Of a DNA stretch of 64,000 bases, positions 1 through 64,000 are shown piece by piece. Under the pieces are notes generated by a model, which made no database searches, was not told the origin of the DNA, and saw only the letters and a program-made list of their open reading frames with translations. This DNA comes from Olivibacter sitiensis DSM 17696 (GTDB lineage Bacteria; Bacteroidota; Bacteroidia; Sphingobacteriales; Sphingobacteriaceae), in contig NZ_ATZA01000028.1 in assembly GCF_000427965.1 (NCBI RefSeq), forward strand, positions 1 through 64,000, read 5' to 3'. The stretch's first letter is position 1. Each line of letters starts with the position of its first letter. The position numbers and the translations under genes were made by a program.

Positions 1-191
1 ATAGAATCACATCGGCTGAATATTCCGAACAGCATCGTCATGAGTTGTGTCCATGAATCAAAGGTCTTGTAATAGCGGTCAGACCGGTGCTTGCTCACAA
101 GCATCTCAAATTTGTTCCTTGGAATAAAACCTAATAATTGTTTGAAGATTGGCTGACCGACTAATTTCTTTTCTGTATTTTTATCACTCAT
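1..191 (-). CDS. IS4-type transposase, N-terminal part (runs off window)
   Basis: The reverse strand reads from an ATG at 191 without a stop to the window edge, 63 residues. It includes QPIFKQLLGFIP and SKHRSDRYYKTFDSWTQL, which match the N-terminal domain (DUF4372 type) of IS4-group transposases common in Bacteroidota. This is the DNA-binding leader of a cut-and-paste transposase; the DDE core would lie outside the window. I cannot say whether the element is intact. A hairpin at 227-253 sits just upstream of the start, a usual place for a block on read-in transcription. Family assignment is by recognition only. Confidence 0.75.
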   Translation of the reverse strand, partial: MSDKNTEKKLVGQPIFKQLLGFIPRNKFEMLVSKHRSDRYYKTFDSWTQLMTMLFGIFSRCDS

Positions 192-226
192 ATTTTTAGT
201 TTGTCGTAAAACCAAAATATGAAAAA

Positions 227-253
227 AGGAGCTTGCCAGATATGGCAGCTCCT
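227..253 (-). terminator. Hairpin with U-tract upstream of the transposase
   Basis: Arms AGGAGCT and AGCTCCT plus GCCA/TGGC enclose a GATA loop, with one bulged base. On the reverse strand the stem is followed by six T, so transcripts entering the insertion sequence from outside would tend to stop before the transposase start. This is inferred from layout; read-in terminators near IS ends are well known. Confidence 0.5.
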
Positions 254-582
254 TAAATTATTTTTTGTCGGTCAGTAGTGAAAAATAAATTAATAAGAAT
301 TACGCGCTAAAGGTAGTAAAACTAACAAGCATTAATACAATAAAAACTCAAAAAGGTTTAATTTATTGTTCTGGCTTTCTTTTAGGCACTACCTACAAAA
401 AGCAGTTTGCATCATTAGCATATCTGTCATTTGAGCAAATTGGCACAGGCCTTGCAACACATATATGTTAACCTCCAAAAGGGGTGGTTTTAGCAGACCG
501 CACTATTAGGACTGACATTTTGGCTTATTCTGCCGCAAACAACAACAATTAGTACGAAAAAATAGTTAAAGAGAAAATATTG
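254..582 (+). other. Non-coding region upstream of lon
   Basis: No credible reading frame lies between the insertion sequence and lon. The stretch is AT-rich and holds a near-perfect sigma-54 -24/-12 element at 441-456. Two similar hexamers, CTGTCA (424-429) and CTGACA (513-518), flank it and might be activator half-sites. The boundary of the insertion sequence could not be located. Confidence 0.6.
441..456 (+). promoter_or_regulatory. Sigma-54 (RpoN) -24/-12 promoter of lon
   Basis: TGGCACAGGCCTTGCA has the GG and GC doublets exactly ten bases apart and fits the consensus TGGCACRNNNNTTGCW at every defined position. Transcription would start near 467, giving a leader of about 115 bases before lon. 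No good TTTG/TAnnTTTG promoter was seen here. Sigma-54 needs an enhancer-binding activator; none is encoded in this window. Confidence 0.6.
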
Positions 583-3039
583 ATGAGCAAACACGATCTA
601 TACGACTTCAATCAAGCATTTCCGATAATAAACGAAGACACCGAATTTTTCCCTCTTTTCTCGCAACAGGACGAAGAGGATATGACAAATGAATCCATTC
701 CAGAAATCTTACCCATACTTCCATTGAGGAATACCGTGCTCTTTCCAGGGGTCGTAATTCCCATTACCGTTGGCCGTAACAAGTCCATTAAGTTAATCAA
801 GGAAGCCTATAAGGGCAATAAAACCATCGGGGTGGTAGCTCAAAGGGAAACCGCGGTTGAAGATCCGCTATTTGACGATCTCTTTAAAGTAGGCACCATT
901 GCAGTAATTATCAAAATGCTCCAAATGCCCGATGGCAATACGACCGTGATTCTTCAGGGCAAGCAACGAGTTCATCTGGTCGAGGAAGTTCAAAACGAAC
1001 CTTATCTAAAAGCGCGCATCAATCGATTTGAGGAAAAGGATAAGCCGAAAGGAAAAGAATTCAATGCATTGATAGCATCCATCAAGGAGCTAGCCATGCA
1101 GATTATACAATTATCTCCAAATATCCCTAGTGAGACGGGCATCGCTATTAAGAATATCGAGAGCACCTCTTTCCTTATCAATTTCATATCCAGCAATATG
1201 AATACCGACCTGATCAAAAAGCAGGAATTGCTTGAAACGGTCAACTTGCAAGATAGGGCAAGAATAGTATTGGAACAATTGACCGTGGAAGTTCAGTTGC
1301 TGGAGCTTAAAAATCAGATACAGAACAAGGTGAAAATCGACCTTGATAAGCAGCAGCGTGACTATTTCCTAAATCAACAACTCAAAACCATTCAAGAGGA
1401 ATTGGGTGGCAACAGTCCTGATTTGGAAATTGAAGAACTCCGCAAAAGAGGCAAGTCAAAAAAGTGGAGTAAGGAAGTCAATGAGCATTTCAACAAGGAG
1501 CTCGACAAATTGGCACGTATCAACCCCGTTGCTGCTGATTATTCGGTACAGGCTAATTACCTGGAGCTTCTTTTGGATCTTCCCTGGAGGGAATTTACCA
1601 AGGACAACTTTGATCTGAAACATGCTGTACGGATTCTAGAAAAGGAGCATTATGGCCTCGAGAAAGTCAAAAAGCGTATTATAGAATACTTGGCAGTTCT
1701 CAAACTGAAAAAAGACATGAAGGCTCCCATATTATGCCTAGTAGGCCCTCCGGGAGTTGGAAAAACATCGCTAGGCAAATCCATAGCCAAAGCTTTGGGC
1801 AGAAAGTATGTGCGTATGGCTTTGGGAGGTGTGCGCGATGAAGCCGAAATAAGAGGACATAGAAAGACGTATATAGGCGCAATGCCGGGCCGTATTGTTC
1901 AATCGATAAAAAAGGCCAAAAGCTCCAATCCTGTATTCGTTTTGGACGAGATCGACAAGGTAGGAAACGACTATAAAGGCGACCCCTCGTCTGCCTTATT
2001 GGAGGTGTTGGATCCAGAACAGAACAATGCCTTTTACGACCATTATGTAGAGTTGGACTACGATCTTTCAAACGTCATGTTTATTGCTACGGCCAACTCA
2101 TTGTCCAATATACAACCGGCCTTGCTGGATAGAATGGAAATTATAGAGGTAAATGGATATACCATCGAAGAGAAGATCGAGATTGCAAAAAAACACTTGC
2201 TTCCCAAGCAGCGTGAGCAGCATGGCCTTACTAGCAAGGACATTTCACTCAAAGGCCCTGTCATAGAAAAGGTCATTGAATCATACACGAGGGAATCCGG
2301 CGTTCGTGGCCTAGAAAAAAAGATTGGTTCGCTGGTAAGAGGAGTGGCTACGCACATCGTGATGGAAGATCCCGTTGGCCCGTCCTTGACCATGAAAGAC
2401 GTGGAAGATATATTGGGCGCCCCCATTTATGATAAAGATGCCTATGAAAACAATCATGTAGCCGGTGTGGTAACAGGCTTGGCCTGGACGCAGGTGGGTG
2501 GCGATATCCTATTCATTGAATCGAGCCTTAGCCCTGGCAAAGGGAAATTGACCCTTACAGGCAACCTTGGTGATGTCATGAAAGAATCGGCAGGCATTGC
2601 CATGGCCTACATCAGGGCCCATGCCCAGGATTTCGGCATTGACTATAAGCTCTTTGACAAGTGGGACGTGCACATCCACGTGCCTGCCGGCGCCACTCCC
2701 AAAGACGGCCCTTCGGCAGGAATCACGATGCTCACGGCCCTCGTATCGGCGTTCACGCAAAGAAAAGTACGTGAGAGACTTGCAATGACCGGAGAGATAA
2801 CCCTGCGGGGTAAGGTACTTCCCGTAGGCGGCATCAAAGAAAAAATACTGGCAGCCAAAAGAGCCAATGTAAGGGATATCATTCTTTCCAAATCCAATGA
2901 AAAAGACATAAAGGAAATAAAAGAGTCGTATATAAATGACCTTCATTTCCATTATGTGACGGAAATGAGCGAAGTCATCGATTATGCCCTTCTAAAAGAA
3001 AAAGTAAAAAAACCGATTGATTTTTCCATGGGAGCATGA
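583..3039 (+). CDS. lon: Endopeptidase La (Lon protease)
   Basis: ATP-dependent serine protease of the cytoplasm that degrades misfolded and short-lived regulatory proteins as a hexamer. The 818 residues show the N-terminal substrate-binding domain (about 42-240), a helical region, the AAA+ module with Walker A GPPGVGKTS near 388 and Walker B VFVLDEIDKV near 450, and the protease domain with catalytic Ser in DGPSAG near 711 and Lys in GGIKEK near 754. Length fits the family. An in-frame TTG lies one codon earlier at 580, but the ATG at 583 is preferred. The gene stands alone behind a sigma-54-like promoter, which suggests stress control, and faces mscS tail to tail. Confidence 0.97.
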   Translation: MSKHDLYDFNQAFPIINEDTEFFPLFSQQDEEDMTNESIPEILPILPLRNTVLFPGVVIPITVGRNKSIKLIKEAYKGNKTIGVVAQRETAVEDPLFDDLFKVGTIAVIIKMLQMPDGNTTVILQGKQRVHLVEEVQNEPYLKARINRFEEKDKPKGKEFNALIASIKELAMQIIQLSPNIPSETGIAIKNIESTSFLINFISSNMNTDLIKKQELLETVNLQDRARIVLEQLTVEVQLLELKNQIQNKVKIDLDKQQRDYFLNQQLKTIQEELGGNSPDLEIEELRKRGKSKKWSKEVNEHFNKELDKLARINPVAADYSVQANYLELLLDLPWREFTKDNFDLKHAVRILEKEHYGLEKVKKRIIEYLAVLKLKKDMKAPILCLVGPPGVGKTSLGKSIAKALGRKYVRMALGGVRDEAEIRGHRKTYIGAMPGRIVQSIKKAKSSNPVFVLDEIDKVGNDYKGDPSSALLEVLDPEQNNAFYDHYVELDYDLSNVMFIATANSLSNIQPALLDRMEIIEVNGYTIEEKIEIAKKHLLPKQREQHGLTSKDISLKGPVIEKVIESYTRESGVRGLEKKIGSLVRGVATHIVMEDPVGPSLTMKDVEDILGAPIYDKDAYENNHVAGVVTGLAWTQVGGDILFIESSLSPGKGKLTLTGNLGDVMKESAGIAMAYIRAHAQDFGIDYKLFDKWDVHIHVPAGATPKDGPSAGITMLTALVSAFTQRKVRERLAMTGEITLRGKVLPVGGIKEKILAAKRANVRDIILSKSNEKDIKEIKESYINDLHFHYVTEMSEVIDYALLKEKVKKPIDFSMGA

Positions 3040-3045
3040 TAATCC

Positions 3046-3084
3046 AATTCGTAGGTACGGGTACAAATTCCGTATCTACGAATT
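3046..3084. terminator. Long hairpin between convergent lon and mscS
   Basis: Two 15-base arms, 3046-3060 and 3070-3084, are complementary except for one G-T pair and enclose nine bases. The hairpin lies between the two stop codons and covers the mscS stop. No T-run follows on either strand, so it may be a dispersed palindrome or an RNA-stabilising structure as well as a terminator. Confidence 0.5.
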
Positions 3085-3960
3085 ACCCATATTGGAAACG
3101 ATTGCTTCCATCATTAACTTTTTTAGTTTTTGTCTGTTTTGTTTTCCCTGAGGAGTCAACAAAAACTGCACTTTGTGCCGTACATGATCTTTCATTATGG
3201 ACAGCACCTTAAGCCTAAAACTGTTCGCAACCACATCCTCCGTTCTGTCCTCTATGATTTTCTTCAACCGCATTTCCAGCTGTTCGTTATGTGCCGACAA
3301 GTTAAGCGGTAGCTCAAATTCGATAGTTACCATTCTAGTATTGTGCACAGACTGGTTTACGATATTGGAAGTAAACACAAGGTTGTTGGGAATCATAACG
3401 ATATCATCGTCATCATTGAGCAGCACAATATTGGTCAAGGTAATATCTACCACCTTACCCTGCTGATCGGCCATTTTTATATAGTCGCCTAAGGCAATCT
3501 GATCCGAAAACATCACGATAAGCCCACTGATCATATTGGTGATGTACTCCTTGAACAGCAAGGCAATAGCCATAGCGACGATGGTGATGCTCGTAATAAA
3601 TTGTACGGGGTCTATCTTGAGCAATAACATAAATGCGATGACCAAGAAAACGGAATTGATGACAGAGGCGATACGGTTTATGCCCAGCACAAAACTACCC
3701 CTAGTATGACTGGTATAGGCAGATCTTCTAATATACAGCATGATAATCACCATCCTGCTAATGGAGACAACGATGTTGACTATCAGAAAAGTACTTAAGG
3801 CATAGGCAGCCCTACCCAGAAAAGGTCTACTGTCATAAAATTCGCTATACTCCTCAAAACTATAGGCGAGCGGGAGATAAATAGCAATTTTTATCAGCAA
3901 GATGACAATTTCCCGCCTGTTCTTTATCTTTCGCTTGTAGTACTCTTCTTGTGGGTTCAT
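3076..3960 (-). CDS. MscS-family mechanosensitive channel protein
   Basis: Inner-membrane protein of 294 residues with hydrophobic segments near 19-40, 52-78, 92-115 and 118-150, followed by a soluble beta-rich domain. The pore-helix region and the MscS beta-domain sequences SDQIALGDYIKM and VMIPNNLVFTSNIVN are typical of the family, which opens under membrane tension to release solutes or couples to a specific ligand. The protein is slightly longer at the N-terminus than E. coli MscS. It starts at an ATG 25 bases downstream of the mqnA stop on the same strand, so it may be read with the menaquinone operon, although it has no evident link to that pathway. Confidence 0.88.
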   Translation of the reverse strand: MNPQEEYYKRKIKNRREIVILLIKIAIYLPLAYSFEEYSEFYDSRPFLGRAAYALSTFLIVNIVVSISRMVIIMLYIRRSAYTSHTRGSFVLGINRIASVINSVFLVIAFMLLLKIDPVQFITSITIVAMAIALLFKEYITNMISGLIVMFSDQIALGDYIKMADQQGKVVDITLTNIVLLNDDDDIVMIPNNLVFTSNIVNQSVHNTRMVTIEFELPLNLSAHNEQLEMRLKKIIEDRTEDVVANSFRLKVLSIMKDHVRHKVQFLLTPQGKQNRQKLKKLMMEAIVSNMGNS

Positions 3961-3985
3961 ACAAAGACAATATACGATAAAACGG

Positions 3986-4759
3986 CTATATGACCTGTTC
4001 TGTTTTTTGCAGATATGGATGGGTAATATGCTGCTCGCTAAGCTGAATCATATAGTTATGGAAAAGCGATATAGCTTTGCGCTTGTTTTCATCCAAATCA
4101 AAATCGATGCTATACATCAAGTAGTGTGCAATGTCAAAATCACTCCTTTTGGGCAATTGTGCTATTACCTCCTTCCTATGTTTCAGGCCAAAAGACATAG
4201 CCTCATTGAATCTATGGATAAATGCAGGCGGTAATACCTTATTAGATGCCCATACGGCAAAGGCAAAAGGTAAGCCTACAAAATTCATCCAACATTCGGC
4301 CAAATCGTAGGCATACGAATATTCCTTCGCCTTGCCAAAAGTCCTATCACCTATCAATACAAAAGCATCGGCCGGCTCATCTTCCTTTGCAAAGGAAACC
4401 TCCTTTTTCCAATGAAAGGTCAATAAAACCATTGCCAAGTTATTGGACGTACGAGATTGCTTATCTAAGCGAATGGTGTTGATTTGTTCAATAGGCTTAT
4501 TGCTGAAAATAAAGACGGAATTAACAGCCCCACTGGCACCTATGCAATAGTCACCAATAATATCATGTGACGACATGTCTAAAAGAGCCGCCACCGGCAC
4601 CAGGCCTAAGTCCACTTCATTATTTATGAGCTTTCTGGCACAAGTACTGGGAACGTCCAAGACCAAATTTATCATATCTTGTACTCCTCCATGCTCCAGG
4701 CCGTAAATAAACGGTTTGCTATTGGTATAAGATACCGCAGAAATCCTTACTTTATCCAT
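3986..4759 (-). CDS. mqnA: Chorismate dehydratase (menaquinone biosynthesis)
   Basis: MqnA converts chorismate to 3-enolpyruvyl-benzoate, the first committed step of the futalosine route to menaquinone. The 257 residues have the family's periplasmic-binding-protein-like fold with the N-terminal signature ISAVSYTNSKPF and the later EVDLGLVPVAAL. It overlaps the upstream histidine-phosphatase gene by 13 bases, so the two are translationally linked, and mqnE lies just before that. mqnC sits 10 kb away on the other strand. mqnB and mqnD are not in the window. Confidence 0.93.
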   Translation of the reverse strand: MDKVRISAVSYTNSKPFIYGLEHGGVQDMINLVLDVPSTCARKLINNEVDLGLVPVAALLDMSSHDIIGDYCIGASGAVNSVFIFSNKPIEQINTIRLDKQSRTSNNLAMVLLTFHWKKEVSFAKEDEPADAFVLIGDRTFGKAKEYSYAYDLAECWMNFVGLPFAFAVWASNKVLPPAFIHRFNEAMSFGLKHRKEVIAQLPKRSDFDIAHYLMYSIDFDLDENKRKAISLFHNYMIQLSEQHITHPYLQKTEQVI

Positions 4760-5385
4760 TCGCTGTCAATTCCCTCCAAATGCGATATATTATAAAAATC
4801 GATGATCTCAAAACGTACCCCATCGTACAGTACTTTGTACAATGCCGTATTGGTATGTGGAAACTCATCCATCCGTGAAAGATCTATCCCGAGGAGCAGG
4901 CAAAGCAATAGACGAATAGCCCTGCCATGCATGCATACCAGCACTTTGGAATGCGTAGACATGGTATTCAAAATATAATCTATTGCTTGTTCTTGCCTTT
5001 TTTTCACCTGATTGGGTGTCTCTCCATTTTCCACACAAGAATCCAGCTCTCCATTGCACCAACCTTGAGTAAGGGCCAAAAAACCGCTCAAGACCTCCTC
5101 CGTTTGCTCCTTACCTTCGTAGATACCCCAACTTATCTCATCAAGACCTTCCAATTGCTCCCATGGAATGCCCGATTGGATAAAGCCGTCGACGGTTTGG
5201 TGAGTCCGCAAAAGCGTTGACGTGAATAATTTCTCAAACGGCACGCTCTTATAAAATTCATAAAATAGTTCCGCCTGTTTCAGGCCGGTTTCGTTCAGGG
5301 GAGAGTTTACTCCCCTACCCTGAACTATGCCCTTTTTATTGAGATCTGTTTCTCCGTGACGTATTATATACAATATTTTCTCCAA
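4747..5385 (-). CDS. Histidine phosphatase family protein inside the mqn operon
   Basis: Phosphoglycerate-mutase-like phosphatase of about 212 residues. The phosphohistidine motif IIRHGETDLN is near the N-terminus, the acidic residue lies in SWGIYEGKE, and the second catalytic His is in VCMHGRAIR. No ATG precedes the RHGE motif. The frame opens with TTG at 5406 and again at 5385, and I prefer 5385 (MEKILYIIRHGET) by comparison with relatives. It sits between mqnE (51-71 bases away) and mqnA (13-base overlap). The substrate is unknown; the family covers small phosphate esters, nucleotides and cofactor phosphates. A role in menaquinone synthesis is inference from position only. Confidence 0.85.
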   Translation of the reverse strand: MEKILYIIRHGETDLNKKGIVQGRGVNSPLNETGLKQAELFYEFYKSVPFEKLFTSTLLRTHQTVDGFIQSGIPWEQLEGLDEISWGIYEGKEQTEEVLSGFLALTQGWCNGELDSCVENGETPNQVKKRQEQAIDYILNTMSTHSKVLVCMHGRAIRLLLCLLLGIDLSRMDEFPHTNTALYKVLYDGVRFEIIDFYNISHLEGIDSEWIK

Positions 5386-5456
5386 GTCGAATAAATTTAA
5401 AAACAAAGGGGAATTAAACCTTTCAGATCACAGCTGTTAACAAGTGTCGGAATCAA

Positions 5457-6662
5457 TTAATGGTTGTCCAAGACGGGTAAACTATAGTAGTTCACTTTTT
5501 CTGTCTCCTTCTCTTCAAACACATAGTCTTGATAGTCTGTGACGATATGGTACAAGGTGTCCCGTTCAATGGGGTGACGCCCTACCTGTTTTATGAGCTC
5601 TACCAACTGACGGGTACTCATGGCCGGATTTTGCTCCTCCGAGCCCGCCATGGAATATATCTTAGTGGTATCGTCCAAAGTACCGTCTATATCGTCCACT
5701 CCGTAACTCAAGGACAACTGCGCCGTATCCCTACTAATCATGGCCCAATATGCTTTTATATGAGGGAAATTATCGAGATAAATTCGCGCTATCGCATAAT
5801 TTCTCAAGTCCTCGATGACACTTACCTCATCCACATGCGACATCTGATTGTCTTTGTTGCGAAACTTGAGGGGAATAAATGATTGAAATCCGCCAGTACG
5901 GTCCTGCAATTGGCGAAGCCTTTCCATGTGATCCACTCTATGCCAGAATTTTTCAATATGGCCATAAAGCATGGTCGCATTGGAGTGCATACCTAGCTTG
6001 TGCCACTCCTCATGAATGGACAACCATTGATCTGCATCGCATTTGTCTTTACATATATGATCTCTTATTTCGGGATGAAAAATTTCGGCTCCTCCTCCGG
6101 GCATAGATTCCAGACCGGACTCCTTCATCATGCGCATGCCCGTAGCGTAGTCTACCTTTGCTTTTTTGAAGATATAATGGTATTCTACAGGTGTGAGCGC
6201 CTTAACATGTAAGTCCTTCCTATGGCGCTTGATAGCTGCAAAGAGATCCATATAGAATTTCATATTGTATTGCGGCAATACCCCTCCCACGATATGCACC
6301 TCGGTGACAGCCTCATCATCATACCCCTTGACCGTCTCCAACATGCTCTCCATAGTGGCCTCCCACCCTTCTTCCTTTTGCTTGATGAGCCTACTATAAG
6401 AACAAAACTTACAATCGTATACACAAAGATTGGTGGGTTCTATATGAAAATTGCGGTTAAAATAAGTGTAATTGCCATTCTTTTTCTCACGTATATAATT
6501 GGCAAGAACGCCCAAATAACCCAATTCCCCCTTTTCGTACAGCAGGACACCTTCCTCAAAACTTATCCGTTCACCTCGCTTCACCTTGACGGCAATTGCC
6601 TTCAAATCTGCAGCAAGCAGCTTATTTTCTATCAATAGATCCAACCTACTTTCAACTTCCAT
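5457..6662 (-). CDS. mqnE: Aminofutalosine synthase (radical SAM)
   Basis: MqnE joins 3-enolpyruvyl-benzoate and S-adenosylmethionine into 6-amino-6-deoxyfutalosine by radical chemistry. The 401 residues contain the radical SAM cluster motif CVYDCKFCSY (CX3CX2C) near residue 80 and the downstream GGGAEIF typical of the MqnE/MqnC/CofH group. Start is an ATG at 6662 behind a plausible Bacteroidota promoter (6683-6714). It heads an operon with the histidine phosphatase and mqnA. Distinguished from MqnC by its closer sequence and its place beside mqnA. Confidence 0.92.
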   Translation of the reverse strand: MEVESRLDLLIENKLLAADLKAIAVKVKRGERISFEEGVLLYEKGELGYLGVLANYIREKKNGNYTYFNRNFHIEPTNLCVYDCKFCSYSRLIKQKEEGWEATMESMLETVKGYDDEAVTEVHIVGGVLPQYNMKFYMDLFAAIKRHRKDLHVKALTPVEYHYIFKKAKVDYATGMRMMKESGLESMPGGGAEIFHPEIRDHICKDKCDADQWLSIHEEWHKLGMHSNATMLYGHIEKFWHRVDHMERLRQLQDRTGGFQSFIPLKFRNKDNQMSHVDEVSVIEDLRNYAIARIYLDNFPHIKAYWAMISRDTAQLSLSYGVDDIDGTLDDTTKIYSMAGSEEQNPAMSTRQLVELIKQVGRHPIERDTLYHIVTDYQDYVFEEKETEKVNYYSLPVLDNH

Positions 6663-6682
6663 ACTGCTATTATCTGTTCGAA

Positions 6683-6714
6683 CAAACTTATAGATTTTTG
6701 CTTAAAACCACAAT
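6683..6714 (-). promoter_or_regulatory. Bacteroidota-type promoter of mqnE
   Basis: On the reverse strand TAAGTTTG (6683-6690) is an exact TAnnTTTG -7 element, and ATTG (6711-6714) 20 bases upstream is a one-mismatch -33 element. The start point would fall near 6677, only about 15 bases before the ATG. A perfect 10-bp palindrome TGTTCGAACA (6675-6684) covers that start and could be an operator. Confidence 0.55.
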
Positions 6715-6760
6715 CCACATCCAAGCTATTGACAAAGTATTGACTTCAACTTATTATTTA

Positions 6761-6786
6761 GAGCATGCTGTTCGACGATCATGCTC
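6761..6786. promoter_or_regulatory. Inverted repeat upstream of mqnE
   Basis: Arms GAGCATG and CATGCTC are perfect and separated by 12 bases. It lies about 70 bp upstream of the mqnE promoter, in a 277-base gap before a divergent GNAT gene with no other recognisable gene. It could be an operator or a weak hairpin; nothing identifies a binding protein. Confidence 0.3.
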
Positions 6787-6939
6787 CATACACATTCCGT
6801 CTCTATTTAAAAATGGAAGAAAAAAAACATCAATGCCTAAACAATGCAACACACAAAAATGTTATAAAAATGCTAACCTTGGAACAATAAAGCGTGGCCA
6901 CTAGCAGCAACTAATTAAAAACATTTAACCCTGTGTCCC

Positions 6940-7491
6940 ATGAAAAACTTAAAAAATCAAGAAGTGATTTTAAGAAAACTTAGCATAGAAGAAGCTGAGA
7001 TTTTCAATGACATTCACTACCGTCCAGTCTTATATGGTAAAATAGACTGTGACAATTACGCCCAAGAAGATAATGCAATAGATTTTACTAAACGTATGCT
7101 ATGGCTTTGTAAGTTCATCTACACTATCCGATTGAAGGATAAACCACAAGAAATCATAGGAACTTGCACGCTCTATAATTGGGACAAGGAAAGTAAAAGT
7201 GTGCATTTTGGCGGTTCTTTACAGCCCAAATATTGGGGAAATGGATTTATGGCTGCTGCTCTTAGTCAGATGCTGGAATTGGCAAAATACTGCCTGGGGG
7301 CAAAGCAAATAAAAATAAACATCAAACCTGAAAATGAACAAGCATGCAGGATGGCCTATAAACTTGGTTTTTCAATCCATAGACAAGCGTCAGATTGTAC
7401 AATACTGCGTAGGAAAATAGATGTGAAGCCATTCGATGGCGCGTTGATAAAGCATAATAATATGAATAAGAATCTGCAACAGGCAGGTTGA
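6940..7491 (+). CDS. GNAT-family N-acetyltransferase (RimJ/RimL-like)
   Basis: Predicted acetyl-CoA-dependent N-acetyltransferase, 183 residues. The C-terminal half shows the acetyl-CoA-binding pattern YWGNGFMAAAL near 103 and the later NEQACRMAYKLGF, as in RimJ/RimL-type enzymes that acetylate protein N-termini or small amines. The first 60 residues are less conserved. It is separated from the downstream cytochrome c gene by only 16 bases and may be co-transcribed. Substrate unknown. Confidence 0.8.
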   Translation: MKNLKNQEVILRKLSIEEAEIFNDIHYRPVLYGKIDCDNYAQEDNAIDFTKRMLWLCKFIYTIRLKDKPQEIIGTCTLYNWDKESKSVHFGGSLQPKYWGNGFMAAALSQMLELAKYCLGAKQIKINIKPENEQACRMAYKLGFSIHRQASDCTILRRKIDVKPFDGALIKHNNMNKNLQQAG

Positions 7492-7507
7492 GTATACGGA
7501 GATTTTT

Positions 7508-8128
7508 ATGACATTGCAATTCCCCAAAGAACAAATTAACTATTATTATATTGCTATATTCTTTGCGATATGCACCTTCTCAAGCTATGCGTATGGCCAG
7601 GACCTACAAGAAGGAAAGGCACTTTTCAACAGCAAATGTACCGCTTGTCATGCGATAGACAGGGACATGGTAGGCCCTAGACTGGCAGGAATCTCCCAAA
7701 AAAGGGACGAAGCTTGGCTATTGAAGTGGATTAGAAACTCACCTGCCATGATAGCCGAAGGCGATGAGCAGGCCGTCACGCTTTTTGAAGGGCATGACAA
7801 GGTGATGATGACTCCTTTTCCCGATCTTTCTAACGACAACATAAGAAATATCTTGGCTTACATAGAACAAGAAACTGCTGCCGCAAAGCCCACCGCGGTG
7901 ACTCCCGGTACCGCACAATCTCAACAATCACAAACCGCTCCGTTCTTAAATTGGATGACGGGTATATTTGCCTTGGTGCTCCTCTTTGCATTATTTGCCA
8001 TCCTGGCCTTGGGAAAGGTCATCAAAATCTTGGAGAAACATCTCTTATCTAGTGACTATAAGTTAAAGGCTACAAAAAGAGAAGACCTACCTAGCCCCAT
8101 CAACAAAGAAGAGCACCTGCATGGATAA
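7508..8128 (+). CDS. Membrane-anchored c-type cytochrome
   Basis: 206-residue mono-heme cytochrome c. An N-terminal signal segment ends near FSSYAYGQ, the heme site CTACH lies near residue 45, the probable Met ligand is in VMMTPFPDLS near 98, and a transmembrane helix near 150-175 is followed by a basic cytoplasmic tail. The heme domain resembles the stand-alone cytochrome c that precedes alternative complex III genes in many Bacteroidota, suggesting electron transfer between quinol oxidoreductase and terminal oxidase. Here no other respiratory gene is adjacent. That link is family-based inference. Confidence 0.85.
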   Translation: MTLQFPKEQINYYYIAIFFAICTFSSYAYGQDLQEGKALFNSKCTACHAIDRDMVGPRLAGISQKRDEAWLLKWIRNSPAMIAEGDEQAVTLFEGHDKVMMTPFPDLSNDNIRNILAYIEQETAAAKPTAVTPGTAQSQQSQTAPFLNWMTGIFALVLLFALFAILALGKVIKILEKHLLSSDYKLKATKREDLPSPINKEEHLHG

Positions 8129-8151
8129 TATAGTGTGCCGCAAGGGGCTGA

Positions 8152-9150
8152 TTACTTCTTGAATTTCTCTTGCAAATTGACCAACATATCCGCTGTAATG
8201 GGTTGGCCTTTTTTATTTTTAGAGTAGCCTTGCGTTGTTTTTTTCTGCTGTTGCTGATGTTTGTCGGACGCCGCTGTCACCTTAGTTTTCGGAACAATCT
8301 TGCCCAAAGGGGCAGAGCTGGTTTGTTGAGAAGGGCTACTTTGCATATTAGCTCTCCACCTTGCCCAAATCTTTTCCAGGCAACGCTTAGTATACAAGGG
8401 GAAGTCTCCCTGCATCATCCAAGAGTAATAGGAAGGTTCTATACCGAAGACGTCTTCTACCGCTTTGCCCTTATGCTTACCAAAGCTGAACACCTCTACC
8501 CCATTTTCATCAAACACTAAGCGTCCCGCGAAGTCTACCGGACGGGTCAGATTGGTAAACTCATGCAGTGCCTGCACGTCATTCTGCACAGGGGTACTTA
8601 CCTCACCTTTCTTGTTTTCCCAAGATTGACCTTCATAACGTTCTATTTGAGCTTTTAGCACCTCGTAGGTTGCCCTCACGTCAGCTTCAGCACTATGGGC
8701 ATTTTCCAACGAACTATCGCAATAAAACTTGTAAGCTGCTTTCAACGTACGCTGTTCCATTTGGTGAAAAATGTTCTGTACATCTACAAAACTTCTACCT
8801 TCCAAGTCAAAGGAAATATTATTTCGCAAAAACTCTTCCATTATCAATGGAATATCAAACTTATTCGAGTTATATCCAGCAAGGTCTGCATCTTCCAAAA
8901 ATGCAGCCACCTCTGCCCCTATTTCTTTGAATGTAGGCGCCCCCTCGATATCCTTGTCATATATGCCATGTATGAGTGATGATTCCAATGGAATCGGAAT
9001 TCCTGGATTGACTTTCCACGTCTTTACCTCTTCATCACCGTTCGGCAGAGCCTTTAATATAGAGATTTCCACGATCCGATCGGCCGAAATGTTGATTCCT
9101 GTAGTTTCTAGATCGAAAAATGCCAAAGGCCGCCTTAAATTTAATTTCAT
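8152..9150 (-). CDS. DnaQ-like 3'-5' exonuclease
   Basis: 332-residue protein with an N-terminal DEDDh exonuclease domain: Exo I FFDLETTG near residue 10, Exo II in GYNSNKFDIPLI near 100, and Exo III ENAHSAEADVRAT with the general-base His near 145-155. The middle has a segment (EVFSFGKHKGKAVEDV) found in other bacterial exonucleases of this type, and the C-terminus is lysine- and glutamine-rich. Related to polymerase III epsilon, but a free-standing proofreading or repair enzyme rather than DnaQ itself is likely. The frame opens at a TTG at 9174; the ATG at 9150 starts MKLNLRRPLAFFD and fits the family. Confidence 0.88.
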   Translation of the reverse strand: MKLNLRRPLAFFDLETTGINISADRIVEISILKALPNGDEEVKTWKVNPGIPIPLESSLIHGIYDKDIEGAPTFKEIGAEVAAFLEDADLAGYNSNKFDIPLIMEEFLRNNISFDLEGRSFVDVQNIFHQMEQRTLKAAYKFYCDSSLENAHSAEADVRATYEVLKAQIERYEGQSWENKKGEVSTPVQNDVQALHEFTNLTRPVDFAGRLVFDENGVEVFSFGKHKGKAVEDVFGIEPSYYSWMMQGDFPLYTKRCLEKIWARWRANMQSSPSQQTSSAPLGKIVPKTKVTAASDKHQQQQKKTTQGYSKNKKGQPITADMLVNLQEKFKK

Positions 9151-9204
9151 TTTTATCAAAATATAATATAACAATAAATCTTTTGTAGATGGATGGAACG
9201 AGGT

Positions 9205-9327
9205 TTATCCAAAAATAATGATCCCTAAAGCGATCCCGACAATCATAATGACATAAAGCAATATCTCATTGCTGGCAAAGTGTTTATATTTAGCCCAGAA
9301 ACCAAACTCTTCTTTATTATTCTTCAT
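9205..9327 (-). CDS. Small membrane protein, 40 residues
   Basis: Short frame from an ATG at 9327: a charged head (MKNNKEEFGFWAKYK) followed by one hydrophobic helix (LLYVIMIVGIALGIIIFG) that ends the protein. It is transcribed in the same direction as its neighbours, between the NlpC/P60 gene and the exonuclease. A longer in-frame extension to 9468 overlaps the NlpC/P60 gene and is unlikely. Size and layout suggest a single-pass inner-membrane peptide of unknown role. Reality is supported by composition only. Confidence 0.55.
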   Translation of the reverse strand: MKNNKEEFGFWAKYKHFASNEILLYVIMIVGIALGIIIFG

Positions 9328-9421
9328 GCTTGTGTAGCAATTTTTTTCAAACTTAATCAAATTTGATGCGATATACAATTGTCCATCACCGTCTTGACAA
9401 GAGCAGAATCGTTCCATTTTA

Positions 9422-10042
9422 TCAAAGTATAGATCCGCAACGTACAAAATAAGGATAATACCATGCATCTTTCAAATCACTGATCACAACCCCGCTACTG
9501 GTAGAGACATGCACAAACTTGTTGTTTGCCAAATAAATTCCCACATGGTCAATCATCTTTTTCCCAAACGAAAAAAAAACCAGATCACCTTCTTGCAATT
9601 GATCTTCGTATTTTCTTTTCACCAATTCGGCTTGTTGGCTGGAAATCCTGGGAATGGACTTGCCATATACCTCTTCCATGAGTATAGTTGCAAAGCCAGA
9701 GCAATCTATGCCCCGCTTGGTATTACCCCCATCGGCATGAGGCACGCCCATCCAGTCGTCTATCAGCTCATATAGCGCATAATTATGAAGTTCATTTTCT
9801 TGAACGCCTATCAATTGGGCATAATTTGCCAATAAGGACCCAGATTCCGAACGGACTGTTGACGAATTGTAGACAACCTCTTTTTGAATGGACTCACCTT
9901 TTTTGTTCCTAGCATATACGGCATTCCTGCCTTTGGATTTTTTTCCTTTGTAAACATTGGATGGCAGGCGAACCTGACTGGTACAACCGGTCAATAAGAT
10001 GGCAGATAAGCAGAACAAAGCGATACAACGATTTATTTGCAT
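9422..10042 (-). CDS. NlpC/P60-family lipoprotein (peptidoglycan hydrolase)
   Basis: 206-residue lipoprotein with signal peptide and lipobox LLTGC (Cys about 20), a basic linker, and a C-terminal NlpC/P60 cysteine peptidase domain. The catalytic Cys is in GIDCSGFA near 116 and the His in DHVGIYL near 168, with conserved GDLVFFSF between. Such enzymes cut the D-iso-Glu to meso-DAP bond in cell-wall stem peptides (Spr/MepS-like). Expected location is the periplasmic face of the outer membrane. It lies 29 bases downstream of the mtaB stop on the same strand. Confidence 0.92.
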   Translation of the reverse strand: MQINRCIALFCLSAILLTGCTSQVRLPSNVYKGKKSKGRNAVYARNKKGESIQKEVVYNSSTVRSESGSLLANYAQLIGVQENELHNYALYELIDDWMGVPHADGGNTKRGIDCSGFATILMEEVYGKSIPRISSQQAELVKRKYEDQLQEGDLVFFSFGKKMIDHVGIYLANNKFVHVSTSSGVVISDLKDAWYYPYFVRCGSIL

Positions 10043-10071
10043 AAGGGAACGCTTCCAAACTCCAAACTCAA

Positions 10072-11397
10072 TTAATGCACCAAAGCAGTAGTGCTAGCAA
10101 TTTCGGCAACCTCTACTTCACCCTCACTGGAAATTTCCAACAATGTCACTTGTTGGATTTCATTTACCAACAAGGGATCGTAGGCTGTCCTTACTTTAAC
10201 GTAATTTTTCGTAAAACCGTGCATATACCCTTGCTTTACATCGCTTTCAAATAATACATCGGCATTAGAACCTAGTTGGGATTCGTAGAAAGCTCTTCTC
10301 TTCTTATCGGAGAGTATATGTAGCATTTTGCTCCTGTCGGAGCGATGTGCCCCAGGCACGGCACCTTCCATTTGGGCAGCGATCGTATTCTCGCGCTCCG
10401 AATAAGTGAACACGTGCAGGTAAGATATATCCAGCGAATTGATAAAGTTATAGGTATCCAAAAAGTCCTCCCTGGTTTCGCCGGGAAACCCCACTATAAC
10501 GTCAACACCAATGCAACAATGCGGCATCAAAGCCTTTATTTTCTCTACACGCTCTTTGTACAGCTCGCGCTTGTACCTCCGGCGCATCAATTTCAAGATC
10601 TTGTCGCTACCAGACTGCAAAGGAATGTGGAAATGCGGCACAAAACGTTTGGACTGCGCTACAAATTCGATGATCTCATCGCTCAGCAGGTTAGGCTCAA
10701 TGGAAGAAATGCGAATGCGCTCTATGCCTTCTATCTCGTCCAAAGCCTGCACCAAATGGAAAAAGCGGTCTTCTCGACTGCCATTGCGAATACCAAAATC
10801 ACCAATATTCACTCCGGTCAACACGATTTCCTTCACGCCAGAGGCAGCGATATCGGTTGCCTGTTGCACTATATCGGCAATGGTACCACTTCTGCTTGCC
10901 CCCCTTGCCAAGGGAATGGTACAAAAGGTGCACGAATAATCGCAACCGTCCTGCACCTTTAAAAAAGTACGCGTACGGTCACCCACGGAAAACGAAGGCA
11001 CAAACTGCTTGGTCTCATCGATAGGCGAATGGTGGATAACCGCCTTATCGCTCTTGGTCAGTGCATCTATATGCTCAATGATATTAAATTTCTCGGCAGC
11101 ACCCAGCACCATGTCTACCCCCGGAATCTCGGCTATCTCCTTAGGCTTGAGCTGGGCATAACAACCAACGACGGTCACATAGGCATTGGGCGAATATTTT
11201 AGGGCCTCCTTAACTACCTTACGGCATTTCTTGTCTGCATTGTCTGTTACGGAACAGGTGTTTATGACATATACGTCAGCCTTGTCGTGAAACGCCACCG
11301 TATCATAACCCGCTTGCTGGAATTGCCTTCCGATGGAGGAAGTTTCGGAAAAATTGAGTTTGCACCCCAAAGTGTAAAACGCTACCTTCTTATTCAT
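10072..11397 (-). CDS. mtaB: tRNA t6A37 methylthiotransferase
   Basis: Radical SAM methylthiotransferase that turns t6A37 into ms2t6A37 in tRNAs reading ANN codons. 441 residues. The UPF0004 N-terminal domain has three Cys (TLGCKLN, INTCSV, VVGCYAQ) for the auxiliary cluster; CDYSCTFCTIP near 150 holds the SAM cluster; a TRAM-like domain lies at the C-terminus. The NTCSVTDNADKK sequence is MtaB-like rather than MiaB- or RimO-like. An in-frame TTG sits four codons upstream at 11409; the ATG at 11397 is preferred. Confidence 0.9.
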   Translation of the reverse strand: MNKKVAFYTLGCKLNFSETSSIGRQFQQAGYDTVAFHDKADVYVINTCSVTDNADKKCRKVVKEALKYSPNAYVTVVGCYAQLKPKEIAEIPGVDMVLGAAEKFNIIEHIDALTKSDKAVIHHSPIDETKQFVPSFSVGDRTRTFLKVQDGCDYSCTFCTIPLARGASRSGTIADIVQQATDIAASGVKEIVLTGVNIGDFGIRNGSREDRFFHLVQALDEIEGIERIRISSIEPNLLSDEIIEFVAQSKRFVPHFHIPLQSGSDKILKLMRRRYKRELYKERVEKIKALMPHCCIGVDVIVGFPGETREDFLDTYNFINSLDISYLHVFTYSERENTIAAQMEGAVPGAHRSDRSKMLHILSDKKRRAFYESQLGSNADVLFESDVKQGYMHGFTKNYVKVRTAYDPLLVNEIQQVTLLEISSEGEVEVAEIASTTALVH

Positions 11398-11450
11398 AAT
11401 CAGTTGCAAATTTAGACAAATTGCCTTTCATATACAATTTCAGGTCAACC

Positions 11451-13259
11451 TTAATCAAACTGACGCAAATGCAACTGATAATAAATCCCTTTTTGGGCCA
11501 ATAACTGTTCGTGGCGACCGCGTTCCACGATCTGCCCCTTGTCTATGACGCAGATCTCGTCAGCATTCCGTACCGTAGAAAGGCGGTGGGCAATCACAAA
11601 ACTGGTCCGGCTCTTCATCAATTGGTCGATGCCCTTTTGTATCGCTATCTCGGTGCGCGTATCGATGGAGCTGGTGGCTTCGTCCAAGATCAAAATGGGA
11701 GCATCTGCTATGGCCGCCCGCGCAATATTGATCAACTGCTTCTGTCCTTGACTCAGATTGGACCCATCATTGACCAACAGCGTATCATAGCCCTGTGGCA
11801 ACATAGTGATAAATGAATCGGCAGCGGCAAGTTTGGCAGCCGCTACCACTTCCTCGTCACTTGCATCCAAGCGGCCATAGCGGATATTTTCCATAACACT
11901 GGTGGTAAACAAGTGCGTATCCTGAAAGACAATGGCCAGATTTCTCCTCAGATCGTCCCGCTTTATCTTCTCTATCGAAATTCCGTCTATGGTGATCTTG
12001 CCGCTCTGGATATCGTAAAACCGCGGAAGCAGGTTGATCACGGTAGACTTTCCGGCTCCCGTTTCCCCTACAAAAGCGATCTTATTGCCTTTATAGGCAT
12101 GAAGGGAAATCCCCTTCAAGATCTGTTTATCGGGACTATAGGAAAAGTCGACATGCTCAAATTGTACATCTCCGCTTACCGAAGCTATTGCTACTGCATC
12201 TTCACTGTCTTTGGGTTCAGGCTCCTCATCCATGATGTTGAATATCCGTTCCGCTCCGGCCAGTGCAGATTGCAGGCTGTTGAACTGGCTCGAAATCTCG
12301 TTGATCGGCCTACCAAATTGCCGCGCATACTGCAGAAAGGCTGCCAGCCCACCGATGTCCAACCCACGCGTGATAGCCAGCACAGCCCCGATGATGGCCG
12401 TCAAGGCATAATTGATGGTGCTGATATTGAACATCAGCGGCATCATCAGTCCGGAATAAAACTGTGCCTTCATGGACTGCTGGCCCAAGTGCCCGTTCAG
12501 CTTTTCGAAGTGATGGATGGCCTCCTCCTCATGGCTAAAAACCTTCACCACTTTTTGCCCGGATATCATTTCCTCCACATAGCCATTGGCAGTGCCCAAG
12601 GCAGCTTGGTTGGCCCCAAAAAATTGCTTGCTTTTTTTGATGATCTTTGAAGCCGTAAACAGCATCAGCGGAACCATAATCAAGGATACCAAGGTCAGCA
12701 TCGGACTGATGTATATCATTAAGCCCAGGGTTCCCATCAAGGTAATGCTGCTTATTAACAGTTGGACGACACTGTTGTTGAGTGCCTCGCTCACCGTTTC
12801 GATATCGTTGGTAAAACGGCTCATCAGGTCGCCATGCTGGTGTGTATCGTAGAACCGCACTGGTAGCATCTGCATCTTGCCAAATAGGTCTTTGCGGATC
12901 TGCATCACCGTTTTTTGAGCCATAGAGATCGTCAACCGGCTTTGGGCAATGGAGGCTATAGCCCCTATCAGGTAAATGCCGATCATCAAGAAGGCCATCT
13001 TGGCAAGTCCAGCCAGATTACCCGGCACAATATAATCGTTAATGATCGGGCGGAGCAGGTAAGATCCTCCCAGGTTGGCCAAGGTGTTTACCACCAAGGC
13101 CAGCAAAACCAGCGAAAGCAAGAGCTTTTGACGGCTGAGATATTTCCAAAGCCTGACAAGAACAGCAAGAGAATCCTTGGGCTTTTCCACTCCGATAGCC
13201 TTCCCGCGATTGCCCGGCAGCGAAGCAGGCGCAATTGTATCCGCGTTATTTTTCTTCAT
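11451..13259 (-). CDS. ABC exporter half-transporter, catalytic-site subunit
   Basis: 602-residue fusion of a six-helix type-I exporter domain (about 30-340) and a nucleotide-binding domain. Walker A VGETGAGKST near 400, Walker B with catalytic Glu (LILDEATSS) near 523 and H-loop IAHRLS are canonical, but the signature is LSQGQ instead of LSGGQ. It overlaps its partner by 14 bases. The pair matches heterodimeric exporters (TM287/288, LmrCD type), which move drugs, lipids or peptides outward. The open frame extends upstream to 13490 inside the partner gene; the ATG at 13259 (MKKNNADT) is the sensible start. Substrate unknown. Confidence 0.92.
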   Translation of the reverse strand: MKKNNADTIAPASLPGNRGKAIGVEKPKDSLAVLVRLWKYLSRQKLLLSLVLLALVVNTLANLGGSYLLRPIINDYIVPGNLAGLAKMAFLMIGIYLIGAIASIAQSRLTISMAQKTVMQIRKDLFGKMQMLPVRFYDTHQHGDLMSRFTNDIETVSEALNNSVVQLLISSITLMGTLGLMIYISPMLTLVSLIMVPLMLFTASKIIKKSKQFFGANQAALGTANGYVEEMISGQKVVKVFSHEEEAIHHFEKLNGHLGQQSMKAQFYSGLMMPLMFNISTINYALTAIIGAVLAITRGLDIGGLAAFLQYARQFGRPINEISSQFNSLQSALAGAERIFNIMDEEPEPKDSEDAVAIASVSGDVQFEHVDFSYSPDKQILKGISLHAYKGNKIAFVGETGAGKSTVINLLPRFYDIQSGKITIDGISIEKIKRDDLRRNLAIVFQDTHLFTTSVMENIRYGRLDASDEEVVAAAKLAAADSFITMLPQGYDTLLVNDGSNLSQGQKQLINIARAAIADAPILILDEATSSIDTRTEIAIQKGIDQLMKSRTSFVIAHRLSTVRNADEICVIDKGQIVERGRHEQLLAQKGIYYQLHLRQFD

Positions 13260-14997
13260 TTTCCTTTGTTTGATAAACCTGCGAATAATAGATTTCTTGA
13301 TAAGGATTGCTTTCGCGCAATAGTTCCTCGTGGGTTCCCTTGGCAACGACCTGTCCATCCTCCAAGACAATGATCTGGTCGGCGTGCATGATGGAGCTGA
13401 TCCTTTGGGCAATGATGATGACCGTAGTGGCGGTAAGGTATTTTTTAAGACCTTCCCGTATAGCCATTTCCGTAGCGGTATCCACGGCACTGGTACTGTC
13501 GTCCAGTATCAATATCTTCGGTTTTTTCAATATGGCACGGGCAATGCAGAGGCGCTGCTTTTGCCCCCCGGAAATATTGACGCCCCCTTGCCCCAACACG
13601 GCATGGTATCCTTGCGGGAAAGAACGGATAAACGCATCGGCCTGCGCTATCTCCGCGGCTTGCCGCATCTCCTCCTCGCTGGCCTTTGGATCGCCCCAGC
13701 GCAGATTGTCATATATCGTTCCGGAGAAAAGTTCGTTTTTTTGCAATACCATGGCAATCTGTCCGCGTAGTTCCTTCAGCGTATAGTCCTTTACGGGAAT
13801 CCCATCGATCAGCACGGCTCCCTTTGTTGCATCATAAAGTCTCGGGATCAACTGTACCAGCGAACTTTTTGCAGCCCCGGTGGCACCGATAATGGCTACC
13901 GTACTGTGAGGCCGTATTTCAAACGAAATATCGCGTAAGACATATGCTGGGTTATCTGGATTATAACGAAACCATACCTGCCGAAAGGCGATGCCTCCTT
14001 TCATGAGTACATGGTGATGCCGCAAGGCTTCCGGACCATCGGTCAGCGAGGGCGTTTGATCCAATACTTCGAGCACCCTTTTGGAAGAGGCCGCAGCACG
14101 GGAAAGCATCATCAGGGTCATGGACAACATCATCAGCGAGATAAGTATCTGTATGATATAGCTGATAAAGGACATGAATTGACCTACCTCCATCTTATCG
14201 CCAATAATCTTATTTCCGCCAAACCAGACCACCGCAACGATAGAAAGGTTCATGATAAGCTGCATGACGGGCAAGATCATGATAACGACACCCGATGCCT
14301 TGGCAGCCATTTCCATCAGTTCTTCGTTGGCCATGCCAAATTTTTTCTTTTCGTAATCTTGTCTGACGAAGGATTTGACTACCCTCACGTTGGTCAGGTT
14401 TTCCTGTATGATGCCATTGAGCCTATCCAATCTTTGTTGCATTTGGGCAAAATATGGCAGTCCCTTTTTTAGTAGGTAATAAATGCTGCCACCAAGCACG
14501 GGAATGGAGAACGCCAGTATCAACGCCAGCTCTGCGTTGATTGTAATGGCAAGCAACACGGCGAAAACCAGCATAAAAGGGGCGCGGAACATCAGGCGCA
14601 TGGACATCATCAGCACCTGCTGCAAGATATTGGTGTCATTGGTGATGCGCGTGCTAAGCGAGGCTGAACTGAACCGGTCTATATCGGCAAAAGAGAAGGA
14701 CTGGATCTTGCGGAAGATAGCGTTCCTCAGGTGGGTGACGGAACCAACAGAGGCTCGGGAAGAATAATAGATGTTACCTATATTGGCCAAAATGGCAATC
14801 ACGGACAAAAGAACCATCAATCCCCCTGTCCTGTAAACATAAGGGAGATCACTGTTCTTGATTCCCACATCCACAATATCCGACATGAGCCGAGGCTGCA
14901 GCACTTCGCAGACGACATCGATGATGACCAGAACGGGCGTGATGAAAAAAGCTTGTTTAAAGGGCTTTATAAAAGGCAAATACTGTTTCAGGGACAT
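13246..14997 (-). CDS. ABC exporter half-transporter, degenerate-site subunit
   Basis: 583-residue exporter half with six membrane helices (about 15-300) and an ATPase domain. Walker A reads GATGAAKS (third Gly replaced by Ala), the residue after the Walker B aspartate is Asp rather than Glu (LILDDSTSAVD, near 498), and the H-loop is IAQRIS with Gln for His. The signature NISGGQ is intact. Together with LSQGQ in the partner this builds one degenerate and one active ATP site, the known asymmetry of heterodimeric exporters. First gene of a two-gene operon, with a plausible promoter at 15019-15051. Confidence 0.92.
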   Translation of the reverse strand: MSLKQYLPFIKPFKQAFFITPVLVIIDVVCEVLQPRLMSDIVDVGIKNSDLPYVYRTGGLMVLLSVIAILANIGNIYYSSRASVGSVTHLRNAIFRKIQSFSFADIDRFSSASLSTRITNDTNILQQVLMMSMRLMFRAPFMLVFAVLLAITINAELALILAFSIPVLGGSIYYLLKKGLPYFAQMQQRLDRLNGIIQENLTNVRVVKSFVRQDYEKKKFGMANEELMEMAAKASGVVIMILPVMQLIMNLSIVAVVWFGGNKIIGDKMEVGQFMSFISYIIQILISLMMLSMTLMMLSRAAASSKRVLEVLDQTPSLTDGPEALRHHHVLMKGGIAFRQVWFRYNPDNPAYVLRDISFEIRPHSTVAIIGATGAAKSSLVQLIPRLYDATKGAVLIDGIPVKDYTLKELRGQIAMVLQKNELFSGTIYDNLRWGDPKASEEEMRQAAEIAQADAFIRSFPQGYHAVLGQGGVNISGGQKQRLCIARAILKKPKILILDDSTSAVDTATEMAIREGLKKYLTATTVIIIAQRISSIMHADQIIVLEDGQVVAKGTHEELLRESNPYQEIYYSQVYQTKENEEK

Positions 14998-15018
14998 AAA
15001 ATTGACCGTTTGGACAAG

Positions 15019-15051
15019 CTAAGGTAATTAATTTATGGAATTATCGACAAT
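15019..15051 (-). promoter_or_regulatory. Possible promoter of the ABC exporter operon
   Basis: Reverse strand TACCTTAG (15019-15026) matches TAnnTTTG in seven of eight positions, and ATTG (15048-15051) lies 21 bases upstream as a one-mismatch -33. The start would be near 15013, about 16 bases before the ATG at 14997. Confidence 0.4.
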
Positions 15052-15161
15052 GAGTGAGGGGGAATGATGAAGAGGAATACTACCGATGGAAGAAAAGAAA
15101 GTAAAACTGCTATCGTCTATCCTTTTTGCCTTAGTCTTTTCGCATTAGTCTTTTTCTTGCT

Positions 15162-15169
15162 TACCTTTG
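15162..15169 (+). promoter_or_regulatory. -7 element immediately before mqnC
   Basis: TACCTTTG is an exact Bacteroidota -7 element, but it ends only eight bases before the mqnC ATG. If used, the message would start at or within a base or two of the start codon (leaderless). The -33 position carries TTCG, a poor match. Confidence 0.4.
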
Positions 15170-15176
15170 TACTGGT

Positions 15177-16301
15177 ATGAATACGACTGATTTACTGAAA
15201 AGAGCCCTCAATTTTGATTTCCTTAGCAAGGAGGAGGGTATTTTTCTATATCATAATGCTTCCACGGCGGATCTGAGCTTCGTAGCAAACGAGCTGCGAA
15301 AGATACAGGTGCCCCATGGCAAGGTGACTTGGCAGATCGATCGCAACGTGAATACGACCAATGTGTGCATCGCCAATTGCAAGTTCTGCAATTTTTTCCG
15401 TAGACCGGGACATGAAGAAAGTTATATTACCGATATAGACACCTATAAGCGCAAAATAGAAGAAACCATGCAATACGGTGGCGATCAGTTACTCTTGCAA
15501 GGTGGCCATCATCCCGACCTAGGACTTTCCTTCTATGCAACGCTTTTTAAGCAGCTGAAAGAATTATATCCCGATATTAAGCTGCATGCCTTGGGACCGC
15601 CAGAAATTGCCCATGTGGCCAAGTTGGAAAAAATGTCCCATATAGCCGTATTGAAAGTGCTTAAGGACGCCGGACTGGATTCCTTGCCGGGAGCGGGTGC
15701 AGAGATACTGAACGACAGGGTACGCAGGCTTATATCAAAAGGCAAATGTGGCGGCCAAGAGTGGTTGGATGTCATGCGTGCTGCACACAAGATCAATCTG
15801 CCGACATCAGCCACCATGATGTTTGGTCATATAGAAACCATCGAAGAGCGCTTCGAACACTTGGTATGGATAAGGGATGTGCAGAGCGAAAAACCGGAGG
15901 GGGCTCATGGTTTCATCGCCTTCATACCATGGCCCTTTCAGGATGATGGCACCTTGCTGAAAAGACTACGTGGCATAAGCAATAATGTAACGGGCGAAGA
16001 GTATATCCGCATGATTGCCCTTAGCAGGATTATGCTGCCCAACGTCAAGAATATTCAGGCATCGTGGCTCACAGTGGGCAAACGTGTGGGGCAATTGTGC
16101 CTGCATGCCGGAGCCAATGATTTCGGTTCCATCATGATTGAGGAAAATGTAGTTTCTGCCGCAGGCGCTCCTCATAGGTTCACCTCCAAAACCATTCAGG
16201 ATGCCATCAGGGAAGCTGGTTTTGAACCACAGCTTCGGAACCAAAAATACGATTTCAGGGAAATCCCGGCCACTATGGTGGAACAAGTGATTGATTATTA
16301 G
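15177..16301 (+). CDS. mqnC: Cyclic dehypoxanthine futalosine synthase (radical SAM)
   Basis: MqnC cyclises dehypoxanthine futalosine, the third step of the futalosine menaquinone route. 374 residues. The radical SAM motif CIANCKFCNFFR lies near residue 62, preceded by NVNTTNV, and PGAGAEIL occurs near 165, all typical of MqnC. It works in the same pathway as mqnA and mqnE 9-12 kb away on the opposite strand. Starts at an ATG with no Shine-Dalgarno sequence. scpB follows after about 108 bases of short direct repeats. Confidence 0.92.
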   Translation: MNTTDLLKRALNFDFLSKEEGIFLYHNASTADLSFVANELRKIQVPHGKVTWQIDRNVNTTNVCIANCKFCNFFRRPGHEESYITDIDTYKRKIEETMQYGGDQLLLQGGHHPDLGLSFYATLFKQLKELYPDIKLHALGPPEIAHVAKLEKMSHIAVLKVLKDAGLDSLPGAGAEILNDRVRRLISKGKCGGQEWLDVMRAAHKINLPTSATMMFGHIETIEERFEHLVWIRDVQSEKPEGAHGFIAFIPWPFQDDGTLLKRLRGISNNVTGEEYIRMIALSRIMLPNVKNIQASWLTVGKRVGQLCLHAGANDFGSIMIEENVVSAAGAPHRFTSKTIQDAIREAGFEPQLRNQKYDFREIPATMVEQVIDY

Positions 16302-16400
16302 ATGTGTGAGATATGAGACGTGAGATATGAGACACAAGATCGAGGGCTTGAATATCTCAATACTGACGTCTTGATACTAGCTTCTTGATACTTGATACTA
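16302..16400. repeat. Short direct repeats between mqnC and scpB
   Basis: GTGAGATATGAGAC occurs twice in tandem (16306-16319 and 16320-16333), followed by three copies of TTGATACT (16371, 16385 and 16392). The core AGATATGAGAC recurs at 30415-30425 after the helicase gene, so this looks like a dispersed low-complexity repeat family. No function can be read from it. Confidence 0.6.
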
Positions 16401-16409
16401 AAAAGGACA

Positions 16410-16991
16410 TTGGAAAACCTAGAAGAATATATCGAAGCTTTAATCTTTGCGTCAGAACAGAGCTTGGAGCTATACGACATCAAACAAGTGGTGCGTGAAG
16501 CGCTCGAATACGAAATGTCCAACGAGGAAGCGCTGCAGGCGCTAGATCGTATTGCGCAAAAGTACGAACAGGATTACTTTGCCATACAATTGGTAGAGAT
16601 CAACAATGGTTATCAGTTTCTTACCAAAAGCAAATACCATAAGATTATCAACTACCTACAGGCGCACAAGGCGAAAAAAAAACTCAGTCAATCTGCATTG
16701 GAAACACTAGCCATCATTTCCTATCGGCAGCCCATTACCAAGCTTGAAATTGAGCATATTCGAGGTGTAAATTGTGACTATTCGATACAAAAACTACTGG
16801 AAAAAGACCTTATTGCCATTATTGGTAAATCTGAAAGTGTAGGAAAGCCCCTGCTATATGGCACTAGCGCACTATTAATGGATTACTTCGGGATAAAAAG
16901 TGTGGCAGACCTGCCCAAACTCAAAGACATTGTCAATGAGTCCAATACCATTGGGCAGAATGAAGATGAGAATGCAATTCCAGAACCATAA
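16410..16991 (+). CDS. scpB: Segregation and condensation protein B
   Basis: ScpB forms the kleisin-associated part of the SMC-ScpA-ScpB complex that compacts and separates chromosomes. About 193 residues of two winged-helix domains; family hallmarks are EALIFASEQ near the start, LETLAIISYRQPIT near 100 and KPLLYGT near 150. There is no ATG. TTG codons occur at 16392 and 16410, and the second gives MENLEEYIEALIFASEQ, matching relatives, with AAGGA just upstream. A rho-independent terminator follows the stop. scpA is not in the window. Confidence 0.88.
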   Translation: MENLEEYIEALIFASEQSLELYDIKQVVREALEYEMSNEEALQALDRIAQKYEQDYFAIQLVEINNGYQFLTKSKYHKIINYLQAHKAKKKLSQSALETLAIISYRQPITKLEIEHIRGVNCDYSIQKLLEKDLIAIIGKSESVGKPLLYGTSALLMDYFGIKSVADLPKLKDIVNESNTIGQNEDENAIPEP

Positions 16992-16992
16992 A

Positions 16993-17031
16993 GCAGCGAC
17001 TTTACCATCCAAATGAAGCCGCTGTTTTTTT
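16993..17031 (+). terminator. Rho-independent terminator of scpB
   Basis: Stem formed by CAGCGACTT and the complementary side AAGCCGCTG (one mismatch) directly after the scpB stop, followed by seven T. Confidence 0.65.
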
Positions 17032-17116
17032 GTTATTTTATCTTTGAATTTTAAAATTGTTCGTATTTTTACATGAGCAAACAAAACAAAAAACCATAGC
17101 TGAATAAGAAAGAATA

Positions 17117-17314
17117 ATGAAAACGCCAAAGAAGACTGATCCAAAAGCGAAAAAGGTTTCTTCATCTAAGAAAACGGGGTTGGGAAAATCAAAACTAGAT
17201 TCGCCAAAACCCAAAAAGGGGTTTGATGACGACGATGATGATTTTGATTTTGACGATCTCGATAGTTTCGACAATTTTGATGATGATGATTTTGATGATG
17301 ATGACGACTATTAG
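17117..17314 (+). CDS. Small bipolar protein: basic head, acidic Asp-rich tail
   Basis: 65 residues. The first 35 are lysine-rich (nine lysines by residue 25) with Pro and Ser; the last 30 are almost only Asp and Phe in DDDDDD, DFDFDD and FDDDDFDDDD runs. No signal peptide or membrane segment. Such a charge-split disordered protein could bind nucleic acid or a basic partner, but I know no function for it. The ATG at 17117 follows the scpB terminator, and two terminators follow its stop, so it appears to be a single-gene unit. Asp codons are mostly GAT, so the tail could be prone to slippage. Confidence 0.7.
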   Translation: MKTPKKTDPKAKKVSSSKKTGLGKSKLDSPKPKKGFDDDDDDFDFDDLDSFDNFDDDDFDDDDDY

Positions 17315-17345
17315 TCATTGAGCAAGGTTTTGCCTACCATCATAG

Positions 17346-17381
17346 ACGATACCGATTCAGGTATCGTGCGTTTATTTTTTT
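17346..17381 (+). terminator. Terminator after the bipolar protein gene
   Basis: Perfect 8-bp stem ACGATACC/GGTATCGT with a 6-base loop, then GCG and a T-rich run. Confidence 0.65.
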
Positions 17382-17423
17382 CAAGAAAACAGGAGATTTC
17401 TAATGAAATCTCCTGTTTTCTTG
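17382..17423. terminator. Bidirectional terminator, 19-bp perfect stem
   Basis: Arms 17382-17400 and 17405-17423 pair perfectly around a TAAT loop. The inner GC-containing part is flanked by GTTTTCTTG on both strands, which serves as the U-rich tail in either direction. It separates convergent genes at 17314 and 17450. Confidence 0.75.
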
Positions 17424-17449
17424 CACTTTCATGTACTTTTCGGCATGGA

Positions 17450-17740
17450 TCAACCCGCCAATAAATCCTCAATCAAACCTTTCGCCTCTGTATTCAATGG
17501 CTCTGCTGGCCTTATAGCTCCCGCACGAGCATACCAATAGTCGGCATTCCAAAGATCGCCTTCCTTTCTGTGCAAATAAGCGTGTATGCGGGCAGCTTTT
17601 GTATCTGGCAAATCCTGAATAAGGCCGTGAGCTCTTTCCCAGTTTCCCCTAGCATCCCACCATAAGGCCTGCAGGTAAACGTCCAGTTCCTTAGGCACGG
17701 TGTCTTTTGAAAGCAAATCAAGGAATGTTGAATAATCCAT
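17450..17740 (-). CDS. Conserved hypothetical protein, 96 residues
   Basis: Soluble 96-residue protein beginning MDYSTFLDLLSKD, rich in Trp, Ala and Leu (LQALWWDARGNWERAHGL, HAYLHRKEGDLWNADYWYARAG). The alternating helical look resembles a short TPR-like repeat, and similar proteins of this size are widespread hypotheticals. No signal or membrane segment. It begins 18 bases from a MITE-like element, which may have separated it from its original promoter. Function unknown. Confidence 0.75.
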   Translation of the reverse strand: MDYSTFLDLLSKDTVPKELDVYLQALWWDARGNWERAHGLIQDLPDTKAARIHAYLHRKEGDLWNADYWYARAGAIRPAEPLNTEAKGLIEDLLAG

Positions 17741-17757
17741 CGGCTATCTTTTATTTA

Positions 17758-17949
17758 GAACCTGTTTAAAATTTTAACGAAATTTTTGTTATACTGATTT
17801 TGAATTTTTCTTTGCTATATTTTGATGCTCTTTTGAGCCTATTTTTCACTTCCTGCTCTGGATTTAGCCCGCTAAATCTGCAAACACGAAGCAAAAAATC
17901 CTTCTCAAAATAGCTATAAAAATTTTAGCAATAAAATTTAAACAGGCTC
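17758..17949. mobile_element. MITE-like element, 192 bp, with TTA duplication
   Basis: The ends GAACCTGTTTAAA and, read inward from the other side, GAGCCTGTTTAAA are terminal inverted repeats that continue as AT-rich imperfect pairing for about 30 bp. TTA flanks both ends (17755-17757 and 17950-17952), as expected for target duplication of some IS5-group elements. Inside are two dyads, GCTC/GAGC and GATTTAGC/GCTAAATC. There is no reading frame, so movement would depend on a transposase elsewhere. Confidence 0.65.
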
Positions 17950-17974
17950 TTAAACATCCAACAAACTTCGCTAC

Positions 17975-18418
17975 TTACGATGAAATGATAAATTCGAAAT
18001 TGAGCTCGTCTAGCCGCTTAAATCCGAAACGTTCGAAAAGCGATTGTGCGCTGTAATTGTCGGCAGTTGTGGTAAGTTGCACGCGTTGGCGACAATTGCG
18101 CTTCGCATAAAAAACAACTTCACTCAGCAAAGACTGAGCAACTCCTTGATGGCGCTGCTCTTCCACCGTATAGATGTCATTTACCAGGTAAATTTCCTTT
18201 AGTTCCTTTGAAAAGAAAAAAGGCGATATGATGGCAAAGCCTACCAACTTTTCATCGATAAAGGCCAAAAACACTATACACCCTGCCTGCTCCAATCGGC
18301 GCTCCAAGAAAAATCGCTCTTCTTCAATTTCTCTATGCGTTCCGGAAACCACTCTATATTCTCCAAACAATTCCGTCAGGGAGTCTAAGTCATTCAACGT
18401 TGCCTTGCGAATCTTCAT
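17975..18418 (-). CDS. GNAT-family N-acetyltransferase
   Basis: 147-residue single-domain GNAT protein. The start MKIRKATLNDLDSLTELF is the typical first strand and helix, the acetyl-CoA loop is EEQRHQGVAQSLLSE near 97, and the C-terminal SAQSLFERFGFKR completes the fold. It would transfer an acetyl group from acetyl-CoA to an amine; the substrate cannot be told. The MITE-like element lies just downstream of its stop. Confidence 0.85.
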   Translation of the reverse strand: MKIRKATLNDLDSLTELFGEYRVVSGTHREIEEERFFLERRLEQAGCIVFLAFIDEKLVGFAIISPFFFSKELKEIYLVNDIYTVEEQRHQGVAQSLLSEVVFYAKRNCRQRVQLTTTADNYSAQSLFERFGFKRLDELNFEFIISS

Positions 18419-18616
18419 CTAGTTTAAAATCATTCATTCTTTGCCACCAACACCATCGGTATTTAGCCCCACAGCAATCAGTTTAATACCGGATCTGATA
18501 TTCGGCAATTGTTTATAAATTGGTTTTTTTAAGTGCATAAATATAAAAATAACATTTGGAAAACTCAAGCTGACATACCCGATTAGTTAGATAACAAACA
18601 GTATGATTGAGAAAAA

Positions 18617-18805
18617 TCAATAATTGACGGAATCTTGCACCGCAGCAGAATCGGCAGGATGCTTCAACGTAGTATCTTGTGAGCCGGTAGATATTGGCAG
18701 ATCGCCATCGGGCACCGCATGGTCATTATAATTGTCCTTCGTACCGGAACTTCCGCAGGCAGAAAGGACAAATGCGGCAAACAAAATAAAAAGGTAAGAT
18801 TTCAT
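18617..18805 (-). CDS. Small lipoprotein, 62 residues
   Basis: Signal peptide MKSYLFILFAAFVLSAC with lipobox LSAC (Cys 17), then 45 residues rich in Ser, Asp and Thr with no recognisable domain. The next gene upstream (18816-19019) encodes a similar small lipoprotein with an Asp/Ser/Thr-rich mature part, ten bases away on the same strand, so they form an operon and may be diverged copies. Predicted to be membrane-anchored on the periplasmic side. Function unknown. Confidence 0.7.
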   Translation of the reverse strand: MKSYLFILFAAFVLSACGSSGTKDNYNDHAVPDGDLPISTGSQDTTLKHPADSAAVQDSVNY

Positions 18806-18815
18806 AATCTAAATT

Positions 18816-19019
18816 TTAATTTAAAGTGTCAACGCGCAAACTATCCGAATCGAGCGGAACAAGTGTGGTAGTGTCCTCCACGGGGCCTATCAAGTTAAGC
18901 GATGTGTCTGCTACGGGTTCATTTTCCTCAAATTCCTTATTCGGAGTATATGACCTTCCACAGGCACTAACCAACATCGCGGCTACAGCTGAAACAAATA
19001 ATGCTTTTAATGCTTTCAT
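18816..19019 (-). CDS. Small lipoprotein, 67 residues
   Basis: Signal peptide with lipobox LVSAC (Cys about 20), followed by an acidic, Thr-rich, apparently unstructured tail (ENEPVADTSLNL, PLDSDSLRVDTLN). First gene of the pair with 18617-18805. Small acidic lipoproteins of this kind are common in Bacteroidota and mostly uncharacterised. Confidence 0.7.
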   Translation of the reverse strand: MKALKALFVSAVAAMLVSACGRSYTPNKEFEENEPVADTSLNLIGPVEDTTTLVPLDSDSLRVDTLN

Positions 19020-19170
19020 AATAAATGTAATTTGATGTATAAAAATTTACTTTTCACCAGTTTCTATAGTTACTACAAATTTCCTTCCAATTAGTTTATG
19101 AATGAGGCTATTTGGTGCGCTTTTTGTGAGCTATTTAGTTAGTAACAATACAATAAAAACAACAAATACC

Positions 19171-19476
19171 ATGTCTAAATTTTCAGAACTCATAAATGGT
19201 GAGAAACCAGTTTTAGTAGATTTTTTTGCCGAGTGGTGCGGACCATGCCAAATGATGAAGCCCATATTGACCCAGGTGAAAAGCCAAATCGGTGATGACG
19301 CGAGCATCATAAAGGTGGACATAGATAAAAACCCCTCAGTAGCAACCGCTTATCATGTTCAAAGTGTCCCTACGCTCATCCTTTTCCAAAAAGGACAAGT
19401 GAAGTGGAGGCAGAGTGGCGTGATGCAGGCAGCTGATCTGACACGTATCATTAAACAACAAAGCAACGCGAAATAG
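19171..19476 (+). CDS. trx: Thioredoxin
   Basis: Cytoplasmic disulfide reductase of 101 residues. The active site EWCGPCQMMKP lies near residue 25, the cis-proline is in VQSVPTLILF near 70, and the length is that of classic thioredoxin. The frame extends upstream to 19102, but the ATG at 19171 (MSKFSELINGEKPVLVDFF) fits the family. Divergent from the small lipoprotein pair. A hairpin without a T-run (19492-19510) follows the stop. Confidence 0.92.
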   Translation: MSKFSELINGEKPVLVDFFAEWCGPCQMMKPILTQVKSQIGDDASIIKVDIDKNPSVATAYHVQSVPTLILFQKGQVKWRQSGVMQAADLTRIIKQQSNAK

Positions 19477-19491
19477 CAGCAAAAAACAACG

Positions 19492-19510
19492 ATCCTGATA
19501 AAATCAGGAT
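19492..19510. terminator. Hairpin after thioredoxin gene
   Basis: Perfect ATCCTGAT/ATCAGGAT stem with an AAA loop, 16 bases after the stop. There is no T-run on the plus side; on the minus strand a T-rich stretch follows. Weak terminator call. Confidence 0.4.
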
Positions 19511-19608
19511 TGCCGTCACATGCAGATTTTATACAACTATCTCCGCTTTTTGTACAATGATTTCGCAAGTCTAGCCACCTAATTTTGAAAAACATAATTA
19601 TTGGTGGA

Positions 19609-19625
19609 GCCCTATATAATAGGGC
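19609..19625. promoter_or_regulatory. Dyad before the amidohydrolase gene
   Basis: Perfect GCCCTAT/ATAGGGC with a 3-base centre, 40 bases upstream of the start codon. It could be an operator or a leader hairpin. Confidence 0.35.
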
Positions 19626-19664
19626 AAGCAAAACAATTAACAATTTATTTCAAAATCATCTGCT

Positions 19665-21044
19665 ATGGATCGAACAGTGAAAACATTTTTCAAGGCATTG
19701 ACATATAGCTTTGTCATAGCCGCAATGTCTTGTCAGGGAGGCAAGTCAAACAACTCCGCTGCTGAAAACGCTACTTTGTTTACGCATGTCAATCTGATTG
19801 ACGGTAATGGTGAGGTTCAGCGTGATATAAGTATTCTTGTACAAGGTGACAGTATTGCCGATATCGGTCAACAAATCGACAGTAGCGATTACGAGGTAAT
19901 AGATCTCAATGGAAAGACCATTATGCCTGCACTCATTAGCACGCACGTACACGTAGGCACTATGAAAGGTACCGAAAACAACGCCGATTTTTATACTCGG
20001 GACAATATACTTAGTCAATTGAAGAAATATCAAGACTATGGCGTGTTGACCATTTTGGCCATGGGGTCTGACCGTCCCCTATTATTTGACTCTGGCATCA
20101 GAGACTCGTCTGTAGCCGGACTACTCCCTGGCGCTAGAATGTACAGCGCTGCCTACGGCTTTGGGGCGGTACAAGGCGGTCCTCCAGCAGCTATGGGCAT
20201 GAATCAGGTGTTTAGACCTCATACAGAAGCCGAGGTTCCGTCCGAAATGGACAGTTTGGTCAAGTTGAAACCGGAAGTTGTTAAACTTTGGGTGGATGAT
20301 TTTGGAGGACAATTCCCTAAAATGCCTTCTTCTATCTACAAGGCCATCATAGAGGAAGCGCATAAACACAACTTAAGAGCTGCCTCTCATCTCTATTATT
20401 TGTCAGATGCCAAGCAACTGTTGCAAGATGGGGTGGATATCTTTGCCCACAGCGTTCGGGACAATGTAGTAGACGATGAATTGTTGAATTTAATGAAGTC
20501 CAAAGGGACTATTTATATCCCTACCTTATCTTTAGATGAGTTTGCCTATATCTATGCCAGAAAGCCAGAATGGCTGGATGACGAATTTTTCAAGGCCTCT
20601 CTAGAACCTGGCGTATATGAGATGATTACCTCACAAGCCTACCAAGACAACTTGAAAAATGCTCCTAATTATCAGCAAAACGTCAAGGCATTTGAAACTG
20701 CGCTACAAAATCTAAAGAAAATATATGACGCGGGAATTTTAGTTGCCATGGGTACCGATTCTGGCGCTATGCCCATACGGACGCAGGGATTTTCAGAACA
20801 TTTGGAACTGGAGCTGATGACCCAAGCGGGCTTAAGCCCATTGCAGGCCATCACGGTGGCAACAAAAAACTCCGCCCGAATGCTAGGTATAGACCAGCAA
20901 TATGGCACCCTGGAAAAGGGTAAAATAGCCGATTTTATCGTTCTTGATGCCAATCCAGAGCAGGACATCAAAAACACCAGAAAAATTGCAGCTGTATACA
21001 AAGCTGGAAAGGAAGTAAGTAAGGGACCATTGTCCAATGATTAA
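19665..21044 (+). CDS. Amidohydrolase-family lipoprotein
   Basis: 459-residue metal-dependent hydrolase (imidazolonepropionase/dipeptidase-like group). A signal peptide ends in AAMSC (Cys 23), so it is probably a lipoprotein. The first metal motif is STHVHVG near 93, a second His is in RAASHLYYLSD near 241, another in IFAHSVRDN, and the last metal Asp is in AMGTDSGAMP near 365. The C-terminal TLEKGKIADFIVLD is typical of the superfamily. Acts on a cyclic or peptide amide not identifiable here. An aldo/keto reductase follows after 78 bases and may be co-transcribed. Confidence 0.87.
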   Translation: MDRTVKTFFKALTYSFVIAAMSCQGGKSNNSAAENATLFTHVNLIDGNGEVQRDISILVQGDSIADIGQQIDSSDYEVIDLNGKTIMPALISTHVHVGTMKGTENNADFYTRDNILSQLKKYQDYGVLTILAMGSDRPLLFDSGIRDSSVAGLLPGARMYSAAYGFGAVQGGPPAAMGMNQVFRPHTEAEVPSEMDSLVKLKPEVVKLWVDDFGGQFPKMPSSIYKAIIEEAHKHNLRAASHLYYLSDAKQLLQDGVDIFAHSVRDNVVDDELLNLMKSKGTIYIPTLSLDEFAYIYARKPEWLDDEFFKASLEPGVYEMITSQAYQDNLKNAPNYQQNVKAFETALQNLKKIYDAGILVAMGTDSGAMPIRTQGFSEHLELELMTQAGLSPLQAITVATKNSARMLGIDQQYGTLEKGKIADFIVLDANPEQDIKNTRKIAAVYKAGKEVSKGPLSND

Positions 21045-21122
21045 TTTTTAACGGTCAATACAAGTATCAAAATCGGCTGAAAAGCAAATAACCGACAGCT
21101 GATTGCTAACAACAATAAAACA

Positions 21123-22166
21123 ATGGAATATAGATTTTTAGGAAAATCGGGATTACAGGTTCCTGTGATCACCTTTGGTACAGGTACGTTTGGTGGAAGC
21201 GGAGACTTCTTTAAGGCGTGGGGAAATACGCAAGTAGATGAAGCGACCAAACTCGTGGAGCTCTGCTTGGAAGCCGGCGTTAATGCCTTTGACACGGCAG
21301 ACATCTATTCCGATGGGTTATCGGAAGAAATCTTGGGCAAAGCCATCAAGGGCAAAAGGGATCAATTGCTGATCTCGAGCAAAGGCACCTTTCCTATGAG
21401 CAGTGCCAAAGAAAATCAGTGGGGTTCCACACGCTATCATTTGACACGTGCTTGCGAAGCTAGCCTGAAACGCTTGGACACAGATCATATAGACATTTAT
21501 TATATGCACGGGTTTGATGGAAATACCGCTATCGAAGAAACCCTGAGAACCTTAGACGATCTAGTGAGCAGTGGCAAGGTGGGCTATATAGCCTGCTCTA
21601 ATTTTTCAGGCTGGAGCTTAGCAAAATCATTGGGTATCAGCGAAAAATACGGATGGAACAGCTACGTAGCCCATCAGGTATATTACAGCTTGTTGAACAG
21701 GGAATATGAGTGGGAACTGATGCCACTGGGAATAGAGGAAAAGGTAAGTTCGGTCATATGGAGTCCGTTGGCAGGAGGAAGATTGGGAGGTAAATTTCGT
21801 CGGAATCAGGCAATAGACAAAACCGGCCGTGTGGCTCAAGGCGGCAGCCCAGTTCCCAGAGAGTCGTTTGCAGAAGAACGTTTATACGATATCGTAGATG
21901 TATTGGATGAAATTGCGGCGGAAACCGGCAAAACCGTTGCCCAAATTAGTCTTAACTGGCTGCTACAGCGCCCCACGGTGGCCAGTATCGTGATCGGTGC
22001 ACGCAATGAGGAACAGTTGAAACAGAATCTCGGTGCCGTGGGGTGGACTTTGAGTGCAGAACAGATAGCCAAACTTGACAATGCCAGTGAAATCGAGCCC
22101 ATTTATCCTTATTGGCATCAAAGGCAGAACACGACGCTCAATCCGCTGCCTGCATTTCAAAAATAG
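21123..22166 (+). CDS. Aldo/keto reductase
   Basis: 347-residue NAD(P)H-dependent reductase of the AKR superfamily (YajO/potassium-channel beta-subunit group). It has the start YRFLGKSGLQVPVITFGTG, catalytic Asp and Tyr in NAFDTADIYSDG near 58, Lys in LLISSKG, His in YYMHGFD, and the C-terminal cofactor-binding stretch SIVIGARNEEQL near 288. TIM-barrel fold, cytoplasmic. Substrate unknown; likely a broad carbonyl reductase. A long hairpin follows the stop. Confidence 0.9.
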   Translation: MEYRFLGKSGLQVPVITFGTGTFGGSGDFFKAWGNTQVDEATKLVELCLEAGVNAFDTADIYSDGLSEEILGKAIKGKRDQLLISSKGTFPMSSAKENQWGSTRYHLTRACEASLKRLDTDHIDIYYMHGFDGNTAIEETLRTLDDLVSSGKVGYIACSNFSGWSLAKSLGISEKYGWNSYVAHQVYYSLLNREYEWELMPLGIEEKVSSVIWSPLAGGRLGGKFRRNQAIDKTGRVAQGGSPVPRESFAEERLYDIVDVLDEIAAETGKTVAQISLNWLLQRPTVASIVIGARNEEQLKQNLGAVGWTLSAEQIAKLDNASEIEPIYPYWHQRQNTTLNPLPAFQK

Positions 22167-22523
22167 GACTGTAGCGAACGAAGATAGAAATTCCAATCCT
22201 TGCTGGAGAGTCGGCCCCTCCCCTCCTCCATCAGCCAATCCGGGTCATTGGTGAATCACCCGGATTGGCAAAAAATTCTGTTTTAAACCCAACATTATTC
22301 CCAATATCATTGTAATTCCAAAAGAAAAGTTAAATTTGGTTTCTCAATCGTTTTAATAAGAATAAGGCTTCCTTCGTTTTTGAAATGTATAAAAACAGTA
22401 GGCTGTCCTTTTCCCAAACGGCGATCAGATGCATTGAAAAGCGGATCCATTGATTGTTTCGCACATACAACGCGCATTACCAATTAATTGTATATAAATC
22501 ATTTTTTTGAATTGACATCACAT
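22167..22523 (+). other. Intergenic region before the response regulator
   Basis: 357 bases with no credible gene. The first part holds a strong hairpin at 22234-22269 that probably ends the aldo/keto reductase message. The rest is AT-rich with no clear TTTG/TAnnTTTG pair. Confidence 0.5.
22234..22269. terminator. Hairpin after aldo/keto reductase
   Basis: Perfect 12-bp stem GCCAATCCGGGT/ACCCGGATTGGC with a 12-base loop. It is followed by six A and later TTCTGTTTT rather than a direct T-run, so the terminator call is moderate. Confidence 0.5.
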
Positions 22524-22886
22524 ATGAAACGCACCATTCTCATACTAGACGATGATGAAGACATTTTGTATTTCTGCTCCGTTGTATTTGAAAATCTCGA
22601 CTTTACCGTTATCTCCTCCAGCCATAGCAAGGACATTATAGCACAAGTAAAGCAGGCCAATCCAGACATCATATTGATAGACAATTGGATACCGGGATTG
22701 GGCGGTGTTAAAGCGACACAAGAACTGAAGGCCAATGAAGAACTTCGGAATATACCTGTCATCCTTTTTTCGGCCAACAGCAATTTACCAGCATTGGCCG
22801 AGGAGGCCGGAGCAGACGGCTATCTAAAAAAACCCTTTGATCTGGACGAACTTGAATCTACAGCTTTGAAAATGTTAAAAGATTAA
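22524..22886 (+). CDS. Orphan CheY-like response regulator receiver
   Basis: 120 residues consisting only of a receiver domain. The acidic pair is in ILILDDDEDIL near 9-11, the phospho-acceptor Asp in IILIDNWIPG near 54, the Thr/Ser position in VILFSAN near 82 and Lys in GYLKKPFD near 104. No output domain, and no kinase gene nearby, so it probably relays signal by protein contact. The frame extends upstream to 22488; ATG at 22524 gives MKRTILILDDDED. It lies 44 bases before dinB on the same strand. Confidence 0.88.
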   Translation: MKRTILILDDDEDILYFCSVVFENLDFTVISSSHSKDIIAQVKQANPDIILIDNWIPGLGGVKATQELKANEELRNIPVILFSANSNLPALAEEAGADGYLKKPFDLDELESTALKMLKD

Positions 22887-22930
22887 ATAAAAAAGACTAA
22901 TTCTTTCTTGCACTTAACGGTACCTATTCC

Positions 22931-24007
22931 ATGCTGCGTAAAATCATTCATATAGACATGGATGCTTTCTATGCTTCAATAGAACAGCGAGACTTTCCAC
23001 AATATAAAGGGAAGCCCCTGGTGGTAGGCGGATCGCCCACTGGCAGAGGAGTAGTAGCTACCGCCAGCTACGAGGCAAGGCAATATGGGATACACTCTGC
23101 CATGTCCGCCAGAAAGGCATTGGATCTTTGCCCACACGCTATTTTTGTGAAACCACGATTTGAGGTATATAAGAAAGTATCTACCCACATCAGGGGCATA
23201 TTCTCTAGGTTCACGGACTTGATAGAACCTTTATCGTTGGACGAAGCGTACCTTGATGTCACCGACGACAAATTAGCTATAGGGTCTGCCATCGAGATTG
23301 CAAGACAAATAAAATTTGCTATAAAGGACGAGCTTAACCTCACGGCATCTGCCGGTATATCCATCAATAAGTTTGTGGCCAAGATCGCCTCGGATCTGCA
23401 AAAGCCCGATGGTCTAACATTCATTGGGCCGAGCAAAATCCATGCTTTCATGGAAAGCTTACCGGTCCACAAATTCCATGGTATAGGCAAAGTAACGGCA
23501 GCAAAAATGCACGGCATGCAAATCTTCACTGGAGCCGATCTAAAATCTCTAGACAAGGAAAGGTTAAACAAACTGTTCGGTAAGGCCGGCTTATTTTATT
23601 ATAATATCGTCCGCGGTATAGATAACAGACTGGTTCAACCACATAGACAAACCAAGTCTATAGGTACCGAAGACACGTTCGAAACCGATCTGTCAGAAAT
23701 GGCAGATATGATACTAGAAATTGAAGCGCTCACGGAAAAAACATGGAAGCGATGTGTCCAAAAGGACCTGTTCGGCAGGACATTGACGCTGAAAATAAAA
23801 TTTTCGGACTTTAAGCAGATCACTAGAAATAGTTCTCGTACCACAGCTTACGGCTTAAAGGATGAACTGCTTGCCGCCGTGAAGGTTCTCTTGCAAAATG
23901 CACCAATAGCCGAAAGAAAGGTAAGGCTGCTGGGCGTCAGTGTTTCCAATTTTTATGATACGATGGAACCAAATGTAGATGCGGGAGGCCAGCTTAAACT
24001 TTTTTAA
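22931..24007 (+). CDS. dinB: DNA polymerase IV (Y-family)
   Basis: Error-prone translesion polymerase of 358 residues. Catalytic Asp are in IIHIDMDAFYASIE near 8-10 and the DE pair in EPLSLDEAYLDV near 103-104; the thumb has GIGKVTAAKM near 179. The protein ends in GGQLKLF, a good sliding-clamp-binding peptide. Starts at an ATG soon after the receiver gene, possibly co-transcribed. No SOS-type operator was recognised. Confidence 0.95.
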   Translation: MLRKIIHIDMDAFYASIEQRDFPQYKGKPLVVGGSPTGRGVVATASYEARQYGIHSAMSARKALDLCPHAIFVKPRFEVYKKVSTHIRGIFSRFTDLIEPLSLDEAYLDVTDDKLAIGSAIEIARQIKFAIKDELNLTASAGISINKFVAKIASDLQKPDGLTFIGPSKIHAFMESLPVHKFHGIGKVTAAKMHGMQIFTGADLKSLDKERLNKLFGKAGLFYYNIVRGIDNRLVQPHRQTKSIGTEDTFETDLSEMADMILEIEALTEKTWKRCVQKDLFGRTLTLKIKFSDFKQITRNSSRTTAYGLKDELLAAVKVLLQNAPIAERKVRLLGVSVSNFYDTMEPNVDAGGQLKLF

Positions 24008-24149
24008 ACAAATCCCCTATTTGGTCCATAGTCCATGCGTTTTTGCTACCAAACGCCCAAAGGAACGCACCTGATTGTCTATTTAAACATACACATACCC
24101 TACTTTCACTGGCGATACATACAGCTGAAAAATAACAATTTAACCAAAG

Positions 24150-24165
24150 TGGCAGCCAATTTGCT
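24150..24165 (+). promoter_or_regulatory. Sigma-54-like promoter before the barrel protein
   Basis: TGGCAGCCAATTTGCT keeps the GG and GC doublets exactly ten bases apart and departs from the -24/-12 consensus at the C of TGGCAC and the following purine. Start would be near 24176, 31 bases before the ATG. Weaker than the site before lon. Confidence 0.4.
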
Positions 24166-24206
24166 CTAAGGACAGCAACAAAATTAAATGAAAAACAAAT
24201 AAGAAA

Positions 24207-24842
24207 ATGAAAAAGTTATTATTATCGGTAACAGCAGCGTTAGTAGCTACGGGTGCATTCGCTCAACAGGAAATGGGATGGGGATTGAAAGCTGGTATCA
24301 ACTTCCCTAAGTACAATTGGTCAGGAAACAATACAGAGACAAGTAGTACGACCAATTTTCATATAACGGCATTTCTGGACGCGCCCATAGCAGAAAATTG
24401 GTTTTACATACAACCAGGTGTTTCCTTGCAAGGCAAAGGTGCTGAGCTATTCAGTAGTGAAATTGGAAATTCCTCGGTAAAGCAGAATACCATGTGGATC
24501 GAGGTTCCAGTAAATTTTGTCGCTAAGTTTCCAGTGGCAGAAGCTGGCAGTTTCTTTTTAGGAGCTGGTCCTTACGTAGCTTTCGGCATTTCTGGTAAGA
24601 ACAAATATGATAGCGACTATGGATCTACAGAAACGGAATTTGATTTTGGCAAAGACGGCACTTTGAAAAGCACCGACTTTGGCCTCAATTTTATCGGTGG
24701 CTATGAGTTCAGCAATGGCTTGATGATTCACGGCGGTTATGCCATGGGATTGACAGACATCAGGGGTAGCAACAATGAATATTTCCCAGAGAACAAACTT
24801 ACAAATAGAGTGTGGACTGTGGGTCTAGGATTTAGGCTATAG
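24207..24842 (+). CDS. Small outer-membrane beta-barrel protein (PorT/OmpW-like)
   Basis: 211 residues. A Sec signal peptide (MKKLLLSVTAALVATGAFAQ) is followed by alternating strands such as WGLKAGINFPKYNW and YIQPGVSLQGKG, and it ends in an aromatic strand, VWTVGLGFRL. This is the Bacteroidota porin-family/outer membrane beta-barrel type (OMP_b-brl_2 group), an eight-strand barrel of unknown role. Monocistronic: sigma-54-like promoter upstream and terminator at 24870-24905. Confidence 0.87.
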   Translation: MKKLLLSVTAALVATGAFAQQEMGWGLKAGINFPKYNWSGNNTETSSTTNFHITAFLDAPIAENWFYIQPGVSLQGKGAELFSSEIGNSSVKQNTMWIEVPVNFVAKFPVAEAGSFFLGAGPYVAFGISGKNKYDSDYGSTETEFDFGKDGTLKSTDFGLNFIGGYEFSNGLMIHGGYAMGLTDIRGSNNEYFPENKLTNRVWTVGLGFRL

Positions 24843-24869
24843 AATAAATAGACTGTCTACCTATGGGCG

Positions 24870-24905
24870 AAAAGGGGGCTTTGGTATTATACCAGCCCCT
24901 TTTTA
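24870..24905 (+). terminator. Terminator of the barrel protein gene
   Basis: AAAAGGGG(G)CT pairs with AGCCCCTTTT, with an inner TGGTA/TACCA stem, and ends in a T-run. Confidence 0.7.
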
Positions 24906-24916
24906 CTTAGTTTAAG

Positions 24917-24942
24917 GGTAATGACATTGTGTCAATTTTACC
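24917..24942. promoter_or_regulatory. Extended dyad upstream of the cold-shock gene
   Basis: GGTAA-TGACA-TTG-TGTCA-ATT-TTACC reads as two nested inverted pairs. It lies about 80 bases upstream of the cold-shock start and about 50 bases upstream of a likely -7 element TACCTTTA (24994-25001). Could be an operator. Confidence 0.4.
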
Positions 24943-25020
24943 TTTATTTAAAATTTTATACGCAAATAAAATCTGTTTTACAAAAAATATACCTACCTTT
25001 ACCAACATTAAAATAATATC

Positions 25021-25212
25021 ATGCAAAAAGGAACAGTAAAATTTTTCAATGAAACCAAAGGTTTCGGATTTATTACACCAGAAAACGGTGGTCAAGAAAT
25101 CTTCGTTCACTCATCAGGACTCATCGACAACATTCGTGAGAATGATACCGTGAAGTACGATGTAGAACAAGGCCGTAAAGGCCCTAATGCGGTAAATGTA
25201 GAAGTAGCTTAA
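25021..25212 (+). CDS. Cold-shock domain protein
   Basis: 63-residue CspA-family RNA-binding protein with both RNA-binding motifs, KGFGFI near residue 14 and EIFVHSS near 27. It starts MQKGTVKFFNETKGFGF as in typical cold-shock proteins, and melts RNA structure or acts in growth-phase regulation. ATG start at 25021, followed by a terminator at 25234-25266, so a single-gene unit. The long AT-rich leader may be regulatory, as in other csp genes. Confidence 0.95.
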   Translation: MQKGTVKFFNETKGFGFITPENGGQEIFVHSSGLIDNIRENDTVKYDVEQGRKGPNAVNVEVA

Positions 25213-25233
25213 TCCCTATAAATAATTATCGTG

Positions 25234-25266
25234 AAGCATTCTCCTTAATCGGGGAATGCTTTTTTA
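25234..25266 (+). terminator. Terminator of the cold-shock gene
   Basis: AAGCATTC/GAATGCTT stem extended by CC/GG, then six T. Confidence 0.8.
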
Positions 25267-25362
25267 GTTTATCGGCATAGGTAATCCCTGACTAAATCAA
25301 TTGGGCAATAAACAGTTTTTTTCAACCTTCACAGAACATACGGGCCAAATGGCAACAAAAAG

Positions 25363-26220
25363 ATGAAGCAATTAAAAATAACAGAATCCATTACCAATCG
25401 AGAAAGCAGGTCACTCAGCTTATACCTGACAGAGATAGGCAAGGTGGACTTACTTACGGCCCAGGACGAGGTGATCTTAACGCAAAAAATCAGGCAAGGG
25501 GATATTGTTGCTTTAGAGCGGCTCACGAAGGCCAATTTGAGGTTTGTGGTTTCTGTAGCCAAGCAGTATCAGCACCATGGCATGGTGCTGGGAGATCTTA
25601 TCAACGAGGGGAACGTGGGGCTCATAAAGGCGGCCACACGCTTTGACGAGACTAAAGGCTTCAAGTTTATCTCCTATGCCGTGTGGTGGATTAGGCAAAG
25701 TATCATCTCGGCTATAGCCAATCAGTCGCGTTCTATACGAATCCCCATCAATCAGATCGGAAACCTAAGTAAGATAAAAAAAATGCAATCGCAGCTGGAG
25801 CAGGAACTCGAGCGAGAACCCAGTCAGGAAGAACTTGCCACCTGTCTAGAAACCACAACGGAAAAGATTGCAACCACGCTAAATTATCAGGGAAGGCCAC
25901 TATCCTTTGATGCCCCTATGTCCAGTAGCGAAGATGGTACCTTGCTGGAAGTGATACAGAACAACGAGCCGGACACCGACGTATTACTCCTGAAGTCATC
26001 TTTAATCACTGAGCTGGAACGCGCCTTATCTATTTTGCCCGATAGGCAACAGGTTATTATAGCCATGCTTTATGGTCTGAAGCAATACGAACAGCATAGC
26101 CTGGAAGAAATAGCCTTTAAACTCCAGCTTACAAGGGAGCGCATCAGGCAGCTAAGGGAAAAGGCCTTATATACGCTAAGGCATTCTTCGTTCAGGCCCC
26201 TATTAGAAGCGTATTTGTAG
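25363..26220 (+). CDS. Sigma-70-family RNA polymerase sigma factor (RpoD paralogue)
   Basis: 285 residues, the size of Bacteroidota group 1/2 sigma factors. Conserved parts: region 1.2 SLYLTEIGKVDLLT near 20, region 2 NLRFVVSVAKQYQ, DLINEGNVGLIKAA and FKFISYAVWWIRQSI near 100-120, region 3, and region 4.2 LTRERIRQLREKAL near 250. It departs from the highly conserved primary factor in several places (IANQSRSIRIPINQIG, LYGLKQYEQHSLEEI), so I take it as a second, alternative sigma rather than the housekeeping RpoD. No anti-sigma gene is adjacent. Confidence 0.9.
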   Translation: MKQLKITESITNRESRSLSLYLTEIGKVDLLTAQDEVILTQKIRQGDIVALERLTKANLRFVVSVAKQYQHHGMVLGDLINEGNVGLIKAATRFDETKGFKFISYAVWWIRQSIISAIANQSRSIRIPINQIGNLSKIKKMQSQLEQELEREPSQEELATCLETTTEKIATTLNYQGRPLSFDAPMSSSEDGTLLEVIQNNEPDTDVLLLKSSLITELERALSILPDRQQVIIAMLYGLKQYEQHSLEEIAFKLQLTRERIRQLREKALYTLRHSSFRPLLEAYL

Positions 26221-26262
26221 CTTTTAAAGTCCTGCTGTGCTGGGAACGGACGCCTCTTTGCA

Positions 26263-26294
26263 TTTGGACTTACCGATTATTTCCTTTATCTTTA
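26263..26294 (+). promoter_or_regulatory. Promoter of the desaturase gene
   Basis: TTTG (26263-26266), 20 bases, then TATCTTTA (26287-26294), matching seven of eight positions of the -7 element. Transcription would begin near 26300, giving a leader of about 140 bases. Confidence 0.6.
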
Positions 26295-26308
26295 CGAAAG
26301 AAAGAAGG

Positions 26309-26339
26309 CCCCTATATAGGGGATTTGTCCCCAAAGGAC
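26309..26339 (+). promoter_or_regulatory. Leader with mutually exclusive hairpins
   Basis: CCCCTATATAGGGG (26309-26322) is a perfect palindrome. Its GGGG arm can instead pair with the following CCCC (26319-26332), and GTCC/GGAC (26327-26339) gives a third option. It lies in the transcribed leader of the desaturase gene and could switch between folds; this is inference. Confidence 0.4.
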
Positions 26340-26439
26340 ATGAAGTTGATGATGTATTGCGCGTAGTTTATTAAGTGGCACGGAAAACAGATTGACCATT
26401 CGCTATTCCAAGAGCCTCTTAGTATTAAAAATTACGGTC

Positions 26440-27516
26440 ATGCAATCAAAGTTAAAATTCACCAATTCAAACCGCTCCACGTTCTTCTCTACGGTACGTG
26501 AAAAGGTAGAAGCTTATTTCACGGAAAATGCCTTGCACAAATACGGCAACAAGGCTATGTGGGCAAAGGTAATTCTCTTCATGAGTGCCTTTGTGGTCAT
26601 TTACTCGCTCATACTTTCCAATCCATTCGGGAATGTCTGGGCGTTAATGTGCCTTGCGCTGTTGCTAGGTGCATGCAATGCATTTATTGGATTTAACATC
26701 AGCCACGACGCTCTGCACGGCTCGCTTTCCAAAAAACCGTGGCTCAACAAACTACTGGGATATACATTCCACCTCATCGGGGCAAATCCCTACATTTGGG
26801 ACAAAACGCACAACCAGGTGCATCACACTTACACCAACATTGCGGGCCACGACGAAGATTTGGACGCTGCAGGGCTCATCAGGCTATCGGACGATGATCC
26901 ATACAAGAAGATACACCGATTCCAACATCTCTATGCTTTTCCTTTATATGGTTTGGCTTCTCTTAACTGGGTTTTTAGGAAAGATTACCACAAGTTCTAT
27001 CGGAATATCAATTCCCGCCGGCAAAAACATCCCAAAATAGAGTATTTCAACCTCTATTTCTTCAAGTTTTTGCATCTCTTTCTTTTTCTCTTCTTACCTA
27101 TTCTGGTGCTCGATATCAGTTGGTGGCAGGTGTTGATCGGCTTTATCGCCATGCATGCAACCGAGGGCTTGGTAATGGGTCTGGTCTTCCAGCTTGCCCA
27201 TGTAGTGGAAGGCACTGATTTCCCGGAACCCACGGCCGAAGGGCAAATAGAAAACGTATGGGCTGAACACCAAATGCGCACTACGGCCAACTTCTCTTCG
27301 AGCAGCAAACTGGCATCTTTCTTCCTCGGTGGGCTCAATAGGCAAATAGAACATCATTTATTTCCCAAAATCTGCCACATCCACTACCCTGCCATTTCAA
27401 AGATCATCAAAGCAACAGCACAAGCATATCAACTGCCCTATTTAGAAAACCGCACTTTTTTCAGTGCGTTGCTATCGCATTACCATATTCTAAAGAGTTT
27501 TAGCACAGCTAGCTAG
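26440..27516 (+). CDS. Membrane fatty acid desaturase
   Basis: 358-residue di-iron desaturase of the acyl-lipid/linoleoyl-CoA type. Three His clusters: HDALH near 89, HNQVHH near 126 and QIEHHLFP near 304. Hydrophobic pairs lie near 45-85 and 200-250. The enzyme would introduce a double bond into membrane acyl chains at the inner membrane, fitting a cold- or fluidity-response role near the csp and helicase genes. The frame opens at a TTG at 26392; ATG at 26440 (MQSKLKF) is preferred. Confidence 0.9.
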   Translation: MQSKLKFTNSNRSTFFSTVREKVEAYFTENALHKYGNKAMWAKVILFMSAFVVIYSLILSNPFGNVWALMCLALLLGACNAFIGFNISHDALHGSLSKKPWLNKLLGYTFHLIGANPYIWDKTHNQVHHTYTNIAGHDEDLDAAGLIRLSDDDPYKKIHRFQHLYAFPLYGLASLNWVFRKDYHKFYRNINSRRQKHPKIEYFNLYFFKFLHLFLFLFLPILVLDISWWQVLIGFIAMHATEGLVMGLVFQLAHVVEGTDFPEPTAEGQIENVWAEHQMRTTANFSSSSKLASFFLGGLNRQIEHHLFPKICHIHYPAISKIIKATAQAYQLPYLENRTFFSALLSHYHILKSFSTAS

Positions 27517-27521
27517 TAGGG

Positions 27522-27556
27522 CAAAAAAAATGCAGGAATAATAATCCTGCATTTTT
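27522..27556. terminator. Bidirectional terminator
   Basis: Perfect ATGCAGGA/TCCTGCAT stem with a 7-base loop, eight A before and five T after, between convergent genes. Confidence 0.8.
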
Positions 27557-27572
27557 CACCTTTGATTGTCAT

Positions 27573-28034
27573 CTAAACCTGCGCATCTCGCAGATCGCGG
27601 ATTTTATCATGCCCTTTCAATTGTTCATCGGCTTGCTTCCTCAAAAGCTCTTGCACCTCGGCAGGAAAACTCGTAGCCTCTGTCAAGGCATCGCGATATG
27701 CTTTTTTGCTAGCATCCTCACCCCGCTCGCATTCTTCCAATACAGCCTTTCTATCCTTGCCGGTAAAGGTCGTTTTGATATCAATCCACGCACGGTGCAA
27801 CTTGCCTGCTGCCGTAGTTCCTTCTTCTGGCAATTCGTGCCCATAGTGAGCCACTGCTTCCGAAAGTTCTTTATTAAATTGCTTCGTCTGAATGACATAA
27901 TATTCAAACAAGGCTTTTAAATCGGCATCGGTCCACTCGGTATCCTCCAAAGCGGTTTGATAGCCTTTGATCCTGTCATTATTAATCTGGATCAAATCAT
28001 TGAGCACATCGGCTACTTTTTCTACTGTTTCCAT
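27573..28034 (-). CDS. PA2169-family four-helix-bundle protein (DUF2383)
   Basis: 153-residue all-helical ferritin-like protein (VEKVADVLNDLIQINNDRIKGYQTALED near the start, later ALFEYYVIQTKQFNKEL). The family is of unknown function and often stress-associated; Glu and His residues that could bind metal are spaced as in such bundles. No signal peptide; cytoplasmic. A terminator lies downstream. Upstream is a 567-base gap with structured sequence. Confidence 0.87.
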   Translation of the reverse strand: METVEKVADVLNDLIQINNDRIKGYQTALEDTEWTDADLKALFEYYVIQTKQFNKELSEAVAHYGHELPEEGTTAAGKLHRAWIDIKTTFTGKDRKAVLEECERGEDASKKAYRDALTEATSFPAEVQELLRKQADEQLKGHDKIRDLRDAQV

Positions 28035-28252
28035 AAGATAGATAGTTAGATAATTTGTATAAAAAAGAACAGGTTATGTAACCAAAGGTTTGAGCAAAAT
28101 TCAAATAATCAAAATCATTGCAATCTTCAAGTATTAAGTCCTAGTAAACGCCCATTACCGTGCAAAGCAGAAATTTTAAAAAAGAAATTTTAAAAAAAAA
28201 ACACTTTCGCTGTCGCATTTACGGAGAGCAACTCGTTTCGTTAAAATAAACA

Positions 28253-28295
28253 AAAGGACAAGATATGGCAGAACATGCCGTTAGTTGTGTCCTTT
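28253..28295 (+). ncRNA. Candidate structured RNA element, part 1
   Basis: AAAGGACA pairs perfectly with TGTCCTTT across 27 bases that contain an inner GGCA/TGCC hairpin. No known RNA family was recognised. Transcription is not shown. Confidence 0.3.
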
Positions 28296-28427
28296 GCTAA
28301 AAAAAACAGAACGATAAACTCCGTGCAGAAACATCGGACTCTTTTTGTTTGAAAATGCATTTAATAGTAAAAGCACTGACAATTACTGGTTTTTGCTTTT
28401 TACTTTTTAATAAAGAAGGTTGATTGA

Positions 28428-28486
28428 TGTCCATCGCATCCCCAAATGATGGACAGCCGCCCTGCCCCATGGGGCGGCTTTTTTTA
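28428..28486 (+). terminator. Tandem hairpins with strong terminator, no preceding gene
   Basis: TGTCCATC/GATGGACA is followed at once by AGCCGCC/GGCGGCT and seven T. It is a textbook intrinsic terminator about 115 bases before the helicase start, and it would end an unknown transcript from the intergenic region. Confidence 0.75.
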
Positions 28487-28523
28487 TTACACCGAAACAC
28501 ACACAAAAGAAAAATAAAAAATA

Positions 28524-28554
28524 TTTGCATTTACAAAAAATAACCGTACCTTTG
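28524..28554 (+). promoter_or_regulatory. Promoter of the DEAD-box helicase gene
   Basis: TTTG (28524-28527), 19 bases, TACCTTTG (28547-28554): a perfect Bacteroidota housekeeping promoter. Start near 28560, about 40 bases of leader. Confidence 0.75.
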
Positions 28555-28601
28555 CCCACGTTTTAGACAATGTAGTCTAAAATCGTTTTTTAAAATATTT
28601 C

Positions 28602-30401
28602 ATGAACCCATTTAGTCAATTGGGACTCCGTCATGATATTGTTAATGCCTTAACAGAAATAGGTTTCGAGAAACCTACCCAGATCCAGGAACAAGCCATT
28701 CCTGTACTCCTTTCAGGCAGCAGCGATTTTGTCGGATTAGCCCAAACCGGTACCGGTAAAACCGCAGCATTTGGCCTGCCTTTGTTAGAATTGTTAGACT
28801 TTTCGGAAAACTCGCCTCAAGCACTGATTTTGTGCCCAACGCGTGAGCTTTGCCTGCAAATCGCTAACGATCTTAAGAATTTTTCTAGAAACATCAATGA
28901 TGTAAACATCGTAGCAGTATACGGTGGCGCAAGCATCAGCGATCAATTGCGTCAGATCCGTCGCGGTGTGCAAATTGTAGTTGCCACCCCAGGACGTATG
29001 CTGGACATCATTGGTCGTAAAGCGATTGATTTCTCAGGAGTACGTTATGTAGTATTGGACGAAGCCGACGAAATGTTGAACATGGGCTTCCAAGAAGACA
29101 TTAATGATATTTTGTCCACTACTCCCGACGAGAAGAAAACATGGCTTTTCTCTGCTACCATGCCAGCCGAAGTGCGTCGTATAGCCAAAAACTATATGAC
29201 AGACCCACATGAGCTGACAGTTGGCACCAAGAACACAGGCAACAGCAATATTGAGCACCATTATTACGTGGTGCGTCCTAGAGACAAGTTTGCCGCATTT
29301 AAACGTATCGTAGACATCAATCCAGATATTTTTGGTATTGTGTTCTGCCGTACCAAAATCGAGACGCAAGAAATTGCCGAAGCACTTATCAAAGACGGTT
29401 ATAATGCCGATGCCCTTCACGGCGACCTTTCGCAACAACAACGCGACAAGGTAATGAAACGCTATCGCGACCGCAGTCTACAATTGTTGATTGCAACCGA
29501 CGTAGCTGCCAGGGGTATCGATGTAAACGATGTAACGCACGTAATTAATTTCTCTCTTCCAGATGAGATTGAAAATTACACTCACCGAAGCGGACGTACT
29601 GCCCGTGCAGGGAAAAAAGGTATTTCCATCGCCTTGGTAACACCAAAAGAAGCTGGAAAAATCCGTCACATCGAACGTGTTATCGGCAAGGAATTTATCA
29701 AATCTACAATACCTACAGGTATCGAAGTGTGCGAGAAACAATTGTTCTCTATCATAGATAAGGTAAAATCTGTCGAAGTAAACGAAGAGCAAATCAATCA
29801 GTTCTTGCCAAAGATCGAGGAAGCTTTCCAAGATTTCAGCAAGGAAGACGTGATCAAACATCTTGCTTCATTGGAATTCAACCGTTTCTTGAATTACTAT
29901 AACGGGGCTCAAGATCTGAATTCTAACGAATCTGAAGGTCGTGGTAGAGACCGTGACCGCAGCGATCGTGGTGACCGCGGTTCCAGAGGAGATCGTTATG
30001 GTCGTGAAGGTGGAGCACAAGCTGGCTTTTCACGGATATTCGTCAACCTTGGTTCCGTAGACAACTTTGACCGTGGCAGCATGTTGGGCTTTATCTGTGA
30101 TAATGCTCAAATAAGCGGAAAAGTAGTTGGAAAAATCGATATCAAAGGTGTTTTCTCCTTCTTCGAAGTGGAAAGCGACATGGCAGAGAAAGTTTTCAAC
30201 AACTTCAAAGACGTGGATTTCAAAGGACGCCAAGTGCGCTTAGAACCCGCTGGCGACCGTGAAGGCGGAAGCGGCGACAGAGGCGGACGTTCTAGAGAAG
30301 GAAGACGTGGTGGCCGTGAAAGAGCCTCTGAGCACCAAGGTGGTTTCAGGGACTTTTCCGGAAAACGCCGCGAACGCAGAAGCGAGAAAAAACGCTGGTA
30401 G
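28602..30401 (+). CDS. DEAD-box RNA helicase with DbpA-type C-terminal domain
   Basis: 599-residue ATP-dependent RNA helicase of the DeaD/CsdA group. Q motif FEKPTQIQEQAIP near 24, motif I AQTGTGKT near 47, motif Ia PTRELCLQI, motif II DEAD near 153, SAT, and motif VI HRSGRTAR near 330. After a linker come an RG/DR-rich stretch (about 446-470), a DbpA-like RNA-binding domain (GFSRIFVNLGSVDNF, about 475-560) and a basic RG-rich tail. Expected to act in ribosome assembly and RNA unwinding in the cold. Single-gene unit with strong promoter and terminator. Confidence 0.95.
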   Translation: MNPFSQLGLRHDIVNALTEIGFEKPTQIQEQAIPVLLSGSSDFVGLAQTGTGKTAAFGLPLLELLDFSENSPQALILCPTRELCLQIANDLKNFSRNINDVNIVAVYGGASISDQLRQIRRGVQIVVATPGRMLDIIGRKAIDFSGVRYVVLDEADEMLNMGFQEDINDILSTTPDEKKTWLFSATMPAEVRRIAKNYMTDPHELTVGTKNTGNSNIEHHYYVVRPRDKFAAFKRIVDINPDIFGIVFCRTKIETQEIAEALIKDGYNADALHGDLSQQQRDKVMKRYRDRSLQLLIATDVAARGIDVNDVTHVINFSLPDEIENYTHRSGRTARAGKKGISIALVTPKEAGKIRHIERVIGKEFIKSTIPTGIEVCEKQLFSIIDKVKSVEVNEEQINQFLPKIEEAFQDFSKEDVIKHLASLEFNRFLNYYNGAQDLNSNESEGRGRDRDRSDRGDRGSRGDRYGREGGAQAGFSRIFVNLGSVDNFDRGSMLGFICDNAQISGKVVGKIDIKGVFSFFEVESDMAEKVFNNFKDVDFKGRQVRLEPAGDREGGSGDRGGRSREGRRGGRERASEHQGGFRDFSGKRRERRSEKKRW

Positions 30402-30402
30402 T

Positions 30403-30442
30403 TATTGAGACATCAGATATGAGACCTAAGATATAAGACGTC
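30403..30442. repeat. TGAGAC-type low-complexity repeat
   Basis: ATTGAGAC, ATATGAGAC and ATATAAGAC follow each other closely, sharing AGATATGAGAC with the repeat at 16306-16333. Confidence 0.5.
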
Positions 30443-30467
30443 GAAAATCGGATGGATAGATAATACA

Positions 30468-30504
30468 AAAGCCCCGCACCTTAATGGATGCGGGGCTTTG
30501 TTTG
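30468..30504. terminator. Bidirectional terminator of helicase and ggt
   Basis: Perfect 11-bp stem AAAGCCCCGCA/TGCGGGGCTTT with a 10-base loop and T-rich flanks on both strands, between convergent genes. Confidence 0.85.
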
Positions 30505-30575
30505 TTTATATAGCGAAAGGATTCTGCAAAGCCTTAACTTGTATTTACAACTTATTACTTAACCTATATAACTCT

Positions 30576-32303
30576 CTAATACCCTACAATAGTATCATCT
30601 CCCCTATGATCTGCTCCTCCTTCCAGTGTACCATCGGCCTTCACCAATATGGCATCTACCCTACCTATATTACCTCGCTGGACAAATTGATAACCCTTGG
30701 CTTCCAATCTTGCCCTTACATCCTCGGCAATTGCCTCCTTCTCGGGCTGGATATTGTCTGGAAGCCATTGATGATGAAAGCGCGGGGCGCTGACGGCTTC
30801 TTGCATTCCCATCCCAAAATCGACCACATTCAAAATCACCTGAAAAACGGAAGTAATGATCGTGGAACCACCAGGAGTTCCCACTACCATCAATAATTTG
30901 CCGTCTTTGGTCACTATGGTTGGGGTCATGGCACTCAACATACGCTTGTTAGCTTCTATGGCATTGGCTTTGCCCCCCAAAAGCCCGTACAGATTGGGTA
31001 CACCAGGCTTCATGGAAAAATCGTCCATTTCATCGTTCAACAAAAACCCCGCACCTTTCACCACTACGAGTGATCCATAAGAGTTGTTCAATGTCGTGGT
31101 AATAGCCACCGCATTGCCATCTTTGTCCACTACGGAAAAATGGGTCGTTTCCTCACTTTCATATCCAACAGGTTTTCCATGCGAAACGGACTCGCTAGAT
31201 GTAGCTCTTTCAAAACTGATATCCTGCATGCGGGCATGGATGTAATTGCTATCAAGCAGCCCAGCCAAGGGAACTGGATAAAAATCGGCATCGCCATAAT
31301 GCTCCGCCCTATCGGCATATACCCTTCTTTCGGCTTCCACCATCACCTGCACAGTCGAATCTTGCTGAAATCCCCAATGCGACAAGGGATACGGTTCTAC
31401 AGACTTGAGCAAAGAAAGCAACGCAATTCCGCCGCTGCTAGAAGGAGGCATAGACACCACGTGGTAGCCGCGATAGTCATTGGCAACAGGTTCCCGCCAT
31501 TTGGCCTCGTAGTTTTTCAAGTCTTCCAAACTAATGATACCGCCATTATCTTTCATTTCACGAACCAACAACTTCGCTACCTTGCCTTCGTAAAAGCCCC
31601 TCCTACCCTTAGACTGTATACGCTTCATGGTCTTTGCCAATTCCTTTTGTATCAACAAATCCCCGGCTTTCCAATCGGCTTTCTCATTAATCAATGCCGT
31701 ACCATGAGAATTAAATCGCTTGAAAGACTCTTTTCTCCTATTCAGCTCATTGGCCTGCATTTCTGTAAGCGGGAAGCCTTTTCGGGCCAAATCAACGGCT
31801 GGTTGCAATAAATCTTTCCAAAGTAGTTTTCCGTAGCGTTCGTGTGCTTTTACCATACCATCTACAGAACCAGGCACCCCAACAGCTAGATGTCCATCCA
31901 AACTGAGTCTGCTGACGGGCTCTCCCGTTTCATCGAGGTACATGTCCCTAGTGGCCATGCCTGGTGCCTTTTCCCTGAAATCTAGTGCAGCATATTCATT
32001 TTGCGAAGAACGAAAAACCATAAACCCACCGCCACCGATATTTCCTGCATTGGGATAAACCACGGCAAGCGCAAACTTCACGGCGATGGCAGCATCCACC
32101 GCATTCCCCCCTTTTTTCAATACGTCTATACCTACTTGCGAAGCAATGGGATGGGCAGAAACCACCATGCCATTGCGATAGGCCGTGTCTTGCTTCGCGT
32201 AGGCGAATTGGCATAGGGCTATGCCTAAAAGCAAGATGACTATGGAACGGTTGAAACAGGGTACCTTAATGCAAAAAATGCTAATTTGTCTGGGTTTGAC
32301 CAT
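30576..32303 (-). CDS. ggt: Gamma-glutamyltransferase
   Basis: Periplasmic N-terminal-nucleophile hydrolase that cleaves glutathione and other gamma-glutamyl compounds. 575 residues: signal segment ending near CQFAYAKQD, large-subunit start GMVVSAHPIASQVG, the conserved GGNAVDAAIA, and the self-cleavage site with nucleophile Thr in EETTHFSVVDKDG near 385, followed by the small subunit with GAGFLLNDEMDDF and GTPGGSTIITSV. Length fits the family. Start is an ATG at 32303; no partner gene. Confidence 0.95.
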   Translation of the reverse strand: MVKPRQISIFCIKVPCFNRSIVILLLGIALCQFAYAKQDTAYRNGMVVSAHPIASQVGIDVLKKGGNAVDAAIAVKFALAVVYPNAGNIGGGGFMVFRSSQNEYAALDFREKAPGMATRDMYLDETGEPVSRLSLDGHLAVGVPGSVDGMVKAHERYGKLLWKDLLQPAVDLARKGFPLTEMQANELNRRKESFKRFNSHGTALINEKADWKAGDLLIQKELAKTMKRIQSKGRRGFYEGKVAKLLVREMKDNGGIISLEDLKNYEAKWREPVANDYRGYHVVSMPPSSSGGIALLSLLKSVEPYPLSHWGFQQDSTVQVMVEAERRVYADRAEHYGDADFYPVPLAGLLDSNYIHARMQDISFERATSSESVSHGKPVGYESEETTHFSVVDKDGNAVAITTTLNNSYGSLVVVKGAGFLLNDEMDDFSMKPGVPNLYGLLGGKANAIEANKRMLSAMTPTIVTKDGKLLMVVGTPGGSTIITSVFQVILNVVDFGMGMQEAVSAPRFHHQWLPDNIQPEKEAIAEDVRARLEAKGYQFVQRGNIGRVDAILVKADGTLEGGADHRGDDTIVGY

Positions 32304-32372
32304 ATTGTTTATGTTTATACCCGCAAATTAGCATATAAAATAAAAACTCTGAAATAAAAAAGGAAAATAAGC

Positions 32373-33731
32373 CTATACAAAGGCGCTCATACCCGTAATG
32401 GCACGACCTACGATAAGTGAATTGATTTCCTTGGTACCTTCATAGGAGTATATCGCTTCGGCATCCGCCACAAACCGAGCTACATCATATTCGAGCAAAA
32501 TACCGTTACCGCCCATCACTTCCCTCGCCTGACTAACAATATCTCGTGTGCGCAGGCTACAGAAGACCTTGGCAAGGGAGGCGTGCTCATCCTTCAGCTT
32601 ACCTTCGTCCTGTAGTTCGGAGAGCCTGAATACCAAGGTCTGCATAGCCGTCAAATTGGACAGCATCTCCACCAGGTGGTTTTGGATGAGCTGAAAGGAG
32701 GCAATAGGCTTGCCAAACTGCTCCCTTTTTCGGGTATAGTCCAGTGCGCTTTCATAGGCTCCCCTAGCGCAACCCACCGCCATCCAGGCCACGCCCGCAC
32801 GCGTCATACGCAGTACGTTAGCCGTATCTTTAAAGGAATGGGCCTTTTGGAGCCTGTCAGACTCCTTGATGAGGCAATCCTTGAGCGTGATGAGCCCGTT
32901 CTGCACGATCCGCAGGGCCATCTTTCCCTTTATCTTTTCTACTTCGAAACCAGGGGTACCTTTGCGTAATAAAAAACCCTTTACTTGACCATCATCTATG
33001 TCTCTGGCCCATATAATGATGACATCGGCAAAGGTAGCATTGCCTATCCATTTCTTCTGTCCATTGAGAACCCAGCCTTCTTCTGTTTTCCTGCAGGTTG
33101 TTGTCAATCCGCCAGCGGCTCCCGAGCCCACTTCCGGCTCCGTAAGGCCAAAGGCGCCGATGACCTGCAGTTTATTCATGGCTGGCAGCCATTCCTGTTT
33201 CTGTTCTTCCGAACCGCACAGGTAAATGGAACCCATGGCCAATCCGCTCTGCACGCCGAAAAATGTAGCAATGGATGCGTCTACCCTAGCCATCTCCATG
33301 GCCAATATGCCTTCCATCAAAAAGGATCTGTTCGGACATCCATAGCCATTGTAAGTGATACCCGCCAAGCCCAATTCGCCAAACTTGGGAATCAGCTCAT
33401 GGGGGAATTCATCGCGCAACCAATAGTGGTTGACCAAAGGCTTCACTTCTTTCTCCATAAACTCGCGAATTTTCAGCTGTAGTGCCTTGTCCTCGTCACT
33501 CAATCTATCCTGAAGCTCGTAAAAATCGCCATTTATTTCGGGCAAAGGCTTTTTCTTACCAGGGCCCTCCATCATCTTCATCAAGCCCTTGAGTTGATTG
33601 TCGTCCAGCTTGCTGAAACCGTCCATCACTTTGGCGAGGTCCACTTTTTGGGAAATTTTTGCAAGTTGGTCAAAGTCTAGGTTCTTAAGCAGGTTCAGCC
33701 CACTCTTTATTTTCGAAAATGCGTTAGCCAT
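32373..33731 (-). CDS. Acyl-CoA dehydrogenase (glutaryl-CoA dehydrogenase-like)
   Basis: 452-residue FAD-dependent dehydrogenase. After an unusual N-terminal lead of about 75 residues come the standard domains: IGAFGLTEPEVGSGAAG near 200, WVLNGQKKWIGNATFAD near 225, helical C-domain REQFGKPIASFQLIQNHL near 345, and the catalytic Glu region SYEGTKEINSLIVGRAITG near 430. It is closest to glutaryl-CoA and short-chain peroxisomal-type enzymes; role in amino-acid or fatty-acid breakdown. The frame extends to 33815, but ATG at 33731 (MANAFSKIK) is preferred. Confidence 0.92.
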   Translation of the reverse strand: MANAFSKIKSGLNLLKNLDFDQLAKISQKVDLAKVMDGFSKLDDNQLKGLMKMMEGPGKKKPLPEINGDFYELQDRLSDEDKALQLKIREFMEKEVKPLVNHYWLRDEFPHELIPKFGELGLAGITYNGYGCPNRSFLMEGILAMEMARVDASIATFFGVQSGLAMGSIYLCGSEEQKQEWLPAMNKLQVIGAFGLTEPEVGSGAAGGLTTTCRKTEEGWVLNGQKKWIGNATFADVIIIWARDIDDGQVKGFLLRKGTPGFEVEKIKGKMALRIVQNGLITLKDCLIKESDRLQKAHSFKDTANVLRMTRAGVAWMAVGCARGAYESALDYTRKREQFGKPIASFQLIQNHLVEMLSNLTAMQTLVFRLSELQDEGKLKDEHASLAKVFCSLRTRDIVSQAREVMGGNGILLEYDVARFVADAEAIYSYEGTKEINSLIVGRAITGMSAFV

Positions 33732-33905
33732 ATCAAATTGGTTTTGTTCAGTAACACTTAAAACAAGAAAGGGATGCAAGTGTTTGTTTTTATGGCTTTC
33801 TCTATCTATGTGCATGAGAGATGATAGAGGGCGTACAGCATAATATAAAACCGAGATTTGTCATACAGGCCTGCGGGTTGGCATAGTATAAACCAATATT
33901 TTGGA

Positions 33906-34868
33906 TCAACCTTTCCTGAACCGTTTATCTGTGAGCGCATTCAGGAAATTTTCCAGGTCTTCTTTTTCTTGTTCGGTTAGTTCCAGCGGTTGAGATAACA
34001 GAGAGTCCCTGTTGATGGGATTGGGCACCACCTTATCCGGATCGTTGTAATATTCGATGACCTCGCGCAAGGTTTTGAACATGCCATTATGCATATAGGG
34101 AGCTGTCAAAGCCACATTGCGCAGTGGGCCGATCTTGAACTTACCGAGGTCCTCAGGTCTTTTCGTGATGGCAGCACGACCACTGTCCAGCAAGGTCTTG
34201 CCGTCAAACAGGCCGATATTCCTAAACTCGATGTTGTTGAAATTAGGACCGAAATGGCATTGTATGCAGTTAGCCTTGCCGTTAAAAAGGGCAAACCCTC
34301 TTTTGGCCGATTCGCTCACTGCCTTTTCGTTGTCGTTCATCCGCCAATCATCGAAAGGTGTGTTATTGGTTTCCAGAGAACGCTGGAACTCGCCCAAGGC
34401 CTGCGCAAGATTGGTCGCATTGGGAACCTCGTTGAATATCTTTTGGAAAACCTGAACATAAAACGCATTTTGGTTCAGACGTGCCACTGCACTATCTATC
34501 GGTAGGTCCATCTCATCCGGATTGGCAATGGGTATGAGCGCTTGCTCTTCCAAGGTGGCTGCCCGCCCGTCCCAGAAGAAACTGACATCTAGGGCAAGGT
34601 TCATGGCCGATTGAGTATTCCGAGTGCCTTTTCTATCCATCACTCCCAAACTCACGGCACCGGTATCTGCAAAGGCAAATTCCGGCCTGTGACAGGAAGC
34701 ACAGCTTATTTTGCGGGTGGATGACAGGATGGTGTCGGAAAAGAGCATCTCGCCCAAGGCAACCTTGTCCCTAGGCATTTTGGAGACATTGGTGCAGGAA
34801 CGGTTGGCCAGCAAGAGCACAATTGTAAATAAGCTTATGATGACGTACATTTGCTTTTTCATGCTCAT
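33906..34868 (-). CDS. Di-heme cytochrome c peroxidase (CcpA/MauG family)
   Basis: 320-residue periplasmic di-heme protein. Hydrophobic signal segment at 6-25 with a Cys in LANRSC that might be lipidated, first heme CASCH near 57, second heme CIQCH near 205, plus TAPYMHNGMFKTLREV near 270 with the Met/His typical of the family. It would reduce H2O2 with electrons from a cytochrome, or act as a MauG-like oxidase. Its ATG overlaps the TGA of the upstream lipoprotein gene (ATGA), showing translational coupling. Last gene of a four-gene unit below the hybrid regulator. The frame extends to 34919, but the ATGA start is favoured. Confidence 0.9.
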   Translation of the reverse strand: MSMKKQMYVIISLFTIVLLLANRSCTNVSKMPRDKVALGEMLFSDTILSSTRKISCASCHRPEFAFADTGAVSLGVMDRKGTRNTQSAMNLALDVSFFWDGRAATLEEQALIPIANPDEMDLPIDSAVARLNQNAFYVQVFQKIFNEVPNATNLAQALGEFQRSLETNNTPFDDWRMNDNEKAVSESAKRGFALFNGKANCIQCHFGPNFNNIEFRNIGLFDGKTLLDSGRAAITKRPEDLGKFKIGPLRNVALTAPYMHNGMFKTLREVIEYYNDPDKVVPNPINRDSLLSQPLELTEQEKEDLENFLNALTDKRFRKG

Positions 34869-35239
34869 CTTACTCTTTTTAATCCCACTCCGTCCATATC
34901 TTGTTTCCGAGGTGGGCAACTGTCCTCCACAGCTACAAACTGGACAGAATCGGCCGATATGAAATTGACCTTATACGTGGCATAGTAGTCGCTGTTACAG
35001 ATGGGATCCATTGTTTTGAGTGTATCATTGCGGAAAATGGATCTGCCGCTTGAAAACAGCTTTCCATTAACAAAGTAATCGTGGGTACCGTCCTTTCTGA
35101 ACACGAACTGTGCGTCGGCTCCCATACTTTCAAAAACAAGATCCCACTTACCATATAGTATATGTTCAGTTCTGGATTGACAACTTACGAATAATAGAGT
35201 GGCTGCCGTTAGCGAAAAAAACGAGCTTTTCATGACCAT
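34865..35239 (-). CDS. Lipocalin-like lipoprotein, paralogue 3
   Basis: 124 residues with signal peptide and lipobox LLFVSC (Cys about 20). The mature part has LYGKWDLVF, FVFRKDGTHDYFVNGKLFSSG, NDTLKTMDPICNSDYYATYKV and a C-terminal SCPPRKQDMDGVGLKRVR. It shares this order of motifs with the two genes upstream, so the three are tandem copies. The GKW start and short strands suggest a lipocalin-like barrel. Two Cys (PIC, DSC) could form a disulfide, as in paralogue 2. Coupled to the peroxidase gene by an ATGA overlap. Second in-frame ATG at 35233. Confidence 0.8.
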   Translation of the reverse strand: MVMKSSFFSLTAATLLFVSCQSRTEHILYGKWDLVFESMGADAQFVFRKDGTHDYFVNGKLFSSGRSIFRNDTLKTMDPICNSDYYATYKVNFISADSVQFVAVEDSCPPRKQDMDGVGLKRVR

Positions 35240-35242
35240 ATT

Positions 35243-35620
35243 TTAATTTATCCTTACAAACCCTATATTGTCCGTTCCTTCCCTGCGCGCCGTACAGGTA
35301 TCGGCTATCAGACTGAACGTCAGCGAATCCCTCTTGAAAAGCAGCTTGTAGGAGCCCTTGTAATCCACATTGCATATTGGGTCGCTGAAAAACACCGTGT
35401 CGCCCAACAGCTCATAGCTGCCGCTGACGAATGGTTTACCGTCCACTATGCCTTCAAAGCTGCCGTCCGTGCGGAAAAAGGCAACAAATTCAAAGGGCTT
35501 GCCATTGAATACGCCCTTTTCTGACCATTTGCTCCCTAGGATGTCTTTCGGCCCATATTCAGGAGCCGAACAGCTTGCCACAAATAGGCCTAAAACTGCT
35601 ATCAAATACATTGTTTTCAT
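35243..35620 (-). CDS. Lipocalin-like lipoprotein, paralogue 2
   Basis: 125 residues; lipobox FVASC (Cys 17). Mature part: GSKWSEKG, FVAFFRTDGSFEGIVDGKPFVSG, DTVFFSDPICNVDYKGSYKL and DTCTARREGTDNIGFVRIN. It shares the DG..GK.F.SG, DPIC..DY and C-terminal R-rich motifs with paralogue 3, including the same two Cys. Three bases separate its stop from the start of paralogue 3. Predicted periplasmic, membrane-anchored. Function unknown. Confidence 0.8.
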   Translation of the reverse strand: MKTMYLIAVLGLFVASCSAPEYGPKDILGSKWSEKGVFNGKPFEFVAFFRTDGSFEGIVDGKPFVSGSYELLGDTVFFSDPICNVDYKGSYKLLFKRDSLTFSLIADTCTARREGTDNIGFVRIN

Positions 35621-35635
35621 ATCGCATGCTTTATG

Positions 35636-35986
35636 TTAATCTCTAATACGTTCAAAGACATGCCCGTCCATGGCCTTACGCCTCCCGGATACCGTGTCGG
35701 ATACGGCATAAGAAATCACCTTGTCGTCCTCAAACCGAAACGTGTAGATTGCCTTATACGAATCGGGTGTGGGCTCGTTGACAAATAGGGTGTCGCCCGA
35801 CGTTTTGTAATAGCCAGAGGCGAAGGATTTGCCGTTGGAAAAGCCGTCAAATGTGCCATCCTTGCGGAAGTAAACGGTAAAACCTTCGGTTTTCAGGCTT
35901 GCCCACTTGCCCTCAATTTTTTGATCGGGTTGGCTACAGGCAACAGACCACAATACCGTGATAGCCATTACAGAAACTCTTTTCAT
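35636..35986 (-). CDS. Lipocalin-like lipoprotein, paralogue 1
   Basis: 116 residues; lipobox WSVAC (Cys 17). Mature part: IEGKWASLK, VYFRKDGTFDGFSNGKSFASGYY, GDTLFVNEPTPDSYKAIYTF and DTVSGRRKAMDGHVFERIRD. Same motif order as paralogues 2 and 3 but without the Cys pair. First gene of the four-gene unit; its promoter region carries 9-bp direct repeats 21 bp apart (36049-36078) and a TAGCTTTG -7 element. Function unknown. Confidence 0.8.
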   Translation of the reverse strand: MKRVSVMAITVLWSVACSQPDQKIEGKWASLKTEGFTVYFRKDGTFDGFSNGKSFASGYYKTSGDTLFVNEPTPDSYKAIYTFRFEDDKVISYAVSDTVSGRRKAMDGHVFERIRD

Positions 35987-36011
35987 ATTCTTCTTTCATC
36001 TGGTACAGTTG

Positions 36012-36078
36012 CAAAGCTATGGCTGTAGCCCAATAACGGCCTTTGCCATTGTTGCAAATGCTTTTGATTTTGTTGCAA
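36012..36078 (-). promoter_or_regulatory. Promoter with 21-bp-spaced direct repeats below the hybrid regulator
   Basis: On the reverse strand TAGCTTTG (36012-36019) is an exact -7 element; the -33 position is poor. Just upstream, TTGTTGCAA (plus-strand reading) occurs at 36049-36057 and again at 36070-36078, exactly 21 bp apart, roughly at -43 and -64 from the predicted start. A shorter GTTGCAA lies at 36008-36014. Direct repeats two helical turns apart next to a weak -33 are what an AraC-type activator uses, and such a regulator is encoded immediately upstream. Confidence 0.6.
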
Positions 36079-36113
36079 TAGCTAAAAGTAGCCATGAGGC
36101 GGCCTGTATTGAT

Positions 36114-39038
36114 CTATATAGGGACTACTTCACTAGGCGGATAGCCAAAATGTTTTGAAAAACTAGTGGAAAAATTGGCGGGATTGGCATAGCCTACCAT
36201 ATAGCAGACCTCGGCCACGGTGGCCACCTTGTGTTGCAGCAGTTCGTGTGCCCGCTGCATACGGATGGTACGAATCAGTTCGCCCGGGCTTTGGTCCATC
36301 AAGCCTTTCAGCTTGCGGTGTAGCTGGGTACGGCTCAGGCCAATGTCCTTGCCCAGTTGTTCAGGGCCTAATTGGTCATCGTCCAATCTAGTCTCCACAA
36401 CATGCCGCACCCGTTCCAAGAAAATTTTTTCTATGGCAGGCAATGTGGCCGCTTCAGTAAGCCACACGTTACCCTTTCCGTATTTTTCCCTTAACTGCTT
36501 GCGTACACGGATCAGGTTTTCCATCAATGCCAGCAATTCCCTTTTGTCAAATGGCTTGGCGAGGTAGGCATCCGCACCGATCTCTATACCTCGCACCCTG
36601 CTGTCTCGGTCGGTCTTGGCAGTGAGCATGATGATGGGTATATGGCTAGTACGTTCATCCGTTTTAAGGGTATGGCACACCTGGTAGCCATCTTTTTCCG
36701 GCATCATCAGATCGGTGATGACCAATGTGGGAATCTGTTCCAGGGCCGTGTCAATGCCTTTAGCCCCATCGGAAGCCGTTATCACCGTATAGTTTTCTGC
36801 AAGCGAGAACCGGATAAAATGGCGTAGATCGGCATGGTCTTCTACCACAAGTACCACTGGCAGTTCGTCCCTAAGTCCGTCGCTTGGCACACTTGGGTTT
36901 GACGACTGCATCACCCTTTCCTGTTGGGGCGCTGCCGTCATATGTGTGGTTTTCGCCGCTTTGGTATAAGGAAACGAAACCGTGAAGGTAGCGCCTTTAC
37001 CTTCCTTGCTTTCCACGCAGATGCTGCCGCCCAGCAATTCTGTCAACTCCTTGGTAAGCGCCAGCCCGATGCCGGCCCCTTCCTTTGCCCTGGTGTCGGA
37101 AGCATCTACCTGATAGAAACGGTCGAAAACATACGGTAGTTTATCTTGTGGAATCCCTATGCCGGTATCGGCAACGATGATGTCAAAACTATCGTTCTCC
37201 TTTTTGTTCAACGTGATGGCAATACTGCCCTTATGGTCAATGAATTTAATGGCATTGGAAAGTAGGTTCTGTACGATCTTTTCCATTTTGTCCAAATCGC
37301 TTGCTATCCATAGTTCATCTACGTTGGAAGAAAAGAACAGGTCAATCTGTTTCTGCTCGGTCAGCGAATGGTATTGCTGCACGTGCGTGCGCAACCAGTT
37401 GACCATCTCTATCGGTTCTGTTTGGATATCCAATTGGCCGCTTTCCAGTTTGCTCAGATCCAGCAATTGGTTGATAAGTTGCAACAATCGGTCACTGTTC
37501 TGTAGGATGTAACGGGCATACTGTTTCCCTTCTTCGCTATAGGCCTGCTTCAGTAATTCTTTAGCGGGATTGGCAATAAGCGTCAGAGGTGTTTTAAATT
37601 CATGCGTCAGGTTGACAAAAAAACGAGATTTCACGGCATCCATTTCCCGCAGTTTTTCTGCCTGTGCCCTTACCTGCGCCGTGCGTTCCAGCACGGTTTG
37701 CTCCAATCTTTCCGCTTGCTCTTCCATGAACCTTGTCCTTTCCTGTTCCTGTTCCAGCGCCCTGGCGGAAAGTACCTCGTTCTCTTCCAACTGCCTGGCC
37801 AATTTGCGATTGGTATCGGCCACATCTAGGGCAAGGTATATGGAAAACAGCACGGGGATAATCAGCGTAGCAAATCCCATGGCCGTCAAAACCTGCCTCA
37901 AATTGAACCACCCAAAGATATTCATACCCACCACCAGGCTCAGTATGCCCACCACGACCATGCCCACGGCAATCAGCCACAGCCGTTTGTTCCCCTTCCG
38001 GATGGCACCGATGATGGCACGCGCTCCCTCTGCAAATGCCAGTAAGGCAACGGCAGCAGTCATCCAATCCCAAATCCTGGGGCTAGAGTTGGACAGGATG
38101 CTTTCCAAGTGCGAGATACGGTAACCTATCAGGACCAATGAAATGCCCCCAAACAGCCATAGCCGCCACATCGGGAGCTTGCGATAGCTCACACTATATA
38201 AGAGCAGCAATTGCGTCACGTTTACGATAATGGTCATGGCAAAAAAGGCCTTCCATGCAAAAACCTGTATGTAGGGACTGGTGGTTACTATGGTTAAATA
38301 CCGGAAATAAAGTACCGTGGAAGTACTGAGCACAAACAGGCTGTAATAGAGGTTTACTTTATTCTTAGGGTAAAAGACGAACAACAATAAGTGGAGCAAG
38401 ATCAAGATGGCCTGCGCCGCCCCGCTCAGCAATTGGAAATCCATGAAATGCTGATTTTCCTTTCGCTGCACGTTCATGGTATGCATATCACCTGCCCACA
38501 ACTGAAAGCCCACAAAATCTGAAAAGGCGGGTCTGTAATTGCAATAACGAATAGCGATCAGATGCGGCAGTGTATCCGTAATCGCTACCGGAAGAACAGC
38601 ATAGGGATCCCTTTTGGCCACCCAGTCTTTTTCCGACGTGCTAAATGTTCCTATGCCTTCGATTTTTTGCCCATCCCAGTACAGTTCCGATGCGCCATCG
38701 TGGTTGAGGTACAGACCCCAGGTAGCCGTGCTGCTTAAGCTGTCTTTCCTGACCCATAGCCGAAACCAGCCGTAGCCCTTCCATCCTTTGGGCAAATTAT
38801 CGCTCCCGAAATTTGGTTGAAATGTGTCCCAATGACCATCGTCAATATCGGGCTTGGCCCACGATGGGTCATCCCCCGAATGGAAACGCCAAGGATGTTC
38901 ATTGAGGGAAAAGAAACCAGCATCGGCAGGCTTTATCTTTAGCTGCACCGCATCCTGTTGGGCAAATAGCCATGTACCCATGCTGAAAAACAGCCCGGAA
39001 AACAGGATTAATATCTTGATGCCAAGTATCATAGACAT
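36114..39038 (-). CDS. Hybrid two-component regulator: sensor kinase, receiver and AraC domain
   Basis: 974-residue single-protein two-component system. Order: signal segment (10-27), periplasmic jelly-roll/galactose-binding-like domain (about 30-195), seven-helix membrane region of the 7TMR-DISM kind (about 205-400), coiled coil (400-465), HisKA with His in NLTHEFKTPL near 479, HATPase with NAIKF and DTGIGIP, receiver with Asp in VITDLMMPEKDG near 776, and AraC HTH (about 870-974). Lacks the beta-propeller sensor of polysaccharide-type hybrids. The frame opens at a TTG (39071); ATG at 39038 is preferred. It probably controls the lipoprotein-peroxidase unit just downstream. Confidence 0.93.
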   Translation of the reverse strand: MSMILGIKILILFSGLFFSMGTWLFAQQDAVQLKIKPADAGFFSLNEHPWRFHSGDDPSWAKPDIDDGHWDTFQPNFGSDNLPKGWKGYGWFRLWVRKDSLSSTATWGLYLNHDGASELYWDGQKIEGIGTFSTSEKDWVAKRDPYAVLPVAITDTLPHLIAIRYCNYRPAFSDFVGFQLWAGDMHTMNVQRKENQHFMDFQLLSGAAQAILILLHLLLFVFYPKNKVNLYYSLFVLSTSTVLYFRYLTIVTTSPYIQVFAWKAFFAMTIIVNVTQLLLLYSVSYRKLPMWRLWLFGGISLVLIGYRISHLESILSNSSPRIWDWMTAAVALLAFAEGARAIIGAIRKGNKRLWLIAVGMVVVGILSLVVGMNIFGWFNLRQVLTAMGFATLIIPVLFSIYLALDVADTNRKLARQLEENEVLSARALEQEQERTRFMEEQAERLEQTVLERTAQVRAQAEKLREMDAVKSRFFVNLTHEFKTPLTLIANPAKELLKQAYSEEGKQYARYILQNSDRLLQLINQLLDLSKLESGQLDIQTEPIEMVNWLRTHVQQYHSLTEQKQIDLFFSSNVDELWIASDLDKMEKIVQNLLSNAIKFIDHKGSIAITLNKKENDSFDIIVADTGIGIPQDKLPYVFDRFYQVDASDTRAKEGAGIGLALTKELTELLGGSICVESKEGKGATFTVSFPYTKAAKTTHMTAAPQQERVMQSSNPSVPSDGLRDELPVVLVVEDHADLRHFIRFSLAENYTVITASDGAKGIDTALEQIPTLVITDLMMPEKDGYQVCHTLKTDERTSHIPIIMLTAKTDRDSRVRGIEIGADAYLAKPFDKRELLALMENLIRVRKQLREKYGKGNVWLTEAATLPAIEKIFLERVRHVVETRLDDDQLGPEQLGKDIGLSRTQLHRKLKGLMDQSPGELIRTIRMQRAHELLQHKVATVAEVCYMVGYANPANFSTSFSKHFGYPPSEVVPI

Positions 39039-39172
39039 CTGAGCTAAAAGCGGAACACCTTCTCTGCACAAAGAACCACAAAAATTGTCCTACCGAACTA
39101 TCCTCATTGTACATGTCAAGTATAACAAATTAAAAATCAGCAAAAAATACCAAAAAAATGGTATTTTTTGCC

Positions 39173-40597
39173 TTACATCCATCCACCGCCCAAAGAGCGG
39201 TACAGATCGACCATTGCATCCAATTGCGCTTTCTTTATTTCAGCCAATTCCAGTTCACTCTGCAATACGCTTGCCTGTGCCGTAATGACCTCCAGATAAC
39301 TGGCCATACCAGTTTGGAACAATAGATCGGCATGCTGTATTGCTTGTTGCAGTTTAGCCGTCCTGCTGTGGCTGACCTGTTGCCTTTGCTTTAGCTTTTC
39401 GAGCTTCACAAGCGCATCTGAGACTTCGCCGACAGCCGTGAGCATGGATTGCTTGAATTGTATGACCGCATTCTCTTGATCTATCTTCGCCACCTCGTAA
39501 TTTGTTTTCAATCGCTTGCGCAGAAATATGGGCTGTGCCACATTCCCTGCGACCGCACCAAAAAGAGAGGCAGGAATGGAGAACCAATTACTGGCGGAAA
39601 AAGCATTGACACCACCTTGTGCCGTGATGCTCAGCGAAGGATACATGCTCGCTCGTGCAACGTGCGTATAGGCACTTGCTTCCACTACGGCTAGCTCTGC
39701 CTGTTTGACATCCGGCCTCCGGGCAAGCAAGGCCGAAGGCACACCCGCAGTCAAATGCGCTGGAATGGGAATCTCGGCCAACTTGCCGACAACAGGTAAG
39801 GTATCGGGAAATTTTCCGACCAATATATGCAAGGCATTCTCTTGGATATTGATATTTTGTTCAAAGGTGGGGATGAGCGCGGCAGCGGCCAAACGCTGCG
39901 CCTCTGCCTGCTCCAACCCCAAAAGGGTCACATCGCCCACATCATATTGCTCCCTGATGATCGTTAGGGTGCTATCGTTCAAGGCCAAATTTTGCTTGGC
40001 CGTCTTGAGCTGATCATGCAGCATCAGCAAGTTGTAATAGCCCTGTGCTACTTGAGCGATAAGCTGTGTTTGCACGGCTTTTCTAGCTTCCTCTGTTTGC
40101 AGATAAGCCGCCAGTGCTGCCGCTTTTTGTCCGCGTATCTTTCCCCATATATCCGCCTCCCAAGATATGTTCACCGCCGTAGTGAAGTCCTCGATGTGCC
40201 TACTGCCCAAAAATTGATTCAGGCTAAGGCCATTCAAACTATTGTCTGACGGGCGCGATGAATTGGCCGCTATCTGCAAATTGGCTTCGGGATAATTCCC
40301 TGCTTTGGCTTGCCTGAGCTGCCACTGCGCCGTGTTTATGCGATTGACGGCTAACTGCAAATCGTTGTTGTTGGCTATAGCCGAATCAATCAAGTTCAAC
40401 AGCACGGGATCGGTAAAAAAATCGTTCCATGGTATGGAAGCGATACTGGTAGTATCTTCCTGCACATCGTCATCTACGGCATTTCTGTACTGTTGGGGTA
40501 CCGTTTGCAATTGCGCCGTACTGTCCTGAGCTACTTTACAGGCACTTAGAGCAAGCAATGCCAGTAAAATGAATCTATATTTGATTTTTTGTGTCAT
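39173..40597 (-). CDS. RND efflux outer-membrane lipoprotein (NodT/OprM type)
   Basis: 474-residue TolC-fold channel with lipobox LSAC (Cys about 21), two outer membrane efflux repeats (first starting WNDFFTDPVLLNLID near 60, second near 260) and the conserved ARRPDVKQAE in the second repeat. It forms the outer-membrane exit of the drug pump encoded upstream (40857-44054) and adaptor (44061-45212). 259 bases with palindromic repeats separate it from the pump gene. The open frame extends to 40681; ATG at 40597 is chosen for its signal peptide. Confidence 0.93.
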   Translation of the reverse strand: MTQKIKYRFILLALLALSACKVAQDSTAQLQTVPQQYRNAVDDDVQEDTTSIASIPWNDFFTDPVLLNLIDSAIANNNDLQLAVNRINTAQWQLRQAKAGNYPEANLQIAANSSRPSDNSLNGLSLNQFLGSRHIEDFTTAVNISWEADIWGKIRGQKAAALAAYLQTEEARKAVQTQLIAQVAQGYYNLLMLHDQLKTAKQNLALNDSTLTIIREQYDVGDVTLLGLEQAEAQRLAAAALIPTFEQNINIQENALHILVGKFPDTLPVVGKLAEIPIPAHLTAGVPSALLARRPDVKQAELAVVEASAYTHVARASMYPSLSITAQGGVNAFSASNWFSIPASLFGAVAGNVAQPIFLRKRLKTNYEVAKIDQENAVIQFKQSMLTAVGEVSDALVKLEKLKQRQQVSHSRTAKLQQAIQHADLLFQTGMASYLEVITAQASVLQSELELAEIKKAQLDAMVDLYRSLGGGWM

Positions 40598-40856
40598 GTC
40601 TATTTTTTTGTTTATTCTCAATTCCTGGTGTTCTACATCCGCTATTCCACTATCCTTAGTCTGAGCCTTGGCCATGAGCACAAGGGACTAAGAATTGGAC
40701 AATGAAAAGAGTAGTCTGGAGACTACCAAACCATTCACCCAATCCGTAGTCTCCTACGCACGTCCAGCCCGACCTGCCTACCGCAGGCAGACTACGAATA
40801 GTTTTGGTCAATTTTTGTAATTCGTGATTAAATGAAAACAAAACGTCATCTTACTT
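40598..40856. other. Gap inside the RND operon
   Basis: 259 bases between pump and outer-membrane channel. It contains palindromic repeats at 40711-40800 and no gene. The hairpins could lower or stabilise the channel's share of the transcript. Confidence 0.5.
40711..40800. repeat. Palindromic intergenic repeat unit
   Basis: A perfect GTAGTCT/AGACTAC dyad (40711-40726) precedes a larger stem: CGTAGTCT (40745-40752) pairs with AGACTACG (40789-40796), extended by ATTCG-type bases, with an inner CCTGC/GCAGG hairpin (40773-40787). The GC-rich core differs in composition from the surroundings and looks like a dispersed REP-type element; ATTCGTAG also occurs in the hairpin at 3046-3084. Confidence 0.6.
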
Positions 40857-43800
40857 CTAATTCCTAATATCTGCTACGGAAAGCGCCCCCTGATGCTCAC
40901 CGATATTCGACTGGATACCAGTTTTCGGTTTCCTGGCAACTTTCTCCTGCAAGGATTGAAAAACGACAAATAGCACGGGAATAATCAGTAAGCCCAAAAT
41001 CACTCCGCTGAGCATTCCGCCTATGGCACCGATGCTAATGGAGTGGTTGCCCTGCGCCGATGGGCCAGTGGCGCTCACCATAGGTATCATGCCCACTACA
41101 AATGCCAACGAGGTCATGATGATAGGCCTAAGCCTCAGCTGAGCCGCTTCCAATACCGCAGCAATCAGCGTCTTTCCGTTCTTTCGCCGCTGTACCGCAT
41201 ATTCCACTATCAAAATGGCATTTTTTGCCAGTAAGCCAATAAGCATCACCAGTGCTACCTGCACGTAGATATTGTTGGTAATGCCCGTCAGTCCTATAGC
41301 TGCAAACACACCGAATATACCGGTTGGTATGGACAGGATGACCGCCAGCGGCAGGATATAACTCTCATATTGCGCTGCCAACAAAAAGTACACGAAAAGC
41401 AAGCACAGCATAAATATGGCAACGGATTGGCCGCCAGAAGTGATTTCCTCCTTCGTCATCCCGGAAAATTCATGTGCAAAGCCCGTAGGCAAATGCTTTT
41501 GCGATACTTCTTCCACGGCGCGGATGGCATCGCCGGAACTATATCCGGGAGCGGGGATAGCATTGACGCCAATGGAATTGAACAGGTTGTACCGCGATAC
41601 ATTTTCCGGTCCATAGACTCGCTTGAGCTGCACCAAGGTATTGATGGGAACTACATCTCCCAGCTTATTCTTTACGAAGATGCCGTCCATGGCCGCTGGA
41701 TCAGTACGATTGGAAATATCGGCCTGCATCACCACCCTGTAATATTTTCCAAACCGATTGAAATCCGAAGCCTGGGTACTGCCAAAATAGGCTTGCATGG
41801 TCTGCAGGATGTCGCGAGTGCTCACGCCCAACTGCTCGGCTTTCATATCGTCTATTTCGAGTTCAAATTGCGGATAATCGGCCCGAAAAGTGGAAAAAGC
41901 AACTTGTATCTCCTCCCTTTTCATTAATTCGGCAATAAAGTTTTGTCCTATGATATCAAACTTGTCAAGCTGACCACCGGTACGGTCCTGCAATACCATA
42001 TCCAAACCCTCCACGTTGCTGAAACCGGGTACGGTAGGAAAAGTGAAGACGAAGAAATTGGCTCCCTTTATAGCCGAAAGCTTTTGGCTCACCAGATTCA
42101 TGATGTCATTGATGTCCTTCACCTCTCCTCTTTGTTCATGCGGTTTGAGCAAGATAAACGCCACACCCGCCGAAGGGCTAGTGGCTTGCGTCAGGATATT
42201 GAAACCCGAAATCACGTTCAGGGTCTTGGTAAAAGCCAAGGGCTGCAATTGCTGCTCTGCCTCTTTCAGTGCGCTGTTGGTACGATCCAAGGAAGCACCT
42301 ACAGGCATGGAAAGCGAGATGGCAATAAACCCCTGATCTTCCGACGGTATGAATCCGGAGGGCGTTCTCCTTATCATGAAAGTAGTTGCGAGCAGCAATA
42401 ACACCAATGCCGAAAGGCTGAACCACCTATACCGAATGAGGAAACCCAGACTGTGCACGTAGTTGCGCGTCAGCTTGTTGAAACCCGTATTGAAGCCAGT
42501 GAAGAATTTCTCCTTAAAAGTCAACCTCTTCCCTTTTGCCTGTTCGCCATGATGGCCTTCCTTTAGGAACAGGGCACATAGAGCCGGACTAAGTGTCAGC
42601 GCATTGACGGCCGAGAGCACGATGGCGATGGCCAGGGTAAAGGCAAATTGCCGGTAAAACATGCCCGTTGAACCTTCCATGAAACCGACCGGCAGAAATA
42701 CGGCCGACATCACCAAAGTGATGGATATGATGGCACCTGTAATATCGCCCATGGCCGAAACGGTAGCCTCCCTTGGTGGCAAATGCTCGTGTTGCATCTT
42801 GGCATGTACCGCCTCTACAACGACAATGGCATCATCGACCACAATACCGATGGCCAGTACCAATGCAAAGAGCGTAAGCAAGTTGATGGAAAAGCCGAAC
42901 AACTGCATGAAAAAGAAAGTGCCCAGCAATGCCACCGGTACCGCTATGGCTGGAATGAGCGTAGACCTAAAGTCTTGCAAGAAGAGGAAAACGACAAAGA
43001 ACACCAGGATGAAAGCCTCGATGAGCGTGTGCTTCACCTGATCAATGGATTGATCTAGCGCATCTTTCGTATTATAGAGTACCAGGTATTCCACTCCTTT
43101 TGGAAAATCCTTGGAAGCTTTTTCCATAAATTCCTGAATGCCAATCTGTATTTCGTTGGCATTGGAACCCGCCAATTGCATCACACCGATATTCAGGCCC
43201 ACTTTGCCGTCAATTTTGGTATGGCTGGCATAGGTATAGGAACCTAATTCTACACGTGCCACATCTTTCAACCGCAATACAGATCCATCCGCATTGGAAC
43301 GAATGATGATGTTTTCATAATCGTCCGGTTGGTTGAGCTTGCCCTTGTACTTGATGATAAATTCAAAAGCTTCCTGGCTGCTCTCCCCAAATTTGCCGGG
43401 AGCAGCTTCGACATTTTTGTCCTGAATGGCAGCCATGACCTCTGCAGGTGTCAGTTTGTAGCTCGCCATCTGATTGGGATCTAGCCACACCCGCATGGAA
43501 TAATCCTTACTACCACCAAATATGATGGCCTGCCCCACCCCCGGTATTCTTTTCAGTTCTGGGATAATATTGATCTGGGCGTAGTTGGCCATAAAGGTCT
43601 GGTCGTAGGCATCCTCGTCCGTGGCATACAGATCCAGCACCATGATCAGGCTATTTTGTTGCTTGGCGGTAGTAATACCTGCCTGCACGACTTCTGCAGG
43701 CAACTGGCTTGTAGCCTGTGCTACTCTGTTCTGCACGTTAACGGCCGCTTGGTCCGGATCTGTCCCCAATTTGAAATAAACGGATATGGTGAGCGATCCG

Positions 43801-44054
43801 TCATTGCTTGCAGTAGAACTCATGTAGGTCATGTCCTCCACCCCATTGATGGATTCCTCGAGCGATGGGGCTACGGCGCGCAGCACCGTTTCGGCATTGG
43901 CTCCCGGATACAAGGCCGTTACCAGCACTGCTGGTGGCGCTATATCCGGAAATTGTTGCAGAGGCAGCCTTGTCAGTCCCAGAATTCCCAAAATGACCAA
44001 TAAAATGGATATGACCGTGGCCAACACCGGCCTTTCTATAAATCTTTTCAGCAT
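40857..44054 (-). CDS. RND multidrug efflux pump, HAE1 family (AcrB-like)
   Basis: 1065-residue proton-driven inner-membrane pump. It starts MLKRFIERPVLATVISI, has twelve membrane helices in two halves with two large periplasmic loops, and the proton-relay Asp pair in IGIVVDDAIVVVEA near 404. The second half has QVALVMLIGLLAKNAILIVE. It sits seven bases after the adaptor gene in a TetR-regulated operon. Likely exports hydrophobic drugs or detergents; substrates cannot be read from sequence. Confidence 0.96.
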   Translation of the reverse strand: MLKRFIERPVLATVISILLVILGILGLTRLPLQQFPDIAPPAVLVTALYPGANAETVLRAVAPSLEESINGVEDMTYMSSTASNDGSLTISVYFKLGTDPDQAAVNVQNRVAQATSQLPAEVVQAGITTAKQQNSLIMVLDLYATDEDAYDQTFMANYAQINIIPELKRIPGVGQAIIFGGSKDYSMRVWLDPNQMASYKLTPAEVMAAIQDKNVEAAPGKFGESSQEAFEFIIKYKGKLNQPDDYENIIIRSNADGSVLRLKDVARVELGSYTYASHTKIDGKVGLNIGVMQLAGSNANEIQIGIQEFMEKASKDFPKGVEYLVLYNTKDALDQSIDQVKHTLIEAFILVFFVVFLFLQDFRSTLIPAIAVPVALLGTFFFMQLFGFSINLLTLFALVLAIGIVVDDAIVVVEAVHAKMQHEHLPPREATVSAMGDITGAIISITLVMSAVFLPVGFMEGSTGMFYRQFAFTLAIAIVLSAVNALTLSPALCALFLKEGHHGEQAKGKRLTFKEKFFTGFNTGFNKLTRNYVHSLGFLIRYRWFSLSALVLLLLATTFMIRRTPSGFIPSEDQGFIAISLSMPVGASLDRTNSALKEAEQQLQPLAFTKTLNVISGFNILTQATSPSAGVAFILLKPHEQRGEVKDINDIMNLVSQKLSAIKGANFFVFTFPTVPGFSNVEGLDMVLQDRTGGQLDKFDIIGQNFIAELMKREEIQVAFSTFRADYPQFELEIDDMKAEQLGVSTRDILQTMQAYFGSTQASDFNRFGKYYRVVMQADISNRTDPAAMDGIFVKNKLGDVVPINTLVQLKRVYGPENVSRYNLFNSIGVNAIPAPGYSSGDAIRAVEEVSQKHLPTGFAHEFSGMTKEEITSGGQSVAIFMLCLLFVYFLLAAQYESYILPLAVILSIPTGIFGVFAAIGLTGITNNIYVQVALVMLIGLLAKNAILIVEYAVQRRKNGKTLIAAVLEAAQLRLRPIIMTSLAFVVGMIPMVSATGPSAQGNHSISIGAIGGMLSGVILGLLIIPVLFVVFQSLQEKVARKPKTGIQSNIGEHQGALSVADIRN

Positions 44055-44060
44055 CGTTCT

Positions 44061-45212
44061 CTATTTTTTAAGTGCAGTGAGTTTCAAACTATCTGCCTTT
44101 AGCAGTTGCGGCTCAATGATTTGTCCCTCTTGCAATAAATCTATTCCTTTGTAAACTATACGGTCACCTTTCTTCAGGCCCGATTTCACCAAGTAATTTG
44201 CACCGCTCTTGCCTGCAATGCCGATGGGCTTACGGGCTACGTAGTTGCTATCATTCACGGTGTACACAAATATTTTGTCCTGCATTTCCATGGTGGCCAG
44301 CTGAGGAACCACCAAAACATCCTGATGAAGCCTTTCCAGCCTTACCCGCCCGGTATTACCCGACCGCAACAGCCCCTCCTTGTTCGGGAAGGTAGCTCGC
44401 AGGGTAATGGCGCCCGTGTTTTTATCAAATTGACCATCTACCATATCCACTTTTCCTTGAATTGGATAAGCCGATTGATCCGAAAGAAGCAAGGTAACCG
44501 GTGGTATATGTTGCAGCTTTTCCTCCAAGGTGATACCTTCGTATTGGGTCTTGAACTGGACAAAATCGTTCTCTCCAAGCGAGAAATAAACGTGTAGCTC
44601 ATGTATATCCGAAAGATCCGTGAGTGCTTGTGCATCCAAGGGGGACACCAAGGCTCCCTGTTTTTTTTGCAAGCGACCGATATAACCATCCATGGGCGCT
44701 CTCACCAATGTATAGCCTAAGTTGATACGGGCACTCTCCAGTGCAGCCTTGGCCTGCTCCAAATTGGCCTTGGCTCCATTCTCCGCTGCAATGGCCGATT
44801 TTAACTGGAAGTCTGCCAGCACTTTGTTGTTCACCAGACGTGTCTTTTTCTCGACTTCCAGCCGCGCATTTTCCAAAGAGGCATCCGCCGCATGGAGATT
44901 GGCCAATGCCTGATTCATTTGCTCGCGGTAGGGCCGATCGTCTATTTTAAAAAGTGCTTGCCCTTTCTTTACTTTTGCCCCCTCATCTACCAGTATAGCA
45001 TCAAGCTTTCCTTCTACCTGCGGACGAATCTCCACGTTTGCCGTTCCCTCTATGGATGCAGGATAGTCGTGATAAAGTTTTTCTGCGCCAGAATTAATGG
45101 TCATCACTGGTAAGGCCAATGGAGCTTCTTCCGCTCCCTCGCCTGAATTGTTGGACGAGCAGCTAGAAATTAGCAGCAATGATGCCATGACAATAAATGT
45201 TTTATTAATCAT
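44061..45212 (-). CDS. RND efflux periplasmic adaptor (AcrA-like)
   Basis: 383-residue membrane-fusion lipoprotein with lipobox LISSC (Cys about 18). Lipoyl-type half-motifs are VEIRPQVEGKLDAILVDEG near 62 and LVRAPMDGYIGRL near 165, flanking a helical hairpin with Ala-rich coiled coil; the beta-barrel and membrane-proximal domains follow. First structural gene after tetR. An operator-like dyad (45221-45237) lies directly before its ATG. The frame extends to 45281, but the ATG at 45212 gives the signal peptide. Confidence 0.94.
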   Translation of the reverse strand: MINKTFIVMASLLLISSCSSNNSGEGAEEAPLALPVMTINSGAEKLYHDYPASIEGTANVEIRPQVEGKLDAILVDEGAKVKKGQALFKIDDRPYREQMNQALANLHAADASLENARLEVEKKTRLVNNKVLADFQLKSAIAAENGAKANLEQAKAALESARINLGYTLVRAPMDGYIGRLQKKQGALVSPLDAQALTDLSDIHELHVYFSLGENDFVQFKTQYEGITLEEKLQHIPPVTLLLSDQSAYPIQGKVDMVDGQFDKNTGAITLRATFPNKEGLLRSGNTGRVRLERLHQDVLVVPQLATMEMQDKIFVYTVNDSNYVARKPIGIAGKSGANYLVKSGLKKGDRIVYKGIDLLQEGQIIEPQLLKADSLKLTALKK

Positions 45213-45220
45213 ATTAAATA

Positions 45221-45237
45221 ATTTAACGATGTTAAAT
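45221..45237. promoter_or_regulatory. TetR operator-like dyad 1, before the adaptor gene
   Basis: ATTTAACGATGTTAAAT, a 17-bp inverted repeat imperfect only beside the centre, ends eight bases before the adaptor ATG. Shares TTTAAC/GTTAAA with dyads 2 and 3. Confidence 0.55.
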
Positions 45238-45352
45238 GGTGAGCTAAAATTACCTAGTGTTTGTAATATGGACTGTATCATATGCTATATGGATTTTTAT
45301 TTTTGTTCGTAACTGAACCGCTCGATTGGTTTGGTTCTCTTATTTCAGCGTA

Positions 45353-45373
45353 TTATTTAACACTGTTAAATAA
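45353..45373. promoter_or_regulatory. TetR operator-like dyad 2, perfect
   Basis: Arm TTATTTAACA, one central C, then the exact complement TGTTAAATAA: a perfect 21-bp palindrome between tetR and the efflux genes, the best operator candidate for repression of the pump operon. Confidence 0.7.
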
Positions 45374-45405
45374 TTTATTATTGTTATATTTCTGTTAAAA
45401 AAAAT

Positions 45406-46005
45406 TCAATCTGTTAGGGAACGGGTAATGCCATAAATCGCATCCTTGAGTACTTGTTGATTGGTAAGGTCTCCAACACCTTTATTGACCAAATTAATGG
45501 AAATCAAGCCATGAATAACTGACCAATATGTAAAATACCTTCTACAAAGTAGCTCTTCAGAAGGATTTTTGTCTACCATGATCTCCTTAATGACATCCCT
45601 TATCAATTCAGAGTACGTATCACTATTTGCAAATGATTTTTGCATCTCGCAACATTGTATGCCCACACCGAACATAAGTTGATACAATTCCTTCTCCGCG
45701 AAAGCAAAATCCCAATAGGCCAACCACATGGCCTCTATCTGCTTTTCGGGAGTCTCCTCTTTTTCCTTTGCTTCCCGCACTTTTTTTGCCAGTATGAGAT
45801 AGCCCTTTGAGGCCAATTCCGAAAGGATAGCTTCCTTATTTGCAAAATACTCATAAATAATAGGAGCGGTATATTCGATGATGTCGGCAATCTTGCGCAT
45901 GCTCAATGCCTGCCATCCTTCTTCTTTGACGATATGCAGCGCTGCATCTAGGATATTTCTCCTATTTTCATCTTTCATTCGCTGTATACGTTCCTTACTG
46001 CTCAT
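45406..46005 (-). CDS. TetR/AcrR-family transcriptional repressor
   Basis: 199 residues. N-terminal helix-turn-helix (NILDAALHIVKEEGWQALSMRKIADIIEYTAPIIYEYFANKEA region, about 17-60), then an all-helical ligand domain of the WHG-like type. It lies directly upstream of the adaptor-pump-channel genes on the same strand and is flanked by three similar dyads, so it almost certainly represses this operon and itself and lets go when a pump substrate binds. ATG at 46005. Confidence 0.93.
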   Translation of the reverse strand: MSSKERIQRMKDENRRNILDAALHIVKEEGWQALSMRKIADIIEYTAPIIYEYFANKEAILSELASKGYLILAKKVREAKEKEETPEKQIEAMWLAYWDFAFAEKELYQLMFGVGIQCCEMQKSFANSDTYSELIRDVIKEIMVDKNPSEELLCRRYFTYWSVIHGLISINLVNKGVGDLTNQQVLKDAIYGITRSLTD

Positions 46006-46027
46006 TATCCAATACCTGGATTAAATC

Positions 46028-46044
46028 ATTTAACACTGTTAGGC
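46028..46044. promoter_or_regulatory. TetR operator-like dyad 3, before tetR
   Basis: ATTTAACA, C, TGTTAGGC: the left arm is identical to dyad 2 and the right arm matches for five bases. It lies about 23 bp upstream of the tetR start, suiting autoregulation. Confidence 0.5.
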
Positions 46045-46178
46045 AAACATCGAAATTATTTCTTATATGCTGTGACATGCTATTGTCAGTTTTGCGAAAC
46101 ACAAAACAAAGCACTTGTTTTCAGTAAGTTAAAAGCGCCCTTCCTGTATCACACATACATTTAATAAGTGCCTCCAAC

Positions 46179-46727
46179 TTACATGTTCCTTAGTTTTTCG
46201 CTGTGGAAGACGTTTTTTCCCGAATGCATGAATATCCCATTGCCCCGATAGTGCACGGTTTTTGGGTATTTGGGCGATGCAGCCACCTTTGCTTTTACCA
46301 CCTCCATAATGAAGAAATTGTAGCGATCTACCATTACGTCGTCGTACAACTTACATTCAAAATTAGCATAGCACTCCGCAATGGAAGGAGCATCTATCAA
46401 CTCAGAGGCTGTAGCTGTCAGCCCAAAAGCCTCGAACTTATCGATCTCGCTGCCGGTACTGGTACCAATATCGATAATCTTGTCAATCATGTCTTCCGTG
46501 GGAATATTGATGACACATCCCCTACTTTGCTTCAGCATATGGAAGGTATGATTGGCTCCTGAAATCATCAGACCTACGAGCGAAGGGCTAAATTCCAGCA
46601 CCGTTTGCCAAGCCATGGTCATGATATTGGTTTTGGTTTTCCATTGGGTACTGATAAGAACCACGGGCCCCGGCTCTAGAAAACGACGAACAGCGGATAC
46701 GGGATAATCTTTCTTTTGATAAGTCAT
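46179..46727 (-). CDS. Flavin reductase-like FMN-binding protein
   Basis: 182-residue flavoprotein of the flavin-reductase/FlaRed split-barrel type, starting MTYQKKDYPVSAVRRFLEPGP, with VVLISTQWKTKTNIMTMAW near 25-43 forming the FMN site and FSPSLVGLMIS near 50. Family members reduce flavin or act as small oxidoreductases with NAD(P)H. The frame runs upstream to 46778 across the divergent region; ATG at 46727 is preferred. Separated from tetR by 173 bases; likely independent. Confidence 0.85.
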   Translation of the reverse strand: MTYQKKDYPVSAVRRFLEPGPVVLISTQWKTKTNIMTMAWQTVLEFSPSLVGLMISGANHTFHMLKQSRGCVINIPTEDMIDKIIDIGTSTGSEIDKFEAFGLTATASELIDAPSIAECYANFECKLYDDVMVDRYNFFIMEVVKAKVAASPKYPKTVHYRGNGIFMHSGKNVFHSEKLRNM

Positions 46728-46939
46728 AAACAAAACGGTTAAACCAATAATTGAATCATTGCAGGAACAATTTTGCAAAGCTTCTGTTTGCGGCTTACCA
46801 CCAGCTTAGTCTATCCCGAAAAACAACCATTTTGCATGTGGTGAAAGTCTCAATGGGTTACAAAATCGTAGTAAAAGGAATTAAGCTTATGGAAAGTGCC
46901 CGAAAACGGCATCCTTTGAGCAATAATAGAAACCTATAT

Positions 46940-47755
46940 ATGAAAAAGAACAAAAAACTTGGCTATGCTTTCATTTTGCTAATCAGTTTTGCGTTATTAC
47001 CCTTTCTACCTGCCTGTAGCAATAATATCGATCACACAAGTGCCAATGAAACCATTTTAGAATCCGAAATAGCCTTGAGCGAGCCAGTTCCAAGTAAGGT
47101 AGAAACCACAGAACGGAAACTCGTCAAAGAAGGAACCATCGCCTTTGAAACGGATGATCTGGCCGAAACGGGCAAGCATATCAAAGAGGTCATCAAACAA
47201 TACGAAGCCTACATCGCTTCAGAGAATGAATACAAATATATAGAAAGGCAGACCCGAACTCTCACGGTACGCGTGGAAGCGCGCCGATTTGACGCCTTTA
47301 TAAATGACATCACCCAAGGTATTGAGCGGTTTGACACAAAAGATATCCGCACAAGGGATATCACTGAAGAATTTGTGGATATACAGGCTAGGCTCAAGAC
47401 AAAAAAAGAACTGGAACAACGCTACCTAGTACTATTACAAAAAGCCAATAAAGTATCGGAGATCCTGGAGATAGAGCAACAAATAGGCAAATTGCGGGAA
47501 GATATCGAGTCGACAGAGGGTCGCTTGCGGTTCTTAGACAATCAATCCTCCTATTCCACCCTATCCATTAGTTACTACAAGTCTATTCCTCAACGAGTGG
47601 CCTTTGGTCGCGAATTTGTACAAGGTTTTTCAGCAGGTTGGCAACACTTCGTGTGGTTTATTTTGGGCTTGGTGAATACCTGGCCGTTTATAGTTCTCGT
47701 TGTTCTTTTTGTTTTCTTTCTGAGACATTGGTGGAAGAGACGAAAGGGTGCTTAA
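46940..47755 (+). CDS. DUF4349 lipoprotein
   Basis: 271 residues: signal peptide with lipobox LPAC (Cys about 26), a DUF4349 domain (ERKLVKEGTIAFETDDL near 52 to SYSTLSISYYKS near 215) containing a coiled coil (KTKKELEQRYLVLLQKANK, ILEIEQQIGKLREDIES) and a C-terminal membrane helix near 240-262. Widespread but uncharacterised envelope protein. The long frame starts at 46751; the ATG at 46940 with signal peptide is clearly better. Strong bidirectional terminator downstream. Confidence 0.88.
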   Translation: MKKNKKLGYAFILLISFALLPFLPACSNNIDHTSANETILESEIALSEPVPSKVETTERKLVKEGTIAFETDDLAETGKHIKEVIKQYEAYIASENEYKYIERQTRTLTVRVEARRFDAFINDITQGIERFDTKDIRTRDITEEFVDIQARLKTKKELEQRYLVLLQKANKVSEILEIEQQIGKLREDIESTEGRLRFLDNQSSYSTLSISYYKSIPQRVAFGREFVQGFSAGWQHFVWFILGLVNTWPFIVLVVLFVFFLRHWWKRRKGA

Positions 47756-47792
47756 TACCAAACAAAGCGCCACGCGTTGCAGATACAAAACA

Positions 47793-47840
47793 ACTCTATT
47801 GCCTTGTGCAGATGCAAGGCAATAGAGTACTATTTTTTTA
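47793..47840. terminator. Bidirectional terminator
   Basis: Perfect 14-bp stem ACTCTATTGCCTTG with its complement, 8-base loop, then ACTA and seven T on the plus strand; TTGTTTTG follows on the minus strand. Between convergent DUF4349 and qorB genes. Confidence 0.85.
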
Positions 47841-47858
47841 AGAATGTAGGTGCTGACC

Positions 47859-48746
47859 TTAAGCGTAGACCTCCGATAAAAACTCGGCTATAGCTTGCGT
47901 CTTCCTTCCCAGTATATTCTCCAGATCGTTATGCTGCTGGTCGAATTCTCCATTGGCGATACCCTGCGAAAAGGACGACACCGTAGCAACGACCTCCGCT
48001 GGCAGTCCGAATGAAGTCAAAGTGCTTTCGAATGCCTTTATCTCTGGCGATACGTAGTTTATCTGCTCACCCAGAACATCGGAAAGGATGACGGCAACCT
48101 GTTCAAAGGTAATCTCTTCGCTACCGTTGAATTCGTAGGTTTTGTGCTCATGTCCCTTTGAATTGCTCAAGATAATCGCTGCGGCCTCGGCCAGGTCTTT
48201 CCGCGGAGCGAAAGCAGCTTTTCCGTTACCAGTGGGTAGATAGACCGCTTTAGATTGCAATATCTGTTCCTTAGTCCCCAAGAACATAGGGATTACCTCG
48301 GCATAGAGGTTGTGCCTCAACAAGGTATAGGCAATGCCAGACTCCTTTATCCACTGCTCGGTCTGTACGTGTGAGCTCACTACTGCGTATAAGGGAGCAG
48401 ATGCCGATTCGTCTTTTCTTACGGTACTGGTATACAAGATATGCTTGATGCCTGACTCCTTAGCCGCGGTCACCACATTCCTGTGCTGTGCTAGACGGGC
48501 ATGAATATCATTGCCCGAAACAAAGTAAAGCACATCGATGCCCACAAATGCCGTAGCAAGCGCCTCGACATGATCATAATCGGCAACGCGGACATCAAAT
48601 CCCTCCTTGCGGTATTGCTCGGCCTTGTCGCTATGGCCATCCCTGACCAAAACGGCAATGTCTCCTGCTGAGATCTTTTCTTTTAGAGATTCTACTACAG
48701 CACTTCCCAAACCGCCCGTAGCTCCTGTAATCAATATTTTTGCCAT
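47859..48746 (-). CDS. qorB: NAD(P)H:quinone oxidoreductase, NmrA-like (QorB/YtfG type)
   Basis: 295 residues of the atypical short-chain dehydrogenase group. Nucleotide-binding ITGATGGLGSAVV near 6, AVLVRDG near 31, YFVSGND near 75, LYTSTVRKD near 105. The match to YtfG/QOR2, which reduces quinones with NADPH, runs to the C-terminal half (YEFNGSEEITFEQVA near 205). It is divergent from an HxlR-family gene, the same arrangement as ytfG-ytfH, with ACTTAC/GTAAGT dyads between. Likely induced by quinone or electrophile stress. Confidence 0.88.
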   Translation of the reverse strand: MAKILITGATGGLGSAVVESLKEKISAGDIAVLVRDGHSDKAEQYRKEGFDVRVADYDHVEALATAFVGIDVLYFVSGNDIHARLAQHRNVVTAAKESGIKHILYTSTVRKDESASAPLYAVVSSHVQTEQWIKESGIAYTLLRHNLYAEVIPMFLGTKEQILQSKAVYLPTGNGKAAFAPRKDLAEAAAIILSNSKGHEHKTYEFNGSEEITFEQVAVILSDVLGEQINYVSPEIKAFESTLTSFGLPAEVVATVSSFSQGIANGEFDQQHNDLENILGRKTQAIAEFLSEVYA

Positions 48747-48794
48747 GTTCTACTCCTATCTAATTAAAAATTAATTGATTTAAAAAAGTTTATT

Positions 48795-48811
48795 ACTTAC
48801 TTTTGGTAAGT
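48795..48811. promoter_or_regulatory. HxlR-type operator 1
   Basis: ACTTAC-TTTTG-GTAAGT, perfect 6-bp arms, in the divergent qorB/hxlR region, 49 bp from the qorB start. Confidence 0.6.
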
Positions 48812-48845
48812 CAAAGATAGGCACTGGATGTCTGCAAAGCAAGAA

Positions 48846-48880
48846 CTTACGCCTAAGTCGTTTAGTTACTCTTAGGTAAG
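48846..48880. promoter_or_regulatory. HxlR-type operator 2
   Basis: CTTACGCCTAAG (48846-48857) faces CTTAGGTAAG (48871-48880) as an imperfect inverted repeat, close to the hxlR start. It shares CTTAC/GTAAG with operator 1. Confidence 0.5.
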
Positions 48881-48905
48881 AATTGCTGATTATTAATGGG
48901 TTAAG

Positions 48906-49274
48906 ATGGAAAATAATTTAAGAAAATTCTCGGAAGTAGACAATTGTCCTGTGCGGAACGTCTTGGATAGAATCGGCGACAAATGGTCCATGCTCGTCTT
49001 GCTGGTACTGGGCGAATCGGAAACCCTTCGTTTCGGCGAACTGCACAAAAGTATCGGAACTATCTCCCAGAAAATGCTTACCGTGACGCTCAAAACTTTG
49101 GAAGCAGATGGTCTAGTAAAACGCACCATCTATCCACAAATACCTCCGAGGGTGGAATACGAACTGACCGAAAGAGCGGAAAGTTTGTTACCACTCATCC
49201 ACAATTTGGTAGACTGGGCGGAAAAGAATATGGGCGACATCAAGCAAGCGAGAATGAACTATGCAATGGGTTAG
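48906..49274 (+). CDS. HxlR-family transcriptional regulator (QorR/YtfH-like)
   Basis: 122-residue winged-helix regulator. The start CPVRNVLDRIGDKWSMLVLLVL with the conserved Cys near 16 is the family hallmark; RFGELHKSIGTISQKMLTVTLKTLEADGLVKR is the HTH and wing. In YtfH/QorR the N-terminal Cys senses oxidants such as diamide and quinones. Divergent from qorB, with two dyads between, so the pair probably forms a quinone- or electrophile-responsive unit. Confidence 0.92.
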   Translation: MENNLRKFSEVDNCPVRNVLDRIGDKWSMLVLLVLGESETLRFGELHKSIGTISQKMLTVTLKTLEADGLVKRTIYPQIPPRVEYELTERAESLLPLIHNLVDWAEKNMGDIKQARMNYAMG

Positions 49275-49297
49275 GCATTGCAAGCCTTTTCCAAATA

Positions 49298-49744
49298 TTA
49301 CTCTCCCTTGTGCTCCATTTGACAGTAACGACAAATTCCAATGGCATTTATCGTAACGTGTTTGACCAAAAAACCTTTTGGAGCTGCAATATTTGGATAA
49401 ATACTTTCAGGTAAGCAATAAACTTTATTGCAAATCTCACAGGAAAAATGCACATGCTCATCGTGATGTTCCCTATCATTGCACGAAGAAGAACAGACGG
49501 CATAAGTAGCCGTCCCTTGAAGATCCAATATCTTATGGATAATCCCTTTCTCCTCAAAAGTGCTTAAAACGCGATATAAGGTCACTCTGTCTATGTCGCC
49601 ACCTACCATCTTCTCCAGCTCCGGCTGTGAGATAGCCGCCTCCCTTTCGGACATTATTTGTAAAACCTGCAATCTGGGATTTGTCACCTTGAGCTTGTTT
49701 TTGCGCAAGAGATCAACAAATTCATCAACAGCTAAATTTTCCAT
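49298..49744 (-). CDS. Fur-family metalloregulator (Fur/Zur type)
   Basis: 148 residues. Winged helix at 10-85 (KVTNPRLQVLQIM, DRVTLYRVLSTFEEKGIIHKI), His-rich loop REHHDEHVHFSCEICNKVYC with the first Cys pair, and a second pair CRYC near the end, forming the structural zinc site. Such regulators repress metal-uptake or oxidative-stress genes when loaded with Zn, Fe or Mn. It lies 234 bases downstream of the metal-efflux adaptor gene on the same strand; a functional link to that pump is plausible but unproved. Zur is my best guess. Confidence 0.87.
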   Translation of the reverse strand: MENLAVDEFVDLLRKNKLKVTNPRLQVLQIMSEREAAISQPELEKMVGGDIDRVTLYRVLSTFEEKGIIHKILDLQGTATYAVCSSSCNDREHHDEHVHFSCEICNKVYCLPESIYPNIAAPKGFLVKHVTINAIGICRYCQMEHKGE

Positions 49745-49907
49745 ACCCTCATTTCTTAAACCACAAACTTAACTAAAATGCCTCTTATACGCAATATAGC
49801 TTCCGTGTTTCAAGATGTAGGTGACACTTGTATGTAAGTAAGAAATATAAAATGAGCGACGGATTTATACGCCTCTAAACTTCCAGTAGCATTTTCTTTT
49901 GCATCAG

Positions 49908-49937
49908 CACATTTTATCTAAACACATTTTATCTAAA
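49908..49937. repeat. 15-bp tandem duplication
   Basis: CACATTTTATCTAAA occurs twice head to tail in the 234-base gap upstream of the Fur-family gene. It could be a paired binding site or a chance duplication. Confidence 0.5.
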
Positions 49938-49978
49938 AAAGGGGTCAAAAACATTATTCGAAAACCACAATCCATTTT

Positions 49979-51136
49979 TTAGTCCTCCTCTTCCGTATTC
50001 TTTATTTTCATCAACAGGGCATAAGCATTTTTCACCACCACTCTGGAAGAGCTATCCAATCCTTCGGCTTCTACAGCTTGAAAACCCTGGGAAAAATCAC
50101 CTGGTTTCACCGCTAGCATTTCAAAAGTCCCTTTCTCTTTTTCCAAAAACACATAATGTTTGTTTTCCCAGCGAACCACCGCATCTTCTGGTACGGCCAA
50201 TGCGGTCCTACCCCGCAATACCACATCGCCATTCATAAACATGCCCGGATACAGATTATGGTCATATTGCTCAAAATGACAATGCACCTCTGCCGATCTG
50301 TTCTCATCCAAATTTCGGCTTATCAAGATGATTTCGGCTTCGTGCCTGTCGCTCGGATCGCTGTTCGTATAAGCCCATACTTTTTGGCCAATAGAAAGCA
50401 AGGGCAAATCTTTTTCGAAAACCGTCAAAGACAGGTGGATATCCCTCGGATCTACCAGCTCGAACAGCATATCCGTGGGCGCGGTATACTTCCCCACGTT
50501 GACATTCACCTTGGACACAAAACCGTTGATGGGAGAAAGGATATTGACCGTTTTGGAGATATTGGATGCGTCCAACCGTTGCGGATTAATACCTATCAAC
50601 TCCAATTTCTGTTCCAATGAAGCCCTGTTGATTCGCTGTGTCTCCATCGCAGCCCTGGCTTGCTCAAACACCCTATCGCTACTAGCCTTGCTCTTATTCA
50701 GGTCCTGCTGCCTATTGAATTCCGCCTCGGCCAATCTGAACCGTTCTTTGGCCGTCAGGTAATCTTGCTGCAATTGGATAAATTGCATGTCCTCCATCAC
50801 GGCCAGCACCTGCCCTCTTCTGACTGGGGTGCCGGGCAACATCGCCGTGCTCTTCAGGTACCCTCCTAGCGGAAAGCTCAAACTTACTGTACTGTTGGGC
50901 GGTACATCTATGCTTCCTTGCAATTTGAGCAGTCCGCTTACCGCTTGCATAGATGGGGTACCTACTTCTATGCCAGCACTTTTTATTTGGCTATCGTTCA
51001 ACGAGACCATCTCTTCTACCTCTAGACTGTCTGCGTTTTGTTCGCCTATCGATTCTTCTTTGTCATTACTGCCACAAGCCAAGAAGAAAAGGCATACAAG
51101 GCAGCCTAAAATATATCGTTTCATAGTGTTCTTCAT
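49979..51136 (-). CDS. Heavy-metal RND efflux adaptor (CzcB/CusB-like)
   Basis: 385-residue membrane-fusion lipoprotein; lipobox FLAC (Cys about 21). It has VPPNSTVSLSFPLGGYLKSTAMLPGTP-region half-lipoyl motif near 80, helical hairpin 115-195, and ILSPINGFVSKVNVNVG near 205. Related to CzcB/CusB adaptors that dock the metal pump to the outer-membrane channel. Its ATG overlaps the stop of the pump gene by one base (TAATG), so it is translationally coupled. A second in-frame ATG lies at 51124. Confidence 0.92.
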   Translation of the reverse strand: MKNTMKRYILGCLVCLFFLACGSNDKEESIGEQNADSLEVEEMVSLNDSQIKSAGIEVGTPSMQAVSGLLKLQGSIDVPPNSTVSLSFPLGGYLKSTAMLPGTPVRRGQVLAVMEDMQFIQLQQDYLTAKERFRLAEAEFNRQQDLNKSKASSDRVFEQARAAMETQRINRASLEQKLELIGINPQRLDASNISKTVNILSPINGFVSKVNVNVGKYTAPTDMLFELVDPRDIHLSLTVFEKDLPLLSIGQKVWAYTNSDPSDRHEAEIILISRNLDENRSAEVHCHFEQYDHNLYPGMFMNGDVVLRGRTALAVPEDAVVRWENKHYVFLEKEKGTFEMLAVKPGDFSQGFQAVEAEGLDSSSRVVVKNAYALLMKIKNTEEED

Positions 51137-54100
51137 TACAAATTTTTCAATCTCTGCCATTGTACCACAGCCTGATTGTAGCCATTTAGCATATTTAAAT
51201 AATCACTTTTTACCCCTATGGCCTGATTGACCAAGATAACCCATTGCAAATAATCTATATCGCCAGATTGGAATTGCTCATCGGCCGTTTCCATGATGAT
51301 CTGGGCATTATCCAATGCTTCTTGCTCAAAATAGCGCAAGCTTGCCGCATATTTTTGAACCTGTTCCGCAGCATTCGACAGTTCCACCTCCCATTGCAAT
51401 TGGGCATAGGCCGTTTCCCTTTGGCTACGTTGCCATTCCACTTTGGCGGCGGCGGCACGCGCAGACTGGGCCCCGAAAAACAAGGGAATACCTACCCCTA
51501 CGTTGAAAAAATTAAACCGCTTGTTGCGATCATAGTAAACCTCTTGTCCGGCTACTAATTGGGATCCTACTAAGCTTTGGTTGTTGTATCCCAAGGTGAG
51601 TTCTGGCAGCAACTTGGATTTTTCTCCCTGCCATCGCCATCGGGCAGCCTCCTGCTGGTGGCGAGCGATGGCTACAAGGGGTGTTTCATTGCCATAGCTA
51701 TTCGTATCTAACAACGCAGCTGGAAAATCCACCTTCAAACCATTTGCTTGAGGCACGTAAAAAGCACTGTCCTGCAACAGTAGGTTAAATTGCTTGAGCG
51801 CTATTTGGATATCCTTATGGAGCATGTTCTGTTGATTGGTCAGATGTTGCCTTTGCGACTGGGCGGCGGTTTTCTCCAAGATATTGGCTGCTCCCTTTTC
51901 AAAGCGCAGGTTGGACTTGCTTTCGAACAAGCGGTACACGCTATCGGCATAGCGCAAGAGATCGCGTTTGGCCTGCAAGGAAACCAATTCATAGTACAAG
52001 GAGCGGACGTTGAATTTAACTTCCTGTTCGGTCATTTTCGTTCGTGCCTGTGCAACAAGAAAATTTTCTTTCAATGTCTTTTTCTGATGGCTGTATACCG
52101 TGGGGAAGCTAATGGTTTGGCTCAGCCCAAAACGGGTGTCATTCTGTGCACTGTTTATTTTCCCGTACTCGGCATCCACAAGGGTTTTGGCCACATCAAA
52201 AGCACTGCCTTGCATCAGTTCGCTAGACTGCTCACCCAAGCGTGCTCCTTGTATCTGTTGATTATTGGCAAGGGCCAAACGAATGGCTTCGTCCAGATTG
52301 ACAGGCTTTTCTTGCGCAACGGCATGCACTGTACAAAATAGGCCCAACAATAAAACAAGGGGCTTTTTTCCTAATCGAAATCTACTTTTTCCTTCAAAAA
52401 TGAGGTAAAGAGCAGGCAGCACAAACAAGGTGAGGAAGGTGGCCGTAATGAGCCCACCTATAACCACGGTAGCCAGCGGCCGCTGCACCTCCGCTCCTGC
52501 CCCATTGCTCAGGGCCATGGGTAAAAAGCCCAGTGAGGCCACAGCGGCCGTCATCAATACCGGTCTCAGGCGGTTGCGCGTGCCCATCATCACCAACTGT
52601 AAGGTCTCGGTCACCACGCCTTCCTTTTTGATGCGGTTAAACTCGGATATCAACACGATACCATTGAGAACGGCCACCCCAAACAGCGCAATGAAGCCCA
52701 CGCCTGCCGAAATGCTAAAGGGCATGTCGCGCAAAGCCAAGGCAAACACCCCGCCAATGGCCGAAAGCGGTATGGCCGTATAGATCAACAAGCCTTCTTT
52801 CACGGAAGAAAAAGCAAAATAGAGCATCAGGAAAATGAGGAGCAAGGCAACGGGCAATGCAACGCTGAGCCTCGCCTTGGCCTGTTGCAGATTTTCAAAC
52901 GCCCCCCCATAGGTGGTATAATAACCTGCATCGAACTTCATTTGCTTATTCACTTTTTGTTGCAATTCCTCCATAATGGACTGCACGTCACGTCCCCTCA
53001 CATTGAAGCCTACGATGATCCTACGCTTGGCATCCTCCCGCTGAATCTGGTTTGGCCCTTCTATTTCTTCTATGGAAGCCAATTGATATAATGGTATTTG
53101 ATTGCCATTGGGAGTAGATATGAGCAGATTTTGCACATCATTTATGTTTTTTCTCGACTCGCTGCCCACACGCACCACGAGGTCAAAGCGTTTCTCGCCC
53201 TCGTAGATACTCCCTGCAACAGCACCCGCAAAGGCGGCATTTACCGTCGTATTGATATCTACTATATTGAGCCCATATTTGGATATTTCCTCCCGATTAT
53301 AGTCTATCACGATCTGTGGCATGCCTGTCACTTTCTCCACATACCAATCCGACGTTCCTCTCACCGTTTTACTGATGGCTCCCAGCTGCTCGGCATATGC
53401 CGCGAGCTTGTCCAGGTCTTCACCGAATATCTTGCACACCACATCCTGTTTGGCACCTGTCATCAATTCATTGAAACGCATCTGCACGGGGTACTGGAAT
53501 CCGGTGGTCACCCCTGGAAGTATTTCCTGTACATCGGCCGCCATCTTGTCGGCCATTTCCGGGAAAGTCTTGGCGCTTGTCCACTCCTTCTTGTTCTTCA
53601 GCACAATAATCATATCACCTCCTTCAATGGGCATGGGGTCTGTAGGTATTTCCGCACTGCCTATCCTAGAGACGATCTTCTCTACCTCGGGATATTTTTC
53701 CTGCAAGTGTTCCGTGATTTTCTGAAAGGCATCTATCGTGGTACTCAGATTTGTTCCTACCAGCAACCTGGTTTCTACGGCAAAATCACCTTCCTCCAGT
53801 TGCGGGATAAACTCGCCTCCCATTCTCGTAAACAGGAATACCGCTATGGCAAAAAGGCCGAAAGCCAATAGCACTACGGTCTTTCTCATCATTAGGGCTC
53901 GCGACAAGAGGCCTTGGTATATCCCTTCAATCCTGGTCATGACTCTATCCGATAAGGTAGGCTTATGCGACACTTTCTTACTGATAAACAGGGAGCTGAT
54001 CATGGGCACATAGGTAAGCGACAAGATAAATGCGCCAATGATGGCAAAGGCCACCGTTTGCGCCATGGGCTTAAACATCTTGCCTTCAATGCCCGACAGG

Positions 54101-55497
54101 GAGAGGATGGGCAGGTAAACAATCAGTATGATAATCTGACCGAACACGGCTGCATTCATCATACGTGATGCCGATGAGGATACCTCTTCGTCCATCTCCT
54201 TTTGTGTGAGCAGGTTCACTTCCTTGTATTTCTTCGAAAAATGGAGATGGTGCAATATAGCCTCCACGATGATGACCGCTCCATCCACGATGAGCCCGAA
54301 ATCGAGCGCTCCCAAGCTCATCAGGTTGCCGCTCACCCCAAAGAGATTCATCATGATAATCGCAAAGAGCATGGAAAGTGGGATGACGGATGCCACGATA
54401 AATCCAGCCCTCAGATTGCCCAAAAAAAGCACGAGTACAAAGACCACAATCAATGCACCTTCCAGCAGATTGCTTTCCACCGTACTAATGGCATTGTTCA
54501 CCATCTTGGTACGATCCAGGAAGGGTTCAATCTCCAGTCCTTCTGGCAAGGTTTTCTGTATCTCGGCAATACGGAGCTTCACGTTTTCGATTACTTCGGA
54601 TGAATTGCCCCCTTTCAGCATCATCACGATCCCGCCCGAAACCTCGCCATATCCGGCCATGGTAAGCGCTCCATAACGAATGGCCGACCCTTGTTGTACC
54701 TCGGCCACGTGTTTAATAAGTACAGGTGTACCATTATCGGTATTTTTCACCACGATGCGCTCAATATCGTCCATACTGCCAGCCAGTCCCATACTCCTTA
54801 TATAAAGCACCGTAGGGCCTTTCTCAATATAGGCGCCACCCGTGTTTTGGTTATTGCGGGCCAAGGCCGTAAATATGTCGGCAATAGTGACCCCCAAGGC
54901 CTTGAGCTGCGCCGGGTTGGCAGCTACCTCGTACTGTTTCAGGTCGCCACCAAAGGTAGACACATCCGCCACGCCAGGTGTACTCAGCAATTGCCTACGG
55001 ATAATCCAGTCTTGCGTACTACGCAAGTCGGCCAACGAGTAGCTGTCCTCATAGCCTTTTTTGGGCTTGACGACATATTGGTATATCTCGCCCAAGCCCG
55101 TGGTAACCGGTGCCAACTCGGGGGTGTTGGCATTTTCATTGATATCTATCTGTGAAAGACGCTCTATCACCTGTTGGCGCGCCCAGTACACGTCGGCGTC
55201 GTCGTCAAAAACAATGGATATGAGCGAAAGTCCGAAGCGCGACATGCTCCTGATCTCCTCGAGCCTGGGAATATTGCTCATGACCTGCTCGATGGGAAAG
55301 GTGATGAGCCGCTCTACATCTTCTGCTCCAAGGGCAGGAGCTGTGGTAATAATCTGTACCTGATTGTTGGTAATGTCCGGTACGGCATCTATGGGCAGGC
55401 GGCTCACCTCATAAGCCCCATAGGCTACCCATAGCAACATAAATAAACCGATTATCAGCTTGTTATTCACTGAAAACCGTATGATTTGATTAAGCAT
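51136..55497 (-). CDS. CzcA-type heavy-metal RND pump fused to a TolC-like domain
   Basis: 1453 residues. Positions 1-1035 are a heavy-metal RND pump starting MLNQIIRFSVNNKLIIGLF, with the signature DFGLIVDGAVIIVEA near 400, the type linked to divalent metals (Co/Zn/Cd/Ni) rather than Cu/Ag. After the last membrane helix a second signal-like hydrophobic stretch (LVLLLGLFCTVHAVAQ, about 1045-1060) leads into a TolC-family outer-membrane factor of about 390 residues (LDEAIRLALANNQQIQGA; SLYYELVSLQAKRDLL). Inner-membrane pump and outer-membrane channel are thus one frame. Similar fusions occur in Bacteroidota. The adaptor follows with a one-base overlap; a small secreted protein gene lies upstream. 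Confidence 0.94.
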   Translation of the reverse strand: MLNQIIRFSVNNKLIIGLFMLLWVAYGAYEVSRLPIDAVPDITNNQVQIITTAPALGAEDVERLITFPIEQVMSNIPRLEEIRSMSRFGLSLISIVFDDDADVYWARQQVIERLSQIDINENANTPELAPVTTGLGEIYQYVVKPKKGYEDSYSLADLRSTQDWIIRRQLLSTPGVADVSTFGGDLKQYEVAANPAQLKALGVTIADIFTALARNNQNTGGAYIEKGPTVLYIRSMGLAGSMDDIERIVVKNTDNGTPVLIKHVAEVQQGSAIRYGALTMAGYGEVSGGIVMMLKGGNSSEVIENVKLRIAEIQKTLPEGLEIEPFLDRTKMVNNAISTVESNLLEGALIVVFVLVLFLGNLRAGFIVASVIPLSMLFAIIMMNLFGVSGNLMSLGALDFGLIVDGAVIIVEAILHHLHFSKKYKEVNLLTQKEMDEEVSSSASRMMNAAVFGQIIILIVYLPILSLSGIEGKMFKPMAQTVAFAIIGAFILSLTYVPMISSLFISKKVSHKPTLSDRVMTRIEGIYQGLLSRALMMRKTVVLLAFGLFAIAVFLFTRMGGEFIPQLEEGDFAVETRLLVGTNLSTTIDAFQKITEHLQEKYPEVEKIVSRIGSAEIPTDPMPIEGGDMIIVLKNKKEWTSAKTFPEMADKMAADVQEILPGVTTGFQYPVQMRFNELMTGAKQDVVCKIFGEDLDKLAAYAEQLGAISKTVRGTSDWYVEKVTGMPQIVIDYNREEISKYGLNIVDINTTVNAAFAGAVAGSIYEGEKRFDLVVRVGSESRKNINDVQNLLISTPNGNQIPLYQLASIEEIEGPNQIQREDAKRRIIVGFNVRGRDVQSIMEELQQKVNKQMKFDAGYYTTYGGAFENLQQAKARLSVALPVALLLIFLMLYFAFSSVKEGLLIYTAIPLSAIGGVFALALRDMPFSISAGVGFIALFGVAVLNGIVLISEFNRIKKEGVVTETLQLVMMGTRNRLRPVLMTAAVASLGFLPMALSNGAGAEVQRPLATVVIGGLITATFLTLFVLPALYLIFEGKSRFRLGKKPLVLLLGLFCTVHAVAQEKPVNLDEAIRLALANNQQIQGARLGEQSSELMQGSAFDVAKTLVDAEYGKINSAQNDTRFGLSQTISFPTVYSHQKKTLKENFLVAQARTKMTEQEVKFNVRSLYYELVSLQAKRDLLRYADSVYRLFESKSNLRFEKGAANILEKTAAQSQRQHLTNQQNMLHKDIQIALKQFNLLLQDSAFYVPQANGLKVDFPAALLDTNSYGNETPLVAIARHQQEAARWRWQGEKSKLLPELTLGYNNQSLVGSQLVAGQEVYYDRNKRFNFFNVGVGIPLFFGAQSARAAAAKVEWQRSQRETAYAQLQWEVELSNAAEQVQKYAASLRYFEQEALDNAQIIMETADEQFQSGDIDYLQWVILVNQAIGVKSDYLNMLNGYNQAVVQWQRLKNL

Positions 55498-55605
55498 ATT
55501 GGCCTAGTCTTTTAAGCATCCACGATGGGATAATAAGCAAATACCTCCAGACAGCGATTTCGCTGCAAAGAGAAAAAAAATGAAAATTCGTCTTATTTTG
55601 CCTGC

Positions 55606-55980
55606 TTATGCACAGGGAGGCCTAAAGGTAGAGCCCAAGCTAGGATTGGGACAAAAGTAATTGTAGGACATGGAATAGCTTGCACTGATAGCAAACGCGA
55701 CTTTCCTAACGGAACTAATTCTTGCCCCTGGAACAAATAGGTAGTGGGCGTGTACATCTATCTTTTTAAACGGAAGTTGCATATCCCGGTCATCATCGTC
55801 ATCATCAAGATCATCACCCCAATAATGCATAGATAGGAAGTCGACGAAACCAATTCGATCGTCTTTGCTCTTATGCTCCTTATAATGTTCAAACAATATA
55901 GGCAACTTGAATAGTTGACAGAAAGCGGTATTATCTGCAAATATCAAGATTAATAGGATATATAGCCCATATTTTTTCAC
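55606..55980 (-). CDS. Small secreted protein upstream of the metal pump
   Basis: 124 residues: signal peptide ending near NTAFCQ, then LFKLPILFEHYKEHKSKDD, FVDFLSMHYWGDDLDDDDDDRDMQLPFKK, and a C-terminus with NPSLGSTFRPPCA. I recognise this layout from hypothetical proteins found beside CzcA/CusA pumps in Bacteroidota, but no function is known. The run of Asp and nearby His could bind metal ions in the periplasm. 108 bases separate it from the pump gene, same strand, likely one operon. Confidence 0.75.
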   Translation of the reverse strand: MKKYGLYILLILIFADNTAFCQLFKLPILFEHYKEHKSKDDRIGFVDFLSMHYWGDDLDDDDDDRDMQLPFKKIDVHAHYLFVPGARISSVRKVAFAISASYSMSYNYFCPNPSLGSTFRPPCA

Positions 55981-56136
55981 GAAGGCAAATATAACAAACG
56001 CTTCCGAAAAAATCGTCGTTTAATTTGCTATTTAAGATGCTGAAGCAGGGCAATAAACCTAGATCTCCAATTATCCTCCAAAAAGAAGGTATAGTCGGCC
56101 ATGATAGAGGTATTTTTAAGTCGATTATAGCTTGAT

Positions 56137-57006
56137 TCAATTACCTTTTACCAACAAAAGCATCTTCTTTCCGCCCAATAAAATGATTACCATTACCAAA
56201 CCGGCAGCCAAACCTATTGCAAATTCTTTAATTACCGATGGCATGGATGGAAATAGATGATGCAGGTATTCAATATTATGGACAAAGATACCTCCCGAAA
56301 CCAAAATCAAGGCAATGGTACCGACAACTCCTAAAATTTTGATAATAACGGGCAACGATTTCACCAACAAATGGCCGAGCTTTGACAGCAATCCACTATT
56401 ATTAGCATGCTTAATGAGTCCATACCCCGCATCATCCATTCTGACAATCAGCGCTACAATGCCATAAACGCCAACCGTTGCCAAAAGTGCAACAATTGAA
56501 ACCGTGACTATTTGTATGGTTAAACTTTGGTTTAAAACAGTTCCTAATGCGATAATCACAATCTCCACAGAAAGGATGAAATCGGTTGTTATGGCTGATT
56601 TAATTTTGGCTTTTTCATCATTGCTGTTTTTTTCTTCGCGTTGTTCAACCACTTGATGCCCTTTTTTAGGTCGGTGAAAGAAATATTCGATAATTTTTTC
56701 GACCCCTTCGTAAGCCAAATAAAACCCGCCTAAAACCAGGATCACTTTTATGGCCACTGGAAAAAACACATTCAGCAATAGAGCTATGGGCACAATGATG
56801 AGCTTATTGACTAAAGAGCCTTTTGTAATAGCCCATAGTACAGGTAGTTCTCGTGTCGACAGGAAACCAGTAGCTTTTTCGGCATTTACCGCTAAATCAT
56901 CGCCCAATATGCCGGCAGTTTTCCGTGTCGCTACTTTACTTGTAACAGCGATATCGTCCATCAAAGCGGCTATATCGTCCAAGATTGCAAAAATACCTGA
57001 TGCCAT
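56137..57006 (-). CDS. DUF808 membrane protein (YedI-like)
   Basis: 289-residue inner-membrane protein with the family start MASGIFAILDDIAALMDDIA and conserved KATGFLSTRELPVLWAI near 60, followed by about six hydrophobic helices up to the C-terminus. The family (E. coli YedI) is conserved but uncharacterised. The frame extends upstream to 57108; the ATG at 57006 is the conserved family start. No clear operon partner. Confidence 0.88.
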   Translation of the reverse strand: MASGIFAILDDIAALMDDIAVTSKVATRKTAGILGDDLAVNAEKATGFLSTRELPVLWAITKGSLVNKLIIVPIALLLNVFFPVAIKVILVLGGFYLAYEGVEKIIEYFFHRPKKGHQVVEQREEKNSNDEKAKIKSAITTDFILSVEIVIIALGTVLNQSLTIQIVTVSIVALLATVGVYGIVALIVRMDDAGYGLIKHANNSGLLSKLGHLLVKSLPVIIKILGVVGTIALILVSGGIFVHNIEYLHHLFPSMPSVIKEFAIGLAAGLVMVIILLGGKKMLLLVKGN

Positions 57007-57180
57007 GTTTTTGTCTGTAAATATGTGCAAATATAATTTAAAACGAGTTTCAATTCTTTTCCGATTTCCAGCAAAAAACCACGACATGGAATGGCCCTCT
57101 AGTGTCATTTAAACACGAAACAAGGTCGTTTACATCCATATAATGTAAAAAAACACCTAAACAATTGCAGATCAATAAAA

Positions 57181-57200
57181 AATACCTATTTTTAGGTATT
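57181..57200. promoter_or_regulatory. Perfect dyad before the zinc-ribbon gene
   Basis: AATACCTA, four T, TAGGTATT: a perfect 8-bp inverted repeat 24 bases upstream of the ATG at 57225. It could be an operator or a leader hairpin. Confidence 0.4.
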
Positions 57201-57224
57201 GATTTTCATACTAAAGATAACGAT

Positions 57225-57419
57225 ATGTTACCCTTGAAACTCAACCAAACTAAAGCAAATATCGATTCCGGTAAATCGAGCAAAGTTTGCATCTATTGCA
57301 AACATGACAATTGTTATCGCATTCGGAGAAGTGTATTGATGAAACGATTTTTGCCCTTTGTACGAGTAAAGCATTATCAATGTGCCAAATGTCTGCGCAA
57401 ATTTTACGTGTGGAAATAA
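57225..57419 (+). CDS. Small zinc-ribbon protein, 64 residues
   Basis: ATG at 57225. The mature sequence has two CxxC knuckles, CIYC and CAKC, 35 residues apart, separated by a basic segment (RIRRSVLMKRFLPFVRVKHYQ). This suggests a zinc ribbon with a membrane- or nucleic-acid-contacting basic middle. Similar small proteins occur in Bacteroidota without known function. The frame could start at a TTG at 57165, but that would run through the dyad at 57181-57200. Stop lies 15 bases from the convergent permease gene. Confidence 0.65.
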   Translation: MLPLKLNQTKANIDSGKSSKVCIYCKHDNCYRIRRSVLMKRFLPFVRVKHYQCAKCLRKFYVWK

Positions 57420-57433
57420 GGAATTAAGCTTTG

Positions 57434-58678
57434 CTATTTACTTCTAATCGCCTCAACTGGATCTAGCCTACTTGCCATCACCGCGGGGATAATGCCCGAT
57501 ATCAGGCCTATGGCGGTAGAAACAAGAATAGCTATTAGTACTTCGTTTAGCTTCACCACGATGGCGACACCAGCACCGAGCTGGAGCAAGAGGGCAAAAA
57601 AGTAGATGATGCCCAAACCTACCAGACCACCTATGAGACACAACACCACCGATTCGATCAAAAATTGGGAAAGGATAAAATAGTTTTTGGCCCCTAGCGA
57701 TTTCTGTATACCGATCAGGTTAGTACGTTCCTTGACAGAAACGAACATGATGTTGGCAATCCCAAAGCCGCCCACCAGTACCGAAAAAATACCGATCATC
57801 AGACCGGCGGTATTGACCATTAAGAACATTTGATCCAACTGCTGGGTAATGATAGTGGTCTGATTGAGCGCAAAATCATCTTCTTGGGTGGGACTGAGGC
57901 GATGTGCCGATCTTAAAATCCCCCTTAGCTCACTTTCGACCTCATCCAGTGGATATTTATCGAGCGCTTTGACGATTATGGAGGGGCCATATTCTTCCAC
58001 GTTCACGAGGTTTCTGGCCAGATTGAGCGGAATGATGGCAATATTATCGAGGGATACGTCTATGAGCATTCCCTCTCCCTCTTCCTTCAGTACGCCAATA
58101 ACGGTCAACCTACGTCCAGCGCCGAATATCTTTTTGCCCAAAGCACTGGTATTTGGAAAAAGACCTTGGGCGACCTTGGAACCCAAAATGACGGTAGCCG
58201 TTCCCCTTTCCGACTCAGCATCGGTAAAGTATCGCCCCTCGGCAAATTCCAGCGTACGTATCTTATAGAAATCGTGGGTCGAAGCAGCGATATAGGCATT
58301 CTCCACGGCATTGTTATCGTATTTCAGCACCTTGCCGTCTAGGTATATTTCATAGCATACCCCATCTGTCATATTGGATCGGCGCTTTATCTGCTCAAAA
58401 TCGCGCAGGGAAGGATTGGGTCTGCTTTGGTATTTCCACCAAGGATACTCCCCGCCCCCGCCCCAGGGCTGTTTTTGGATATAGATAGACCTACTGCCCA
58501 ATTTCTCCACACTGGCCTCCAGATTGGCCCGCAAGGTATTGACCGCGGAGAAGATGCCCACGATGGTCATAATACCTATCGTGACGCCAATAAGCGACAA
58601 AAACGTTCTTGTTTTGTTCTCCCGAAGGGCAGACAAGGCAAAGCCGACACTTTCGTACAGTAAACGAATGACCATCAT
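57434..58678 (-). CDS. FtsX/MacB-type ABC permease
   Basis: 414-residue permease. It starts MMVIRLLYESVGFALSALRENKTRTFLSLIGVTIGI, with the first membrane helix near 25-47, a periplasmic domain (MacB-PCD type) to about 275 and three C-terminal helices (about 285-400) in an FtsX domain. Such permeases pair with an ATPase to act on envelope lipoproteins, peptides or macrolides; no ATPase gene is next to it. The frame extends to 58750; the tandem ATG at 58678/58675 is the start. Confidence 0.9.
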   Translation of the reverse strand: MMVIRLLYESVGFALSALRENKTRTFLSLIGVTIGIMTIVGIFSAVNTLRANLEASVEKLGSRSIYIQKQPWGGGGEYPWWKYQSRPNPSLRDFEQIKRRSNMTDGVCYEIYLDGKVLKYDNNAVENAYIAASTHDFYKIRTLEFAEGRYFTDAESERGTATVILGSKVAQGLFPNTSALGKKIFGAGRRLTVIGVLKEEGEGMLIDVSLDNIAIIPLNLARNLVNVEEYGPSIIVKALDKYPLDEVESELRGILRSAHRLSPTQEDDFALNQTTIITQQLDQMFLMVNTAGLMIGIFSVLVGGFGIANIMFVSVKERTNLIGIQKSLGAKNYFILSQFLIESVVLCLIGGLVGLGIIYFFALLLQLGAGVAIVVKLNEVLIAILVSTAIGLISGIIPAVMASRLDPVEAIRSK

Positions 58679-58770
58679 ATTATAGCTAGGACTCCGCAGA
58701 CACGAAAAGGTTACACGGCAAACGGAAAAAACTCCATAGCTTTCTATCACTCAATCACAAAAAAATTTCC

Positions 58771-58778
58771 TAAATTTG
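58771..58778 (+). promoter_or_regulatory. -7 element of queA
   Basis: TAAATTTG fits TAnnTTTG exactly; no good -33 was found. Start near 58784, with a leader of about 115 bases holding a small hairpin AATGCC/GGCATT (58841-58857). Confidence 0.45.
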
Positions 58779-58899
58779 CACGCTTGATTAACAATCGCCC
58801 CACTCTTTTTAAACAATAACGTGTGCGAGGTGTTTTCACTAATGCCAATAGGGCATTTATTACTTATATTAAAGAGAAAATAAATAATTAATTTTTCTA

Positions 58900-59949
58900 A
58901 TGAAGTTATCCCAATTCAAATTCAATCTACCCGAATCACTCATAGCACATGAACCTGCCGATGCACGCGACGAAGCCCGACTAATGGTGCTTCACAAGGA
59001 TAGCGGCAAGATAGAACATAAGATTTTCAAAGACGTATTGAATTATTTCGAGGAAAAGGATGTCATGATCCTGAACAACACCAAGGTATTCCCTGCCCGT
59101 CTTTATGGCAATAAGGAAAAGACCGGTGCTACCATCGAGGTTTTTCTGCTTCGCGAATTGAACAAGGAATTGCGACTTTGGGATGTTTTGGTGGATCCTG
59201 CCCGCAAAATCAGGGTAGGCAATAAGCTTTATTTTGGCGATGACGACCTGCTGGTGGCAGAAGTGGTGGACAATACCACCTCACGTGGAAGAACTATCCG
59301 TTTTCTGTTTGACGGTACCGATGAAGAGTTTAGAAGAAACATAGAGATTCTGGGAGAGACACCGCTGCCAAAATACATCAAGCGAAAACCTACACCAGAA
59401 GATAAGGAACGGTATCAAACCATATTTGCAAAAAACGAAGGAGCAGTAGCTGCCCCTACCGCTGGCCTGCATTTCAGCCGCGAGCTAATGAAGCGCCTTG
59501 AGCTGAAAGGTATTGACTTTGCTGAAGTGACGCTGCATGTTGGCCTGGGTACTTTCCGCCAAGTAGAGGTAGAAGACCTCACCAAGCATAAGATGGATTC
59601 CGAGCAGTTTATCATCAACCAAAAAGATGCAGATATCGTAAACAAGGCCATTACCGAGAAACGCAGGGTATGCGCCGTAGGTACCACATCCATGCGCGCC
59701 ATCGAATCGGCCGTATCGGCCAATAAAACGCTGAAAGCTGCAAATGACTGGACCAGCAAGTTTATCTTTCCTCCGTACGACTTTAGCATTGCCAATTCCA
59801 TGATCACCAATTTCCACACACCAGAGTCTACCCTACTGATGATGATCTGTGCTTTTGGAGGTTATGAGAACGTCATGCACGCCTACGAGGTTGCGGTGAA
59901 AGAGAAATACCGCTTTTACAGCTATGGCGACGCCATGCTGATCATATAG
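58900..59949 (+). CDS. queA: tRNA queuosine synthesis: SAM:tRNA ribosyltransferase-isomerase
   Basis: QueA transfers and isomerises the ribose of S-adenosylmethionine onto preQ1 in tRNA, forming epoxyqueuosine. 349 residues with the family hallmarks [16 protein letters not shown] near 15, [16 protein letters not shown] near 52, APTAGLHFS near 188, [14 protein letters not shown] near 210 and [12 protein letters not shown] near 303. ATG at 58900; single gene with terminator at 59971-60001. No preQ1 riboswitch was recognised in the leader. Confidence 0.96.
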
Positions 59950-59970
59950 ACTCCACATTAAAAAGAATAG

Positions 59971-60001
59971 AAGGATTTGCCAGCTGGCAGATCCTTTTTT
60001 G
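59971..60001 (+). terminator. Terminator of queA
   Basis: AAGGAT-TGCCA-GC-TGGCA-ATCCTT with one T-G pair, then a run of T. Confidence 0.8.
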
Positions 60002-60096
60002 TTTGGTTGCTTTTTTCTAATGAAAAGAGTCGGCATCTACTGACAAACAAATGATCATAAGACATCATCCAGACAACTTTAGTCTTTTTTATTTTT

Positions 60097-60104
60097 TACT
60101 TTTG
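60097..60104 (+). promoter_or_regulatory. -7 element of ispD
   Basis: TACTTTTG fits TAnnTTTG exactly, 20 bases before the ATG. The -33 is not clear. The message would have a very short leader. Confidence 0.45.
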
Positions 60105-60123
60105 GCTTTTTAATTTCAATCCA

Positions 60124-60831
60124 ATGAAAAGATATGCCATCATTGTGGGTGGAGGTTCTGGCAGCAGAATGGGGAACGACATCCCCAAGCAGTTTTTGGA
60201 TCTATGCGGAAAACCTATATTGATGCATACGCTAGAAGCCTTTGCCAAATCCACTTTGCAACCTGAAATTATATTGGTACTCAAAAAAGACAGCCAGGCT
60301 TACTGGCAAGAGCTCGTAGCACACCATCATTTTGATATTGGACATACCCTAGTAGATGGAGGACAAAGCAGGTACCATTCCGTAAAAAATGCCCTAAAAG
60401 CAATACAAGCCAAAGAAAAAGACTTAAAAGAAATCGTTATAGCAATACATGACGGGGTGAGACCATTAGTCAGTAGAGAAATCATCGTAGCTACTTATCA
60501 GAAAGCCGAAGAGGTGGGGGCTGTAGTAACAGCCATGCCGAGCAAGGATTCCATAAGGGAAATAATAGATGAAGAAGGAAGCAATAAAGCGGTAGACCGA
60601 TCCAAATTCTATTTGGTACAAACCCCTCAAGCGTTCTTGGGAGATATCGTTTCGTTGGCATATAACCTGGAATATACCCCCACTTTTACAGATGATGCCT
60701 CAGTGGTTGAAAGCTTTGGGCATCCCATTCATATATTGCATGGAGATGCCCAAAACCTAAAAATAACATTTAAAGAAGATTTGGTTATTGCAGAAGCTAT
60801 CCTAACACTCCGCAATTCCAAAAACACCTAG
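60124..60831 (+). CDS. ispD: 2-C-methyl-D-erythritol 4-phosphate cytidylyltransferase
   Basis: IspD couples CTP to MEP in the non-mevalonate isoprenoid pathway. 235 residues with the nucleotide-binding start YAIIVGGGSGSRMGNDIPKQF near 3, DGVRPLVS near 115 and the C-terminal TDDASVVE near 193 followed by KITFKEDLVIAE. ATG at 60124. The next gene is a tiny membrane protein on the opposite strand. Isoprenoid output also feeds menaquinone side chains. Confidence 0.95.
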   Translation: MKRYAIIVGGGSGSRMGNDIPKQFLDLCGKPILMHTLEAFAKSTLQPEIILVLKKDSQAYWQELVAHHHFDIGHTLVDGGQSRYHSVKNALKAIQAKEKDLKEIVIAIHDGVRPLVSREIIVATYQKAEEVGAVVTAMPSKDSIREIIDEEGSNKAVDRSKFYLVQTPQAFLGDIVSLAYNLEYTPTFTDDASVVESFGHPIHILHGDAQNLKITFKEDLVIAEAILTLRNSKNT

Positions 60832-60847
60832 CAGGTGAACATTCCTG

Positions 60848-61000
60848 CTAAGCTGCTCCTCTTATGACACGCAATAGCACAGCAATAATCGCAATCACCA
60901 ATAATACGTGAATAATACCTCCTGTAGCATACCCTCCAAAGAAACTGACCGCCCAGATAATCACTAGAATAACTGCGACGAGATACAATAGATTTCCCAT
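60848..61000 (-). CDS. lmo0937-family small membrane protein, 50 residues
   Basis: Short reverse-strand frame from an ATG at 61000: MGNLLYLVAVILVIIWAVSF, then a Gly-rich turn FGGYATGG and a second helix IIHVLLVIAIIAVLLRVIRG. Two membrane helices in a hairpin with the sequence of the lmo0937 family, widespread stress-associated peptides of unknown function. Stop TAG at 60848-60850. It faces ispD tail to tail with 16 bases between. Confidence 0.85.
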   Translation of the reverse strand: MGNLLYLVAVILVIIWAVSFFGGYATGGIIHVLLVIAIIAVLLRVIRGAA

Positions 61001-61120
61001 AATTCTGTTTTTCTCTAAGTAAATGATTAATAAATAATTAATTTATACATCATAAGCAATCCAGAAGGATATTTGTTTGAAAAGAGTCAAATAATTATCA
61101 GGAATATTACAAAAAAAGCG

Positions 61121-61149
61121 CCCTTAACAAGGGCGCTTCGATATATTAC
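61121..61149 (-). terminator. Terminator of the aldolase gene
   Basis: Perfect 10-bp stem AAGCGCCCTT/AAGGGCGCTT with a 3-base loop, followed on the reverse strand by a run of T, 35 bases after the aldolase stop. Confidence 0.85.
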
Positions 61150-61183
61150 TTTACGTCTAAACGTCAAAGACATTTCAATAAAC

Positions 61184-62263
61184 CTATAACTTACTGTTGG
61201 CATCAATGCAATTCAATTCCTCGAAAGCTTGCTTCAGGCGTTTCACAAAGGTTTCCTCCCCTTTTCTGAGCCAAACACGTGGGTCATAGTATTTTTTATT
61301 TGGAGAGTCCTCGCCTTCGGGATTGCCAATCTGGCCTTGCAGATAGGCTTCGTTAGCCTTATAATAGTTTTTCACGCCTTCCCAAAATGCCCATTGCATA
61401 TCGGTATCGATATTCATCTTAATGGCGCCATAGGAAAGTGCCTCGGCAATTTCTTCCGGTGAAGATCCTGATCCACCATGGAACACAAAGTTCACGGGTT
61501 TCTCTTCGGTTAAGCCATATTTTTCACGGATGTAATCTTGTGAATTTTTCAGGATAACAGGTTGAAGTTTCACATTGCCTGGTTTGTATACGCCATGCAC
61601 ATTGCCAAATGCTGCCGCTACAGTAAATCGGTCGCTGACAGACTTCAACTCTTCATAAGCATAAGCAACCTCCTCAGGTTGTGTATACAATTTCGAACTG
61701 TCTACATCCGAATTGTCCACACCATCTTCTTCGCCGCCGGTCACTCCAAGTTCTATTTCCAGCGTCATGCCCAATGCTTTCATTCTTTCCAGGTACTTCT
61801 TGGAAATGGCAATATTCTCTTCAATAGGCTCTTCAGATAGATCGATCATATGCGATGAGAACAAAGGCTTACCTGTTTCCTTGAAAAACTGCTCTCCATG
61901 ATCTAGCAAACCATCGATCCATGGCAACAATTTTTTTGCCGCATGATCGGTATGTAAAATAACCGCTACGCCGTAATGTTCGGCCAATAGATGCACATGT
62001 TTTGCTGCCGATACTGCTCCCAAAACACAAGCTTGCAAATTGGTATTGTCCAAAGTTTTACCTGCATAAAACTGAGCGCCACCATTTGACAATTGAATGA
62101 TAACTGGAGAATTGACCGCCTTAGCAGTTTCCATAACCGCGTTGACGGAATTGGTACCTATCGTATTGACAGCTGGAAGGGCAAACTTATGTTGCTTGGC
62201 GATTTCGAATAACTCCTGTACTGCATCGCCATAAACAACTCCTTTATAACCTTTTAAACTCAT
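61184..62263 (-). CDS. fbaA: Class II fructose-bisphosphate aldolase
   Basis: Zinc-dependent glycolytic aldolase joining or splitting dihydroxyacetone phosphate and glyceraldehyde 3-phosphate. 359 residues of the class IIA (E. coli FbaA-like) form: LPAVNTIGTNSVNAVMETA near 29, zinc/catalytic ILHTDHAAKKL near 107, LEIELGVTGGEEDGVDN near 171, FGNVHGVYKPG near 222 and NFVFHGGSGSSPEEI near 261. ATG at 62263, strong terminator downstream. Monocistronic. Confidence 0.96.
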   Translation of the reverse strand: MSLKGYKGVVYGDAVQELFEIAKQHKFALPAVNTIGTNSVNAVMETAKAVNSPVIIQLSNGGAQFYAGKTLDNTNLQACVLGAVSAAKHVHLLAEHYGVAVILHTDHAAKKLLPWIDGLLDHGEQFFKETGKPLFSSHMIDLSEEPIEENIAISKKYLERMKALGMTLEIELGVTGGEEDGVDNSDVDSSKLYTQPEEVAYAYEELKSVSDRFTVAAAFGNVHGVYKPGNVKLQPVILKNSQDYIREKYGLTEEKPVNFVFHGGSGSSPEEIAEALSYGAIKMNIDTDMQWAFWEGVKNYYKANEAYLQGQIGNPEGEDSPNKKYYDPRVWLRKGEETFVKRLKQAFEELNCIDANSKL

Positions 62264-62587
62264 CTTTTAATGTGTATTATTTATGAAAGTCCGAAAATAC
62301 ACAATAAAATTAATTTAGAGAGGATTTGGTCTATAAAATATTGCTAAGCATGCGACAAAACATCAAACGGTCGCCACGTCATTGCCAATGATAAATCAGT
62401 GACGAAAATAGTCATGGCGAACGCCAGAATATACAAATCATCTGGGAAAAAGACTATGCTTGCCCATGATCCTCCCTCAATAAGCCTACTTAGAAATGCA
62501 ACTCGTTTTTGACTACAACAAAAGGCGTTTAGGCTAAATCTGTCTTTTGCGTGTTGCTGACCTTTGTATCAACAAGATAACAAAGCA
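62264..62587. other. Divergent region between aldolase and SDR genes
   Basis: 324 bases with no credible gene. It contains a dyad CGTCA/TGACG nested inside TCGCC/GGCGA (about 62371-62422), a possible operator. A -7-like GACCTTTG lies at 62559-62566 before the SDR gene. Nothing else is recognisable. Confidence 0.4.
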
Positions 62588-63577
62588 ATGGACATCAAAA
62601 ACAACACCATTTTAGTAACAGGCGGAACAGGAGGTTTCGGCTTTGAGTTTGCTTCAAAACTGATAGCGCTCGGAAACACGGTGATCATCACAGGCAGAAA
62701 CGCCCTAAAACTCATAGAAATAGAGCGGAAGCTTCCTGCCATACATGTCATACAGAGTGATGTAAGCAAACCTGAGGACATTATCAATTTATATGATCAG
62801 GTTATTCAGCGATTCCCTAAACTGAATATCATCATCAACAATGCCGGGGAGATGCGGAAGTTCGCGCTACAGCAGGAACAGGAGCTGACCGACATCACCC
62901 GTGAAATCGAGATCAACCTGATGGGGCCCATCCGGATGGTGCAGCAATTTCTGCCACACCTGAAAAAGCAGAAAAACGCAGCCATCATGAACGTCACTTC
63001 AGGTATCGCCCTGATGCCTTTCCCCATAGCGCCTATTTATGGCGCCACAAAATCAGGTCTTCGTTCTTACACGCAAGCGTTGAGGGTGCAATTAAAAAAC
63101 ACCAACATCAAGGTAATAGAGCTTGTTGCTCCCGGTTCATCCACCCCACTGAATGACAAATTCATGAACGAGGATGGCTTTAGTGCGAATGCATTGATGG
63201 CACCCGATAAAATTGTAGATGCCGCCATCAAAGGAATGCAAAATGATCAGGATGAAGTCTATCCCGGTATTGCCAAATTAATGAGGGTGATCAGCAGGGT
63301 TGCACCCAAATTAATGATTGCACAATCTGCCAAAATGGGGGCTTCAACCATGTACGGTGCTAACTACAAACAAGCAATGAAAGAAAACAACAAAGACAGC
63401 CTGTCGCAGTTTTGGTTCGTACTTTCCAATATGATCCCGCCAATAGGTTTTTTCCTCTATTTCAAACATCGGAATCAACATCCCAATAAAGCCAGAAGAG
63501 CGTTGACAAGTGCGCTCATTGGTGTACCCATAGCATTGATGGCAGGGTATGTCATGAACACGTTTGTATTGAACTGA
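62588..63577 (+). CDS. Short-chain dehydrogenase/reductase with C-terminal membrane tail
   Basis: 329 residues. Classical SDR core: cofactor loop LVTGGTGGFGFEFA near 10, NNAGEM near 84, catalytic Ser in NVTSGIAL near 138 and Tyr-Lys in YGATKSG near 151-155. It resembles DltE-like oxidoreductases. After about 240 the protein continues with a basic linker and two hydrophobic stretches (FVLSNMIPPIGFFLYF, SALIGVPIALMAGYVMN) not found in short classical SDRs, suggesting membrane attachment. ATG at 62588; earlier in-frame start at 62564 less likely. Confidence 0.87.
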   Translation: MDIKNNTILVTGGTGGFGFEFASKLIALGNTVIITGRNALKLIEIERKLPAIHVIQSDVSKPEDIINLYDQVIQRFPKLNIIINNAGEMRKFALQQEQELTDITREIEINLMGPIRMVQQFLPHLKKQKNAAIMNVTSGIALMPFPIAPIYGATKSGLRSYTQALRVQLKNTNIKVIELVAPGSSTPLNDKFMNEDGFSANALMAPDKIVDAAIKGMQNDQDEVYPGIAKLMRVISRVAPKLMIAQSAKMGASTMYGANYKQAMKENNKDSLSQFWFVLSNMIPPIGFFLYFKHRNQHPNKARRALTSALIGVPIALMAGYVMNTFVLN

Positions 63578-63649
63578 ACGATAAAGAAACAATGGGCGGT
63601 TTTATGCACGCCTGAGGAAAAATTCAACAAAAATTAGATTTATATACGA

Positions 63650-64000
63650 ATGAAACAAATCCTGCTGATCTTATTATTTTTTGTCAGTCTTGGTGCCTTT
63701 GCACAGACTGGAGCCATCCGTGGCCGAATCATTGACAACATCACCAAGCAACCGGTGATAGGCGCCAGTGTGCGCATAGACAATATACAACTTGGCGCTA
63801 CCACAGACACAGCCGGTGTTTTTACCATCAATAATGTGCCCATTGGCACTTATTCCGTCACTATTTCGTCCATAGGTTTCCAAACAAAAAACATCAGTGA
63901 AATAATCATCACGTCAAACAAGACCTACTATTCAGAAATAGAGCTACTAGAAGGAGCATCCACCCTGGGTGAGGTTACTGTCAACGCATTTAGGGGAGAA
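63650..64000 (+). CDS. TonB-dependent receptor, N-terminal part (runs off window)
   Basis: The frame starts at an ATG at 63650 and is open to the window edge, 117 residues. Signal peptide MKQILLILLFFVSLGAFAQ, then a carboxypeptidase-regulatory-like domain (GAIRGRIIDNITKQPVIGA, TTDTAGVFTINNVPIGTY) and the beginning of the plug region (LGEVTVNAFRGE), as in Bacteroidota TonB-dependent receptors. It would import an iron chelate, vitamin or glycan; the window ends before any specificity can be judged. Confidence 0.88.
   Translation, partial: MKQILLILLFFVSLGAFAQTGAIRGRIIDNITKQPVIGASVRIDNIQLGATTDTAGVFTINNVPIGTYSVTISSIGFQTKNISEIIITSNKTYYSEIELLEGASTLGEVTVNAFRGE

Follow-up and report, generated by a model that had tools for sequence, protein, structure and literature searches.

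A putative regulated module of lipocalin-like proteins and a MauG/MbnH-like di-heme enzyme in Olivibacter sitiensis

Five genes lie on the minus strand between positions 33906 and 39038 of the window (the whole 64,000-nucleotide stretch of Olivibacter sitiensis DSM 17696 that was analysed), namely a regulator, three small secreted proteins and a di-heme enzyme (Table 1). All five had been listed as same-strand genes in an earlier note on this DNA, as had the ATGA by which the third lipocalin gene overlaps the enzyme gene by 4 nt, and both were found as described. The regulator was started at the ATG at 39038, the open reading frame tool beginning at the TTG at 39071, and the enzyme frame given by the tool is also longer (TTG start at 34919). 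The third small protein may start at the ATG at 35239 or at 35233.

Table 1. Features of the locus, with positions in the window.
Feature	Position	Strand	Basis
Hybrid sensor-regulator	36114..39038	-	domain matches
Periplasmic sensor domain, predicted jelly-roll like the GH2 sugar-binding domain	38466..38960	-	AlphaFold2 model
Lipocalin-like protein 1, 116 aa, without Cys pair, borderline lipobox SVAC	35636..35986	-	sequence
Lipocalin-like lipoprotein 2, 125 aa, Cys83 and Cys109, lipobox VASC	35243..35620	-	sequence, model
Lipocalin-like lipoprotein 3, Cys pair, lipobox FVSC	34865..35239	-	sequence
MauG/MbnH-like di-heme enzyme, 320 aa	33906..34868	-	domain match, alignment
Candidate operator, tandem direct repeat, 21-bp period, GCAACnnnnnCnAAnnnnnnnGCAACnnnnnCnAA	36042..36076	-	regulator-lipocalin gap
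-7-box-like TAGCTTTG, between operator and first lipocalin gene	36012..36019	-	fits TAnnTTTG
Terminator-like hairpin, 14 pairs then T-rich, behind upstream efflux gene	39139..39172	-	terminator scan

The regulator is composed of a signal peptide, a predicted jelly-roll periplasmic domain, a putative 7TM region, HisKA, HATPase_c, a receiver and an AraC-type HTH, and combines in a single chain the sensor, kinase, receiver and AraC output of a hybrid two-component regulator. The kinase, receiver and AraC domains named in the earlier note were all found, and its periplasmic sensor corresponds to the predicted GH2-type jelly-roll together with a 7TM region just below cut-off (7TMR-DISM_7TM, 27.6 bits against 29, E 3.3e-6). 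Among the matches listed by VIA-align, whose lists are non-exhaustive, the sensor model (pLDDT 92.0, pTM 0.88) was closest to 5uj6 (Z 13.8, rmsd 3.2, 136 aligned), and Foldseek matched it to 6ed1 at E 9.7e-7. No glycan-use genes were seen beside the regulator within the window. Other regulators of the same type were read as preceding unrelated secreted or lipoprotein-like genes.

The three small proteins had been described as paralogous lipoproteins. In a search of their own genome, the other two matched the middle protein with identities of 38% and 36% (E 6.7e-15 and 9.7e-15), which bears out the paralogy; the GKW, DG..GK.F.SG and Arg motifs are present with small variations, the middle protein reading SKW and EG, and the Cys pair does occur in two of the three. 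Protein 3 groups with the product of the second lipocalin gene in loci L111, L112, L117 and L120 (branch support 1.000). Their description as lipoproteins fits proteins 2 and 3, in which the lipobox is clear, and is borderline for protein 1, whose SVAC is not canonical; single-copy relatives have no lipobox, and anchoring was rejected as a defining trait because it is not conserved. Modelled alone, as the earlier note had suggested, the middle protein gave a single antiparallel barrel (pLDDT 87.4, pTM 0.72) with the N-terminal G-x-W expected of a lipocalin, the G29 and W32 columns being kept in 23/23 lipocalin-like rows and the protein itself reading G-S-K-W. It resembles the lipocalin family protein 4gzv (Z 11.1, rmsd 3.5, 92 aligned) and 4iab, annotated as a putative monosaccharide binder (Z 10.8), and its best structural neighbours, among the matches listed, were Bacteroides lipocalin-like proteins. 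The lipocalin assignment is taken from this second structural comparison and not from Foldseek, which gave weak matches to carboxylase chains (best E 6.4e-4) with poor superposition.

In profile searches, the window proteins did not reach the Pfam lipocalin cut-off (best DUF5640, 20.1 bits against 28.5), Lipocalin_4 appeared at E 0.16 in one of 12 proteins, PDB sequence relatives of the lipocalin profile went no lower than E 0.43, and a contig scan of genomes with the three paralogues found no relative. An MbnP-like partner was rejected, as none of the three matched PF20243. Across the aligned lipocalin-like proteins Trp32 and Tyr91 are invariant and Tyr87 is nearly so (middle-protein numbering); Trp32 is part of the GxW motif shared by lipocalins at large, which would explain its conservation without any chemistry. 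This alignment shows neither a conserved heme- or metal-binding motif nor a conserved His, and the lack of a conserved His makes a Kyn-His copper site of the CorA/MopE type unlikely. Lipocalin-like proteins that are not encoded next to the enzyme can also have the Cys pair and a DxCxxR motif (L020, L051, L055).

The enzyme matches PF03150 (CCP_MauG) with 168.7 bits (cut-off 25.6), and its two CXXCH heme sites, C56-C59-H60 and C201-C204-H205, are kept in 9/9 aligned enzymes. At the sixth-ligand position of the six-coordinate heme stands Tyr274, aligned with MauG Tyr294, in a column where the di-haem peroxidase 2c1u has Met. The name peroxidase, used in the earlier note, is therefore not supported in its classical sense, and a classical bacterial cytochrome c peroxidase was rejected on this alignment. 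Tyr is found at the ligand column in 18/18 rows of the clade and in 104/116 rows of the wider family, so it does not single out the clade. The distal-pocket residues Q109, P113 and E119 and the inter-heme W99 are all present, and no counterpart of the surface Trp199 of MauG was seen by eye. Scores lie far below the cut-offs of both the MauG model TIGR03791 (204.4 bits against 443.85) and the MbnH model TIGR04039 (217.7 against 362.85), the latter still being the top curated model. Tyr-His versus Met-His ligation is given in parts of PMC6405878 as the difference between MauG and bCCP. The sequence points to an enzyme that belongs with the Tyr-ligated MauG, MbnH and BthA enzymes rather than with the Met-ligated cytochrome c peroxidases.

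A search for the same gene order in other Bacteroidota, proposed in the earlier note, recovered one or more lipocalin-like genes immediately upstream of the enzyme in all 16 intact named loci (enzyme identity at least 63%), the named loci being the best 80 of 148 enzyme relatives. These loci come from Sphingobacteriaceae, Chitinophagaceae and a Leadbetterella MAG, and carry one or two lipocalin-like copies in place of the three of the window, L119 from Pedobacter duraquae DSM 19034 being one with a single copy. The gap between lipocalin and enzyme genes is -4 to 29 nt in 15 of the 16 and 128 nt in L111, with the 4-nt overlap of the window repeated in L112. In a 400-genome sample, 9/9 genomes with an enzyme of at least 63% identity had lipocalin-like genes directly upstream, and both were present in the same nine; six loci (L109, L110, L118, L119, L122, L124) are shared by the two surveys. 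Two candidates per genome were scored in one genome scan, 30 loci were drawn from the 400-genome sample, and inspection covered 21 of the 39 matches listed at 49-55% identity. Among 394 other genomes of a phylum sample a match at E <=1e-6 was found in two (best 2.0e-10), none of them strong, and the distribution of the module is rare and patchy. A predominance of the lipoproteins without enzyme or regulator would, according to the earlier note, speak against its reading; for the enzyme the reverse was seen, and even the degraded locus L134 retains remnants of both. On gene order and co-occurrence it is very probable that lipocalin and enzyme form a real, co-inherited module. The idea of one conserved unit is supported; a regulator of one clade lies upstream in 9/16 named loci, and the other seven have no adjacent regulator.

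The regulator may nevertheless be tied to the lipocalin genes by the candidate operator. No second exact copy of the repeat exists in the 5.05-Mb genome; when two mismatches were allowed, this genome gave six matches, the same number as the reversed control, and at one mismatch 12 relatives gave 22 against 6 for the control. With up to three mismatches it lies upstream of the lipocalin gene in 15/17 intact loci, an in-sample count, the pattern having been drawn by eye from lipocalin loci; a 16th locus, L116, has it just after the regulator. Out-of-sample tests were made on the window genome, the 12 relatives, the post-regulator sites and shuffles. When sites were recorded between 100 bp ahead of the regulator end and 1500 bp past it, the repeat (up to two mismatches) was found 14-65 bp past the end of 14/23 regulators; it stood behind 10/19 unlinked regulators, which include the near-copies L089/L091 and L097/L098, against 1/3800 shuffles for those 19. 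A branch of the regulator tree with support 1.000 sets apart the lipocalin-linked regulators together with two that are unlinked, L107 and L108; these two have no repeat behind them. The repeat was present in G233, where a full-length regulator was not found, and L122 has neither. Taken together, these patterns make regulation of the module through the putative 21-bp operator likely; of the control over the lipoproteins claimed in the earlier note, the link between regulator and lipocalin genes is upheld by the repeat, and adjacency of the regulator is limited to the 9/16 loci.

The -7 box of Bacteroidota promoters has the consensus TAnnTTTG. Besides the window, such a box was found at -25 to -42 in L111, L112, L117 and L120, and was not seen in the remaining linked loci except for one at -67 in L122. 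Terminator-like sites in the scan numbered 7 against 6.1 in shuffles, a count not above chance, the hairpin of Table 1 having the longest stem; promoter counts of the same scan were likewise not above shuffles. Since this hairpin follows the upstream efflux gene, it suggests that the regulator begins its own transcript, and the efflux genes, set apart by it, were rejected as members of the module. The genes upstream of the regulator differ in L017 and L018, but in L054 an RND-pump-like ORF was seen by eye before the regulator, as with the efflux genes here, so a link to efflux keeps a small probability.

Related enzymes have other secreted partners. YceI lies upstream in 21/21 inspected loci of the neighbouring enzyme clade, and by clustering a thioredoxin-like gene adjoins it in 20/21, the one such gene compared with Pfam being AhpC-TSA; on reading, the thioredoxin-like gene precedes YceI and a receptor-like protein follows the enzyme. 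MbnP is the partner in 18/80 named loci (best 80 of 148 relatives) and lies upstream of the only other CCP_MauG gene of the window genome. Neither lipocalin, YceI nor MbnP was found in 42 of the 98 loci having an upstream gene, and L125 and L130, near the window clade, have no same-strand gene directly upstream. A quick enzyme tree, which does not order the lipocalin, YceI and other branches, places the lipocalin- and YceI-linked enzymes inside one 46-row clade and shows the 16 MbnP-linked rows scattered and not as a single clade. We tentatively propose, at somewhat below even odds, that in Bacteroidota a single enzyme scaffold has come to be combined with secreted partners of unrelated kinds (MbnP, YceI, lipocalin-like) and that a MauG-like enzyme here oxidises lipocalin-fold lipoproteins post-translationally. 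If true, these would be barrels with protein-derived cofactors or redox sites, in this case under a dedicated hybrid regulator. Among the matches listed from the open-licence literature, no paper pairing a MauG-like enzyme with a lipocalin-like or YceI protein was found. That partners differ from one enzyme clade to another suggests a general approach, in which the secreted neighbour is taken as the candidate substrate.

We give a probability of about one half to the reading of the locus as a regulated enzyme-plus-partner module in which the lipocalin-like proteins are partners or substrates of the enzyme. That they are its dedicated partners, and most likely oxidation substrates, we infer by analogy at a shade under that level, substrates being favoured because the enzyme is akin to MbnP-paired enzymes. 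In such a module a ligand, which could be a saccharide, would bind to the jelly-roll domain, the kinase-receiver part would become phosphorylated, and the AraC-type domain would bind the 21-bp repeat and activate joint transcription of the lipocalin and enzyme genes in a single mRNA. Once charged by H2O2 in the periplasm, the enzyme would carry out long-range oxidation of residues in the lipocalin-like protein, in the manner of MauG acting on preMADH, the candidates being Trp32, Tyr91 or Tyr87, and the modified barrel would then bind a ligand or metal, or carry redox equivalents. By analogy, the window enzyme may form a bis-Fe(IV) state and oxidise a protein partner. It is also possible, though less likely, that the lipoproteins supply or shield a ligand or redox partner for the enzyme, as was first proposed. 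To our knowledge few MauG-type enzymes have a known target, and barrels of 116-125 residues with a candidate operator would offer a small testable system for MauG-type chemistry, opening the question of whether that chemistry extends beyond quinone cofactors and copper sites.

A rather unlikely alternative is peroxide defence, in which the enzyme would reduce periplasmic H2O2 and the lipocalin-like lipoproteins would be electron donors or carriers of a reducing cofactor such as quinol. The CCP_MauG domain and complete distal pocket agree with it, as does the pairing of the neighbouring clade with YceI, a lipocalin-fold family that binds isoprenoid quinones, beside a thioredoxin-like gene. Against it, the window enzyme has Tyr at the Met position of classical CcP, and no heme or metal motif is conserved in the lipocalin-like proteins. 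According to portions of PMC6405878, BthA, a relative with Tyr ligation, is nevertheless able to reduce H2O2 using a donor. It is less probable still that these proteins bind a small envelope ligand (e.g., a sugar conjugate or aromatic) which the enzyme oxidises, the regulator sensing ligand or product: the GH2-like sensor fold and the resemblance to 4iab would suit a sugar, but a shared fold does not show a ligand, and as far as excerpts of PMC6405878 indicate MauG is not known for oxidising small molecules. Finally, the position of the operator upstream of the lipocalin gene, and the unrelated genes read behind same-type regulators, could mean that the regulator controls the lipocalin-like proteins only and the enzyme merely rides in the operon, which is very improbable given the 16/16 linkage across several taxa, the 4-nt overlaps and the paired remnants in L134.

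The reading as an enzyme-plus-partner module has parallels in known systems. Bacteroidota hybrid two-component regulators likewise join sensor, kinase, receiver and AraC output in one chain; the window regulator differs in its putative 7TM region with a predicted GH2-like jelly-roll sensor. A parallel to the gene pair is MbnH-MbnP, with CorB-CorA and SACCP-MopE of methanotrophs, pairs described in parts of PMC3621798 and PMC3912023, where CorA and MopE undergo a Trp-to-kynurenine change. In these, too, a MauG-like di-heme enzyme adjoins the gene of a secreted partner, whereas at the window locus the partner is a small lipocalin-like barrel and not MbnP, has no conserved His for a copper site, is joined to an enzyme below the MbnH cut-off, and has its own hybrid regulator. 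With MauG of methylamine dehydrogenase the window enzyme shares the Tyr ligand (Tyr294, Tyr274) and the spacing of Gln103/Pro107 with Q109/P113 (MauG residues from portions of PMC6405878), but mau genes are absent beside it. BthA of Burkholderia, as described in sections of PMC6405878, is a Tyr-His ligated CCP_MauG enzyme outside the mau operon whose gene always adjoins a partner gene, a putative phosphatase; its Gln267, Pro271 and Glu277 have the spacing of Q109, P113 and E119, and it has Ser between the hemes in place of Trp99. A further parallel is seen in the YceI-linked enzymes of the same bacterial family, a neighbouring clade in which a secreted partner also lies upstream, that partner being YceI instead of a lipocalin-like protein.

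The lipocalin-enzyme locus is a real, co-inherited module, and its genes are probably co-regulated. The five same-strand genes of the earlier note were borne out by ORF calling in the window, all five lying on the minus strand. The regulator is separated from the first lipocalin gene by 127 nt, and the subsequent gaps of 15, 9 and -4 nt give a spacing that fits one operon. A profile built from seven lipocalin-like proteins was searched against 400 genomes of the order and had matches in 31 of them at E 0.001. Strong matches (E < 1e-40) came from 11 genes in nine genomes, followed by one match at 8.3e-18 and then weak ones from 8.8e-7. The nine top enzyme matches (at least 63% identity) were in the same nine genomes, where the lipocalin and enzyme genes adjoin; five of the nine had supplied profile sequences and the other four were new finds. 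No such enzyme was found alongside the 8.3e-18 relative (genome G384, contig C6). Named genomes held 148 stretches encoding an enzyme relative, and the best 80 of these included 17 loci with lipocalin matches, 16 intact plus L134, where the adjoining lipocalin and enzyme genes are both degraded and the operator-like repeat is retained upstream with 2 mismatches. Loci L111, L112, L117 and L120 carry two lipocalin genes each, and L123, of the same enzyme clade, begins at a contig edge. The distribution of the module is patchy; it occurs in one of five genomes of the genus, and no strong match was found among 394 other genomes of the phylum sample.

Coordinates of the features discussed
Feature	Location	Coordinates	Strand
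Di-heme enzyme (320 aa)	window	33906-34868	minus
Middle lipocalin-like protein	window	35243-35620	minus
Candidate operator repeat	window	36042-36076	
Hybrid regulator	window	36114-39038	minus
ACR_tran (RND pump)-OEP (outer-membrane efflux domain) fusion, 1453 aa	window	51136-55497	
Locus L054, RND-pump-like ORF before regulator	Pedobacter sp. MC2016-05	9653-12001	
Degraded locus L134	Mucilaginibacter sp. SMC90	5541-6561	
Extra small gene	locus L116	5045-5419	

The regulator-lipocalin gap of the window holds a tandem direct repeat with a 21-bp period, a candidate operator; direct repeats spaced by some two turns of the helix are common binding sites of AraC-type proteins. The 5.05 Mb window genome has a single exact match to the pattern and five further sites at two mismatches, six in all and as many as the reversed control gives at that tolerance. 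Of 17 intact loci, 15 have it, with up to three mismatches, in the 260 nt before the first lipocalin gene, and none of 200 shuffles matched the observed score, except one for L115. In L116 the repeat directly follows the regulator, ahead of the extra small gene standing before the lipocalin gene, and L122 is without it in the region upstream of the lipocalin gene. Loci without an adjacent regulator retained it in six of seven cases. It was also present 14-65 bp past the end of 14 of 23 regulators, including 10 of 19 unlinked ones, for which shuffled sequence gave it in 1 of 3800. In these ten unlinked cases (within L089-L101) the repeat directly follows a regulator of this type, several times ahead of genes of other small secreted or lipoprotein-like proteins, so that they may form a family of local units of regulator, operator and lipoprotein.

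Ten lipocalin-linked regulators, that of the window included, share one side of a branch (support 1.000), together with unlinked L107 and L108, the remaining unlinked genes falling outside. No repeat was found behind L107 or L108, the latter sharing a contig with the lipocalin-enzyme pair of G369. Genomes G384, G369 and G367 have a full regulator distant from the lipocalin locus; none was found in G233 or G081. The periplasmic sensor domain, confidently predicted (pLDDT 92.0), resembles the jelly-roll domain that binds sugar in GH2 enzymes (Z 13.8), and this modeled likeness hints that the signal may be saccharide-like and not peroxide as such. An efflux operon ends shortly before the window regulator, as an RND-pump-like ORF, of a different type by eye, precedes that of L054; the window also encodes a single-chain pump-efflux fusion adjoining a CusB/HlyD-like gene.

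The middle lipocalin-like protein was predicted as a small barrel (pLDDT 87.4, pTM 0.72) with only weak Foldseek matches; in finer structural alignment the best-ranked neighbors were lipocalin-like proteins of Bacteroides (Z up to 11.1). Across 23 sequences, some near-identical and L134 excluded, the residues G29, W32, F49, K62, D74, Y91, D98, D107 and R112 never vary. C83, Y87 and C109 are each present in 22, the first window protein being the exception for both cysteines. From the predicted strand order, the C83/Y87 and C109/R112 loops should lie at one common barrel end. Protein 3 groups with the second gene of two-lipocalin loci (support 1.000).

The top curated models for the window enzyme were MbnH and MauG, both under cut-off. 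In the sixth-ligand column its Tyr274 aligns with MauG Tyr294 and with a Met of 2c1u, a di-haem peroxidase of Paracoccus, and its W99 occupies the inter-heme position, which is His or Tyr in L125 and L127-L130, enzymes near these clades. The column holds Tyr in 18/18 lipocalin-clade, 21/21 YceI-linked and 65/77 other rows, so the trait is widespread. PMC6405878 gives Tyr-His ligation in MauG versus Met-His in classical peroxidases as their difference and names MauG Gln103/Pro107 and BthA Gln267/Pro271/Glu277, whose spacing is identical to that of Q109, P113 and E119 in the window enzyme. These assignments of ligand and pocket residues come from sequence alignment.

Nearest upstream genes were compared for 101 enzyme loci (21 from the 400-genome sample and 80 named, the best 80 of 148), L123, L170 and L171 yielding none. 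Three kinds of partner come up repeatedly: lipocalin-like proteins (17 loci, of which one is degraded), YceI (21/21 in a neighboring clade, likewise by Pfam, with a 78-aa opposite-strand ORF between YceI and enzyme in L065) and MbnP (18 loci, as second gene upstream in L179; 19/19 by Pfam when the window genome's own second pair is added). The remaining 42 loci having an upstream gene showed none of the three. In a quick tree the lipocalin-linked enzymes and truncated L123 form a single clade (98), and a 46-row clade (100) groups together, in no set branching order, the lipocalin-linked enzymes, the YceI-linked ones (100) and eight rows classed as other, of which L123 is one. The neighboring L065-L085 loci, from genomes of the same family, run thioredoxin-like, YceI, MauG-like, receptor-like; among the papers listed by literature searches none dealt with that YceI/MauG-like pairing, and none described a MauG-like di-heme enzyme paired with lipocalin-like lipoproteins. 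Upstream of the only other CCP_MauG gene of the window genome (L238, contig C19) stand a lipoprotein-like gene of the MbnP family and part of a TonB-receptor-like gene. In MbnH/MbnP pairs, MbnH itself modifies MbnP. The individual parts of the module are of known kinds, and beyond co-inheritance and probable co-regulation we infer its mechanism. Enzyme/partner pairs described in PMC3621798 and PMC3912023 are MbnH/MbnP, SACCP/MopE and CorB/CorA, in which a Trp of MopE and CorA is converted to kynurenine, with the partner enzyme suspected.
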